Below are positions 1 to 42,094 of a DNA stretch of 42,094 nucleotides, piece after piece. Origin of the DNA: Spirochaetaceae bacterium. GTDB taxonomy: Bacteria; Spirochaetota; Spirochaetia; DSM-27196; SKKC01. Location: positions 1 to 42,094 of the forward strand of contig RECN01000086.1 of the NCBI GenBank assembly GCA_007694005.1. Reading direction: 5' to 3'. The translations under genes were made by a program, and so were the position numbers. The notes beneath the pieces are model-generated. The model searched no databases and was not told where the DNA came from. It saw only the letters and a program-made list of their open reading frames with translations. Each line of letters begins with the position of its first letter. Position 1 is the stretch's first letter.

Positions 1-19
1 AAGGAGGTATGATAAAAAG

Positions 20-200
20 CAAACCGTGAGCCGGTGGGTTAGAATACCGCCTGAAATCAAATGATTTGAGGCGGACCGGGAGCTGCTCGTCATGCTTGAT
101 AGCCTGCGAGGCTGAGAAGGAGAATGAGGAGCGGTTACCGCAGCGTGCAATGACCTGCGAGGTCGAATAGGAGAGTGGCACGATCCACCGCAAAGGACTC
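20..200 (+). ncRNA. Putative bridge RNA of the IS110 element
   Basis: The non-coding left end folds by eye into three units. First, a 5' stem-loop: CCGCCT 47-52 with AGGCGG 69-74, extended by AAATCA 54-59 with TGATTT 62-67. Second, a loop closed by GCTCGTCAT 85-93 with ATGAGGAGC 124-132 (one mismatch), holding the hairpin AGCC-TGCGA-GGCT at 101-113. Third, a loop closed by CGTGC 144-148 with GCACG 178-182, holding the hairpin GACC-TGCGA-GGTC at 152-164. Known: IS110-group elements encode a bridge RNA upstream of the transposase, with a 5' stem-loop followed by target- and donor-binding loops. The RNA ends are guesses, and I could not assign the guide bases. Confidence 0.6.
22..41 (+). repeat. 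Left copy of a subterminal direct repeat of the IS
   Basis: AACCGTGAGCCGG followed by TGGGTTA matches 1333-1355 (AACCATGAGCCGG, an extra AGG, TGGCTTA) in the same orientation, with two mismatches and one 3-nt indel. The copies lie about 15 nt inside each end of the element. Confidence 0.55.
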
Positions 201-227
201 CGGCTCAAATTGAGAGAGGAGAGCGAG

Positions 228-1334
228 ATGCGAATGAGTGTAGGAGTAGATCTTCACAAGAGTCAGTTCACGGTGTACTGGCGAAGCGACGACGGGATTA
301 CCGGGAGGCACGAGCGGTATGGGACTACCCAAGACGGGTATCGGCGATTTGAGATGGCGGTGCAGTCGGTGATGGAGACCGGGACAGCGGTAGAGGTTGC
401 CGTGGAGTCCACGGGAAATACGCGGTACTTCAAACAACGCCTTGAGCGATGTGGCGTACCGGTACGGGTGGTCAACACGGCGAAGTTCAAAGTGGTGACC
501 GAGTCGGTGAAGAAGACCGACCGGCACGATGCGGCGACGCTGGCGGAGTTCCTGGAGAAGGACATGTTGCCGGAGGCGCATCTGTGCTCACCGGAGAGTG
601 AAGAGCTGCGGCGGGTGATCAAGACGCGCAAGACGCTGGTGGAGACGATCGTCACGGTGAAGAACCAGCTGCATGGGCTGCTGTTGAGCCTGGGGATTGA
701 ATCGAAGCGCGGGCAATTGCAGAGCGCAAGAGAACGCCGGCGCGTGAAAAGCGTGCTCGCGGCACATCACGTCGCCGGCAACGCGGTAGAACCGCTGTTT
801 GAAACGATAGACCGACTGTCGGCGGAGGTCAAGACGCTTGACCGGGTGATTGCGGAGATGACCGAGGACGACGAGGTTGTGCAGCTGATCAAGACTATCC
901 CGGGAGCGGGATTGATTACCGCAGCGACGATCCGGGCGTTTACCGACGACATCAGCCGGTACCCAACAGCTGGGAAGTACGCTGCGTATGCCGGGCTGGT
1001 CCCGTGGGTACAGAATTCGAATGAGACGATCCACCACGGACGAATCACGAAGCGAGGTCCGGTGGAGCTGAGAACGGCACTGGTACAGGTCGTGCTGGGT
1101 ATGGTGCGCGTCCGCCGACGTACCGGAACGTACCGAATAATTCAGCGGTATGACCGGATGAAACGAATCAAGGGGTCCGGGCGGAGCATTATCGCGACGG
1201 CTCGACAACTCAGCGAGATCATCTACCGGATGCTTACCGACGGAGTTCCGTTTGATGAGATGAAAATGGTTGATCCGGTGATTCATCGGAAAGTCGTGGA
1301 AATGCAGGCGGCGGCATACGACGTCGCATCGTAA
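228..1334 (+). CDS. IS110-family DEDD transposase (recombinase)
   Basis: This is a 368-aa recombinase that would move the element guided by its bridge RNA. The N-terminal RuvC-like (DEDD) domain shows D8 in VGVDLHK, E60 in AVESTGN, and D98 and D101 in KTDRHDA. The C-terminal Transposase_20 domain starts near residue 222 (IPGAG) and contains YAGLVPW then S264 in VQNSNET, the position of the catalytic serine in IS110 enzymes. The length is normal for the family and there is no frameshift, so it looks intact. I choose ATG 228 because AGGAG at 216-220 is well spaced; an in-frame TTG at 210 would add six residues. Confidence 0.93.
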   Translation: MRMSVGVDLHKSQFTVYWRSDDGITGRHERYGTTQDGYRRFEMAVQSVMETGTAVEVAVESTGNTRYFKQRLERCGVPVRVVNTAKFKVVTESVKKTDRHDAATLAEFLEKDMLPEAHLCSPESEELRRVIKTRKTLVETIVTVKNQLHGLLLSLGIESKRGQLQSARERRRVKSVLAAHHVAGNAVEPLFETIDRLSAEVKTLDRVIAEMTEDDEVVQLIKTIPGAGLITAATIRAFTDDISRYPTAGKYAAYAGLVPWVQNSNETIHHGRITKRGPVELRTALVQVVLGMVRVRRRTGTYRIIQRYDRMKRIKGSGRSIIATARQLSEIIYRMLTDGVPFDEMKMVDPVIHRKVVEMQAAAYDVAS

Positions 1335-1355
1335 CCATGAGCCGGAGGTGGCTTA
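1333..1355 (+). repeat. Right copy of the subterminal direct repeat of the IS
   Basis: This is the partner of 22-41. It begins inside the transposase stop codon (TAA 1332-1334), so the coding sequence runs right up to the right-end repeat. Confidence 0.55.
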
Positions 1356-1358
1356 CGG

Positions 1359-1364
1359 TTGACT
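1359..1364 (+). promoter_or_regulatory. Outward -35-like hexamer in the IS right end
   Basis: TTGACT lies in the right end. If the ends are joined in a circle keeping one AGGAGG, TAAAAA at 13-18 of the left end falls 17 nt downstream and could form a junction promoter for the bridge RNA. A better -10 (TATGAT, 8-13) would then be only 12 nt away. The joint sequence is inferred, so the pairing is tentative. Confidence 0.35.
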
Positions 1365-1380
1365 TTTTATAGGAGGGAGT

Positions 1381-1770
1381 ATGAGCGGGCGAGCCGTAGA
1401 CATCATACAGACACAGACGGCGCCTGGGGCGATCGGGCCGTATAATCAGGCTGTTATTGCCGGTGATACCATGTATATCTCGGGACAGCTTCCGCTGACA
1501 CCACAGGGCGAGCCCGTCTTTGACGCGATCGAAGAAGCAGCGGAACAGGCTCTTTCGAACCTGTGTGCCATCCTTGCATCTGCGGAGGGAAGCTGGCAGT
1601 TTGTTCAGGTGAGAATTTATCTCAGATCCATGGCCGACTATCCTGTCGTGAATGCAGTGTATGAGAAGCTGATTCCAGCGCCTTTTCCGGCCCGTGCTGT
1701 CGTAGAGGTTGCGGGTCTGCCGAAAGACGCGCCTCTCGAAGTGGAGGCGACGGCCATCCGTACGGGATGA
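1381..1770 (+). CDS. ridA: RidA family reactive imine/enamine deaminase
   Basis: This 129-aa YjgF/RidA/UK114 protein hydrolyses reactive 2-aminoacrylate and related imines released by PLP enzymes and so protects those enzymes. The sequence carries the family core: GPYNQAV near residue 19, YISGQLPL near 32, and PARAVVEVAGLP near 103 with R105, the substrate-carboxylate arginine. The start ATG has AGGAGG at 1371-1376 four bases upstream, immediately after the right end of the IS110 element. Its native promoter is therefore cut off, although its ribosome-binding site survives. The stop codon overlaps an upstream ATG of hisI (ATGA), so the two are probably co-transcribed. Trimer formation in the cytosol is the family norm. 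Confidence 0.93.
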   Translation: MSGRAVDIIQTQTAPGAIGPYNQAVIAGDTMYISGQLPLTPQGEPVFDAIEEAAEQALSNLCAILASAEGSWQFVQVRIYLRSMADYPVVNAVYEKLIPAPFPARAVVEVAGLPKDAPLEVEATAIRTG

Positions 1771-1787
1771 TGGCAGGAGGTACCCTC

Positions 1788-2186
1788 ATGCAACTAAGAT
1801 ATGACCAGTCGGGGCTCGTGCCGGCCGTAGTCAGTGATTATCGAAGCGGCGAAGTCCTGATGCAGGCCTACATGAACGAAGAGGCATTCCGGAAAACGCT
1901 TGAGTCAGGTGAGGGCTGGTACTATAGTCGGAGCCGGCAGTCGCTGTGGCACAAAGGTGAGCAGAGCGGAAACGTGCAGATTGTGCACGAAGTGCTTGTT
2001 GACTGTGATGAAGACTGCGTGTGGCTGCGTGTTGAGCAGAAAGGCGGGGCTGCGTGTCATACCGGCTTTCGCTCGTGTTTCTACCGACGGGTGCGGATGG
2101 ACGACGCAGGCAGGATTACTACTGAGAACCGGCTTGATACGCCGGTCATCGATCCCGATATCATGTACGGTTCTTCCCGACCGTGA
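1788..2186 (+). CDS. hisI: Phosphoribosyl-AMP cyclohydrolase
   Basis: This 132-aa enzyme carries out the third step of histidine biosynthesis, opening the purine ring of phosphoribosyl-AMP. The family core is visible: LMQAYMNEEA near residue 24, WYYSRSRQSLWHKGE near 44, the metal-site segment DCDED at 72-76, and the zinc cysteines C73, C90 and C97 (GAACHTGFRSCFY). I choose ATG 1788 because AGGAGG at 1775-1780 is correctly spaced. ATGs at 1767 and 1770 are in frame but would place that Shine-Dalgarno inside the gene. There is no fused HisE domain and no other histidine gene in the window. Confidence 0.93.
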   Translation: MQLRYDQSGLVPAVVSDYRSGEVLMQAYMNEEAFRKTLESGEGWYYSRSRQSLWHKGEQSGNVQIVHEVLVDCDEDCVWLRVEQKGGAACHTGFRSCFYRRVRMDDAGRITTENRLDTPVIDPDIMYGSSRP

Positions 2187-2209
2187 TGTCCCGGCTTAAT
2201 GTCCCGGCT
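2184..2209 (+). repeat. Tandem 13-bp duplication at the hisI stop codon
   Basis: TGATGTCCCGGCT is followed directly by TAATGTCCCGGCT (12 of 13 identical). Both units begin with a stop codon; the first is the hisI stop. It could be slippage or a remnant of a small duplication. Confidence 0.7.
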
Positions 2210-2211
2210 GC

Positions 2212-2529
2212 TCAAGCCCCGTAGATACTGTCGAGCTTTGCACGAATCGGAGCACTGTCGTAGGTTTCGGACACGTTCAGTACCATTTTCCCATTCGCAT
2301 AGATGACGACAGCCGGAGGCTGAAACGCACCGAAACGTGCCGCTGCTGTCGGATGGGTATCGAGACAGACACTGAATGACTGCAGTGGCGGATACTGGCG
2401 GACAAGGCGTTGCATGCGTGCGAGATAGCGGTCTATCTCCGGATTGTTCTCCCGCCAGAGGACAATGAGAAAGGTGTTTTTCTGGTCAAGCTGATCACGA
2501 AGGACATGAAGGTCATCGACTGGTTCCAT
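2212..2529 (-). CDS. Thioredoxin-fold protein lacking the CXXC motif
   Basis: This is a 105-aa protein starting MEPVDDLHVL. The strand-helix pattern resembles thioredoxin: FLIVLWREN near residues 19-27 where WCXXC would be, then VCLDTHPTAAARFGAFQPPAVVIYANG with the cis-proline segment PPAVV. The CXXC is replaced by WRENN, so it cannot do normal dithiol chemistry; a scaffold or binding role is more likely. The longer reading from 2586 would run into the divergent methyltransferase gene, so I prefer the ATG at 2529. No Shine-Dalgarno is obvious. It faces the methyltransferase across a gap of 38 nt. Confidence 0.6.
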   Translation of the reverse strand: MEPVDDLHVLRDQLDQKNTFLIVLWRENNPEIDRYLARMQRLVRQYPPLQSFSVCLDTHPTAAARFGAFQPPAVVIYANGKMVLNVSETYDSAPIRAKLDSIYGA

Positions 2530-2567
2530 ATGGAGGTGAATGTATCGCGCCCAACCCTGCCGTACAA

Positions 2568-3653
2568 GTGCAGTACCGTATAACAACCAGCCCCGGCCTG
2601 GAAGATCTCGCGGCGTTGGAAATATACCGCAGACTCGATGCCACCGGTTTGAGCGGCGAAGTCACCGAGAAGCCCTTTGGTCTTGCGGGCAATCTGCTGC
2701 TGCGCATACCCCCTGCGTCTGTACCCGATCTGGAACTGCACGCGCGTCTCACCGCCGTGCTTCATGAGTTGAAGCTTGCTTTTCACGTGGTGCATCACGT
2801 GCACGAAACCCTGCTTCCGGGATCCCCGGATCTTGCCTCTCTGTGCGATGCTGTCGCGGAGGTGTCTCTTCCGGGGTGCGGCCCCGAGCAGAGTTTCAGG
2901 GTCAGCTCTCTGCGTCAGGGTATGCACGAGTTCACCAGTCTTGATATCGAGCGCGAAGCGGGTTCGGTCGTGCAGAAAGAGACGGGGATGTCCGTGGATC
3001 TAGAAAAATTCGATAGACACGTGAGGGTTGATCTTCTTGACTCCCGTCTGCTCGTCGGTCTGCAGACGACGAGGCGCGGTCTCGACAAACGGTATACCTG
3101 GGTCTACAAACCCCGCGTCAGCCTCAAGACGGTTGTCGCCAGGGGCCTGCTTGAGCTCGCTTCACAAGGTCTCGACGAGGTGTCCCGCATCTTCGATCCC
3201 TTCTGTGGTTCGGGTACCATCCTTCTTGAGGCAGCGGACATGTTTCCGAAGGCGTCCATTGCCGGATCTGATCTTTTCGAGAAGGTCGTTGACGGCGCCC
3301 GTGCAAATATAGCGACAGCCGGACTCTCGGAGCGTGTCACGGTTCGACAGGCAGATGCCCGTGATCTCAGGCGCGAACTGCCTGCGGCATCGGTGGACAT
3401 GATCGTGAGCAATCCTCCCTTTGGTGTACGTCTTGGCCCGCGGACTGACTTCAAACGCCTGTACCATCAGTTTCTCACAGGAGCGTCGCATGTGCTCAGA
3501 CCCGGAGGTCAGCTGGTGTTTCTTGGCGGACGCAGACGACACCACGTGGTTCACGTCCTCCGGGAGGTCAGAAGCCTTTCCCTGAAGCACGTCAGGGTCA
3601 TCGAGACCGGAGGAATATACCCGGCCGTGTATGTCATGACCCGGCTTCCCTGA
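2568..3653 (+). CDS. THUMP-domain class I SAM-dependent RNA methyltransferase (RlmL/Trm14-like)
   Basis: This 361-aa protein has an N-terminal THUMP-like RNA-binding half (about residues 1-170; TTSPGLEDLAALEI at the start is typical) and a C-terminal Rossmann methyltransferase. Motif I, FDPFCGSGTI, lies near residue 209, and the catalytic NPPFG near 281 is the form found in guanine-N2 RNA methyltransferases. The size fits tRNA (guanine-N2) Trm14/TrmN-type or truncated RlmL-type enzymes; which RNA and position it modifies cannot be read from the sequence. The start is GTG with no clear Shine-Dalgarno. Its last 20 nt overlap the end of the convergent trmJ-like gene. Confidence 0.85.
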   Translation: MQYRITTSPGLEDLAALEIYRRLDATGLSGEVTEKPFGLAGNLLLRIPPASVPDLELHARLTAVLHELKLAFHVVHHVHETLLPGSPDLASLCDAVAEVSLPGCGPEQSFRVSSLRQGMHEFTSLDIEREAGSVVQKETGMSVDLEKFDRHVRVDLLDSRLLVGLQTTRRGLDKRYTWVYKPRVSLKTVVARGLLELASQGLDEVSRIFDPFCGSGTILLEAADMFPKASIAGSDLFEKVVDGARANIATAGLSERVTVRQADARDLRRELPAASVDMIVSNPPFGVRLGPRTDFKRLYHQFLTGASHVLRPGGQLVFLGGRRRHHVVHVLREVRSLSLKHVRVIETGGIYPAVYVMTRLP

Positions 3654-4413
3654 TCTTCATGTGCCTGAGTTTTCGCAGCATCTTGTGGAGTTTGGTAGCT
3701 TCATAGTCATTCAGAAGTGATCGTGAAAGAACGCTTCTCAGATACATGCGGGTTTCCTCCGGTACGCTGAGTTCAAGTGCGCCTATATCTTCAAGCAGTT
3801 CGTACAGGTAGGAAGCTATTTCATCGACCCTCTCAAGCGCGACGGTTTCTGTCGGCGAGTCGTCGACTCCGGCCTGGAAAAACTCATAACAGGCGATCTG
3901 TACGGCATGGCTCAGATTGAGACTCCCCTGATCGGGAGCGCTCGGGATCTCACAGCACATACTGCATACGGCAAGTTCTTCGGTTGAAAGGCCGCTTCGC
4001 TCATTTCCGAACACCAGGCTTACGGTCCCACTGCGCATGGAAGCGAAATGTTCGGCAAGTATACGGGGAGTAAACCGGTTGGTATGGCGAAACCTGCCGG
4101 ATCGCCTGGTAAATCCGACGACTGCCGTAGAGCCCGATACAGCCTCTTCGAGGGACGCGGCAAAGTGGCATTCTGCGTATACGTCGGCTGAGTGTACGGC
4201 CACCATTTCCACGGCACTTCTGTCAAACACGGTATTACGCAAGGTTTCGGCAGCGGTGTCGCGTACCGGTGGAACGTGTTCGCAGTAGTCGCTTCGCTCG
4301 GGCGGAATAATGATCAGATTACGCATTCCCATCGACTTCATGGCCCTGCATACGGCCCCTACGTTTCTGCTTCCGGTCGGGCGCGCAAGTACGACCTGTG
4401 CATGCTCGTTCAT
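3634..4413 (-). CDS. trmJ: TrmJ-like SPOUT tRNA/rRNA 2'-O-methyltransferase
   Basis: This 259-aa SPOUT-fold enzyme has all three family motifs: VVLARPTGSRNVGAVCRAM near residue 6 (motif 1), SLVFGNERSGLS near 131 (motif 2) and GSLNLSHAVQIACYE near 162 (motif 3). Family members methylate the 2'-O of ribose, with TrmJ acting at tRNA position 32. The C-terminal helical tail (SRSLLNDYEATKLHKML) is typical of this group. ATG 4413 is chosen because GGAG lies about 10 nt upstream and the protein then starts at the conserved strand. It is divergent from lexA and convergent with the THUMP methyltransferase. Exact target assignment is inferred. Confidence 0.85.
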   Translation of the reverse strand: MNEHAQVVLARPTGSRNVGAVCRAMKSMGMRNLIIIPPERSDYCEHVPPVRDTAAETLRNTVFDRSAVEMVAVHSADVYAECHFAASLEEAVSGSTAVVGFTRRSGRFRHTNRFTPRILAEHFASMRSGTVSLVFGNERSGLSTEELAVCSMCCEIPSAPDQGSLNLSHAVQIACYEFFQAGVDDSPTETVALERVDEIASYLYELLEDIGALELSVPEETRMYLRSVLSRSLLNDYEATKLHKMLRKLRHMKIREAGS

Positions 4414-4472
4414 CGCTGATATCTCCAGTGGGAGGAGTCTGCGCACGCGCATGGACATGGTCAAGAGCTTTG

Positions 4473-4501
4473 TTGACTACCAGACATTTGTCTGGTAGTT
4501 T
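4473..4501 (+). promoter_or_regulatory. lexA promoter: TTGACT, 17-nt spacer, TAGTTT
   Basis: The -35 is TTGACT at 4473-4478 and the -10 is TAGTTT at 4496-4501. The palindromic operator (4476-4499) fills the spacer and overlaps both hexamers, so a bound repressor would block polymerase. The -10 ends 4 nt before ATG 4506 and 7 nt before ATG 4509, which implies a leaderless transcript. Confidence 0.6.
4476..4499 (+). promoter_or_regulatory. Palindromic operator, probable LexA (SOS) box
   Basis: Perfect 11-bp arms, ACTACCAGACA and TGTCTGGTAGT, are separated by TT. The site lies immediately upstream of lexA and its mutagenesis operon, which is where LexA autoregulates in other bacteria. It does not match the Escherichia, Bacillus or alphaproteobacterial SOS consensus. 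I saw no second copy in the window. Confidence 0.75.
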
Positions 4502-4505
4502 CAGG

Positions 4506-5141
4506 ATGATGAGCGGAGAAACACAGCGCAGGGTTTTTGAGTTTGTGCGGGATCGCATTCTTTCCGGGTCTGTACCGACGGTCAGGGAGGTACAGCGTGC
4601 AATGGGATTCCGTGCCGTTCAGAGTGCACAGGAACACCTCGATGCGCTTGTAGCCGAAGGACTGCTCGAAAAAATCCCCCGGATTTCACGCGGATACCGG
4701 CTTCCGGAACACCAGGCATCCGCCTTTATGATTCCTCTGCTGGGACGTGTGCAGGCCGGAGGGCTTGAGGATGCTGTTGAAGACCCCGAGGGCTATGTAG
4801 CGGTCGACGGCAATCCGTCCCGCAGCCGGCTTTTCGCACTCAGGGTGCGTGGGGAAAGCATGAAAAACGCGGCAATCCTTCCCGACGACATTGTCATAGT
4901 CAGACAGCAGTCGTCTGCGGAGCACGGCGACATTGTAGTAGCGCTGATTGACGATCAGGCAACGGTCAAGCGGCTCAAGGTGACACGCGATGCCGGCGGG
5001 TCAATACGGGCTGAACTTCATCCTGAGAATCCTGATTTTTTGCCCATTATCCCTGTGGGTGATCTTCACATTCTGGGAAAAGTCATCGAAGTGCGCAGAC
5101 AGTATGAGGCCTCGGTGTTTTATGACAGCGATGTTTCCTGA
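4506..5141 (+). CDS. lexA: LexA, SOS-response transcriptional repressor
   Basis: This 211-aa repressor has an N-terminal winged-helix domain (about residues 1-65, TVREVQRAMGF with AVQSAQEHLDALVAEGLL) and a C-terminal S24 self-cleavage domain. The cleavage site is A84-G85 (RVQAGG), the nucleophile is S118 in RGESMK and the general base is K155 in TVKRL, so autoproteolysis should work. RecA filaments trigger cleavage after DNA damage. ATG 4506 (or the next codon, 4509) is chosen because longer readings would translate through the operator. There is no Shine-Dalgarno. Its end overlaps the start of imuA by 20 nt, so repression covers the whole lexA-imuA-imuB-dnaE2 operon. Confidence 0.95.
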   Translation: MMSGETQRRVFEFVRDRILSGSVPTVREVQRAMGFRAVQSAQEHLDALVAEGLLEKIPRISRGYRLPEHQASAFMIPLLGRVQAGGLEDAVEDPEGYVAVDGNPSRSRLFALRVRGESMKNAAILPDDIVIVRQQSSAEHGDIVVALIDDQATVKRLKVTRDAGGSIRAELHPENPDFLPIIPVGDLHILGKVIEVRRQYEASVFYDSDVS

Positions 5142-5805
5142 CCGGCCTGCCGGATTGATGCTGGCTCGAGAGCTTGTTCCGGAAGCAGGGACCCGTCGGA
5201 CGTATGCTGCTTCAGAATGTCCCGATACCGAATCAGTGTGGAGCTTCAATTCGCTCTCCGGCAGTCTGGTGGAGTTGTACGGCAGTTCATCGCTGACAGC
5301 GCTCATGCCGGTACTGCGGGATGCGCAGAAGCAGGGGGAAGATGTGTGCTGGATACAGACTGACACCACGATTTTTTTTCCTCCCGACGCGCATGCCCAC
5401 GGAGTCGATGCAGGCATGATCTATGTTGTTTGCGCGGTCGCGGGCAATGAACCTGAAAATCCCTACGCTATTGCTGCCGGAAAGGCAGCCGATACGCTGC
5501 TCAGGCTGCGCGCCTTCCGCTGCGTGGTTATCGATCTGGGACCACGAACTCTTCGCATGGCTGTGCTGTCGCGTCTGCTTCGCTGCGCGCGTCTGTACAA
5601 TGTCGCGGTGATCTGTCGCACAGACGGAAACGGTCTGCTTGGGTCGCTCGTCAGCGTACGCGTTGAGGCAAACTTTGAAGGTCCCCCCGATGAAGGCCAC
5701 GGGGCAGGGGTGCTGGCATACAGGCTTCGTGCGGTGAAAGACAGACGGACATCCGTTCTGTGGGAACGGATACAGAGGTGTGGAAGTGCAGTGTGCCTGC
5801 GTTGA
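5122..5805 (+). CDS. imuA: ImuA-like RecA-fold accessory protein of translesion synthesis
   Basis: This 227-aa protein sits between lexA and imuB, the normal place for ImuA (SulA/RecA-like). The N-terminal half carries the family segment VWSFNSLSGSLVELYGSSSL, where GSSSLTALM sits in place of a RecA Walker A loop but lacks the GKT lysine. A Walker-B-like stretch, FRCVVIDLG, follows near residue 135. Known role: with ImuB it helps the DnaE2 polymerase bypass lesions. Identification rests on context plus weak family resemblance. ATG 5122 overlaps lexA; ATG 5131 is an alternative. Its 3' end overlaps imuB by 26 nt. Confidence 0.75.
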   Translation: MTAMFPDRPAGLMLARELVPEAGTRRTYAASECPDTESVWSFNSLSGSLVELYGSSSLTALMPVLRDAQKQGEDVCWIQTDTTIFFPPDAHAHGVDAGMIYVVCAVAGNEPENPYAIAAGKAADTLLRLRAFRCVVIDLGPRTLRMAVLSRLLRCARLYNVAVICRTDGNGLLGSLVSVRVEANFEGPPDEGHGAGVLAYRLRAVKDRRTSVLWERIQRCGSAVCLR

Positions 5806-7243
5806 AATACCGGAACTGCGTCTTCAGATAATTACGCGCCGCGAGCAGACCGATACGTCTGTTCCTCTGGCAGTCATAGAAGAAGACAGACCGGCTGCAC
5901 AGGTGCTCGAACTGAATGCCGCCGCCCGGGACGCAGGGCTGAGAACAGGGCTTTCCTATACCCTTGCTCAGTCGCTGCTGCCTGAACTGCACGCACACAC
6001 AGTTACTGACACCGAAATCGCTCACTGTCGTTCCGACATACGCGATCGTCTGTATGCATTTTCCCCGGGTGTAGAGGCCTGGGAACGGATACAAGGCGTT
6101 TTCTGGCTCGATACGCAGGGCACAGGGCGACTGTGGAGCAGCCCTCAGGCATGGGCCTCCGAGGTGTACAGTGCTCTTGATGCATGCGGATACAGCGCCC
6201 GTATTACCCTGGGGTTCAGCAGATTCGGGACCTATGTGCTGGCCCGAACCATGAAGGAACGAGCGGGGATACGTGCGGTCAACACCGCAGATGAAGAGCA
6301 GCGTGCGGTCGATCATGCGCCGGTGACATGCCTGCCGCTCTCACTACGGTCACGAAAACGTCTGCGAAAACTCGGAATTACATCGATGCATGCTTTTCTT
6401 TCGCTTCCCGCCCCGGATGTTTCAGCACGTTTTGATCGATCTGCCCGTGAGCTTCACAGCTTTGCCTGCAAGGAAACCCCCGTACCCGTGCAGAACCATG
6501 TCCCCGAAGTCCCTGTCACAACACGCATACATCTGCCGGACCTTACAAACTCCGAGCAGGTTATGCGTTTTCTTGAAGACCCTCTGCAGCAACTCGTTCT
6601 TTCAGTAATGAACCGGGGACTGCTCGTGCGATCGGTAGAATTAACGCTTCACGATGAACATGACGGGCGGCACCATACCGAGCTCATTCCATCGGCGCCG
6701 TCATGCGATGTGAAGATGCTCATAAAGCTGATTCGCATGAGACTGGAGGCAGACCGTATCGGATCGCGTCTCGAACAGGCGGACATGCTGCTTCAGACCG
6801 TGCGGAGTGACTCCCGGACGCAGGATCTTTTTGACAAAGGAGCAGAGCCGGGTACAAAACGGGCTGTCGCCTTCGCGCTCATACGCGCCGAGTTTGGAAA
6901 TGCGTCCGTGCGGCGCATTGCACTTCAGGACTCACACCTGCCCGAGGAAAAATTTGCGTTTTTTGACGCGCATAACGCCACTGACATACCGGTTCTGGCT
7001 TACGGATACGTTGATCAATCCGCGGCCGGGCCCGTCCGCCGCGTGTTTCTTGAACCCGTACCCTGCGACCCTCGTGAGCTGTTCAGTTCGGCGGACATTC
7101 TCCTTGGGCCGGTCCGTTACGCACCACGGTGGTGGATCGGAGGCAGCGGCAGGACCTATTACATTCTTGGCCACGGAGAGATTCCGGAGTACTGGTGTTT
7201 TACGGACGGTCCCTCATGGTGGCTGCAGGGGCTTGTGCAATAA
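5780..7243 (+). CDS. imuB: ImuB, inactive Y-family polymerase homologue
   Basis: This 487-aa protein resembles DinB/UmuC polymerases in finger, palm and little-finger order, but the catalytic carboxylates are missing. The first palm motif reads CVEIPELRLQ instead of the DXD form, and the second reads FWLDTQGTG rather than DE. HhH-like elements follow (LRKLGITSMHAFLSL near residue 195). Such loss is diagnostic for ImuB, which acts as an adaptor joining ImuA and DnaE2 to the sliding clamp. The last about 100 residues are the ImuB-specific tail (VFLEPVPCDP, WWIGGSGRTYYILG). The start is GTG 5780 with CAGAGG just upstream, overlapping imuA; the stop is 3 nt before dnaE2. Confidence 0.9.
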   Translation: MEVQCACVEIPELRLQIITRREQTDTSVPLAVIEEDRPAAQVLELNAAARDAGLRTGLSYTLAQSLLPELHAHTVTDTEIAHCRSDIRDRLYAFSPGVEAWERIQGVFWLDTQGTGRLWSSPQAWASEVYSALDACGYSARITLGFSRFGTYVLARTMKERAGIRAVNTADEEQRAVDHAPVTCLPLSLRSRKRLRKLGITSMHAFLSLPAPDVSARFDRSARELHSFACKETPVPVQNHVPEVPVTTRIHLPDLTNSEQVMRFLEDPLQQLVLSVMNRGLLVRSVELTLHDEHDGRHHTELIPSAPSCDVKMLIKLIRMRLEADRIGSRLEQADMLLQTVRSDSRTQDLFDKGAEPGTKRAVAFALIRAEFGNASVRRIALQDSHLPEEKFAFFDAHNATDIPVLAYGYVDQSAAGPVRRVFLEPVPCDPRELFSSADILLGPVRYAPRWWIGGSGRTYYILGHGEIPEYWCFTDGPSWWLQGLVQ

Positions 7244-7246
7244 TCA

Positions 7247-10200
7247 ATGAAGGATTTTGTTCCCCTCTGGGTGTTCAGCAACTACAGCTTCCTCGAAGGA
7301 GCCTCGCATCCGGAAGAACTCATGGAGCAGGCGGCAGCCTGCGGCTACGCTACCACGGGTCTGACCGACCGGGACGGCGTATACGGCATCGTCAGAGCCC
7401 ACGTGGCAGCTCGTGAACAGGGCATACAGCTTCTTCCCGCGGCGCAGATAACGCTTGAGGAGGGAGGGCATCTGCTCCTGTATCCGGTAAGCAGGGACGG
7501 CTACGGTAACCTCTGTGCACTGATTTCCTGCGGGAGGATGCGTCATGAGAAGGGCAGAAGTGCCGTGTCACTCGAGGAGCTTTCCTCGCACTGCGCTGAC
7601 ATACTCTGCATACTCGTCCCGGATCCCCGCTATCCGTCGGACAGCATCTGTGCATCACTGTCCCGGATTTTCGCCGACAGACTGTATACCGGCATCGCGA
7701 GACACAGACGGACTGAGGATGCCCGACACGAGCGTCGTGCGCGGAAAATCGCGTCTGCATTCTCGCTCCCCCTGATCGCAACGCCTGCGGTCCGCTATCA
7801 CGAAGTTGCGCGCCGGGTGCTGCACGACGTGCTGACCTGTATACGCTACGGCTGTACGCTCGATGAGGCAGGAAGCAGGCTTGCACCGAATGCGGAATTC
7901 TATCTTCCGTCCCGGACACAGATGCACGAGCTCTACGGAGATGTCCCCGAAACACTGTCGGAGACGCTGCGGTTTCGCGAGCGCATTCACTTCAGCCTTG
8001 ACGAGATACGCTATCGCTATCCTGTTGAACCGCTTTCGCAGGGACAGACGGTTGACAGCAGACTTCGGGACCTGACCTTCGCCGGTGCATGTCTGCGATA
8101 CCCCGACGGTACGCCTCCTGAGGTCAGGATGCAGCTTGAACGCGAGCTTTCGATTATTCAGGAGCTCGAGTACGGCGGATACTTCCTGACCATGCACAGC
8201 ATCGTGACCTATTGCCGGGAACAGGGCATTCTCTGTCAGGGCAGGGGATCCGCTGCAAACTCGGCCGTCTGTTACTGCCTTGGAATCACTGCGATTGACC
8301 CGGTGCGCATGAATCTGCTCTTTGAACGCTTTCTATCAAAGGAACGGGCAGAGCCGCCTGATATCGACCTCGATATTCAGCATAACCGTCGCGAGGAAGT
8401 CATACAGTACATGTATACGCGATACGGAAGACAACACGCCGCGATGGTTGCCAACGTCGTGCGCTTCCGTACACGCTCGGCGATCAGGGAAGTCGGAAAG
8501 GCATTCGGCTATCCGGCTGTACTTCTCGATCAGATGTCACGCATCGCTTCGGGCAGAAGCAGCTCGCTCGCCGAATGTGCCGATGCAGTCGGGCTTCGTG
8601 ACCACCAGCACAGGGTAAAGGCCTTCCTCCATTGCTGTGAGGCCATACAGCGCTTTCCCCGGCATATGTCCATACACCCCGGGGGTTTTCTGCTCGGAAG
8701 CGAACCGGTAAGCAGGCTCGTTCCCATAGAACCGGCAAGCATGCCGGGACGCACGGTCATACAGTGGGACAAGTATGATGTGGAAGAAATGGGCCTTTTC
8801 AAGGTCGATCTTCTCGGGCTGGGTGCACTGACGCATCTGGACATGTGTTTTCGCCTTCTCAGGGAGCACCGTAACACAGACCTAACGATGAGCCGCATTC
8901 CCGCGGACGACGCCGAAGTGTTTCGCATGGTTTCCCGGGGCGACACCGTAGGTGTGTTTCAGCTTGAGAGCAGGGCGCAGATTGCGATGCTTCCCCGCAT
9001 GAAGCCGCGTTGTTTCTATGACATTGTCATAGAGATCAGTATCGTGCGGCCAGGTCCCATTTCGGGGGGGATGGTGCATCCATACCTGCGCAGACGTAAC
9101 GGAGAAGAGCAGGTTGTCTATCCGCATCCGTCGCTTAAACCGGTTCTGGAGAAAACCCTCGGCGTTCCTCTCTTCCAGGAACAGGTCATGAAGCTTGCCG
9201 TCGTCGCTGCTGCGTATTCGCCCGGAGAGGCAGACCAGCTCAGACGCGATATGGCCGCCTGGCGAAGGGAAGGACGTATCGAACAGCATCGCAGCAGGAT
9301 GATAGACCGAATGTGCGCACGCGGCATCGATGTGAGCTTTGCAGAGCAGGTTTTTGATCAGATCCGGGGCTTTGGTGAATACGGGTTTCCTGAAAGTCAC
9401 GCGGCAAGTTTTGCCCTCATTGCCTACAGTACTGCCTGGATGCGGCATCATCATCCCGATGTATTCGTCTGTGCGCTTCTTAACGCCTGGCCTATGGGCT
9501 TCTACGCACCAGCCACGATTGTAGCTGATGCGCGGCGTGCAGGGATAGAAATTCGTCCTGTCTGCATACACAGGAGCGAGTGGTTCTGTACGCTGGAAGC
9601 CCACGATGTCCGCGGTAACAACGGTGCCGGCGCGATCCGTTTTGCGGTGCGAATGGGGCTTCGTTTTGTCAGGGGGGTTGGGCCGGAGGACTGGACACGT
9701 GTACTCGATGCGAGGCCTTTCAGTGATCTCGATGATTGCATGAGACGAACCCGGCTTTCCGAGGATGTCATGGTATCCCTCTCCGAAAGTGGAGCGTTTC
9801 GGGTGCTCGGGACGGGTCGCCGGACTGCTGTCTGGAAGTCATACGGAAGCCGGGATCGAACCGGCAACGCCATGTGTTTTCCGGAATACGTACCCGGATT
9901 TTCCGAACTTTCACCGTATGAGTACACCGAATGGGATTATGAGTCATCCATGCACAGCACCCGGGGACATCCTATGGAGCGTGTGCGTGATCTGCTCGCA
10001 TCCCGGAGGATTTCTGATTCTGCTGCACTCATGCGTAAACCCGATGGGGCCCGGGTACAATACGCGGGCCTCGTCATTTGCCGTCAGAAACCGGAGACGG
10101 CGGGAGGAACGATATTTATGACCCTCGAAGATGAAAGCGGGTTTGTCAATCTCATTGTCAGGCGCGAACAGCAGCAGCAGCACCGGACCTTAATCATGAC

Positions 10201-10339
10201 ACAGCAGTTTCTCGGCGTGGACGGTATTCTTCAGACTCATCCGTCTAGCCCGTATATTCTGGTTTCCGCCCTCTGGCAACCCGATCTGTCGACGCTGCAT
10301 CAGGTATCCGGGTACCCGGCGCAGAGGAATTTCATGTAG
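7247..10339 (+). CDS. dnaE2: DnaE2 (ImuC), error-prone DNA polymerase III alpha subunit
   Basis: This 1030-aa C-family polymerase is shorter than replicative DnaE, as DnaE2 normally is. The PHP domain begins VFSNYSFLEGASHPEEL, with the metal-binding histidines of the first motif lost, as is usual for DnaE2. The polymerase core has GRGSAANSAVCY near residue 330 and the catalytic aspartates in PPDIDLDI near 372 and KVDLLGLG near 525. A helix-hairpin-helix region and a C-terminal OB-fold (QYAGLVICRQKP near 943) follow. It synthesises across lesions during the SOS response and raises mutation rate. It is the last gene of the LexA-controlled operon, translated 3 nt after imuB. Confidence 0.95.
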   Translation: MKDFVPLWVFSNYSFLEGASHPEELMEQAAACGYATTGLTDRDGVYGIVRAHVAAREQGIQLLPAAQITLEEGGHLLLYPVSRDGYGNLCALISCGRMRHEKGRSAVSLEELSSHCADILCILVPDPRYPSDSICASLSRIFADRLYTGIARHRRTEDARHERRARKIASAFSLPLIATPAVRYHEVARRVLHDVLTCIRYGCTLDEAGSRLAPNAEFYLPSRTQMHELYGDVPETLSETLRFRERIHFSLDEIRYRYPVEPLSQGQTVDSRLRDLTFAGACLRYPDGTPPEVRMQLERELSIIQELEYGGYFLTMHSIVTYCREQGILCQGRGSAANSAVCYCLGITAIDPVRMNLLFERFLSKERAEPPDIDLDIQHNRREEVIQYMYTRYGRQHAAMVANVVRFRTRSAIREVGKAFGYPAVLLDQMSRIASGRSSSLAECADAVGLRDHQHRVKAFLHCCEAIQRFPRHMSIHPGGFLLGSEPVSRLVPIEPASMPGRTVIQWDKYDVEEMGLFKVDLLGLGALTHLDMCFRLLREHRNTDLTMSRIPADDAEVFRMVSRGDTVGVFQLESRAQIAMLPRMKPRCFYDIVIEISIVRPGPISGGMVHPYLRRRNGEEQVVYPHPSLKPVLEKTLGVPLFQEQVMKLAVVAAAYSPGEADQLRRDMAAWRREGRIEQHRSRMIDRMCARGIDVSFAEQVFDQIRGFGEYGFPESHAASFALIAYSTAWMRHHHPDVFVCALLNAWPMGFYAPATIVADARRAGIEIRPVCIHRSEWFCTLEAHDVRGNNGAGAIRFAVRMGLRFVRGVGPEDWTRVLDARPFSDLDDCMRRTRLSEDVMVSLSESGAFRVLGTGRRTAVWKSYGSRDRTGNAMCFPEYVPGFSELSPYEYTEWDYESSMHSTRGHPMERVRDLLASRRISDSAALMRKPDGARVQYAGLVICRQKPETAGGTIFMTLEDESGFVNLIVRREQQQQHRTLIMTQQFLGVDGILQTHPSSPYILVSALWQPDLSTLHQVSGYPAQRNFM

Positions 10340-10454
10340 CGCTGTCCGATTGTTCTGCCGGAGGTGCTTTACAGGTTGGTAGCCGCTATGTTTGACTGGT
10401 GAAAATGTATGCAAACCGGAAGGTCTGCAGATACCAATAATTTCAGGAGCACCT

Positions 10455-11450
10455 ATGCGTACCACAACGCGAATAACTCTTTTCCTTTCAGCAGCCGTTC
10501 TGGTCTTGTTTACTGCCTGCGGGAGTGGCGACACTCAGGCTTCCTCCGCGTCTGCGGCAGACGCTACCGACGATCCCATTGCCATTGTGAACGGCAGAGG
10601 CGTACCTCGAAGTCTGTTCGAACGTCAGTTGCAGCAGCAGCTTCAGATGTATCAGGCTCAGGGCATGGAGATCAACGCAGAACAGCAGGGCATACTCGAA
10701 GAGCAGCTCGTCGACCAGCTGATTGCCCGCGAACTCGTTCTGCAGGACGGAGCAGCACGGGGAATCGCCCCAACCGACGAGGAAGTCCAGGCTGAACTCG
10801 ATGCAATCCGGGGGCAGTTCCCGAGCGAAGAAGCCTTTCAGGACGCACTCGCCCAGCAGAACCTCACCTTAGAGGAAATCGAGCGGAACATCGCCGAGCA
10901 GATCATTATTGAGGAAATACTCGAGTCGGATGTGCTTGCGGAAGCGAGGGTCGACGAAGCCGCTGCGCGTGAGTTCTACGAAGACAACCCCTCATTTTTT
11001 GAGACGCCGGATCAGGTCCGTGCAAGCCATATTCTGCTCCTGACACAGGGAGCTACGGAAGACGAGCGGGCCGAAGCGCGTGAGACGATAGAGACGATAC
11101 TCAGCGAACTGCAGGACGGAGGCGACTTTGAGGCGCTGGCGCGTGAATACTCTGAGGACGGCACCGCAGAGCGGGGTGGTGACCTGGGCTTTTTCGGTCG
11201 AGGGCAGATGGTTCCGGAGTTTGAGCAGGCAGCATTTGATCTGTCCGTCGGAGAGACGAGCGGAGTCGTAGAAACACAGTTCGGTTTTCATATTGTTCGC
11301 GTCACCGATCGCATGGAGGCCGGAACACAGAGTTTCGACGAGGTCCGTGGCCAGATCGAGCAGTTCCTCGGGCAGGAAGTCCAGCAGGATGCATTTGAGT
11401 CTTATATTGAGCGGCTTCGTGAGGATGCCGAAATCGAGATTCTTCTGTAG
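10455..11450 (+). CDS. PpiC-type peptidyl-prolyl isomerase, predicted lipoprotein (SurA/PrsA-like)
   Basis: This 331-aa protein has a lipoprotein signal peptide (hydrophobic LFLSAAVLVLFTAC; lipobox LFTAC with C22). A SurA_N-like chaperone region (about 40-180) is rich in Gln and Glu, and a parvulin domain (about 190-295) carries QVRASHILL, EYSEDGTAERGGDLGFFGRGQMVPEFEQAAF and TQFGFHIVRV. It probably folds or escorts exported proteins at the outer face of the membrane. AGGAG at 10445-10449 supports ATG 10455; a reading from 10392 would spoil the signal peptide. It appears monocistronic, with a terminator at its end. It could equally be named PrsA-like. Confidence 0.9.
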   Translation: MRTTTRITLFLSAAVLVLFTACGSGDTQASSASAADATDDPIAIVNGRGVPRSLFERQLQQQLQMYQAQGMEINAEQQGILEEQLVDQLIARELVLQDGAARGIAPTDEEVQAELDAIRGQFPSEEAFQDALAQQNLTLEEIERNIAEQIIIEEILESDVLAEARVDEAAAREFYEDNPSFFETPDQVRASHILLLTQGATEDERAEARETIETILSELQDGGDFEALAREYSEDGTAERGGDLGFFGRGQMVPEFEQAAFDLSVGETSGVVETQFGFHIVRVTDRMEAGTQSFDEVRGQIEQFLGQEVQQDAFESYIERLREDAEIEILL

Positions 11451-11479
11451 ACCTTCGATCCTTTAGACCGGCAATAGCG

Positions 11480-11514
11480 TATCCTGTACCGGGGGTGTCT
11501 CCCGGTACAGGGTA
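11480..11514. terminator. Bidirectional hairpin between convergent genes
   Basis: An 11-bp perfect stem CCTGTACCGGG (11483-11493) pairs with CCCGGTACAGG (11501-11511) around a 7-nt loop and is extended by three weaker pairs. There is no U-tract on either strand, but the position between the ends of two convergent genes fits termination. Confidence 0.6.
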
Positions 11515-12078
11515 TCAGTCGGCGCAGTGCTGCTCGACGTAGCGGCCAAGTATGAACAGATAGTCCGATACCCGGTTCAGGTAGCGCTGACATTCGTAGA
11601 GGTCGGTCCGATACCGGACGCGGATAAAAGAAACAAGAGTTCTCTCAGCGCGTCTGCATACCGAACGAGCCATATCGAGCCGGGCCGAGCCTTCGTGTTC
11701 ACCGGGCAGGATGAAACGGTCACCGATGGCCGTTTTTGGCATAATCCCCTTCTGAAGGTCTTCGATTCTCCGCCAGCTCTTCTCGTCTATGGGTGGAATA
11801 AGCGCGTAGTTCTCGTGGCCTGGTGCCGTTGCTACGAGCCCTCCGACACTGATGAGATCCCGCTGTATACCTTCGACGATTTCGGCTAATCCGGTGTGCG
11901 GTGCTGCAGTGGCGAGCCAGGAGCGCGCTAGTCCGAGTGCCGACGAGAACTCGTCAATATCGCCAACAGACGAAAACGTGATATCGTCCTTACTGTAGCG
12001 TTCGCCGGAGTATATCGATGAGCTCCCGCCGTCACCACCACGGGTTGTGACCTTTTCAAACTCGAATTCGTCGGACAT
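11515..12078 (-). CDS. Cob(I)yrinic acid a,c-diamide adenosyltransferase, PduO type
   Basis: This 187-aa enzyme transfers the adenosyl group of ATP to cob(I)alamin to make adenosylcobalamin. The PduO/MMAB signature is clear: TTRGGDGGSSSIYSGERYSKDD near residue 11 (ATP loop), GDIDEFSSALGLARS near 39, and the C-terminal helix pair RSVCRRAERTL with ECQRYLNRVSDYLFILGRY. The start is MSDEFEFEKV (12078); a start three codons upstream is possible. No other cobalamin gene lies nearby. It is followed by the hairpin shared with the convergent lipoprotein gene and lies 53 nt downstream of tRNA-Arg on the same strand. Confidence 0.93.
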   Translation of the reverse strand: MSDEFEFEKVTTRGGDGGSSSIYSGERYSKDDITFSSVGDIDEFSSALGLARSWLATAAPHTGLAEIVEGIQRDLISVGGLVATAPGHENYALIPPIDEKSWRRIEDLQKGIMPKTAIGDRFILPGEHEGSARLDMARSVCRRAERTLVSFIRVRYRTDLYECQRYLNRVSDYLFILGRYVEQHCAD

Positions 12079-12131
12079 AGCGGTCAAGCCCCCTGTACAT
12101 GTTTGGAATTACCTGTGGCACGTTCGAATCA

Positions 12132-12204
12132 CGCGCCCAGAAGGATTCGAACCTTCGACCTACTGCTTAGAAGGCAGTTGCTCTATCCCCTGAGCTATGA
12201 GCGC
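12132..12204 (-). tRNA. tRNA-Arg(TCT)
   Basis: A full cloverleaf: acceptor GCGCTCA/TGGGCGC with a G discriminator, D-arm GCTC/GAGC, anticodon stem ACTGC/GCAGT with loop CTTCTAA (anticodon TCT), and T-arm GAAGG-TTCGAAT-CCTTC. CCA is not encoded. Confidence 0.95.
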
Positions 12205-12212
12205 AAAATGGA

Positions 12213-12243
12213 TCCTGTAGACGATGTGTAATCGTCTACAGGA
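12213..12243 (-). terminator. Strong hairpin just upstream of tRNA-Arg
   Basis: A perfect 13-bp stem TCCTGTAGACGAT / ATCGTCTACAGGA with a 5-nt loop. On the minus strand it is followed by TCCATTTTG, a weak T-run, then the 5' end of tRNA-Arg. It probably ends the transcript from the structured region or tRNA-Pro, or forms a processing stem. Confidence 0.6.
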
Positions 12244-12250
12244 CGGGATC

Positions 12251-12455
12251 AAAGTAACGGGGACAGCGCACAAAAATGCGAATGCACCCGCTACCAAAAA
12301 TCGGCGGTACCTCCTACAGTTATGTAGCCGCCGTCCCGATGTTTCAGCCGGGGAATTGCACCCCGCCCGTAACGCGTGGCATTCACGAACTTCGGTACCG
12401 AACCACGGTGTTACGGATGTCCTCGCGCTGAAACACACGCTGTGTTCGCGTGTAG
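12251..12455 (-). ncRNA. Unidentified structured RNA between two tRNAs
   Basis: No protein gene fits here; open frames run into tRNA-Arg. Read on the minus strand there are five helices: CACGC/GCGTG (12448-12452 with 12436-12440); a 9-bp helix TGTTTCAGC/GCTGAAACA (12427-12435 with 12340-12348) that encloses the next two; CCGTAAC/GTTACGG plus CGTGG/CCACG (12367-12416); CGGGG-TGCAATT-CCCCG (12349-12365), whose loop fits a T-loop; and CGGCGG/CCGCCG with CTACA/TGTAG (12302-12333). The T-loop arm abuts the 9-bp helix without a gap, as the T-arm abuts the acceptor stem in tRNA. The strand is inferred from the tRNAs and the T-loop. The family is unknown to me. Confidence 0.5.
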
Positions 12456-12528
12456 TCGGGATGAGAGGATTCGAACCTCCGATCTCCTGCTCCCAAAGCA
12501 GGCGCCTTAGCCACTAGGCTACATCCCG
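12456..12528 (-). tRNA. tRNA-Pro(TGG)
   Basis: Cloverleaf: acceptor CGGGATG/CATCCCG with an A discriminator, D-arm GCCT/AGGC, anticodon stem CCTGC/GCAGG with loop TTTGGGA (anticodon TGG), and T-arm GGAGG-TTCGAAT-CCTCT. CCA is not encoded. Confidence 0.95.
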
Positions 12529-12654
12529 GTTTGCAATCTGCAGGGGGAGTATAGCTATGAGTTGAGGTCGGGTCAATGATATCGGTTTAAACAGCAGGTT
12601 TTGCGTAGACCTTTGTCTGCCGACCGCGGTAGGTTTTCGTCCGGACATACTGCA

Positions 12655-13311
12655 ATGAAAACAGAAAGATCGCGATCAAGGGAATTTGTGCTCGAGGTTC
12701 ACCAGCGGATGCTTCAGGAGTATCCGGTAATGCAGTCGTTTCTCACGTATCGAAACGGGTTCGAGCTCCTTATCGCCGTGATCCTGTCGGCACGAACGAC
12801 AGATCAGTCTGTGAACGAAGTGACTCCGGAACTGTTCAGGCGGTATCCGGGTCCCGATGCCCTTGCAAACGCGGAACCGCCGGACCTGGAAAAAATTGTC
12901 CACCGGACGGGTTTCTACCGGGCAAAAGCCGCCAATATCAAAGAGACAGCGCAACGACTCGCCGACATTCACAAGGGTGTAGTACCGTCTGATATGGAGC
13001 TACTGACAGCTTTACCGGGGGTAGGCAGAAAAACCGCTCACGTAATCCGTGGAACATTGTTCGGGCTCCCTTCGATTATCGTGGATACTCACTTCGGTCG
13101 CGTTACGCGGCGTCTCGGTTTTACCGGGGAAACCGACCCGCTGAAAGTAGAACGGGACCTTGAGACACTCATTCCCCCTGAAGTGTCACATTCGATGAGC
13201 ATGAGGCTTAACAAACATGGTCGGGTGTACTGCACCGCGCGCAGGCCGAAATGTGGAGACTGCCCGCTGAACGACATCTGCCCGAGTGCGCATTCGGAAT
13301 CGAAGGTCTGA
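12655..13311 (+). CDS. nth: Endonuclease III (DNA glycosylase/AP lyase)
   Basis: This 218-aa base-excision repair enzyme removes oxidised pyrimidines and nicks abasic sites. The helix-hairpin-helix LPGVGRKTAHVI has the catalytic lysine (GRKT), and the catalytic aspartate follows in VDTHFGRVTRRLG. The C-terminal [4Fe-4S] loop has the C-X6-C-X2-C-X5-C pattern (CTARRPKCGDCPLNDIC). ATG 12655 is taken because the family usually starts about 30 residues before LLIAVILSAR; in-frame extension to 12601 is possible and no good Shine-Dalgarno is seen. It is divergent from tRNA-Pro and convergent with pyrD. Confidence 0.95.
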   Translation: MKTERSRSREFVLEVHQRMLQEYPVMQSFLTYRNGFELLIAVILSARTTDQSVNEVTPELFRRYPGPDALANAEPPDLEKIVHRTGFYRAKAANIKETAQRLADIHKGVVPSDMELLTALPGVGRKTAHVIRGTLFGLPSIIVDTHFGRVTRRLGFTGETDPLKVERDLETLIPPEVSHSMSMRLNKHGRVYCTARRPKCGDCPLNDICPSAHSESKV

Positions 13312-13327
13312 AGGCGCCGTTCACGGT

Positions 13328-14236
13328 TTACCGGTCGAGAAGCGAAGCAATCTCGCTTACCGCGGTCAGATTGTGCTGCGAGAGAAAGTTCCTGATGCCA
13401 TCGAGAACACGGTCGGTTACCGTTGGATCTACGAAGTTTGCGGTGCCGATCTGAAGCGCCGAGGCACCGGCAAGCAGATACTGCAGGGCACTGTCTGGAC
13501 CCTCAATGCCACCGATTCCAATAACCGGTATGGAAACTGCGCGCGATACCCGGTAGACGATGGCCACACCGACCGGCAGGACCGCCGGCCCTGAAAGACC
13601 TCCTGTCTTACCAGGAAGTACGCTCTGGCATGTGTCTACATCGATCACCATACCAACAAGCGTATTCATCGCGCTTAGGGCATCGGCTCCTGCCGCCTCG
13701 GCTGCCCGGGCGATCTCGGTAATATCGGTGACATTCGGAGTCAGCTTGACGATAACCGGCTTGTCCGTTACGGCACGCACGCGTTGAGTAACTGCCTCGA
13801 CCATTCGAGCGCTTCCACCGATCGAAAGCCCACCTTCCTTTACGTTCGGGCACGAAACATTGAGTTCGTAGCCGGTCAGCGGAGCGTGTTCATCGAGCCA
13901 CTCGACCGTTCGTGCATAATCATCTTCGGTGTTCCCTGCAACATTCACAAAGGTACTGCAGGCAAGTCCGGAGAGGAAGGGGTACTTCTCCTTCGCGAAT
14001 CCTTCGCGACCGACGTTTGCCAGCCCGATCGAGTTCAGCAGCCCGGATGTGGTTTCTATGATGCGGGGAATGCGGTTCCCCGGCCTTGGCTCCCAGGTGA
14101 CCGCTTTCGTGAAAAGGGCACCGATGCTCTTCAGATCGATGAGTTGCTCATACTCACTGCCGTACCCGAAGGTACCGGATGCAACCCCGACCGGGTTTGA
14201 CACGACTACATCGCCGATCTTGACTGTCAGGTCCAT
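13328..14236 (-). CDS. pyrD: Dihydroorotate dehydrogenase B, catalytic subunit
   Basis: This 302-aa FMN TIM-barrel enzyme oxidises dihydroorotate to orotate in pyrimidine synthesis. Class 1B features are NPVGVASGTFGYG near residue 14, GLLNSIGLANVG near 65, NVSCPNVKEGG near 124 with the catalytic cysteine of class 1 enzymes, and the phosphate-binding IGIGGIEG near 240. It needs the PyrK subunit to pass electrons to NAD. ATG 14236 overlaps the 3' end of pyrK by 10 nt, which points to translational coupling. The longer in-frame reading lies wholly inside pyrK and is not used. Confidence 0.95.
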   Translation of the reverse strand: MDLTVKIGDVVVSNPVGVASGTFGYGSEYEQLIDLKSIGALFTKAVTWEPRPGNRIPRIIETTSGLLNSIGLANVGREGFAKEKYPFLSGLACSTFVNVAGNTEDDYARTVEWLDEHAPLTGYELNVSCPNVKEGGLSIGGSARMVEAVTQRVRAVTDKPVIVKLTPNVTDITEIARAAEAAGADALSAMNTLVGMVIDVDTCQSVLPGKTGGLSGPAVLPVGVAIVYRVSRAVSIPVIGIGGIEGPDSALQYLLAGASALQIGTANFVDPTVTDRVLDGIRNFLSQHNLTAVSEIASLLDR

Positions 14237-15006
14237 GCGATCTCCTGCGAGTCGAATATAGGCCCTTCCGTACACACGCGTGCGTAGCCGTTGCCTCCAT
14301 GCACCGGAATCACACAGCCCATGCACGCGCCAACGGCACAGCCCATAGTCTGCTCTATACTGACCCAGCATTTCCGTGATGTCTGTTCGGCGTGGACTGC
14401 AAGTGCCTGAAGCATGGGCATGGGACCGCAGGCAAAATACTCGACATTCATGTCGTTACCGTCTGCTTCGAAGCTGTGCAGGGCGTCGATTGAGGTGCCG
14501 TGAAATCCCCGGCTTCCATCATCGGTGGCGATGATTGTGTCAATACGCTCGAAAAGCGGCAGATCGGGTATGAGCGTGGAGTCGCGCGCACCGAGGATCA
14601 GGACGGGATTCGTGTCGCGGGAAAGCAGCGATGTCGCAAGAAAGAACATGGGACCCATGCCGATTCCACCGGCGAGCAGGACCGGCCTCGCGCTGCCCGT
14701 CGGCTCAGGAAAAGCCTTGCCAAGCGGAGCAAGAATATCGAGACTTTCCCCGGGACGGCAGGCCGCCAGATGACTGGTCACGCTTCCACGCCTTTCGTAG
14801 ACGATTTCGATCTGCGACAGAAGCGGGTCGTAGTCGCTGACGGCAAAAGGACGTCGGAGCAGCGCACCTGTGCCAGGCGGCGGCTGTATGGTGAGAAACT
14901 GCCCCGGCAGCGGTGGTGCGAACTGGGGTGGCCAGCCGAGCTTCATGACGTGGTATCGCTCGCAAATGGGAGCATTGTGGACAATAGGGGTCGAAAAGTG
15001 TTCCAT
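14227..15006 (-). CDS. pyrK: Dihydroorotate dehydrogenase B, electron-transfer subunit
   Basis: This 259-aa FAD and [2Fe-2S] protein carries electrons from PyrD to NAD+. It has an FAD-binding barrel with LRRPFAVSDYD near residue 50, a nucleotide-binding domain with LLAGGIGMGPMFFLA near 110, and a C-terminal cluster-binding region with cysteines in EQTMGCAVGACMGCVIPV and YARVCTEGP. It is the first gene of a pyrK-pyrD pair. ATG 15006 fits family length; in-frame codons upstream to 15078 overlap the probable promoter of the divergent regulator gene. Confidence 0.94.
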   Translation of the reverse strand: MEHFSTPIVHNAPICERYHVMKLGWPPQFAPPLPGQFLTIQPPPGTGALLRRPFAVSDYDPLLSQIEIVYERRGSVTSHLAACRPGESLDILAPLGKAFPEPTGSARPVLLAGGIGMGPMFFLATSLLSRDTNPVLILGARDSTLIPDLPLFERIDTIIATDDGSRGFHGTSIDALHSFEADGNDMNVEYFACGPMPMLQALAVHAEQTSRKCWVSIEQTMGCAVGACMGCVIPVHGGNGYARVCTEGPIFDSQEIAWT

Positions 15007-15110
15007 AGCGTGCGTGTTCCTGTCCGGCGATGGTAGTCCGAAGCGCTTGCGGCTGTAAATATCTCGTCCTATACTCAAGGTCAGGTAAGTCGATAAAGGA
15101 TTATCAAAAC

Positions 15111-16769
15111 GTGTCTTCTGAAAATCGTGGTGAACGTCTTAAGAACAGAATGCGGATACTGACCGAGAAATTCGTCGCGCAGTTGCCCGAACGTCTCGAT
15201 GAGCTTCGGCTTCTGATCGACGGTGTGCTCTACCATCCTCTTGACGAGGACGGCCGGTTCAAAGCGAGGATGTCGGCGCACAAAATTGCGGGTGCCGCCG
15301 GTACATTCGGCTTCGAAGCTCTGGGTACTGTGTGCAGAGCCGTAGAAAGTTCGATCGATCGCTTCGAGGCAGAACGAGCAGGTGACAGCATGCGCGACGA
15401 ACTGGAAGCCTTGAAGGGGCATCTGTACCGTCTGTCCGCTGAGCATCTTGAGCTTGATGCGCTCGAAAATCTTGAGGAAGTACCAAAGTCAGCTGAGGCA
15501 GATCCCGTGTCGTCGGAGGTTCTTCAGGAACGTATCCTCGTTCTCGGGAACGCCGAGAGCGACTCGGACGATCTGCTTGAGCAGCTCCGTCACTTCGGCT
15601 TACAGGCATCGTATCTCGAGTCTTTAACTGAGCTGGAAAACGAGCTCAATCCGTCGGAGTTGATTATTCTCTGTGCCGACATACAGGCGATGATGCCTGA
15701 CTTTGCCGGTATCAGCCTGTCTGATCTGGTCGAAAAGCAGAACGGGCGTTTTGCCTGGGTGGCGGTGTCTCGAATCGATGACTTCCCGCTGCGACTCGCA
15801 GCCGTCCGGCACGGCGCCTCGGAGTTTTTTACGTATCCGGTGGATGTTCCCCAGTTACTCGATAAAGTCAGAGAAATCGCCGGATCGCTCAGGCCTGAGC
15901 CTATTCATGTACTTATTGTAGATGATGACATTGACCAGGTTTCAGCCACGGCATATACGCTTCAACAGGCTGGAATGATCACGTCCGTCGCATCCGACCC
16001 GCGTCAGGTGTTTGCTATCATGGTGGAGTCCAAACCGGAGCTCGTGATAACGGACATGTACATGCCCGAGTGTAACGGGATCGAGCTCTCCAGACTTATT
16101 CGGCAACAGGAAGCATTCGTAGGAATACCGATTATTTTTCTGTCGGTCGAAGAAGACAGTAACCGCCACATAGACGCAATGAGCGAAGGTGGTGACGATT
16201 TTCTCGTCAAGCCGGTCCGACCCGAATACCTGATCGCCAAGGTTCGAATGCGGGCTCAACGCGCGCGTGACATGCGGTTTTTCATGGAACACGATTCGCT
16301 GACCGGTTTACTCAATCACTCCCATCTCAAGCAACGGCTTGAAGAAGAGCTTCTGCGAGCGTCACGGATCGGTAACGAGCTCTCGTTTGCCATGATAGAT
16401 ATCGATCGCTTCAAGTCCGTGAACGATACATACGGACACCTTACCGGTGACAGGGTACTTAAGAGTCTCAGCCGCATGCTGCAGGATCGCCTGCGAAAGA
16501 CCGACACGATCGGTCGGTACGGCGGTGAAGAGTTCGGGGTGATCCTCTTTAACGCATCGCTCGATGTAGCGACAAAAATCATGGATGATTTGCGGGAAGC
16601 TTTCTCACAGATTGTTCACCATTCGGCAAACGGAGACTTTCAGGTCACGTTCAGTTGTGGTCTATCCGGCTACCCCGAGCTTGAAGATGCGAAACTCATA
16701 GGTGATACTGCTGATAAGGCTCTGTACAGGGCAAAAGAGACCGGTCGCAATAAAGTGGTGAGAGCCTAG
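15111..16769 (+). CDS. HPt-REC-REC-GGDEF signalling protein (diguanylate cyclase)
   Basis: This 552-aa protein has four modules. An HPt domain (about 1-110) carries the phospho-histidine motif SAHKIAGAAG. A degenerate receiver follows (about 135-260; the conserved lysine position reads FTYPVD). A full receiver comes next (about 265-385; VLIVDDD, phospho-aspartate in ITDMYMPE, lysine in LVKPVRPE). The GGDEF domain (about 395-552) has active site RYGGEEF, and an RKTD I-site five residues before it allows product inhibition. It should make cyclic di-GMP when phosphorylated. GTG 15111 is preceded by AAGGA; the segment before it is not domain-like. There is no membrane segment. Confidence 0.88.
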   Translation: MSSENRGERLKNRMRILTEKFVAQLPERLDELRLLIDGVLYHPLDEDGRFKARMSAHKIAGAAGTFGFEALGTVCRAVESSIDRFEAERAGDSMRDELEALKGHLYRLSAEHLELDALENLEEVPKSAEADPVSSEVLQERILVLGNAESDSDDLLEQLRHFGLQASYLESLTELENELNPSELIILCADIQAMMPDFAGISLSDLVEKQNGRFAWVAVSRIDDFPLRLAAVRHGASEFFTYPVDVPQLLDKVREIAGSLRPEPIHVLIVDDDIDQVSATAYTLQQAGMITSVASDPRQVFAIMVESKPELVITDMYMPECNGIELSRLIRQQEAFVGIPIIFLSVEEDSNRHIDAMSEGGDDFLVKPVRPEYLIAKVRMRAQRARDMRFFMEHDSLTGLLNHSHLKQRLEEELLRASRIGNELSFAMIDIDRFKSVNDTYGHLTGDRVLKSLSRMLQDRLRKTDTIGRYGGEEFGVILFNASLDVATKIMDDLREAFSQIVHHSANGDFQVTFSCGLSGYPELEDAKLIGDTADKALYRAKETGRNKVVRA

Positions 16770-16798
16770 CTAATTCTTCTACAGGAGTACAACATCGC

Positions 16799-17569
16799 AT
16801 GAAACCAAGAATCGACGCCGCACTACAGTACGTTTCCGGTATTGTGTCGCAGTGGCAGGCTGCCCAGTCACTGACGGTCATTGAAAATGAGATGGAGATA
16901 GACGACCCGTATTTCTACTTGAGCTTCGACGTGTTTCTCGATGGCGACATTCCCGCTTATGCCGAGCGCGAAGAAGCGTTTAGCGATTGTGCCGCTTTTG
17001 AGGCTACGAGACTGGGTACGAAGGACAGATTCCTGTTCGATAATCTACCGGTGCGACTTGAGTACAAGAAGACAGACCGTATCGAGACACTTCTCGGGAC
17101 CGGCATGAACGCTTCCTTCGTAGCGTCGAGGGACAACGGAACGTATCTGTTCTATCGAATCATGAATGGCACCGTGCTGTTCGATAAGCCGGACTGGTTG
17201 AACAGCGTGCGGCCGAGGCTCAGATCCCTGCCGGATGAGTTCTGGAACGCTCTGCACGCAGGCTACGTGTCGAAAAGCGAACACGACCTGTCGGACCTCT
17301 CAGCTGCTCAGATCCGTGGTGACGAGCTGTTCTTTTTTCTTGCTCTTGCGGCATTTCTGAAGGACGCCATGAGCGCTGTGTTCGCAGAAAACCGCGAGTT
17401 TGAACCACCACCGCGGTTCGTGTGGGAAACACTGAAGACACTCCCCTCATTGCCGGAACAGTTCATTACCTTTTTCTCGAACCTGTACCGGATCCGGGAC
17501 AAAAAAGACATGGCTCGAACGAGGGAAATCGCCGAACTCGTTGCCCGTTCACTCGTGCACCTGACCTGA
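16799..17569 (+). CDS. Uncharacterised protein, 256 aa
   Basis: I do not recognise this family. It is soluble and acidic. The N-terminal half has alternating strands with carboxylates (YFYLSFDVFLDGDIP near residue 38 and LPVRLEYKKTDRIETL near 82), an arrangement faintly like the metal site of a nucleotidyltransferase. The GS motif of that fold is missing, so this is only a hint. The C-terminal half is helical (LSAAQIRGDELFFFLALAAFLKDAMS). AGGAG lies 11 nt before the ATG, a long spacing. It follows the GGDEF gene by 29 nt on the same strand and may share its transcript. Confidence 0.6.
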   Translation: MKPRIDAALQYVSGIVSQWQAAQSLTVIENEMEIDDPYFYLSFDVFLDGDIPAYAEREEAFSDCAAFEATRLGTKDRFLFDNLPVRLEYKKTDRIETLLGTGMNASFVASRDNGTYLFYRIMNGTVLFDKPDWLNSVRPRLRSLPDEFWNALHAGYVSKSEHDLSDLSAAQIRGDELFFFLALAAFLKDAMSAVFAENREFEPPPRFVWETLKTLPSLPEQFITFFSNLYRIRDKKDMARTREIAELVARSLVHLT

Positions 17570-17603
17570 GACGCTAAACCGGACGTCTCGGGTACCGGGC
17601 TTG

Positions 17604-18017
17604 TCAGATCGAGTAGGTGAGCTGTTGACCGTGCCTGGCCTGCTCGAGAGCCATATGATCCAGAGACATTTCCAGTTTTTCATGGAGCATCGCAGACATG
17701 TCATCCCAGAAAAACGAGAGCGTGTCGGCGCATGCGGTGTCTGGAGTGACCTCAAGCTTTCCTTCGAGATTCTGAAGAATCTCGAGAACGCTAATCTGGC
17801 TCGGATTTTTCGCCAGAGCGTACCCGCCGTGGGCACCTCGAAAACTCTCAACAAGTCCTGCTTTCTTGAGCGTCACGAGGATCTGTTCAAGATAGTGCTG
17901 AGGGATGCTGTGAGGTTTCGCAATCGCCTTGATCTGCGTAGAGCCCTGCTGCCATCGATGAGCAAGTTCTACCATCGCCGTAAGACCGTATACACCTTTT
18001 GCCGAGACACTGAACAT
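17604..18017 (-). CDS. Rrf2-family transcriptional regulator
   Basis: This 137-aa winged-helix repressor begins MFSVSAKGVYGLTAMVELA and has the family segments IPQHYLEQILVTLKKAGLVES and RGAHGGYALAK. Only one cysteine (TPDTACAD) lies where IscR-type members carry three, so Fe-S sensing as in IscR is doubtful; a CymR-like or other signal is possible. AAGGAG lies correctly before ATG 18017. Its promoter overlaps a palindrome, and a 13-nt stretch there resembles one upstream of the suf operon (28665-28677), so it may control Fe-S assembly as well as itself. Confidence 0.88.
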   Translation of the reverse strand: MFSVSAKGVYGLTAMVELAHRWQQGSTQIKAIAKPHSIPQHYLEQILVTLKKAGLVESFRGAHGGYALAKNPSQISVLEILQNLEGKLEVTPDTACADTLSFFWDDMSAMLHEKLEMSLDHMALEQARHGQQLTYSI

Positions 18018-18078
18018 CAGGGTTACTCCTTGTTGTGGCTTGCTGCCTGACCTGCGCGCAATAATCTTATGTTGATGC

Positions 18079-18110
18079 GTATAGTACACATGTACACGCC
18101 GCAAAGTCAA
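18079..18110 (-). promoter_or_regulatory. rrf2 promoter with overlapping palindrome
   Basis: On the minus strand: TTGACT (18110-18105), an 18-nt spacer, TACTAT (18086-18081). The inverted repeat GTACA-TG-TGTAC (18095-18084) overlaps the -10 and is a likely autoregulatory operator. The extended match ATGTGTACTATAC (18091-18079) resembles a suf upstream sequence. Confidence 0.6.
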
Positions 18111-18161
18111 GGCTTGTAATTAGCTGATGTAAGGTATTGTCCGGAAAAAAATCCAAGGTTG

Positions 18162-19577
18162 TTATACGTGTGCGCTGAAAGCTTCGGAAACGTGCACAGT
18201 TGTCCAGTCCGAGAGACTGCCGAAACCCGGCAGACACGCGAGCTCAGGATACCGCATGGAGTCTCCCAGGGCGATTTTCACGGCCATTTTGTTGCCATAT
18301 ACGCGTTCCAGGGCCCTGATCTCTGCGGCGCACTCAGCTTCGGTCTGAGGGTAACCGGCACAGACATCACATCCCGCGCATCCTTCAGAGCTGGCCCCGA
18401 ACGCCTTCAGTATTGATTCTCGCCGGCAACTGTTCCCGTGGATGAGTCCTTGCAGCCTCGCATCGTCCTGGTCTGCGGATGTTCTTTTGCATGATCTGAC
18501 GGGAACGAACAGAACAGCCGAGGCTGCCTGCTTGTCTCGTCCCGCACGCCCTGCTTCCTGTACATAGGCTTCGATTGTTGCCGGTGGACGCGTGTGTATC
18601 ACTGTGCGCACATTTTTTTTGTCTACGCCCATACCGTAGGCACATGTAGCGCAGAGTACCGCGCTTTCGGCATCAAAAAACCACTGCTCGGTCGCTGCCC
18701 GTTGTGAAACCGGTAAACCGGCGTGGTAATACCTGACATCCTTGATGCCTGTGTGTGAGCATAGATGTCGTGCTATACGCTCGGTCTCGCTTCGTGTCCG
18801 ACAGAACACAATCGCGGGAAGCTGAAATGCATCTCCGGGTTTATGGACACGCGCATAATCAGGCTGGGGACACACCGAGGCCGTCTGAAAACCTCGTTCA
18901 AGGCTGCGAAGGACACTGCTCACCGGTATGACCGTATACCGGAGTTCGGGTCGATCCGGGTGTGCGACGATGCGATGAGCCCTGTGCCCGAGAAAGAGGA
19001 TCTCGTTGAGACCGGCGAGGGTGGTTTCCGAGGCAGTTGCCGTAAAGGCTACAACGACGGGTACGGACTCAAGGTGTTCGCCGAGGTTCAGATACGACTC
19101 ACGGAAACTCTGTCCCCATTCAATCACACAGTGAGCCTCATCCACTACGGCGAGACCGAAGCCGCAGCGCTGTACAGCCGTGCGTCCGAACGAACTGTCG
19201 AGAACCTCAGGACTCGCGAGTACGGCGTCGAGCTCCTGCTGCCGGCACTTCTGTACGATAGCCTCGCGCTCTGCACCGGTCTGACCCGCCCGAAATACCG
19301 CAACCGTCAGACCGGCTTCCCGCATTCGCCGTTCCTGATCGCTGATCAGGGAAAGGAGCGGATATACGATCAGGGTCGGAGCATCGAGGATCGCGGCCGG
19401 GAGCTGAAAACACAGGCTTTTTCCACCGCCGGTCGGAAGGACCGCGACCAGATTACGCGCATGGTCCTCAGTACCTCTGCATGCGTCGAGTATGGTTCCC
19501 GCGACGAGACGCTGGTAAGGGTACAGGACACTCGTACCGAACCTGCTGCGTGCTTCTTCAAGCAGGTAGTCATTCAT
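18162..19577 (-). CDS. recQ: RecQ-type ATP-dependent DNA helicase, short form
   Basis: This 471-aa superfamily 2 helicase acts in recombination and fork repair. Walker A is LPTGGGKSLCFQLP near residue 47 and Walker B is VVDEAH. The aromatic-rich loop CVIEWGQSFRESYLNLG is present, as are motif III FTATAS and motif VI QEAGRAGRD. Zinc cysteines follow (CRRESILKAFG, EGCAGCDVC). The winged-helix part of RQC and the HRDC domain are missing, making it much shorter than classical RecQ of about 600 aa. TATAGA ends 5 nt before the ATG, so the message may be leaderless. It is divergent from the amylosucrase gene. Confidence 0.9.
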   Translation of the reverse strand: MNDYLLEEARSRFGTSVLYPYQRLVAGTILDACRGTEDHARNLVAVLPTGGGKSLCFQLPAAILDAPTLIVYPLLSLISDQERRMREAGLTVAVFRAGQTGAEREAIVQKCRQQELDAVLASPEVLDSSFGRTAVQRCGFGLAVVDEAHCVIEWGQSFRESYLNLGEHLESVPVVVAFTATASETTLAGLNEILFLGHRAHRIVAHPDRPELRYTVIPVSSVLRSLERGFQTASVCPQPDYARVHKPGDAFQLPAIVFCRTRSETERIARHLCSHTGIKDVRYYHAGLPVSQRAATEQWFFDAESAVLCATCAYGMGVDKKNVRTVIHTRPPATIEAYVQEAGRAGRDKQAASAVLFVPVRSCKRTSADQDDARLQGLIHGNSCRRESILKAFGASSEGCAGCDVCAGYPQTEAECAAEIRALERVYGNKMAVKIALGDSMRYPELACLPGFGSLSDWTTVHVSEAFSAHV

Positions 19578-19609
19578 GACCTTCTATACGCGCAGGAGTG
19601 TTGATTTGA

Positions 19610-19638
19610 TTGCGATTTAAAAAACTGACCGATATAAT
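19610..19638 (+). promoter_or_regulatory. Promoter of the amylosucrase-pepD unit
   Basis: TTGCGA (19610-19615), a 17-nt spacer and a perfect TATAAT (19633-19638). Transcription would start near 19645, past the ATG at 19641 and only a few bases before the ATG at 19650. Confidence 0.65.
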
Positions 19639-19649
19639 CCATGCACACC

Positions 19650-21605
19650 ATGGATGCACAACCGGATCTGTACTGGTCACGTATATACGAACGCCTTGCC
19701 CTGCGACTTGATACCGGCAGTCTCGCCTGGCAGAGCTTCCTTGAGCGTCTTAAAACGCACTTTACCGATCTTCTCTCGGTGTTTTTAACGCTCTATGGAG
19801 ATCGTCCGGATGCATTATGGGAACTCGAAGAACTCATAGTCGTATGCTTTGATGCGTTCCAGCGAAGTTATACCGAGTCGTCATCAGTCGATCACGGATA
19901 TCAGCAACCGTGGTATCTCGAAAAATCAGTTGTTGGTGCCATGTGCTACACCGAGCGCTTCGCGGGAAGCATCCCCGGAATCGTAGACAGGCTCCCGTAC
20001 CTCGATGATCTTGGAATACGGTATCTGCATCTCATGCCCCCCTTTTTGTGCCCCGAAAAACGGAATGACGGCGGCTACGCAGTGTCGAGTTATCGGGAAC
20101 TCAAACCTGGTATCGGACGTATCGATGACATACGGACACTCGCGAACAGAATGCACGATCTCGGTATGAAACTCGTTCTCGATTTCGTTTTCAACCACAC
20201 CTCCGACGAACACGAATGGGCCAGAAGAGCGCTCTCCGGTGACCCTCGATACAGCGAACACTACTTCTTTTATCCGGACCGGAGGCAACCGGACCGCTAT
20301 GACCGGAGTCTCCGTGAGATTTTTCCGGAAGGGAAGCGGGGAAGTTTTGTGTATCACGAAGAATCCGGTCAGTGGGTGTGGAGCACATTCAACCCCTATC
20401 AGTGGGACCTGAACTACCGTAATCCGGTGGTGTTCCGGGACATGGTAGGCGAAATGCTTTTTCTTGCAAACCTTGGAACAGACGTGCTGAGGCTCGATGC
20501 ACTCGCATTTACCTGGAAGGAAGACGATACCTCCTGCGAAAATCTTCCCCGTGTCCACACGCTGATCCGGGCTTTCAAGACTGCTGCACGCATCGCGGCA
20601 CCGTGGCTGGAGTTCAAGAGTGAGGCAATCGTGCATCCCGACGACGTTGTGAAGTATGTGGATGTGCGGGAGTGCGCCCTCTCGTACAACCCGCTCTTTA
20701 TGGCACTGTCGTGGGAATCGGTCGCCACGCAGAACAGCGACCTGCTTCTCAGGAGTCTTCAGAGCCGGTACCGTCTCCCGAAAGATTGCGCGTGGGTGAA
20801 CTATGTCCGCAGCCACGACGATATAGGCTGGACATTCGCCGATGAGGACGCAGACGGGCTCGGTCTGCACGCGCAGGATCATCGGTCTTATCTCAACCAT
20901 TTCTACACAGACCGAATACCCGGAAGTTTCGCGTCCGGGCTTCCGTTTCAGCTCAATCCCCAGACCGGAGACTGCCGCGTCTGCGGCACGACAGCCTCAC
21001 TTGCGGGGGTAGAAAAAGCTCTCAAAAGCAACGACGCCAGGCTTCTTCGCGATGGTGTACAGCGGATCCTACTGCTTCACTCGATGATGTTTTCCGCGGG
21101 GGGTATTCCGCTCCTGTATCTCGGCGACGAGTACGGGCAGCTGAACGATTACGGATTTATGGATAGCACGAACACCGCAGATGACTCGAGATGGGTCCAT
21201 CGACCGTATTTCGACTGGGAAACGGCGACTCACCTGTCTGAGCATGCGACTCAGGAAAACTGGAACGCAGTTCTGTTTCAGGGAGTTCGCCGTTTGATAC
21301 AGATCCGTTCAAGTGAGATGTTTCCCGACGACGCCGCTTCGGATTTTCTTGATATAGGTGACCCTCGAGCTCTGGCTATCCTGCGTTCCGGTACAGACGC
21401 GGTGTTCTGTGGCGTTTTTAATCTGTCTGTCGATACCATCGAGGTCCAGCTGCCGGAGATTCTCTCGGGGCTGGATGACATACACGATGCGTGGACTGGA
21501 CGGAACCGGCCATTCACGCGTACATGCACCCTTGGATCGCTCGATTTCTTTCTGTTTACAGCGGCCTCTCCCCGCGACGAAACAATACAACCTGGTATAG
21601 GATGA
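19650..21605 (+). CDS. Amylosucrase (GH13 subfamily 4)
   Basis: This 651-aa glucansucrase makes alpha-1,4-glucan from sucrose, releasing fructose. Its catalytic triad is D283 (LRLDALAFTWK), E325 (EFKSEAIVHP) and D390 (YVRSHDDIGW). The spacing and surrounding sequence (TSCENLPRVHTLIRAF, SFASGLPFQLNPQTGDCRV) are those of amylosucrases, not sucrose phosphorylase. An N-terminal helical domain (1-90) precedes the barrel, and the C-terminal beta domain starts near 570. It has no signal peptide and is presumably cytosolic. I choose ATG 19650 over 19641 because of the promoter position. pepD follows after 4 nt. A general sucrose-hydrolase activity is also possible. Confidence 0.9.
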   Translation: MDAQPDLYWSRIYERLALRLDTGSLAWQSFLERLKTHFTDLLSVFLTLYGDRPDALWELEELIVVCFDAFQRSYTESSSVDHGYQQPWYLEKSVVGAMCYTERFAGSIPGIVDRLPYLDDLGIRYLHLMPPFLCPEKRNDGGYAVSSYRELKPGIGRIDDIRTLANRMHDLGMKLVLDFVFNHTSDEHEWARRALSGDPRYSEHYFFYPDRRQPDRYDRSLREIFPEGKRGSFVYHEESGQWVWSTFNPYQWDLNYRNPVVFRDMVGEMLFLANLGTDVLRLDALAFTWKEDDTSCENLPRVHTLIRAFKTAARIAAPWLEFKSEAIVHPDDVVKYVDVRECALSYNPLFMALSWESVATQNSDLLLRSLQSRYRLPKDCAWVNYVRSHDDIGWTFADEDADGLGLHAQDHRSYLNHFYTDRIPGSFASGLPFQLNPQTGDCRVCGTTASLAGVEKALKSNDARLLRDGVQRILLLHSMMFSAGGIPLLYLGDEYGQLNDYGFMDSTNTADDSRWVHRPYFDWETATHLSEHATQENWNAVLFQGVRRLIQIRSSEMFPDDAASDFLDIGDPRALAILRSGTDAVFCGVFNLSVDTIEVQLPEILSGLDDIHDAWTGRNRPFTRTCTLGSLDFFLFTAASPRDETIQPGIG

Positions 21606-21609
21606 GCAC

Positions 21610-23082
21610 ATGACGGATACCGTATATACCGCTATCGGGGAGCAGGTCAGTCCCGCTACCCTGCGTGCATTTGAGTTTTTTGGTGAGCTTTCCGGAATTC
21701 CACGCCCCTCCAGAAAAGAGGCGAAAGTCCGGGATTGGCTTCAGACGCTTGCTGAACGGTACAAGTGGGAGAGTCGATCCGATACAGAAGGAAATGTCGT
21801 ACTGTACGTGCCAGCGAGTCCGGGACGAGAGCAGGAACCTGTAATCATCCTGCAGGGACACCAGGATATGGTCTGTGAAAAACTTCCTGATTCGCCCCAC
21901 GATTTCGATCGTGATCCCATAGAGCTGACCGTCGCGTATGATTGGCTTACGGCAAAGGGAACGACGCTTGGAGCGGACAACGGCATAGCCATTGCGCTTG
22001 CCATCGCGCTCGCAACCGATCCCGGGTTGACTCACCCACGACTTGAGCTCCTGTTCACCGTCGACGAGGAGACAGGTCTTACCGGAGCATCCAGGCTTGA
22101 TCCCTCGCTTCTGCAGGGACGGTCCCTGATCAACATCGACAGCGAGGACGAGGGGGTCCTGACGGTCGGGTGTGCAGGTGGTACCGACACCGGTATCAGC
22201 ATCGATCTCTCGAGAGCCGGGCAGTCGGGTGGTGCGTGTTTCAGGCTGTCGGTGGGAGGTCTGCGCGGAGGACACTCCGGGGTCGACATTCACCTCAAAC
22301 GGGCAAACGCGAACGTCGTTCTCGCGCACGCGCTTCGTAAGGTAGCCGACGCATACGGAATACGGCTCCTCAGTGTACACGGAGGAAGCGCACACAACGC
22401 AATTCCCCGTGACGCTCACGCGGTTTTTGAGGGGGAGATAGCGCTCGGTGCTCTCGAATCAATAGTACGCGAACTGAACGAAACCTTCAGAAAGCAGTAT
22501 GGGTCGTGGGAGCCAAACGGGATCATCAGCGTTTCGCCAGCAGATTGCGGTGGCGGTAGCGCTGACGGTAAAAGCACGAACGCGCTCATTGATCTTCTGT
22601 GCGGGTTACCTCACGGGATAGTCGGTATGAGTCCCGATATCCCGGGACTCGTTGAAACCAGCGTCAACCTGGCAACAATCAAGACTGACGGTGACAAAGT
22701 CGAAATAGGGCTGAGCCAGCGAGGGAGCGTTCAACAGGAAATGTCTGTACTCAACCGCCGCATACACGCGATCGGCAGACTCGCCGGCGCGAAGGCCGTC
22801 GACCGGAACAGTTATCCCGGCTGGAAGCCCGATCTTGAAAGTCCTCTGCTTGCGCACTGCCGCGCGGTGTATCAGAAAACCTTCGGGCATGAGCCGGTAG
22901 TAGAAGCAATACACGCTGGTCTGGAATGTGGCGTCATCGGGGCCAAGTTCAAGGATATGGACATGATCAGTCTTGGCCCCAGCATCGAGAGCCCTCATTC
23001 ACCGGATGAGCGGCTTCACATAAGATCTGTGGAGAACGTTTACCGCTTTCTCAGTGCAGTGCTGCAATCAACCCCTCTTTGA
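21610..23082 (+). CDS. pepD: Aminoacyl-histidine dipeptidase (Xaa-His dipeptidase, M20)
   Basis: This 490-aa zinc peptidase cleaves Xaa-His and related dipeptides. M20 metal and catalytic motifs appear in order: LQGHQDMVCEK near residue 81, LGADNGIAIAL near 119 (bridging aspartate), FTVDEETGLTGA near 147 (catalytic and metal glutamates), NIDSEDEG near 174, and HSPDERLHI near 462 with the last metal histidine. A lid domain (GGHSGVDIHLKRANAN) lies between. Length is normal for PepD. AGGATGAG just before the ATG overlaps the end of the amylosucrase gene and may serve as the ribosome-binding site, so the two are likely co-translated. Confidence 0.93.
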   Translation: MTDTVYTAIGEQVSPATLRAFEFFGELSGIPRPSRKEAKVRDWLQTLAERYKWESRSDTEGNVVLYVPASPGREQEPVIILQGHQDMVCEKLPDSPHDFDRDPIELTVAYDWLTAKGTTLGADNGIAIALAIALATDPGLTHPRLELLFTVDEETGLTGASRLDPSLLQGRSLINIDSEDEGVLTVGCAGGTDTGISIDLSRAGQSGGACFRLSVGGLRGGHSGVDIHLKRANANVVLAHALRKVADAYGIRLLSVHGGSAHNAIPRDAHAVFEGEIALGALESIVRELNETFRKQYGSWEPNGIISVSPADCGGGSADGKSTNALIDLLCGLPHGIVGMSPDIPGLVETSVNLATIKTDGDKVEIGLSQRGSVQQEMSVLNRRIHAIGRLAGAKAVDRNSYPGWKPDLESPLLAHCRAVYQKTFGHEPVVEAIHAGLECGVIGAKFKDMDMISLGPSIESPHSPDERLHIRSVENVYRFLSAVLQSTPL

Positions 23083-23115
23083 AGTAACGGGCAGAACGTA
23101 TATAAAGGAAGATCC

Positions 23116-23481
23116 ATGGCGAAGAAGATTCTTGTTGTTGATGACTCAGCGGCGATACGACAAAGCGTGACCTACACACTCGATCAGGCAGGGTACGAGA
23201 CGATGACCGCCGAGGATGGCAAGGATGGTCTCGGTAAGCTCGCAGACGGACCGTTTGATCTGATTCTCACCGACGTGAATATGCCGAATATGGATGGTAT
23301 ATCGCTTGTCAGGGAAGTCCGCGCAAAAGACGACTACAAGTTCACCCCCATCGTGGTTCTGACGACCGAGAGTCAGGGTTCAAAGATGGATGAAGGCAAG
23401 GCTGCCGGCGCAACCGGTTGGATTGTAAAGCCTTTTGACGCGGAAAAACTTCTCGGCGTGGTCAAGAAACTGATCGGATAG
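23116..23481 (+). CDS. CheY-like single-domain response regulator
   Basis: This 121-aa receiver domain has all active residues: D9 and D10 (LVVDDS), phospho-acceptor D53 (LTDVNMPNMDG), the threonine in VLTTES and K105 (IVKPFDAEKL). The wording closely follows chemotaxis CheY proteins that accompany the main che cluster, so control of flagellar motor or chemotaxis is likely, but no che or motility gene is in the window. AAGGA lies just before the ATG. It is followed by an orphan gene after 19 nt. Confidence 0.88.
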   Translation: MAKKILVVDDSAAIRQSVTYTLDQAGYETMTAEDGKDGLGKLADGPFDLILTDVNMPNMDGISLVREVRAKDDYKFTPIVVLTTESQGSKMDEGKAAGATGWIVKPFDAEKLLGVVKKLIG

Positions 23482-23500
23482 GGACACATAAGGTAGACTG

Positions 23501-23929
23501 ATGGGACAAATTGAAGTTTTCGTGTTTCTCTTTCTCGCCGAAGTTCTCGTCCCGGGTCTGCAGACCGCGAAAGCAGATGTTCTTGAATCGTACGTTACGG
23601 CCGGAAAAATGGAGATAACACGCGATGCGGAGGGTATCGTCGGAACGGTCGACAGTCAGGTGATTTTTCGCACCGAACAAAGCCGAACCCACGCAGCGCT
23701 GCACCTTGTTCAGTTCAACGCAGGGACTCCGGTTCTCGTTGACCTCTCGGAATTACTCGTGCGGTATCGGGGTCTTGAGCTTGTCGATACCGCGCACATC
23801 GAGTTCGAGACCGGCGAACAGTTGCCTTTTCCGGATTTACAGGGGCCTCTGCTCGTAAGCGCGGTCGGGGAGTTGTTGTACGTCGCGCTTCCCGAACACG
23901 AACTGCTTTTTATTGTCGAAACAGACTGA
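23501..23929 (+). CDS. Uncharacterised small protein, 142 aa
   Basis: I do not recognise it. It is acidic and largely beta-strand by eye, with no cysteine. The N-terminus is hydrophobic (VFVFLFLAEVLVPG) but carries a glutamate and no cleavage site, so it is not a convincing signal peptide. It sits between cheY and a phosphatase gene on the same strand, with gaps of 19 and 6 nt, so it is probably expressed with them. Confidence 0.55.
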   Translation: MGQIEVFVFLFLAEVLVPGLQTAKADVLESYVTAGKMEITRDAEGIVGTVDSQVIFRTEQSRTHAALHLVQFNAGTPVLVDLSELLVRYRGLELVDTAHIEFETGEQLPFPDLQGPLLVSAVGELLYVALPEHELLFIVETD

Positions 23930-23935
23930 TGTGGA

Positions 23936-24421
23936 ATGTGTATGACGCGAATAATGTTTGTGTGTACCGGTAACATCTGCCGGAGCCCTATGGCACATGG
24001 TGTGTTTGTTGACCGGATCCGAAAGCGCGGCCTCGAGGACCGGTTCTCGGTTGAAAGTTCCGGTACGACGGCCTATCACCATGGCGAATCAATGGACGGA
24101 AGGGCGGTGTCTGAACTCAAACAACACGGTATACGGTTCCAGAACCGGGCGAAAGGATTTCACCGGACAGATGCTGCAAACTACGATCTGATTCTTGCCA
24201 TGGATCGCAGCAACTACGCGTCGCTCATGCGCACGATAGACACCGAACACCAGAATCGGATCCGCATGTTTCGCAGTTTCGATCCTGAAGGCTCAGGCGA
24301 TGCAGAGGTGCCTGATCCCTGGTACGGCGGTCGCGAAGGTTTTACGAAGATCTACGAGATGATCAGTCGCACGGTCGACGTTCTTATCGATCGCTACGCT
24401 GAATCAGAGGTCGAACCTTGA
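23936..24421 (+). CDS. Low-molecular-weight protein-tyrosine-phosphatase-like phosphatase
   Basis: This 161-aa enzyme has the P-loop VCTGNICRSP (C10 nucleophile, R16) and the general-acid loop VPDPWYGG. Family members dephosphorylate phosphotyrosine, but bacterial copies next to fructosamine kinases are reported to act on sugar-phosphate adducts instead. The kinase gene follows directly (9-nt gap), which favours a glycation-repair role here. The start could also be the ATG two codons later (23942). It is the third gene of a cheY-orphan-phosphatase-kinase row. Confidence 0.9.
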   Translation: MCMTRIMFVCTGNICRSPMAHGVFVDRIRKRGLEDRFSVESSGTTAYHHGESMDGRAVSELKQHGIRFQNRAKGFHRTDAANYDLILAMDRSNYASLMRTIDTEHQNRIRMFRSFDPEGSGDAEVPDPWYGGREGFTKIYEMISRTVDVLIDRYAESEVEP

Positions 24422-24430
24422 CGTGCTGTT

Positions 24431-25258
24431 ATGAACATACCCGTTCTCCCCGATACACAAAACCTTCCTGAACTCGAAAACTTTCTGAGTGGATCGACTA
24501 TTGACCGCGATCTCATACACGTTAAACGGTCCGGCGATTCGTCTTCAGAGCGTATGCTCGCCTGCGAGTGGGTAGGTCTTCGCGCACTTGAGGAAAGCGG
24601 TGAAGTGCCCGTTCCGACGGTGTATGGGCTCTTTCGTGATCGGGGCGCAGTCTGTCTTGTAATGGATCGCATCCGCAGAGGTTCAGGATCGGGTGCCGCG
24701 TATCGCGATGCCGGCGCTATGCTCGCTCGCATGCATAGAAGCACAGCGTGCGAGACCGCAGGCTTCGAACACGACAACTACATCGGCCTTGGTCGGCAGA
24801 CGAACGGCTGGATGGATTCGTGGCCGCGTTTTTTTGCAGATCGGAGAATATCGCCGCAGGTCGAGCACGCGCGAAAAGCCGGACTACTCGAGAAGGTCGA
24901 TGAGCTGGCGTGTGAGAGACTCTGTGCGAGGATGGGGGAGATACTTCCTGACAGCGAGACGATGTCCCTGCTTCACGGTGACCTCTGGAGCGGCAACCTG
25001 ATTCCCGGCGAAGACGAACGGGCGTATTTTATAGATCCGGCAGTGTACTACGGGCACCGCGAAGCGGACCTCGCGATGACCCGGCTGTTTGGGGGCTTCC
25101 CGGCAGCGTTCTACGATGCCTACGAACGGCAGTGGCCGCTGCTGCCCGGAAACGAAGAACGTGTACCGGTGTATAACCTGTATCATCTGCTCAATCACCT
25201 GAACATTTTCGGGCCATCGTACCGGTCGTCGGTTCGTTCGGTGCTCAAGCGTTTCTAG
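24431..25258 (+). CDS. Fructosamine/ketosamine kinase family protein
   Basis: This 275-aa kinase of the FN3K/YniA family phosphorylates ketosamines on glycated proteins or amines, making them unstable so that the amine is restored. Motifs: VKRSGDSSSERMLACEWVGL near residue 31 (N-lobe), DNYIGLGRQTNGW near 116, the catalytic LLHGDLWSGN near 180 and the metal site FIDPAVYYGHREADLAMTRLFGGF near 201. The adjacent LMW phosphatase suggests a two-enzyme deglycation pair. Its stop overlaps the end of the convergent aarF gene by 4 nt. Confidence 0.9.
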   Translation: MNIPVLPDTQNLPELENFLSGSTIDRDLIHVKRSGDSSSERMLACEWVGLRALEESGEVPVPTVYGLFRDRGAVCLVMDRIRRGSGSGAAYRDAGAMLARMHRSTACETAGFEHDNYIGLGRQTNGWMDSWPRFFADRRISPQVEHARKAGLLEKVDELACERLCARMGEILPDSETMSLLHGDLWSGNLIPGEDERAYFIDPAVYYGHREADLAMTRLFGGFPAAFYDAYERQWPLLPGNEERVPVYNLYHLLNHLNIFGPSYRSSVRSVLKRF

Positions 25259-26958
25259 TGGCGCCTGAATACCCTGCTCAGCAATGAAAACACAAAGCCC
25301 ATTCCGAGCAGACCACTGACGAGGAATCCGCCAAGACCAATAACCGAAAGGTCATTCCAGGTCGGTGGGAGGCCCGCCTGTGTAATGAGTGCGCTCGCAA
25401 TCATGAGTGCTGCCAGGACAATACCAAACACAAGCCGGAAACTGATCGCGTCGAGCGTGTGCATAAGCGGGTCGAGCCCTTCCACCTTGAATCCAAGGCT
25501 CAGCTTGCCGCTTCGTGCCTTGCCTATGAGATCCTGGGCGTCGCGCGGAAGCGTGCGCAGCGTTTCAATGAGGTCAAGGCCCGTCGTTGCGGCATCTTTC
25601 GCGAGACGCTCGGGACGAAGCCGTTCGAGTACGATACGACGGGCAAAGGTCTTGAGCAGTTCTATCGGCTGAAACTCCGGGTCGAGGTTCCGTCCTACAC
25701 CTTCTATCGTAATCGTTGCCTTGATCATGACCAGCAGACGGGTAGGTACGCGCAGTCCGAATGAAACGGCGAGCCCGACAAGCTGCTGAAAGAGCGTGCC
25801 CAGATCGAGGTCTTCGAGACTCGCGCTTGAATACTCGTCGATGAGATCAAAAACTGCGTCTTCGAGTCTGGCACGATTCAAGGCCGGATCACCTTCGGTG
25901 AGGTCAAGAAGCGCATCCGTGACGCGTACCGTATCCATATCGACGAGGCCAAGTACGGTCTCATTCAATGCCTGACGTTCACGCGGCCGAAGTCGTCCCA
26001 TCGCACCAAAGTCGAGAAAGCATATGACGTTACCCGGCAGAACCATGAGGTTCCCAGGGTGTGGATCACCGTGAAAGAATCCGTGCAGGTATACCTGTTC
26101 CAGCATGATGTTCGCGCCTTTTCGGGCGAGTTCCTTCTTGTCAAACCTGCCGTCGTGCGAGCGTATGACCTCGGTCATGCGCGTTCCCTCAATGTACTCC
26201 ATAGTAACGATGCGCTCACTGCACAGGTCACGATATACGACTGGTACTCTCACATCTTTGGACTTTGCGAACATGACGGTGAATCGACGTATGCTCTGAG
26301 CTTCAAGTGAGAAGTCGAGTTCCTCAAAAAGCCGCTCGCGAAACTCCTGGACAAAGCCTGTCGGGTTCAGAAGCCGGCTCGAGCGCACATATGCTTCGAC
26401 AAGACGCGCAAGCCCCATGAGAATATCGAGATCCGTGTCGACAAGATCGCGCAGGCCGGGTCGCTGCACCTTCACCGCGACTACGGTACCGTCGTGCAAT
26501 TGTGCCTTATGCACCTGGGCAATTGAAGCACTCGCTACGGCAACGTCGTCGAAGGACTTGAATACGTCTTGAACGGGTCGACCGAGGTCGCGTTGTATCG
26601 TCCGGTGCACATCTTCTACAGGAAAAGGTGGTACCCGATCCTGAAGGGATTCGAGCTCACGTATGAGTTCGGCGGGGAGAATATCGTTCCGGTTGCTGAG
26701 CAGCTGCCCGAACTTGATAAAGGTTGGCCCGAGTTCTTCGAGCGCAAGTCGCAGTCGCTCCCAGCGCGAGGTCTCCGGAGGAACGTCAATGTGAACTTTC
26801 TTAAGCAGGCGACGCACGCGCCTGAAGCTTCGATCAACTTTGATAAGCTTGAGAAGATCGGCGAGACCGTATCTGGCGAGAACACTGACCAGGTCCTGAA
26901 AACGTCGCGAGTACCGGATCGATCGCTGAAGACCACTTTGTCTTTTAAACAACACCAT
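25255..26958 (-). CDS. AarF/UbiB (ABC1/ADCK) family atypical kinase
   Basis: This 567-aa protein has the family markers KFGQLLSNRNDILP near residue 82 (KxGQ), ASIAQVHKAQL near 142 (alanine-rich loop), VAVKVQRPG near 159, FHGDPHPGNL near 295 and FLDFGAMG near 313. Two hydrophobic helices at the C-terminus (about 505-560) anchor it to the membrane. Known relatives support ubiquinone or other isoprenoid-lipid metabolism as ATPases; the substrate here cannot be read. TATAGT ends 5 nt before the ATG and there is no good Shine-Dalgarno, so the transcript may be leaderless. It is divergent from the GNAT gene. Confidence 0.9.
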   Translation of the reverse strand: MVLFKRQSGLQRSIRYSRRFQDLVSVLARYGLADLLKLIKVDRSFRRVRRLLKKVHIDVPPETSRWERLRLALEELGPTFIKFGQLLSNRNDILPAELIRELESLQDRVPPFPVEDVHRTIQRDLGRPVQDVFKSFDDVAVASASIAQVHKAQLHDGTVVAVKVQRPGLRDLVDTDLDILMGLARLVEAYVRSSRLLNPTGFVQEFRERLFEELDFSLEAQSIRRFTVMFAKSKDVRVPVVYRDLCSERIVTMEYIEGTRMTEVIRSHDGRFDKKELARKGANIMLEQVYLHGFFHGDPHPGNLMVLPGNVICFLDFGAMGRLRPRERQALNETVLGLVDMDTVRVTDALLDLTEGDPALNRARLEDAVFDLIDEYSSASLEDLDLGTLFQQLVGLAVSFGLRVPTRLLVMIKATITIEGVGRNLDPEFQPIELLKTFARRIVLERLRPERLAKDAATTGLDLIETLRTLPRDAQDLIGKARSGKLSLGFKVEGLDPLMHTLDAISFRLVFGIVLAALMIASALITQAGLPPTWNDLSVIGLGGFLVSGLLGMGFVFSLLSRVFRRH

Positions 26959-27026
26959 CGTATACTATACTTCATTCCCGGTTTACGTAAGCGCGTGCGC
27001 CGGTAACACGCAGTTAAGGAGCGTTC

Positions 27027-27476
27027 ATGGCCGTAGAACTTCAAAAACTCACACACGAGAACTTCGATGAGTGCATTAGTCTCAGCGTGACGGAGGATCA
27101 GACAGGCTTCGTAAAGTCGAATCTGTTTTCGCTCGCACGCGCCCAGATCGACAATGACGTAACGCCGCTCGCGATATACGCGGACGGAACGATGGTCGGA
27201 TTTCTCATGTATGGCGTGGATGATGAAGACGGACGATACTGGCTGCTTCGGCTCATGATAGACCAGTACCATCAGGGGAAGGGCTACGCCACACAGGCCC
27301 TCAAGGTGCTGACGGAGCGACTCCGGACACAGTTCAGCTGTCCTGCCCTGTATCTGAGCTTTTCGGACGATAACGAGCGTGCGCGTAAACTGTTCCCCCG
27401 ACTCGGATGGACCCGAACCGGCGAACGAGTCAACGACGAAGCGGTGTACGTGCTTGACCTCGCATCCGAGGATTGA
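27027..27476 (+). CDS. GNAT family N-acetyltransferase, polyamine-acetyltransferase-like
   Basis: This 149-aa acetyl-CoA-dependent enzyme has the acyl-CoA loop YHQGKGYATQAL near residue 83 and the strand-helix order of GNAT proteins; WLLRLMID just before it and LYLSFSDDNERARKLFPRLGW after it resemble BltD/PaiA-type diamine or spermidine acetyltransferases. The substrate is inferred only from that resemblance. AAGGAG lies 7 nt before the ATG. It is convergent with sixA. Confidence 0.85.
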   Translation: MAVELQKLTHENFDECISLSVTEDQTGFVKSNLFSLARAQIDNDVTPLAIYADGTMVGFLMYGVDDEDGRYWLLRLMIDQYHQGKGYATQALKVLTERLRTQFSCPALYLSFSDDNERARKLFPRLGWTRTGERVNDEAVYVLDLASED

Positions 27477-27493
27477 TTACACAGACCGATAAA

Positions 27494-27958
27494 TTACAGA
27501 TGCAGAACTTCTACACGGTCCGAGCCTGACAGGGCGAGCTCGGCCCAGGTGTCCACAGGTAGTCTACAGTACACGGCGTCGGCAGGTGAAAAGGGCACCG
27601 AGTAACCCGCGAACAGTGTCGCGAGCAGTGATATTGTCGGATTATGCCCGATCAGCAGAACCGTCCGAAATGATTCGTGTACGCGTGAAATGGAAAGGAG
27701 ATAGTCGGTCTCATTCCCTGTATAGAGCGTCTCATCCGTGTGGACCGGAACATCCACGCGCAAGGTCTGTGTTACGAGGTCGGCAGTTTCCTGTGTTCTT
27801 CGCGCGGTCGACGTAACGACGTATTCTGGCAGAATTGCATGCGCGGCCATGCTCATAGCACGCGTAGCGGCTTCTTTTCGTCCTGTGTCGGTTAACACAC
27901 GAAGTTGGTCGGGCCTTCCGTGTTCGGCCTCTGCGTGTCTCATGAGAATCAATGTCAT
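27494..27958 (-). CDS. sixA: SixA-type histidine phosphatase
   Basis: This 154-aa histidine-phosphatase-superfamily protein has the catalytic motif LMRHAEAEHG near residue 5, a substrate arginine in TSTARRTQETA near 50 and the second histidine in LIGHNPTISLL near 101. SixA enzymes remove phosphate from phosphohistidine, for example on HPt domains or phosphotransferase proteins. The start overlaps the end of the oxidoreductase gene by 4 nt, indicating co-translation. A target such as the HPt-containing regulator at 15111 is possible but unproven. Confidence 0.85.
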   Translation of the reverse strand: MTLILMRHAEAEHGRPDQLRVLTDTGRKEAATRAMSMAAHAILPEYVVTSTARRTQETADLVTQTLRVDVPVHTDETLYTGNETDYLLSISRVHESFRTVLLIGHNPTISLLATLFAGYSVPFSPADAVYCRLPVDTWAELALSGSDRVEVLHL

Positions 27959-28545
27959 TGCGCTTCTCCGGTGATCTGTCTGCAGCGAAGCGCTGATTGA
28001 TTAATCCAGTCAACGCGCGCGCGATATCGGGAATCGTGTACCGAAAAGAGAATGTGGCACCCGTGGCTTCGGATGCCACAATAGCCGAATATGTGATCCG
28101 GCCAGACTAGTTGCAGCGGATGCATGCGGTCGGACGGTTTATCCGAGTCGCTCGTCACAAAGGCGATACCCTGTTTTCCGTTCAGGAGCGGACGGGGCGT
28201 TTTTCTGCCGAAATCGGGACCCGCGTATTCATAGGCAACCCCCGGTCTGAAGACCCTGTCAATGAAACCGTGAAGCAGGGCGGGCATTCCGCCCCACCAG
28301 TCAGGATGTATGAAGACAAGCAGGCTGGAATCGGTGAGAAGTTGGGTGTAACGGCGTATCTCATCGTCAAAACTGAACTTTCGCTGGTACTCCTCGAGGC
28401 GAAGTGTCGGATCGAACCCGTCCCGATACAGGTCAATGAGGTCTACGGTATGATTATCCTGTTCGAGAGTGCGTTGAATTGACTGCGCGAGGGCATGACT
28501 GAGGCTTGATGTTTTCGGGTTGCACAGAATAATCAGAACTCGCAC
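27955..28545 (-). CDS. Flavodoxin-fold NAD(P)H oxidoreductase
   Basis: This 196-aa protein of the NQO1/KefF/MdaB group has an N-terminal VLIILCNPKTSSLSHALAQ (FMN phosphate loop), LVFIHPDWWGGMPALLHGFIDRVF near residue 80 (typical of this family) and a GKQGIAFVTSD strand near 124. It probably reduces quinones or other electrophiles with NAD(P)H. I take GTG 28545, which starts at the first strand; GTG 28563 is an alternative six codons upstream. It overlaps sixA by 4 nt. The C-terminal about 35 residues are less typical. Confidence 0.85.
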   Translation of the reverse strand: MRVLIILCNPKTSSLSHALAQSIQRTLEQDNHTVDLIDLYRDGFDPTLRLEEYQRKFSFDDEIRRYTQLLTDSSLLVFIHPDWWGGMPALLHGFIDRVFRPGVAYEYAGPDFGRKTPRPLLNGKQGIAFVTSDSDKPSDRMHPLQLVWPDHIFGYCGIRSHGCHILFSVHDSRYRARVDWINQSALRCRQITGEAQ

Positions 28546-28664
28546 AAGCCCTATGCTTACCACTCGAAGGGTTCATGTCAATCGGCTCTTATCGGTCACT
28601 AACAGGGTGTGTCCCGGTATTTTTCAAGTTTCGGTCCGAAGAAGCTGGAAGCCCAAGCGGGGTT

Positions 28665-28677
28665 ATGTGTACCTTAC
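28665..28677 (+). promoter_or_regulatory. Candidate Rrf2 operator upstream of suf
   Basis: ATGTGTACCTTAC matches 11 of 13 positions of ATGTGTACTATAC in the rrf2 promoter (18091-18079, minus strand). It lies 30 nt before the -35 of the suf promoter. Two sites only, so this is tentative. Confidence 0.35.
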
Positions 28678-28706
28678 AGAAAGCACAAAAGCGGTAAATT
28701 TCATGG

Positions 28707-28761
28707 TTGACCCTTTTCAAGAAAAACTGAATATGATATCGTCTTTTAAACGATAAAACTT
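28707..28761 (+). promoter_or_regulatory. suf operon promoter and leader hairpin
   Basis: TTGACC (28707-28712), then a 19-nt spacer (longer than ideal), then TATGAT (28732-28737). Just downstream TATCGT and ACGATA form a 6-bp stem around CTTTTAA. ATG of sufT follows at 28801 with GGGAGG upstream. Confidence 0.5.
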
Positions 28762-28800
28762 TTCCACCGAAGAAGATTAGCGGTTAGATGGGAGGCTCTT

Positions 28801-29103
28801 ATGTTGTCGAAAGGTGAAGTGCTTGACGCACTGAAGCATGTTATTGACCCCGAAATCGGGATGAATATCGTGGACGTCGGCCTTGTGTATCGCGTCGAAC
28901 CCCACGAGGATCGAATCGAGATTGACTATACCCTGACGTCACCAGGCTGCCCGCTTGCCGATGTCATTGAAAACGATATGAACGAGACCCTGAAGCGGCT
29001 GACGGGAATCAACAGGATCGAGTGTAATCTGGTGTGGAATCCGCCATGGAGCCTCGATTTTATGAGTGAAGAGGCCAGGCTTGAACTCGGTTACCCGATA
29101 TAG
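28801..29103 (+). CDS. sufT: SufT, MIP18/DUF59 Fe-S maturation factor
   Basis: This 100-aa DUF59 protein has VIDPEIGMNIVDVGLVYRVE near residue 13 and the conserved cysteine segment TSPGCPLADVIE near 46, plus the C-terminal VWNPPWSLDFMSEEA typical of the family. Relatives help deliver Fe-S clusters to target proteins. It is the first gene of the suf operon; sufC begins 46 nt downstream. GGGAGG lies before the ATG. Confidence 0.92.
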   Translation: MLSKGEVLDALKHVIDPEIGMNIVDVGLVYRVEPHEDRIEIDYTLTSPGCPLADVIENDMNETLKRLTGINRIECNLVWNPPWSLDFMSEEARLELGYPI

Positions 29104-29149
29104 ACGGATCGGGCCAAATAATCACATCACAAGTAGGAGACATAGACAC

Positions 29150-29935
29150 ATGAAACTGGAAATACGAGACCTTAGAGCACAGATTGACGATACGCCCATT
29201 CTGAAAGGAATAGACCTGACCATGGAGAGCGGACAGCTCCACGCACTCATGGGACCAAACGGGAGCGGAAAGAGTACGCTCAGCAACGTTATTTTCGGAC
29301 ACCCATCATACGAAGTCACCGGCGGAGAGATTCTCGTAGACGGAGAAAACATTCTCGAACTCGAAACCCACGAACGCGCCCGACTCGGTCTGTTTATGGC
29401 GTTTCAGTATCCCGTCGAAATACCGGGGGTTACCGTCGGCCGCTTTCTCAAGCGGGCAGCTGAAATACGCTTCGGTGAAGAGGACTTCAAGGCGTCCGCC
29501 TTTATCAAGGAGCTTCGAAGCTGGCTTGATTTCATGGATATGGACCAGAATTTCATTAACCGCTACCTGAACGAAGGCTTTTCCGGCGGGGAGAAGAAGC
29601 GGATGGAAGTCCTGCAGATGCTCATGCTCAAGCCTTCGTTTGCGGTTATGGACGAGACGGACAGCGGTCTGGACATCGACGCGCTCCGCATAGTCGCGAA
29701 CGGACTGAACGAACTTCGCGGACCGGATTTCGGTGGGATGGTCATTACTCACTACCAGCGCATTCTCGATTACATCAAGCCGGACTTCGTTCACATCATG
29801 TACAAGGGAACAATTGTAACCAGCGGTGGTCGTGAGCTCGTTGAAGCTCTTGAGGAACGCGGGTACGACTGGATCCGAAAGCAGCACGGCATCGAAGAAG
29901 AAGAAAACGAAAAGGAGATCGTCCATGAGCACTGA
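29150..29935 (+). CDS. sufC: SufC, ATPase of the Fe-S assembly scaffold
   Basis: This 261-aa ABC-type ATPase has Walker [11 protein letters not shown] near residue 35, the signature [13 protein letters not shown] near 144, Walker B with [14 protein letters not shown] near 164 and the switch histidine in VITHYQRIL. It binds SufB and SufD, and ATP hydrolysis opens the complex for cluster building. ATG 29150 follows GTAGGAG. The acidic tail ([13 protein letters not shown]) overlaps the start of sufB by 11 nt. Confidence 0.96.
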
Positions 29936-31328
29936 GCAGGAACAGGTACAGGTCGAAGATTATAAGTACGGGTTTCATTTCCCCGACGAAAGTGTATTCA
30001 AGACGGAGCGGGGACTGAACGAAGCAGTTATTCACGCCATCAGTGATCACAAGAACGAACCGGAATGGATGCGCGAGTTCAGACTCGAGAGCCTGCGAAC
30101 CTTTCGGGCCAAGCCCATGCCGAACTGGGGAGGTGACCTCTCCGGCATCGATTTCGAGAATATCTGCTATTATGCGAAGCCCTCGGAAAAGCAGTACGAC
30201 TCCTGGGACGACGTGCCGGCGGCGATCAAGGAAACCTACGATCGGCTTGGTATCCCCGAAGCCGAACGGAAGTATCTAGCTGGAGTTGGCGCACAGTACG
30301 ATTCGGAGATGGTCTATCACAACATTCAGCAGGAGTTGAAAGACAAGGGAGTGATATTCACTGACCCGGAAACTGCGGTTCGTGAACATCCAGATCTGGT
30401 CCGGAAGTTTTTCGGCACGGTTATTCCCTACTCGGACAACAAGTTTGCGGCGCTCAACAGTGCTGTCTGGAGCGGTGGTAGTTTCGTGTATATTCCACCT
30501 GGTGTTCACGTTGATGTACCGCTTCAGGCATATTTTCGCATCAACTCCCAGAACTTCGGGCAGTTTGAACGAACCCTGATAATCGCAGATGAGGGAAGTT
30601 TTGTTCACTACGTTGAAGGGTGTACTGCTCCGGTGTTCGCAACGGACAGTCTGCACTCGGCAGTGGTCGAGATCGTCGCGCTCGAAGGAGCGCGCGTGCG
30701 GTACTCGACGATACAGAACTGGTCGAGCGACGTGTACAACCTCGTTACGAAGCGGGGTGTCGCATACAAGGACGCTACCGTAGAATGGGTCGACGGTAAT
30801 CTTGGCAGTAAGCGGACCATGAAGTATCCCGCAGTCTGGCTCATGGGAGAAGGCGCTCACGGAGAGATTCTGTCTATCGCCTTCGGAGGCAAGGGACAGG
30901 AGCAGGACACCGGAGGTAAATGCGTACATTGTGCGTCGAACACATCGAGTGTCATTACGTCCAAGTCAATCAGCAAGGACGGCGGAATTGCGAGCTATCG
31001 CGGTCAGATAAAAGTCGAGCCGGGTCTCACCAACGTACGAAGTCACGTAGAGTGCGATGCGCTCATACTCGATCCGGAAAGCAAGAGCAACACCTATCCG
31101 TACATGGATATCATGAGCGACGACGTGTCCATAGAACACGAGGCGCGGGTGTCGAAGATTTCCGAAGAACAGCTTTTCTATCTCACCAGCCGGGGTCTGG
31201 ACGAGGAAGAGGCAAGCACGATGATTGTCAACGGCTTCCTTGACCCGCTCGTAAAGCAGCTTCCCATGGAGTATGCAGTCGAGCTGAACAGGCTCATCGA
31301 GCTTGAGATGGAAGGCTCCGTAGGTTAA
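29925..31328 (+). CDS. sufB: SufB, Fe-S cluster scaffold protein
   Basis: This 467-aa right-handed beta-helix scaffold carries the nascent cluster with SufC and SufD. Characteristic segments are [66 protein letters not shown] and [12 protein letters not shown] with the conserved cysteine needed for sulfur transfer. ATG 29925 has AAAGGAG upstream within the sufC end. Length is normal. Confidence 0.97.
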
Positions 31329-31345
31329 GGAAAAGGGGTTACAGA

Positions 31346-32680
31346 GTGAGTACATCACAAAAAGAGCACCTGTACGAAGGTACAGGTGCGTTGAACGGGT
31401 ATATACACGAACAGACCGATGCCGACTGGATTACCTCGCTACGAAAGGATGCGTTTTCGCGGTTCTCGGGTGAACAGTGGCCGACAACGGAACTCGAGGA
31501 GTGGAGGCGAACCGACATATCGTCATACGATTTCGACAGCTACGCAATCAAACCTACCGAGGCATCCTCTGATTCAGTCGAGCTTCCCGACGATGCGAGT
31601 GCAATAATACGTTTCGTGAACGGGGTATGCACAGGTTCAGCGCTGTCGGAAAAAGCCCGCGATGCCGGTCTGGTAGTCGTGAGTCTGCGCGAAGCAGCGG
31701 CGGGTCGACACGGTGACGAGCTTGCGGCTGTTGTCCGCACGGTGGCCGAACCGATTATGCGAGAGAACCTCGCGAACGCTGACAACAAGTTGCAGCTATG
31801 GAATTTTGCTACGATCACCCACGGGGTTTTCGTATACCTCCCGAAAAATACCCGACTTGACGACCCTATCTACATCGAAACACACGTCGATGACGATGAA
31901 GCGGTGCTTGCACCATACCACGTCGTCGCAGCGGATAGTCTCGTTGACGCGATGATCGTTCAGACGATCACCGGGGCCGAGGAAGGTGAGGTGCTCGTCA
32001 ACGAAGGTATAGGCGTTTCTATAGGAGAAGCCTCACACGTCCGTTTCATGGCAGTACAGAATCTGAACCTTGATTCGACGTATTTCTGCTTTGGCAACGG
32101 GAGCATACAGAAGGACGGCGACCTTCAGCATTATCTGTGCAACTTCGGATGTATGCTGTCAAAATCACGGTTTGACTGTACGCTCGATGGACCGGGATCA
32201 CTCGTCCGTCTTAATGGACTGTACTTCCCCTTTGAGGACCAGCAGATGGATATGCGTACCGTACAGCACCATCGCGCTCCCCGTGCGGAAAGCCGGACCT
32301 ATTACAAGGGTGCAGTACGCGACGAGGCTCACGCGATCTACCAGGGTCTTATCGAGGTCGCCCCGAACGCGACGAAGACCGACGCGTACCTTACAAACAA
32401 GAATCTTGTCATGAACGACGGCGCCCGGTCCGACAGCATTCCGACGCTGCAGATAAACACTGACGACGTTAGGTGCAGTCACGGCTCGAGCACCGGGAAA
32501 CTTGATCCGATGCAGCTTCACTATCTGCACTCCCGTGGGTACACGCCTATCGAGGCGGAAGAAACCTTGCTTATGGGCTTTTTTGAGGACATCATAGACA
32601 AGGCACCCGAGCGTCTGCAGAACGAGCTGCGAGCGCTCGTATCGCGGCGCGTCTACGAAGCTCACGATAATGACGATTAA
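31346..32680 (+). CDS. sufD: SufD, Fe-S assembly protein
   Basis: This 444-aa SufB paralogue has a variable N-terminal half and a conserved core: GVFVYLPKNTRLDDPIYIE, the SufD histidine segment DVRCSHGSSTGKLDPMQLHYLHSRG, then AEETLLMGFFEDII. It forms the SufBC2D complex. The start is GTG 31346, which has only a weak purine run (AAGGGG) before it. A perfect 10-bp hairpin at 31366-31389 lies within the first 15 codons and could hold down translation relative to sufB. Confidence 0.94.
   Translation: MSTSQKEHLYEGTGALNGYIHEQTDADWITSLRKDAFSRFSGEQWPTTELEEWRRTDISSYDFDSYAIKPTEASSDSVELPDDASAIIRFVNGVCTGSALSEKARDAGLVVVSLREAAAGRHGDELAAVVRTVAEPIMRENLANADNKLQLWNFATITHGVFVYLPKNTRLDDPIYIETHVDDDEAVLAPYHVVAADSLVDAMIVQTITGAEEGEVLVNEGIGVSIGEASHVRFMAVQNLNLDSTYFCFGNGSIQKDGDLQHYLCNFGCMLSKSRFDCTLDGPGSLVRLNGLYFPFEDQQMDMRTVQHHRAPRAESRTYYKGAVRDEAHAIYQGLIEVAPNATKTDAYLTNKNLVMNDGARSDSIPTLQINTDDVRCSHGSSTGKLDPMQLHYLHSRGYTPIEAEETLLMGFFEDIIDKAPERLQNELRALVSRRVYEAHDNDD
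31366..31389 (+). other. Strong hairpin inside the 5' end of sufD
   Basis: GCACCTGTAC (31366-31375), loop GAAG, GTACAGGTGC (31380-31389): 10 perfect pairs beginning 20 nt after the start codon. No T-run follows, so it is not a standard terminator. Confidence 0.7.
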
Positions 32681-32691
32681 GGAAACACGGC

Positions 32692-32994
32692 ATGGCAAAG
32701 TGGCATAAAGTCGTCGCCGAGGATGGCTTTAAATCGACATACTGCTTTTTCCATCGTCGGAAACAGTTCGCGATATTCCGTCTCGAAGACGGGATATACG
32801 CGACCGACAACTCCTGTTCGCACGAATATTCCCCGCTCTGTGAGGGTATGATCGTCGAAGGGGACGTGTATTGTCCGAAACACGGTTCCCGGTTCGATAT
32901 CCGGACAGGGGCTGTGAAGGACTTTCCAGCAACCCGCCCGGTAAAGACCTACGAAACGAAGGTCGAAGACGGATTCGTCTGGATCAAGGCCTGA
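32692..32994 (+). CDS. Rieske-type [2Fe-2S] ferredoxin-like protein
   Basis: This 100-aa single-domain Rieske protein has C42 and H44 in SCSHEYSPLC and C61 and H64 in YCPKHGSRFD, the CXH and CXXH cluster ligands, followed by TGAVKDFPATRPVKTYE. It resembles NirD and dioxygenase ferredoxins. As last gene of the suf operon, 11 nt after sufD, it may carry electrons for cluster assembly. That role is inferred from position. There is no membrane anchor. Confidence 0.92.
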   Translation: MAKWHKVVAEDGFKSTYCFFHRRKQFAIFRLEDGIYATDNSCSHEYSPLCEGMIVEGDVYCPKHGSRFDIRTGAVKDFPATRPVKTYETKVEDGFVWIKA

Positions 32995-33006
32995 GACAAG
33001 AGGACA

Positions 33007-33897
33007 CTATTCCGGTTTTATTGCAACCATGCCGATCCATTTACTCCCGGAGTACCAGGGAGTGCCGCTGAGGTCGGCATGGTGCAGGATGCCGGTGTAA
33101 CCGATGTTCTTGAGACGCTCGTAGAGTTCGACTGTGTCGTAGTATCGGTGCCAGACCAGATATCGTCGCGCTCTGCCGCTCAGCGAGATAGTCGTGTACG
33201 CGTTCGCAAACGCCCGGTGTGTTTCGAACACGTAGCTTCGCTCAAGAAGCATATGCGGGCTTCGCATCCAGAATCCGTTCGCTGGAATATAGTGCCAGTC
33301 GGTATCAAGCTTTTCGTCCTCAGCGTACGCTTCGGTAAATGCATCGAAAATGAGAATTCCACCAGGAAGCAGACTGCGGTAAATCCGTGTCAGAAGGTTG
33401 GACTGTGTCTCATCGGACATCGTGCCCATCCCTCCGTAGATACACAGAACCAGCGAATACGTCGTCTCGGGCAGGCTTACCGTCGTGTAATCCACGCATC
33501 TGTAGACTGCCTGATCTGGCGAATCGACTGAATGTCGACGGGCGTATCGTATGGAAGCAGGGGAGACGTCGAGACCCGTAACGTGGTAGCCGTCCGCCTG
33601 CAGTTCTCGTGCATACAGGCCTGGGCCACAGCCGAGGTCAAGGACTCGATGGCGGTCCTGAACGGAAGACTCGCGGATGCGCTGCCTCTGACGGAAGGTC
33701 CGGTCTATCCACCGGCATTGTTTTTGTATCTCGGGAAGTTTTCGGCTCGCCGCATCTGTTTCGTCGTCGAGGTGGGCATGGAGAACATGACGCGAAACAT
33801 AGCGATTGGCCCAGAACAGTTTGTGTTCCTGTTCGAACGGGTCAGGGGTACGTGCGATCTCTCTGAAAGCTGACAGTCTTCGCAAAAGGGGTTTCAT
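33007..33897 (-). CDS. Class I SAM-dependent methyltransferase, substrate unknown
   Basis: This 296-aa protein has the SAM-binding motif RVLDLGCGPGLYAREL near residue 82, an acidic GLDVSPASIRYAR strand after it, and LCIYGGMGTMS and LLPGGILIFDAF later, as in small-molecule methyltransferases. An N-terminal helical part (FREIARTPDPFEQEHKLFWANRYV) probably forms the lid. ATG 33897 excludes a longer reading that would overlap the divergent sua5 start. It is convergent with the Rieske gene. Confidence 0.85.
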   Translation of the reverse strand: MKPLLRRLSAFREIARTPDPFEQEHKLFWANRYVSRHVLHAHLDDETDAASRKLPEIQKQCRWIDRTFRQRQRIRESSVQDRHRVLDLGCGPGLYARELQADGYHVTGLDVSPASIRYARRHSVDSPDQAVYRCVDYTTVSLPETTYSLVLCIYGGMGTMSDETQSNLLTRIYRSLLPGGILIFDAFTEAYAEDEKLDTDWHYIPANGFWMRSPHMLLERSYVFETHRAFANAYTTISLSGRARRYLVWHRYYDTVELYERLKNIGYTGILHHADLSGTPWYSGSKWIGMVAIKPE

Positions 33898-33946
33898 GAG
33901 CGCTTGACTCTTGCAGCATTGTTCCCAAAAATCAAGGCCCAACGAT

Positions 33947-34957
33947 ATGCAGACCCATTTACTTACCGCAGATGATATAGATCGTGTTGTCGTGCTCCTG
34001 AGAAACGGTGAACTCGTCATTGTGCCGACGGAAACCGTCTACGGTCTCGGTGTCCGGTGCGACCGGGAAGAGGCCGTTGAGCGCATTTTTCAAGCGAAGG
34101 GGCGCCCACAGGACAATCCGCTTATAGTCCACGTTTCTTCTATCGAAATGGCGGATCGATACGCATTCGTAGACAGAATCGCTGAAAAACTCTTTACCCG
34201 CTTTGCACCGGGTCCGCTGACGCTCGTTCTGCCGGCTCGCGACACGGTCGCGGCAAACGTCCGTGCGGGCTTGCCAACGGTTGCGATACGGATACCCGGA
34301 CACCCCGTCACACGACGCATCATAGAACTCTCGGATGTCGGTATCGCTGCACCAAGCGCTAATAAAAGCGGCCGTCCGAGTCCTACGACTGCGTTTTCGG
34401 CCCTGTCGGAGATGAACGGCAGGGTACGTGCCGTTCTTGACGGAGGTCCGTGCCAGCTCGGAATTGAGTCGACGGTAGTGGTCGTCGAGCAGGGGATGCC
34501 CAGGATTCTTCGACCTGGTCGCATCACCATAGAGGAGATCTGCGAATGCCTTTCGTGTCCGAATCCCCTGCATCAATCGCAGAGTGCCGTAGAGACGGCG
34601 GTTTCTGTCAACGAAGCCGCTGTATCGCCGGGTACGCGGCATATGCACTACAAACCGGATGCTGAGGTGATCGCAATTGATTCGGTATCGTCGCTCGGGT
34701 CAATTGGCATCGATTCCGAACGGGACTGTATGTTCTGCATGGAAGGAAAATTCGCCGCAGAGTTTCTGCGTTGCGGTGGTGCCGAGGCGGGATTGCGCTA
34801 TGCGACGGACGTGCAGGCCTACGAGTACAATCTGTACGAGTGGCTTTTTCAGGCAGAACGGTCGGGGTATACGCGAATCTTTGTAGAATTACCGCCCGAG
34901 AGCCCGGCGACTCAGGGGCTTCGGGACCGCATTTTCAGGGCCTCGGGAAGCGTTTAA
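33947..34957 (+). CDS. Threonylcarbamoyl-AMP synthase (Sua5/YwlC type)
   Basis: This 336-aa two-domain enzyme makes threonylcarbamoyl-adenylate, the donor for t6A at tRNA position 37. The YrdC domain shows IVPTETVYGLGV near residue 24, KGRPQDNPLIVHV near 52, PGPLTLVL and APSANKSGRPSPTTA near 137. The C-terminal Sua5 domain begins after RPGRITIEEI with VSPGTRHMHYKPDAEV. t6A is the substrate of MtaB, encoded about 3 kb away. ATG 33947 starts at the conserved helix. The stop overlaps the end of the small minus-strand gene by 4 nt. Confidence 0.93.
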   Translation: MQTHLLTADDIDRVVVLLRNGELVIVPTETVYGLGVRCDREEAVERIFQAKGRPQDNPLIVHVSSIEMADRYAFVDRIAEKLFTRFAPGPLTLVLPARDTVAANVRAGLPTVAIRIPGHPVTRRIIELSDVGIAAPSANKSGRPSPTTAFSALSEMNGRVRAVLDGGPCQLGIESTVVVVEQGMPRILRPGRITIEEICECLSCPNPLHQSQSAVETAVSVNEAAVSPGTRHMHYKPDAEVIAIDSVSSLGSIGIDSERDCMFCMEGKFAAEFLRCGGAEAGLRYATDVQAYEYNLYEWLFQAERSGYTRIFVELPPESPATQGLRDRIFRASGSV

Positions 34958-35184
34958 GCCGTTCCCGAGTCCTTTCCCTTGAGGAGTCGGTCTATGAGAA
35001 CAAATGCTATCGACGCACGTTCGTTTCGCGAGTATTCGGTCTCGAGGCGGGATACCATGTCACGGACCCTGTCGCCCTCCGGACTTTCGGTCTCCCAGAG
35101 ACTGTAGGCCTTTATGAGTTGCGACTCATTTATACAGAAAACACTTTCTCCGCCGGTGAGCTGAGTTTTTAGTTGCTTTGCCAT
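34954..35184 (-). CDS. Small uncharacterised protein, 76 aa
   Basis: I do not recognise it. Starting MAKQLKTQLTGGESVFCINESQLIKAY cut to its own frame, it is charged and helical in its second half (RVRDMVSRLETEYSRNER, SIAFVLIDRLLKG). It begins 16 nt after the end of the A-type Fe-S carrier gene on the same strand, so it may be co-transcribed with it. The short length keeps confidence low. Confidence 0.45.
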   Translation of the reverse strand: MAKQLKTQLTGGESVFCINESQLIKAYSLWETESPEGDRVRDMVSRLETEYSRNERASIAFVLIDRLLKGKDSGTA

Positions 35185-35200
35185 GAACGTGATCGCGAGA

Positions 35201-35542
35201 TCAGCCGCAGCTGTCGCAGGAAAAGCTCGAACCACAGCCGCAGGACTGAACGGCATTAGGGTTGATGAAGCGAAACCCGCTTTGTACAAGGTCATCGGTA
35301 TAATCGATGGTCAGACCGTCAAAATACTGAACACTCTCCGGATCTGAAACAACACGGATCTGTTCATTTTCGAAAATGACCTGATCCCCTTCGCCCATCT
35401 CCTCATCGATAGCAGCGCCGTAACTCATTCCTGAACAGCCGCCCGGCTCTACCCAGAGGCGAAGAAACTGCTCATGATTCACTTCGAGTCCAATGAGCTC
35501 CTTCTGAGCTTTTTCTGTTACGGTTATCTGTGTTGTTGTCAT
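35201..35542 (-). CDS. A-type Fe-S carrier (IscA/ErpA/SufA family)
   Basis: This 113-aa carrier receives clusters and passes them to apo-proteins. Its ligands are C36 in EPGGCSGMSYG and the C101-G-C103 pair in SCGCGSSF. The tail has two extra cysteines (SCDSCG, C109 and C112), beyond the usual C-terminus. AAGGAA precedes the ATG and a promoter with a perfect TTGACA lies upstream. Likely clients lie next door: MiaB, MtaB, LipA and the SPL-like protein. Confidence 0.94.
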   Translation of the reverse strand: MTTTQITVTEKAQKELIGLEVNHEQFLRLWVEPGGCSGMSYGAAIDEEMGEGDQVIFENEQIRVVSDPESVQYFDGLTIDYTDDLVQSGFRFINPNAVQSCGCGSSFSCDSCG

Positions 35543-35583
35543 TGCATGTTTCCTTCTTATCGGTTCGTTATCCGTACACCGAG

Positions 35584-35611
35584 CGTATCCCTTGCCTCAA
35601 TAAATTGTCAA
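35584..35611 (-). promoter_or_regulatory. Promoter of the A-type carrier gene
   Basis: On the minus strand: TTGACA (35611-35606), a 16-nt spacer, GATACG (35589-35584). The start codon is about 40 nt downstream. Confidence 0.5.
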
Positions 35612-35633
35612 CGGTTGCCGGGCCCGTGGCTCT

Positions 35634-36677
35634 TTATCCGTGGACAAAATGTATCTTTTCGGTGGCTATGTGGTTCAAGAGTTCCTGCTCAAGCACACGC
35701 TTCATTTCTTCTCTCGCGTCTGCTGGATAGGTCGACACCTTCCCGTACGTGCCGCTCTCCTCGGTTACGAACGGAAAATACAGGATGTCTGAATCCTGTC
35801 GCATAAGTTGTATTCGTTTCAGGAAATCCGGGGCGAGGCGCACGACGCCAAAGCTGATCTCTTCGATGCCGTCGGACGGAAGTCTTCTAAAGATCTCTCG
35901 AACGAACTCGGTGTACTGCCGTTTCCAGTCGGCAGTTCTGACGATGGGGTCTATGCATAAACGCACGCGCCAGCCTGCACGAATCGCCTCTCGCGCAGCA
36001 AGCAGCCGTCCCTGAAGCGGAGCACAACCACGCTCATACCTGCGGGCAATGTGATCGGGTGATAGACTGAAGCTGAGGACCGTATTCAGGGGTTTCCCGA
36101 GATGCCTGATGACTCTGAACAGGTCGCTCTTCGTCCTGATTTCTATCGTAAGATTATCATTCGTCTCCGCGAAGCTGATCCAGCGTTCGCATATCGGCAG
36201 AAGCGGTTCGAGGGCCAGGAGGTCGGTCAGATAGCTGATACTCAGGAATATGGGCTCGACTGAAGCTTTTCGGGACGCCGCAGCCATGAAGTCCTCGGTG
36301 TTCACGTATACGACAAGATTACCCGAGTTATGCATGCCCTGAAGAAAGCAGTAATCGCAGTTATACACGCAGTTCCGGACAGGAGCATTGTAGTACAGGG
36401 GAAGATTCGCCCCCCAGCTTGCTACGCGTGACTTACCGTCGTACAGCAGGTTCTCTTTCTCAACCGCGAGTATCAGTGCGGGTGCGTGTTTCTGAGTCTG
36501 AAAATGCTGTCCGGGTCGGTTGAATATGTCCTTGTAGTGTCCGATTACCTGCACCGGAGCGTCGGGGAGACGCTCCATTATGCGTTCCGTGTCGGGATAC
36601 TCAAGCGCGTCCCGTTCCACGTATACACGTCCGACCGCGGGCAATACCGAACGGGTCTCTGTTTCAGTATGTGGCAA
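35634..36677 (-). CDS. Spore-photoproduct-lyase-like radical SAM protein
   Basis: This 347-aa protein has radical-SAM cysteines C103, C107 and C110 (NCVYNCDYCFLQ). The following segment (LVVYVNTEDFM) and overall layout match the SPL family, which repairs UV spore photoproduct in endospore formers. The region where Bacillus SPL has its catalytic cysteine (Cys141) reads PIFLSISYLTD, without cysteine, so classical repair chemistry is doubtful. It is the last gene of the fpr-miaB-mtaB-unknown run and overlaps the previous gene by 14 nt. The alignment is from memory. Confidence 0.8.
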   Translation of the reverse strand: MPHTETETRSVLPAVGRVYVERDALEYPDTERIMERLPDAPVQVIGHYKDIFNRPGQHFQTQKHAPALILAVEKENLLYDGKSRVASWGANLPLYYNAPVRNCVYNCDYCFLQGMHNSGNLVVYVNTEDFMAAASRKASVEPIFLSISYLTDLLALEPLLPICERWISFAETNDNLTIEIRTKSDLFRVIRHLGKPLNTVLSFSLSPDHIARRYERGCAPLQGRLLAAREAIRAGWRVRLCIDPIVRTADWKRQYTEFVREIFRRLPSDGIEEISFGVVRLAPDFLKRIQLMRQDSDILYFPFVTEESGTYGKVSTYPADAREEMKRVLEQELLNHIATEKIHFVHG

Positions 36678-37470
36678 GATCAGCCTCCAGAACCCGAAGG
36701 ATTGTGGCTACCACGCTCCGGGGGTCTCCTGACGTCGGCGATCGCGTGGCGGTGCGAATCTCCATGAGACTGTTCACCGGGACCGAACCTGTCCGTATAC
36801 GGCGGGCGAGCGCCGCTTTCTGCACTGAGCGTTCGTCGTTACGGTGCAGACGGGCAGCCCGACAGACGGTCATAACAGCCGTATACTCATCCGGTGTCAG
36901 CGAAACTTCCGGTGAGCATGTCGCGGAAAGACGGTCAAGGTAGTTCCTGTAGAGTGCGAATGCGTTTGTTGCCTCGCGCCGAAAGCGTGTGTAAGCGGTG
37001 GACTGCTTAGAGCCGGTACACGGAGGAACGGCGAGAATCGAGACTCCATGCGGTGGCACATAGGCCTGTACGGTCTGTACGAACGTTTCGGCGAGTCGGT
37101 TGTTTACCTGCCGTTCGGGAAGGGAATGAGCGAGCAGAACGTCCGGATAGTATGGACTGCGGTGACCATCCCGGTTGACTGCGTTCACAATCGCGATCGT
37201 TTCGGTATCAGGGACTTCGACAACCAGGACAGCCTGTCTGTGGCAGGTTCGTACGACATCGTCGGTGCGGTACAAAGCACCCATGGTAAAGGCGGTGCGT
37301 ATCATGAGCTCGTCCGGGTCCGGAACAATCATGATCTGATCCCCGGCCGTATACTGTTGCAGGCCTTCATGGCTGTCGGCGAGTTTGAGTCCAAAAGCTC
37401 GAGCGGTAATGCGGTTGTACGCGTGTGCTGTCTGGACAATGAGCCGCTGCGTCGACGCGGACACAGTCAA
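36664..37470 (-). CDS. Uncharacterised protein, 268 aa, coupled to the SPL-like gene
   Basis: I do not recognise this family. It is soluble, mixed alpha/beta, with four scattered cysteines (RTCHRQ, PPCTGSK, ATCSPE, TVCRAA). The central part (NAVNRDGHRSPYYPD, HSLPERQVNNRLAETFVQTVQAYVPP) looks well structured. Its start overlaps the mtaB stop by 4 nt and its end overlaps the SPL-like start by 14 nt, so all three are probably translated together. A partner role for the SPL-like protein is the simplest guess. Confidence 0.75.
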   Translation of the reverse strand: MTVSASTQRLIVQTAHAYNRITARAFGLKLADSHEGLQQYTAGDQIMIVPDPDELMIRTAFTMGALYRTDDVVRTCHRQAVLVVEVPDTETIAIVNAVNRDGHRSPYYPDVLLAHSLPERQVNNRLAETFVQTVQAYVPPHGVSILAVPPCTGSKQSTAYTRFRREATNAFALYRNYLDRLSATCSPEVSLTPDEYTAVMTVCRAARLHRNDERSVQKAALARRIRTGSVPVNSLMEIRTATRSPTSGDPRSVVATILRVLEADLATY

Positions 37471-38879
37471 CCAGCCTGACGTACGACGTCCGTGAGGTGC
37501 GCCGGCGCTCGGAGATCACTCTCGAGATCGGGACTTGATGGCGTCGGCAGATGCTCGATCCGGACGGACAGGAACTGATTATGAAGCTCCGCTGATCGCA
37601 TCTCGACCGGGATCGGCACCGCGACGGGTACGTAGTGTTCGGTATACCCGTAGGCGATACCATCCTGCACCCGTTCTACAAGCAGTCGCTGTGTTGTCCC
37701 TTCCATCTGCCTTCGGTACTGAAGCTTACCGGTATAACTCAACTCCCTGATCGCGGTGGCACGACGTTTTTTTTCCTTCTCGGAGACCTGATCCGGCATA
37801 CGTTCCGCCCGTGTTCCCTGACGACGCGAATAGGGGAATGTATGGACATGACTGAACCCGATCGAGCGAATCATATTGCAGCTCGCCTGAAAGTCCTCTT
37901 CGGTTTCGCCCGGAAAGCCCACGATGCAGTCCGTAGTCAGATTGAAGTCCGGGTATTTTGCACGCAGGGTTTCGGCAATACCCCGGTACTCGGAGGCAGT
38001 ATACTGCCTGCGCATCTGTAGCAGAATGCGCTCACTCCCGCTCTGCAGACAGAGGTGCAGATGTGGAGCCATTTTCGGGTGCTCGAAAAGATCGAGGAAG
38101 TGCCCTGTAATACGGTCGGGTTCAAGGCTCGAAATGCGAAGTCGGAAATCGCCGTCGACGTCCAGCATCTGTTCGACGAGATTGCTGAAACCGGTGTCCG
38201 CGTCGGCATACCGGCTGATGTTTACTCCGGTGAGCACGATTTCGCGATAGCCCTTTTCTACGAGTAAACGGAGTTCGTCGAGTATTGCCTTCTGCGGACG
38301 ACTTACCGCTCGACCGCGAACGCTCGGTATAATGCAGAAGCTGCAGAAGTTATCGCAGCCGTCCTGTACTTTAATCATCGCCCTGGTATGAAACAGTTGC
38401 GACTGCATACCGTAGTTGAAAACACCTCTCGGGAGTTCTTCCGGTCCGAGCATTTCCCCGTTCATTCTGGCGTCTACGAGCTCGAAGATTGACTGTTTTG
38501 CGTCGTTGGGAACGGCGATGACGCGCGTGTCCTTGCTGATCGTGTCCCATGCACTCTCGACGTAACATCCCGTAACGACGACCATGGCCTCCGCTGAGGG
38601 GAAACCCTGTGTCAGCCCGGGCATTTGTTCTATCGCTGGTGTTTCGCTCGCAATGACGGGCAGCACACGGTCTTTCAGGCGTACAGCCCGGTGTATGGCG
38701 TTGCGGCTTTTCCGGTCGCCCTTGTTGGTTACCGTACAGGTATTGATAACGTAACAGTCTGCAGGATCGGTCGGAGCGACGATACGATATCCATTATCCC
38801 GAAAGCGGGCTGCAAGTGCGTCGGTCTCATACTGATTAAGTTTGCAACCGAGTGTCTGAAAGGCTATCGATCTCTGCAT
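37467..38879 (-). CDS. mtaB: tRNA t6A37 methylthiotransferase MtaB
   Basis: This 470-aa radical-SAM enzyme converts t6A37 to ms2t6A37. The N-terminal UPF0004 domain starts FQTLGCKLNQYETD (GCKLNQ is the MtaB form), the radical-SAM motif is DGCDNFCSFCIIPSVRGR near residue 148, and a C-terminal TRAM domain follows RLLVERVQDG. I prefer ATG 38879, which has GAAGGGG well placed; an ATG at 38900 overlapping the miaB stop would add seven residues. It sits between miaB and the unknown gene. Confidence 0.95.
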   Translation of the reverse strand: MQRSIAFQTLGCKLNQYETDALAARFRDNGYRIVAPTDPADCYVINTCTVTNKGDRKSRNAIHRAVRLKDRVLPVIASETPAIEQMPGLTQGFPSAEAMVVVTGCYVESAWDTISKDTRVIAVPNDAKQSIFELVDARMNGEMLGPEELPRGVFNYGMQSQLFHTRAMIKVQDGCDNFCSFCIIPSVRGRAVSRPQKAILDELRLLVEKGYREIVLTGVNISRYADADTGFSNLVEQMLDVDGDFRLRISSLEPDRITGHFLDLFEHPKMAPHLHLCLQSGSERILLQMRRQYTASEYRGIAETLRAKYPDFNLTTDCIVGFPGETEEDFQASCNMIRSIGFSHVHTFPYSRRQGTRAERMPDQVSEKEKKRRATAIRELSYTGKLQYRRQMEGTTQRLLVERVQDGIAYGYTEHYVPVAVPIPVEMRSAELHNQFLSVRIEHLPTPSSPDLESDLRAPAHLTDVVRQAG

Positions 38880-38899
38880 GCGGTTTACCCCTTCGGTCA

Positions 38900-40420
38900 T
38901 CAGGACGCCAGGTTCACGACACGTTCGGGAGATACGATGCTTCCCTCAAGACTCAGTTCGCGGCAGCTGGTGATCTCCAGATGCACGAATGATCCGATGA
39001 GGCTTTCGTCGTCCGAGGAAAAACGAACGGTCAGTTTTCCTTCGGTCCGGGCCGAGAGATAACCTGCTTTCCTGTCCTTTCCATCGACGAGCACACGGAC
39101 AACCGTCCCGATGAGGCTCTTGTTGTACGCGTAGCTGCTCTTTTTCAACTCTTCCTGGAGCAGATGCATGCGGCGTTTCTTCTCATCAACAGAAATATCA
39201 TCGTCCCAGCGTGCGCTTGCGGCGCCGGGACGCGGACTGTACATGGCAATGAAGGCCATGTTGTACCGAAACTCTTCCATGATCTTCCGTGTGTTCTCGA
39301 ACTGTTCCTCGGTTTCACCGGTGAATCCGACAATAATGTCGGTAAAGAGTGTCGCCTGCGGAATCGTCGAGCGGATTTTTTCTACGATTTTTCTGTACCT
39401 GGCTACCCCATGGTTACGATTCATGCGGATCAGCACTTTATCGTCACCGCTCTGAACGGGCAGGTGTATCATTTTCGCAAGAACCGGGTATGAGGCTATC
39501 GTATCTATGACCTCATCGGTCATATCTCTCGGATGCGGACTGGTAAAATACGTCCAGAAATCGGCCCCCGTTTCGCGCCCGATTTCTCCGATGCCGCGAA
39601 GAAGCTCCGCGAAAGTGATTTCTTCCCCCTTGCGGTCAAGTCCGTAGCTGTTTACGTTCTGTCCGAGCAGGGTAATGCTGCGATATCCCTTCGAGACGAG
39701 CGCGCGTACCTCAGAAAAAATGTCTTCGCTGCTGCGACTGACCTCTCGTCCTCGCGTGTAGGGTACTGCGCAGAAGGTGCAGAACTTGTCGCAGCCGTTC
39801 TGTATGGGAATGTACGCTTCAAAACTGCTCTGATAGCTCGGACCGATATGCCAGTACGAGGTATCACGATCGTCAGCTGGTCTCGGCGCCGTCAGGGCCT
39901 TTCCTTTACCCCCACGACTTCTCTTCAGGGCAGCCACTGACAGGACGGGAGCGGCCGTTGTCGCTGCATCCGATGTTCCGGTCTTCTGTGACTCCTGTTT
40001 CTGTTGTTCTCCGACCGAATGCGCAGCCACGGATGCCGGATCGTATTCGGGGTTTCGGGCGATACCCGAAACGGGGGTGACGACACCATACTGGCGAATC
40101 ATATCCGGCAGTTGGGGGAGATCGTTGATCGAGAAGAGCAGGTCGAAGCGGTCGAGAAACTTTTCCCTGTCGGCAGGAAGAATACAGCCGCTGACAAAGG
40201 TCAGAAGATTGCGTTCGTTCTTCTGACGGTTCCACTTCTCAATCTTGGAATACACTTTATCTATCGCCTTCTGTCTGACCGAACAGGCCACGATTCCCAG
40301 AAGGTCGGCGTCCTCTTCGGTTTCGCCGGCTGTATACCCGAGTGACTCTATGACGGTTCGTATACGCTCACCGTCACTCTGGTTCATCTGACATCCGAGC
40401 TGAATGAGAAAATATTTCAT
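38900..40420 (-). CDS. miaB: tRNA i6A37 methylthiotransferase MiaB, with a large linker insertion
   Basis: This 506-aa radical-SAM enzyme makes ms2i6A37. Auxiliary-cluster cysteines are C10 (GCQMNQSDGE), C46 and C79, and the radical-SAM cysteines are C210, C214 and C217 (GCDKFCTFCAVPYTRGRE). A C-terminal TRAM domain follows VRVLVDGKD. Residues about 112-190, between the UPF0004 and radical-SAM domains, are an extra low-complexity stretch rich in Ala, Ser, Gln and Lys, making the protein longer than the usual 440-470 aa. AGGAG lies 8 nt before ATG 40420. fpr ends 34 nt upstream. Confidence 0.95.
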   Translation of the reverse strand: MKYFLIQLGCQMNQSDGERIRTVIESLGYTAGETEEDADLLGIVACSVRQKAIDKVYSKIEKWNRQKNERNLLTFVSGCILPADREKFLDRFDLLFSINDLPQLPDMIRQYGVVTPVSGIARNPEYDPASVAAHSVGEQQKQESQKTGTSDAATTAAPVLSVAALKRSRGGKGKALTAPRPADDRDTSYWHIGPSYQSSFEAYIPIQNGCDKFCTFCAVPYTRGREVSRSSEDIFSEVRALVSKGYRSITLLGQNVNSYGLDRKGEEITFAELLRGIGEIGRETGADFWTYFTSPHPRDMTDEVIDTIASYPVLAKMIHLPVQSGDDKVLIRMNRNHGVARYRKIVEKIRSTIPQATLFTDIIVGFTGETEEQFENTRKIMEEFRYNMAFIAMYSPRPGAASARWDDDISVDEKKRRMHLLQEELKKSSYAYNKSLIGTVVRVLVDGKDRKAGYLSARTEGKLTVRFSSDDESLIGSFVHLEITSCRELSLEGSIVSPERVVNLAS

Positions 40421-40454
40421 GTACTTTGCTCCTGTAGCTGCGTGCGGATCAGAC

Positions 40455-41126
40455 CTAAAAATATACTTCGGCGAAGAGGTTCTCTGCCGGTACACCCTGA
40501 TCAGTAAGAATATCAAACGCCTCGTAGATCATGTCACAGTTTCCACAGAGGTAGCATTTCGTTTCCGGTTTGACCGGGTTCTGGCGGATGTATTCGGTCA
40601 CGCGTCCGTTGAAGTGAGCAGATGACTCCCTGCTTATACACGGAGTGTATCGATCCGCCGGAAAAACGTCGTTATCATAACATTCTTCGGATGTGCGCAC
40701 TCCATGGAGAAGGGTGTAACGGAGCTCAGGGTAGCTCAATGCGAAACAATGAAACGGACTGATACCTGTTCCCGTTGCCACAAACAGAAAATCCGCATTC
40801 TGCCGCGTCTCAGGGTCTATCGTAAAGAAACCGAATGGTCCGTCGAGGCGGACACTCTGCCCGGGTTTCAACCTCCGGAGAAGTTTGCTGACGTGACCGT
40901 TATCAACTTCCTTGACGATGACTTCGAGAAAGTCCTGGTCAACGCCGGAGTAGACAGAGTACTCCCTCATGTTGATATCGTCGTTTACGCCGAGACTGAT
41001 GTACTGTCCGGGACTGAAACTCATATTGTGACGGTCCATGCGTAGAACGTAGGTGCTGTCGGTGAGGTCTCGCACCGATTGCACGGTGTGCGTGGTGCTG
41101 TGGCGGGACGCTGTTGCGGTTTCCAT
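40455..41126 (-). CDS. fpr: Ferredoxin/flavodoxin-NADP+ reductase-like flavoprotein
   Basis: This 223-aa protein has FAD-binding REYSVYSG near residue 54, NAD(P)-binding [11 protein letters not shown] near 114 and the C-terminal [12 protein letters not shown] near 192. A CYLCGNC cysteine cluster at that last motif is unusual. Family members exchange electrons between NADP(H) and ferredoxin or flavodoxin. As first gene of a run with miaB, mtaB and an SPL-like gene, it may supply electrons for reducing radical-SAM clusters. No Shine-Dalgarno is seen; the promoter is 8 nt from the ATG. Confidence 0.88.
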
Positions 41127-41134
41127 GAACAGTC

Positions 41135-41164
41135 AGTCTACAAAACCACTTTCGATGCGGTCAA
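41135..41164 (-). promoter_or_regulatory. fpr operon promoter
   Basis: On the minus strand: TTGACC (41164-41159), an 18-nt spacer, TAGACT (41140-41135). The -10 ends 8 nt before the fpr ATG, predicting a leaderless or near-leaderless mRNA. It shares the 87-nt gap with lipA. Confidence 0.55.
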
Positions 41165-41200
41165 TAAGCATAGAGCTGTACGATCAGGTCCGTGTCCCGA

Positions 41201-41206
41201 TATACT
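41201..41206 (+). promoter_or_regulatory. lipA -10 hexamer
   Basis: TATACT ends 7 nt before the lipA ATG, with no Shine-Dalgarno between. The -35 region is poor (GTACGA at 17-nt spacing). Confidence 0.45.
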
Positions 41207-41213
41207 ACAAGCC

Positions 41214-42094
41214 ATGTTACAGGATCAGGAATCAGAACAGAATGACGGCAGGGACATCGTGTATCCGGTAAACCGCAAGCCCGAATGGCTGAAAATCAAG
41301 CTCAACACGAACACCAATTTTAAAGATCTTAAAAAAATCATGCGCAGCGAAAACCTTCACACGGTCTGTGAAGAAGCGCGCTGTCCAAACATTCACGAGT
41401 GCTGGGGCGAACACCGGACCGCGACATTCATGATTCTCGGTGATACATGCACCCGACGGTGTCGTTTCTGCTCGGTAAAGACAGGCCTGCCTCGTGGAAT
41501 AGACCTCGGTGAACCCGATCGCGTCGCGCAATCGGTCGCCGATATGCAGCTGCGACACGTTGTCATAACCATGGTCAACCGGGACGACCTCAAGGACAAC
41601 GGGGCGGGGATCGTGGCGGCCACGGTCCGTCGTATACGCGTTCGCAGCCCGGAAACGACGGTCGAAATCCTCAGCTCCGACATGATGGGGCACGTCGACA
41701 GTATACGTACAGCGTGCGAAAGCCGGCCTGAAGTAATGAGCCACAATATCGAAACCGTCAAAAGACTGACGCCGAGTGTGCGGAGCCGATCCACATACGA
41801 GCGAAGTCTGTTTTTTCTTCGCACGGCAAAAGAAATCGATCCCGAGACGACGACAAAGTCAAGCATAATGCTCGGTCTCGGAGAGACCACCGACGAGTTG
41901 AAAGAAGCCATGGACGATCTTCTTGCCAATAATGTTTCGATTCTCAACCTCGGTCAGTATCTGCAGCCGACACGCAATCATCTTCCTGTACAGCGGTACT
42001 GGACGCCGGAGGAGTTTGCCGGTCTCCGTGATATTGCCATGGAGAAAGGATTCGAGCACTGTCACTCCGGCCCTCTGGTCAGGTCGAGCTATCA
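41214..42094 (+). CDS. lipA: Lipoyl synthase LipA (runs off the window end)
   Basis: This radical-SAM enzyme inserts two sulfurs into protein-bound octanoyl groups to make the lipoyl cofactor. Auxiliary-cluster cysteines are C52, C57 and C63 ([12 protein letters not shown]), and the radical-SAM cysteines are C79, C83 and C86 (CTRRCRFC). The last visible codons read GPLVRSSY, the conserved C-terminal motif whose serine ligates the auxiliary cluster, so only a few residues are missing. The frame stays open to position 42094. The segment [15 protein letters not shown] varies from the usual SVDRDDL form. It is divergent from fpr. Confidence 0.95.

What the first reader, a model, noticed from the sequence alone, without database searches (positions are those of the whole stretch)
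20..200. Two-loop bridge-RNA-like fold in the left end of a new IS110 element
Seen: a 5' stem-loop (47-74) followed by two larger closed loops (85-132 and 144-182), each holding a small hairpin with the same loop sequence (CC-TGCGA-GG in both). This is the order described for bridge RNAs of IS110-group elements, which carry the RNA upstream of the transposase. The two inner hairpins, AGCCTGCGAGGCT and GACCTGCGAGGTC, differ by compensating changes in their outer pairs, which argues for selection on structure. Inference: the side strands of the two internal loops (94-100 with 114-123; 149-151 with 165-177) hold the target and donor guides. I could not match them convincingly to the ends.
Basis: partly seen in the sequence, partly recalled or inferred. 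Interest (0 to 1): 0.75.

Follow-up and report, generated by a model that had tools for sequence, protein, structure and literature searches.

The report
Jumping gene that targets gene starts
A small bacterial jumping gene carries a guide RNA that matches the ribosome-landing sequence in front of genes, and in every copy checked it has inserted exactly there and rebuilt that sequence, so it can enter the doorstep of many genes while probably leaving them readable.

Summary
The window begins at the left end of a 1,369-bp IS110-family element. Its RNA (about 24-190) is conserved and covaries in 18 relatives. The guides match the DNA ends: the left donor guide equals the element's right end, the right donor guide covaries with its left end, and the left target guide covaries with the flanking target. 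That target is the Shine-Dalgarno sequence of a gene: all 41 distinct right-end sites read GGAG, then ATG 3-8 nt later. Empty sites in relatives confirm one case. Insertion rebuilds GGAG for the downstream gene. Perfect left-guide matches elsewhere in the same genomes are followed by ATG only 12/66 times, so the start codon also matters, by guide pairing or by selection. The element mixes subgroup traits: RNA upstream of the transposase (IS110-like), but guide order, roughly 20-bp subterminal repeats and a donor loop inside a multiloop (IS1111-like). Its transposase falls in neither reference clade. A mycobacterial precedent, IS900, targets translation-initiation sites. Hence a new variant of a known kind. 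No activity has been tested.

The parts
3..1375 (+). whole element with GGAG at both ends (1,369 bp counting GGAG once); bases 1-2 are target DNA
   Evidence: left and right ends shared by all relatives; empty site of another copy
7..11 (+). right donor sequence GTATG next to the left GGAG
   Evidence: covaries with RDG across 20 element types
12..32 (+). left subterminal inverted repeat ATAAAAAGCAAACCGTGAGCC; TAAAAA at 13-18 is the putative -10 of the circle-junction promoter
32..40 (+). outer helix, 5' strand, pairs with 182-190
   Evidence: 5 of 8 pairs change on both sides, 90.8% of cells paired
47..74 (+). 5' stem-loop of the bridge RNA
78..139 (+). target-binding loop with its stem and inner hairpin
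94..99 (+). right target guide strand, preceded by conserved CAT 91-93
   Evidence: weak match to right flanks, p about 0.001-0.002 before correction for registers tried
115..122 (+). left target guide AGAAGGAG (Shine-Dalgarno)
   Evidence: covaries with left flank, p 1e-4
144..148 (+). right donor guide CGTGC
   Evidence: covaries with 7-11, p 1e-4 by type, 0.01 on unique pairs
151..165 (+). donor-loop inner hairpin
   Evidence: 100% paired, 3 of 5 pairs change on both sides
167..173 (+). left donor guide ATAGGAG
   Evidence: equals right end ATAGGAG; ATA with ATA 24, ATG with ATG 22, no exception
182..190 (+). outer helix, 3' strand
228..1334 (+). IS110-family transposase, 368 aa, DEDD D8 E60 D98 D101 and serine S264
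1350..1370 (-). right subterminal inverted repeat; TTGACT 1359-1364 (plus strand) is the putative -35 of the junction promoter
1369..1375 (+). left donor sequence ATA plus GGAG, the new Shine-Dalgarno of the downstream gene
1376..1383 (+). right target GGAGT and start codon ATG of the RidA-like gene 1381-1770

Best explanation
This is an IS110-family element whose left end encodes a bridge RNA of about 165 nt. Shown by sequence: the donor loop matches the element's own two ends and the left guide of the target loop matches the flanking target, with covariation between element types; the target is the Shine-Dalgarno sequence of a gene just before its ATG. Inferred: the element leaves as a circle whose joined ends make a promoter (TTGACT, 17 nt, TAAAA). 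The RNA made from it loads the recombinase (DEDD plus serine), which exchanges strands of circle and target within the shared GGAG. After insertion the old Shine-Dalgarno stays on the left and the element's right end supplies ATAGGAG to the downstream gene, so the element sits in a transcribed leader and the gene probably stays translatable. Whether the start codon is read directly, through the conserved CAT before the right target guide, or is only kept by selection, is open.
For: Fold far better than shuffles. Helices covary in 18 relatives. Left donor guide equals right end in 46 of 46. Right donor guide covaries with left end, p 1e-4. Left target guide covaries with flanks at independent sites, p 1e-4. 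41 of 41 distinct right-end sites have ATG 3-8 nt after GGAG, against 10-14% of GGAG sites in four of the same genomes. Orthologous empty sites equal the joined flanks. Catalytic residues conserved. Junction spacer of exactly 17 nt in all 14 elements inspected.
Against: No RNA, protein or transposition data. The GGAG part of the guides never varies, so it carries no covariation; the signal lies in 2-3 bases beside it. The right target guide is only weakly supported. The window's own right donor guide pairs with its left end only through two G-T wobbles. The left target flank of the window copy is only two bases long (contig end).
Confidence: 0.88

Rival explanations
1. The bridge RNA recognises only a short purine motif of about 7 nt. 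Insertions occur wherever the motif is found and most others are purged, leaving those that do no harm in front of start codons.
For: The right target guide is weakly supported. Most of a bacterial genome is coding, where insertion would break genes.
Against: 24 of 24 insertions against 12 of 66 perfect left-guide sites have the ATG, and spacing is tighter than in ordinary genes (30/39 against 51/118 at 5-6 nt, p 4e-4). No insertion inside a gene was seen among 41 sites.
Confidence: 0.4
2. The recombinase itself, not the RNA, reads GGAG, and the guide-like strands resemble the ends by shared descent.
For: GGAG is constant in guides, donor ends and nearly all targets, so that part shows no covariation.
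Against: Genomic flanks are not inherited with the element, yet the bases beside GGAG follow the guide of each element type (TAA, AAA, TTA, ATG). Donor guides change together with the ends.
Confidence: 0.05
3. The fold is a cis-acting leader that controls transposase translation and not a guide RNA.
For: It lies directly upstream of the transposase start, and the strands contain GGAG-AATG, which resembles a start site.
Against: Four loop strands match or track the four DNA half-sites in the expected pairing sense, which a leader would not do. One relative (L021) has the RNA downstream of its transposase.
Confidence: 0.04

Closest known systems
IS621 and the IS110 group with bridge RNA (PMC11208160, PMC11208158)
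   Same: RNA in the left end upstream of the transposase; 5' stem-loop, target loop, donor loop; DEDD plus serine recombinase; junction promoter; guides matching target and donor.
   Different: Guides are on the opposite strands of both loops (here right guide 5', left guide 3'; IS621 the reverse). Subterminal repeats of about 20 bp against the 2-3 bp reported for the IS110 group. Donor strands in a multiloop. Shine-Dalgarno target instead of REP.
IS1111 group with seekRNA (PMC11187229)
   Same: Guide order (top-strand complement 5' of bottom-strand match), long subterminal inverted repeats, donor strands in a multiloop as reported for many IS1111 members.
   Different: RNA lies upstream of the transposase. 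The transposase is not inside the IS4321 clade.
IS900 (IS110 family, Mycobacterium avium subsp. paratuberculosis; PMC8141618, citing Doran 1997)
   Same: Targets translation-initiation sites: reported motif CATGNNNNNNTCTCCTT, the complement of AAGGAGA-N6-CATG.
   Different: As the motif is written there, IS900 would lie opposite to the target gene, while here element and gene are co-oriented. No bridge RNA of IS900 was found in the papers searched. IS900 itself was not tested here.

Membership tests
IS110 family | DEDD RuvC-like domain plus Transposase_20 domain with serine | tested here: met
   Pfam and NCBIfam hits above cut-off; residues aligned with IS621
IS110 family | No target duplication; precise insertion at a specific site | tested here: met
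   Empty site equals joined flanks with GGAG counted once
Bridge RNA / seekRNA | Structured RNA with target and donor loops, supported by covariation | tested here: met
Bridge RNA / seekRNA | Guides complementary to target and donor | tested here: met
   LTG, LDG and RDG met; RTG only suggestive
Bridge RNA / seekRNA | RNA bound by the recombinase and needed for transposition | not testable with these tools
   needs bench work
IS110 group (IS621-like) | RNA in the left end, upstream of the transposase | tested here: met
   window 78-190 and relatives
IS110 group (IS621-like) | Guide order left guide 5', right guide 3' | tested here: not met
   order reversed
IS110 group (IS621-like) | No or very short subterminal repeats | tested here: not met
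   about 20 bp imperfect repeats covarying between the ends, p 1e-4
IS1111 group | RNA downstream of the transposase | tested here: not met
   upstream in the window; downstream only in relative L021
IS1111 group | Transposase within the IS1111 clade | tested here: inconclusive
   separate lineage; grouping with IS1111 not rejected, p-AU 0.11, few references

The most novel reading that the evidence does not exclude
A bridge RNA that reads the whole bacterial gene start: the left guide pairs with the Shine-Dalgarno and the right side, with its conserved CAT, pairs with the ATG, so the element targets a functional class of sites (gene starts) rather than one sequence. The clade combines IS1111-type guide order and repeats with an IS110-type RNA position and so links the two known groups.
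Probability: 0.35. Interest if true: 0.78.

Novelty: new variant of a known kind. Interest (0 to 1): 0.62.

Why it matters
It would be a natural RNA-guided recombinase whose programme is a signal shared by thousands of genes and which rebuilds that signal on insertion. That would explain how such an element can spread with little harm to its host, and it gives a set of relatives in which guides and targets can be read off together. It also breaks the reported rule that RNA position, guide order and repeat length go together, which makes the split between IS110 and IS1111 testable. It suggests that the long-known preference of IS900 for translation-initiation sites may have the same RNA basis.

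Tried and rejected
Rfam search of the window: only two tRNAs. Empty site for the window's own RidA locus: no DNA match in six spirochaete genomes, so the empty-site test was done on a copy in G126. A mini-ORF starting at the ATG of the right donor (GGAGGTATGATAA) was considered and dropped because variants GCACG, GTAAG and GTCTG lack ATG. For the right target guide, ATG-anchored and GGAG-anchored registers are about equally supported, so no register is claimed. ISEc11 coordinates taken from the paper were not held. A first regular expression picked the wrong CCG for the right donor guide in some types; redone. The covariance model found nothing significant in the IS621, ISEc21 or IS4321 reference loci, so it is specific to this clade.

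Full report
WHAT IS THERE. The window starts at base 1 of a contig (G000:C85), at the left end of an insertion sequence. The transposase (228-1334) matches Pfam DEDD_Tnp_IS110 and Transposase_20 and NCBIfam 'IS110 family RNA-guided transposase' above its cut-off. The DEDD residues (D8, E60, D98, D101) are invariant in 21 aligned proteins, and the serine that IS621 uses as nucleophile aligns with S264 (20 of 21). The right end is at 1371/1375, five bases before the ATG of a RidA-like gene. Counting GGAG once, the element is 1,369 bp.

STRUCTURE. Folding of the single sequence is far better than shuffles (z -4.8). I aligned 18 related RNAs from spirochaete genomes. The consensus has an outer helix, a target-loop stem and two inner hairpins, with 13 of 28 pairs changing on both sides. 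Counts: 95.2% of cells paired against 84.4 +/- 0.9 in shuffles; 69 double-change cells against 23.5 +/- 4.9; slid controls give 4-11. The shuffles do not remove relatedness but the slid controls keep it, and they agree. The 5' stem-loop aligns poorly, but each sequence folds a hairpin there with different letters. The donor strands sit in a multiloop closed by 32-40/182-190.

GUIDES AGAINST DNA. I collected 46 distinct left ends and 42 right ends and extracted the loop strands by element type. Left donor guide: ATA with right end ATA in 24 elements, ATG with ATG in 22, no exception. Right donor guide: CATTC with GAATG, CATAC with GTATG, CGTGC with GCACG; permuting guides between types gives p = 1e-4, or 0.01 on unique pairs. 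Left target guide: types with TAA, AAA, TTA or ATG before GGAG sit mostly in targets with the same letters (2.89 of 4 matches against 2.16 +/- 0.14, p = 1e-4). This is the strongest point, because flanks at independent genomic sites are not inherited with the element. Right target guide: one register reaches p about 0.001-0.002 among those tried, which is suggestive only.

TARGET. All 41 distinct right-end sites (leaving out the inner copy of a tandem right end in L005) have ATG 3-8 bases after GGAG; two of them (L040, L094) open only short frames. In 400 kb of four of the same genomes, 10-14% of GGAG sites do; of sites matching the left guide perfectly 12 of 66 do, against 24 of 24 insertions in those genomes (p 3e-13). 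Spacing is 5-6 bases in 30/39 insertions against 51/118 ordinary genes (p 4e-4). So either the start codon is part of what is recognised (the loop has a conserved CAT just before the right guide, paired with ATG of the other strand in the unbound fold), or selection removes other insertions, or both. An empty site confirms the geometry: in the genus of G126 a relative reads AATAAGATAATGGGAGGTCATTATG where G126 has GATAATGGGAG, the element, GGAG, GTCATTATG. Distant relatives at about 35% identity in Lentisphaerota and a 'Clostridia' bin (L025-L027) also sit at such sites (read by eye).

MECHANISM. By analogy with IS621 and seekRNA elements (PMC11208160, PMC11208158, PMC11187229) the element would circularise. 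The junction joins TTGACT in the right end to TAAAA in the left end at exactly 17 bases in all 14 elements inspected, which would be a promoter starting the RNA near base 24-27. Recombination within GGAG leaves the old Shine-Dalgarno on the left and gives the downstream gene ATAGGAG from the element. No terminator-like site lies on the plus strand of the element (a simple scan). Not shown: RNA production and binding, circularisation, transposition and the effect on translation.

PLACE AMONG KNOWN SYSTEMS. IS621 has the left guides on the 5' strand of each loop (visible in IS621 DNA); IS1111 elements have the opposite order. This element has the IS1111 order, IS1111-like long subterminal repeats whose inner halves covary between the ends (p 1e-4) and a multiloop donor region, but its RNA is upstream as in IS110. 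The transposase forms its own lineage (96/92), within neither the IS621 nor the IS4321 clade; grouping with IS1111 is not rejected (p-AU 0.11). One relative, L021, has the RNA downstream of its transposase (E 4e-9), so the RNA may have moved within this clade; this rests on one locus. Targeting of translation-initiation sites is known for IS900 (PMC8141618), apparently in the opposite orientation and without a described RNA in the papers I could search. No paper in the library holds 'bridge RNA' together with 'Shine-Dalgarno' and 'insertion sequence', but the library lacks most subscription journals and preprints.

VERDICT. It belongs to the IS110 family, subgroup unassigned: a new variant of a known kind with an unusual and testable target logic.

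Noticed in passing
L021:3558-3672, compared with L043:1223-1342 (minus strand): The RNA lies downstream of the transposase in L021 but upstream in its nearest kin L043 (60% aa identity), so its position may have switched within this clade.
   Followed up: partly
window 7-11 and 144-148: The window's left-end sequence GTATG pairs with its own right donor guide CGTGC only through two G-T wobbles, while close relatives with the same guide have GCACG.
   Followed up: no
L005:3634-3679: Two tandem right ends (TTGAGCTCACGG.TGACTTTTTATAGGAG repeated) at one insertion, perhaps the scar of an earlier event.
   Followed up: no
L039 donor loop, about 1415-1451: An insertion of about 23 nt inside the left donor guide strand of an otherwise similar RNA.
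   Followed up: no
L004 (G000:C20:1-157): A second, 74% identical partial left end in the same genome, cut by a contig end, with target TTGAAAGGAG.
   Followed up: partly
L002 (G000:C119): Another IS110-type transposase fragment, 28% identical, in the same genome.
   Followed up: no
L025, L026, L027, L032: Distant relatives in Lentisphaerota and a 'Clostridia' bin have left-end RNAs with AAAGGAG and ATAGGAG strands; the three with a right end in hand (L025-L027) also sit before start codons, so the Shine-Dalgarno programme looks old.
   Followed up: partly
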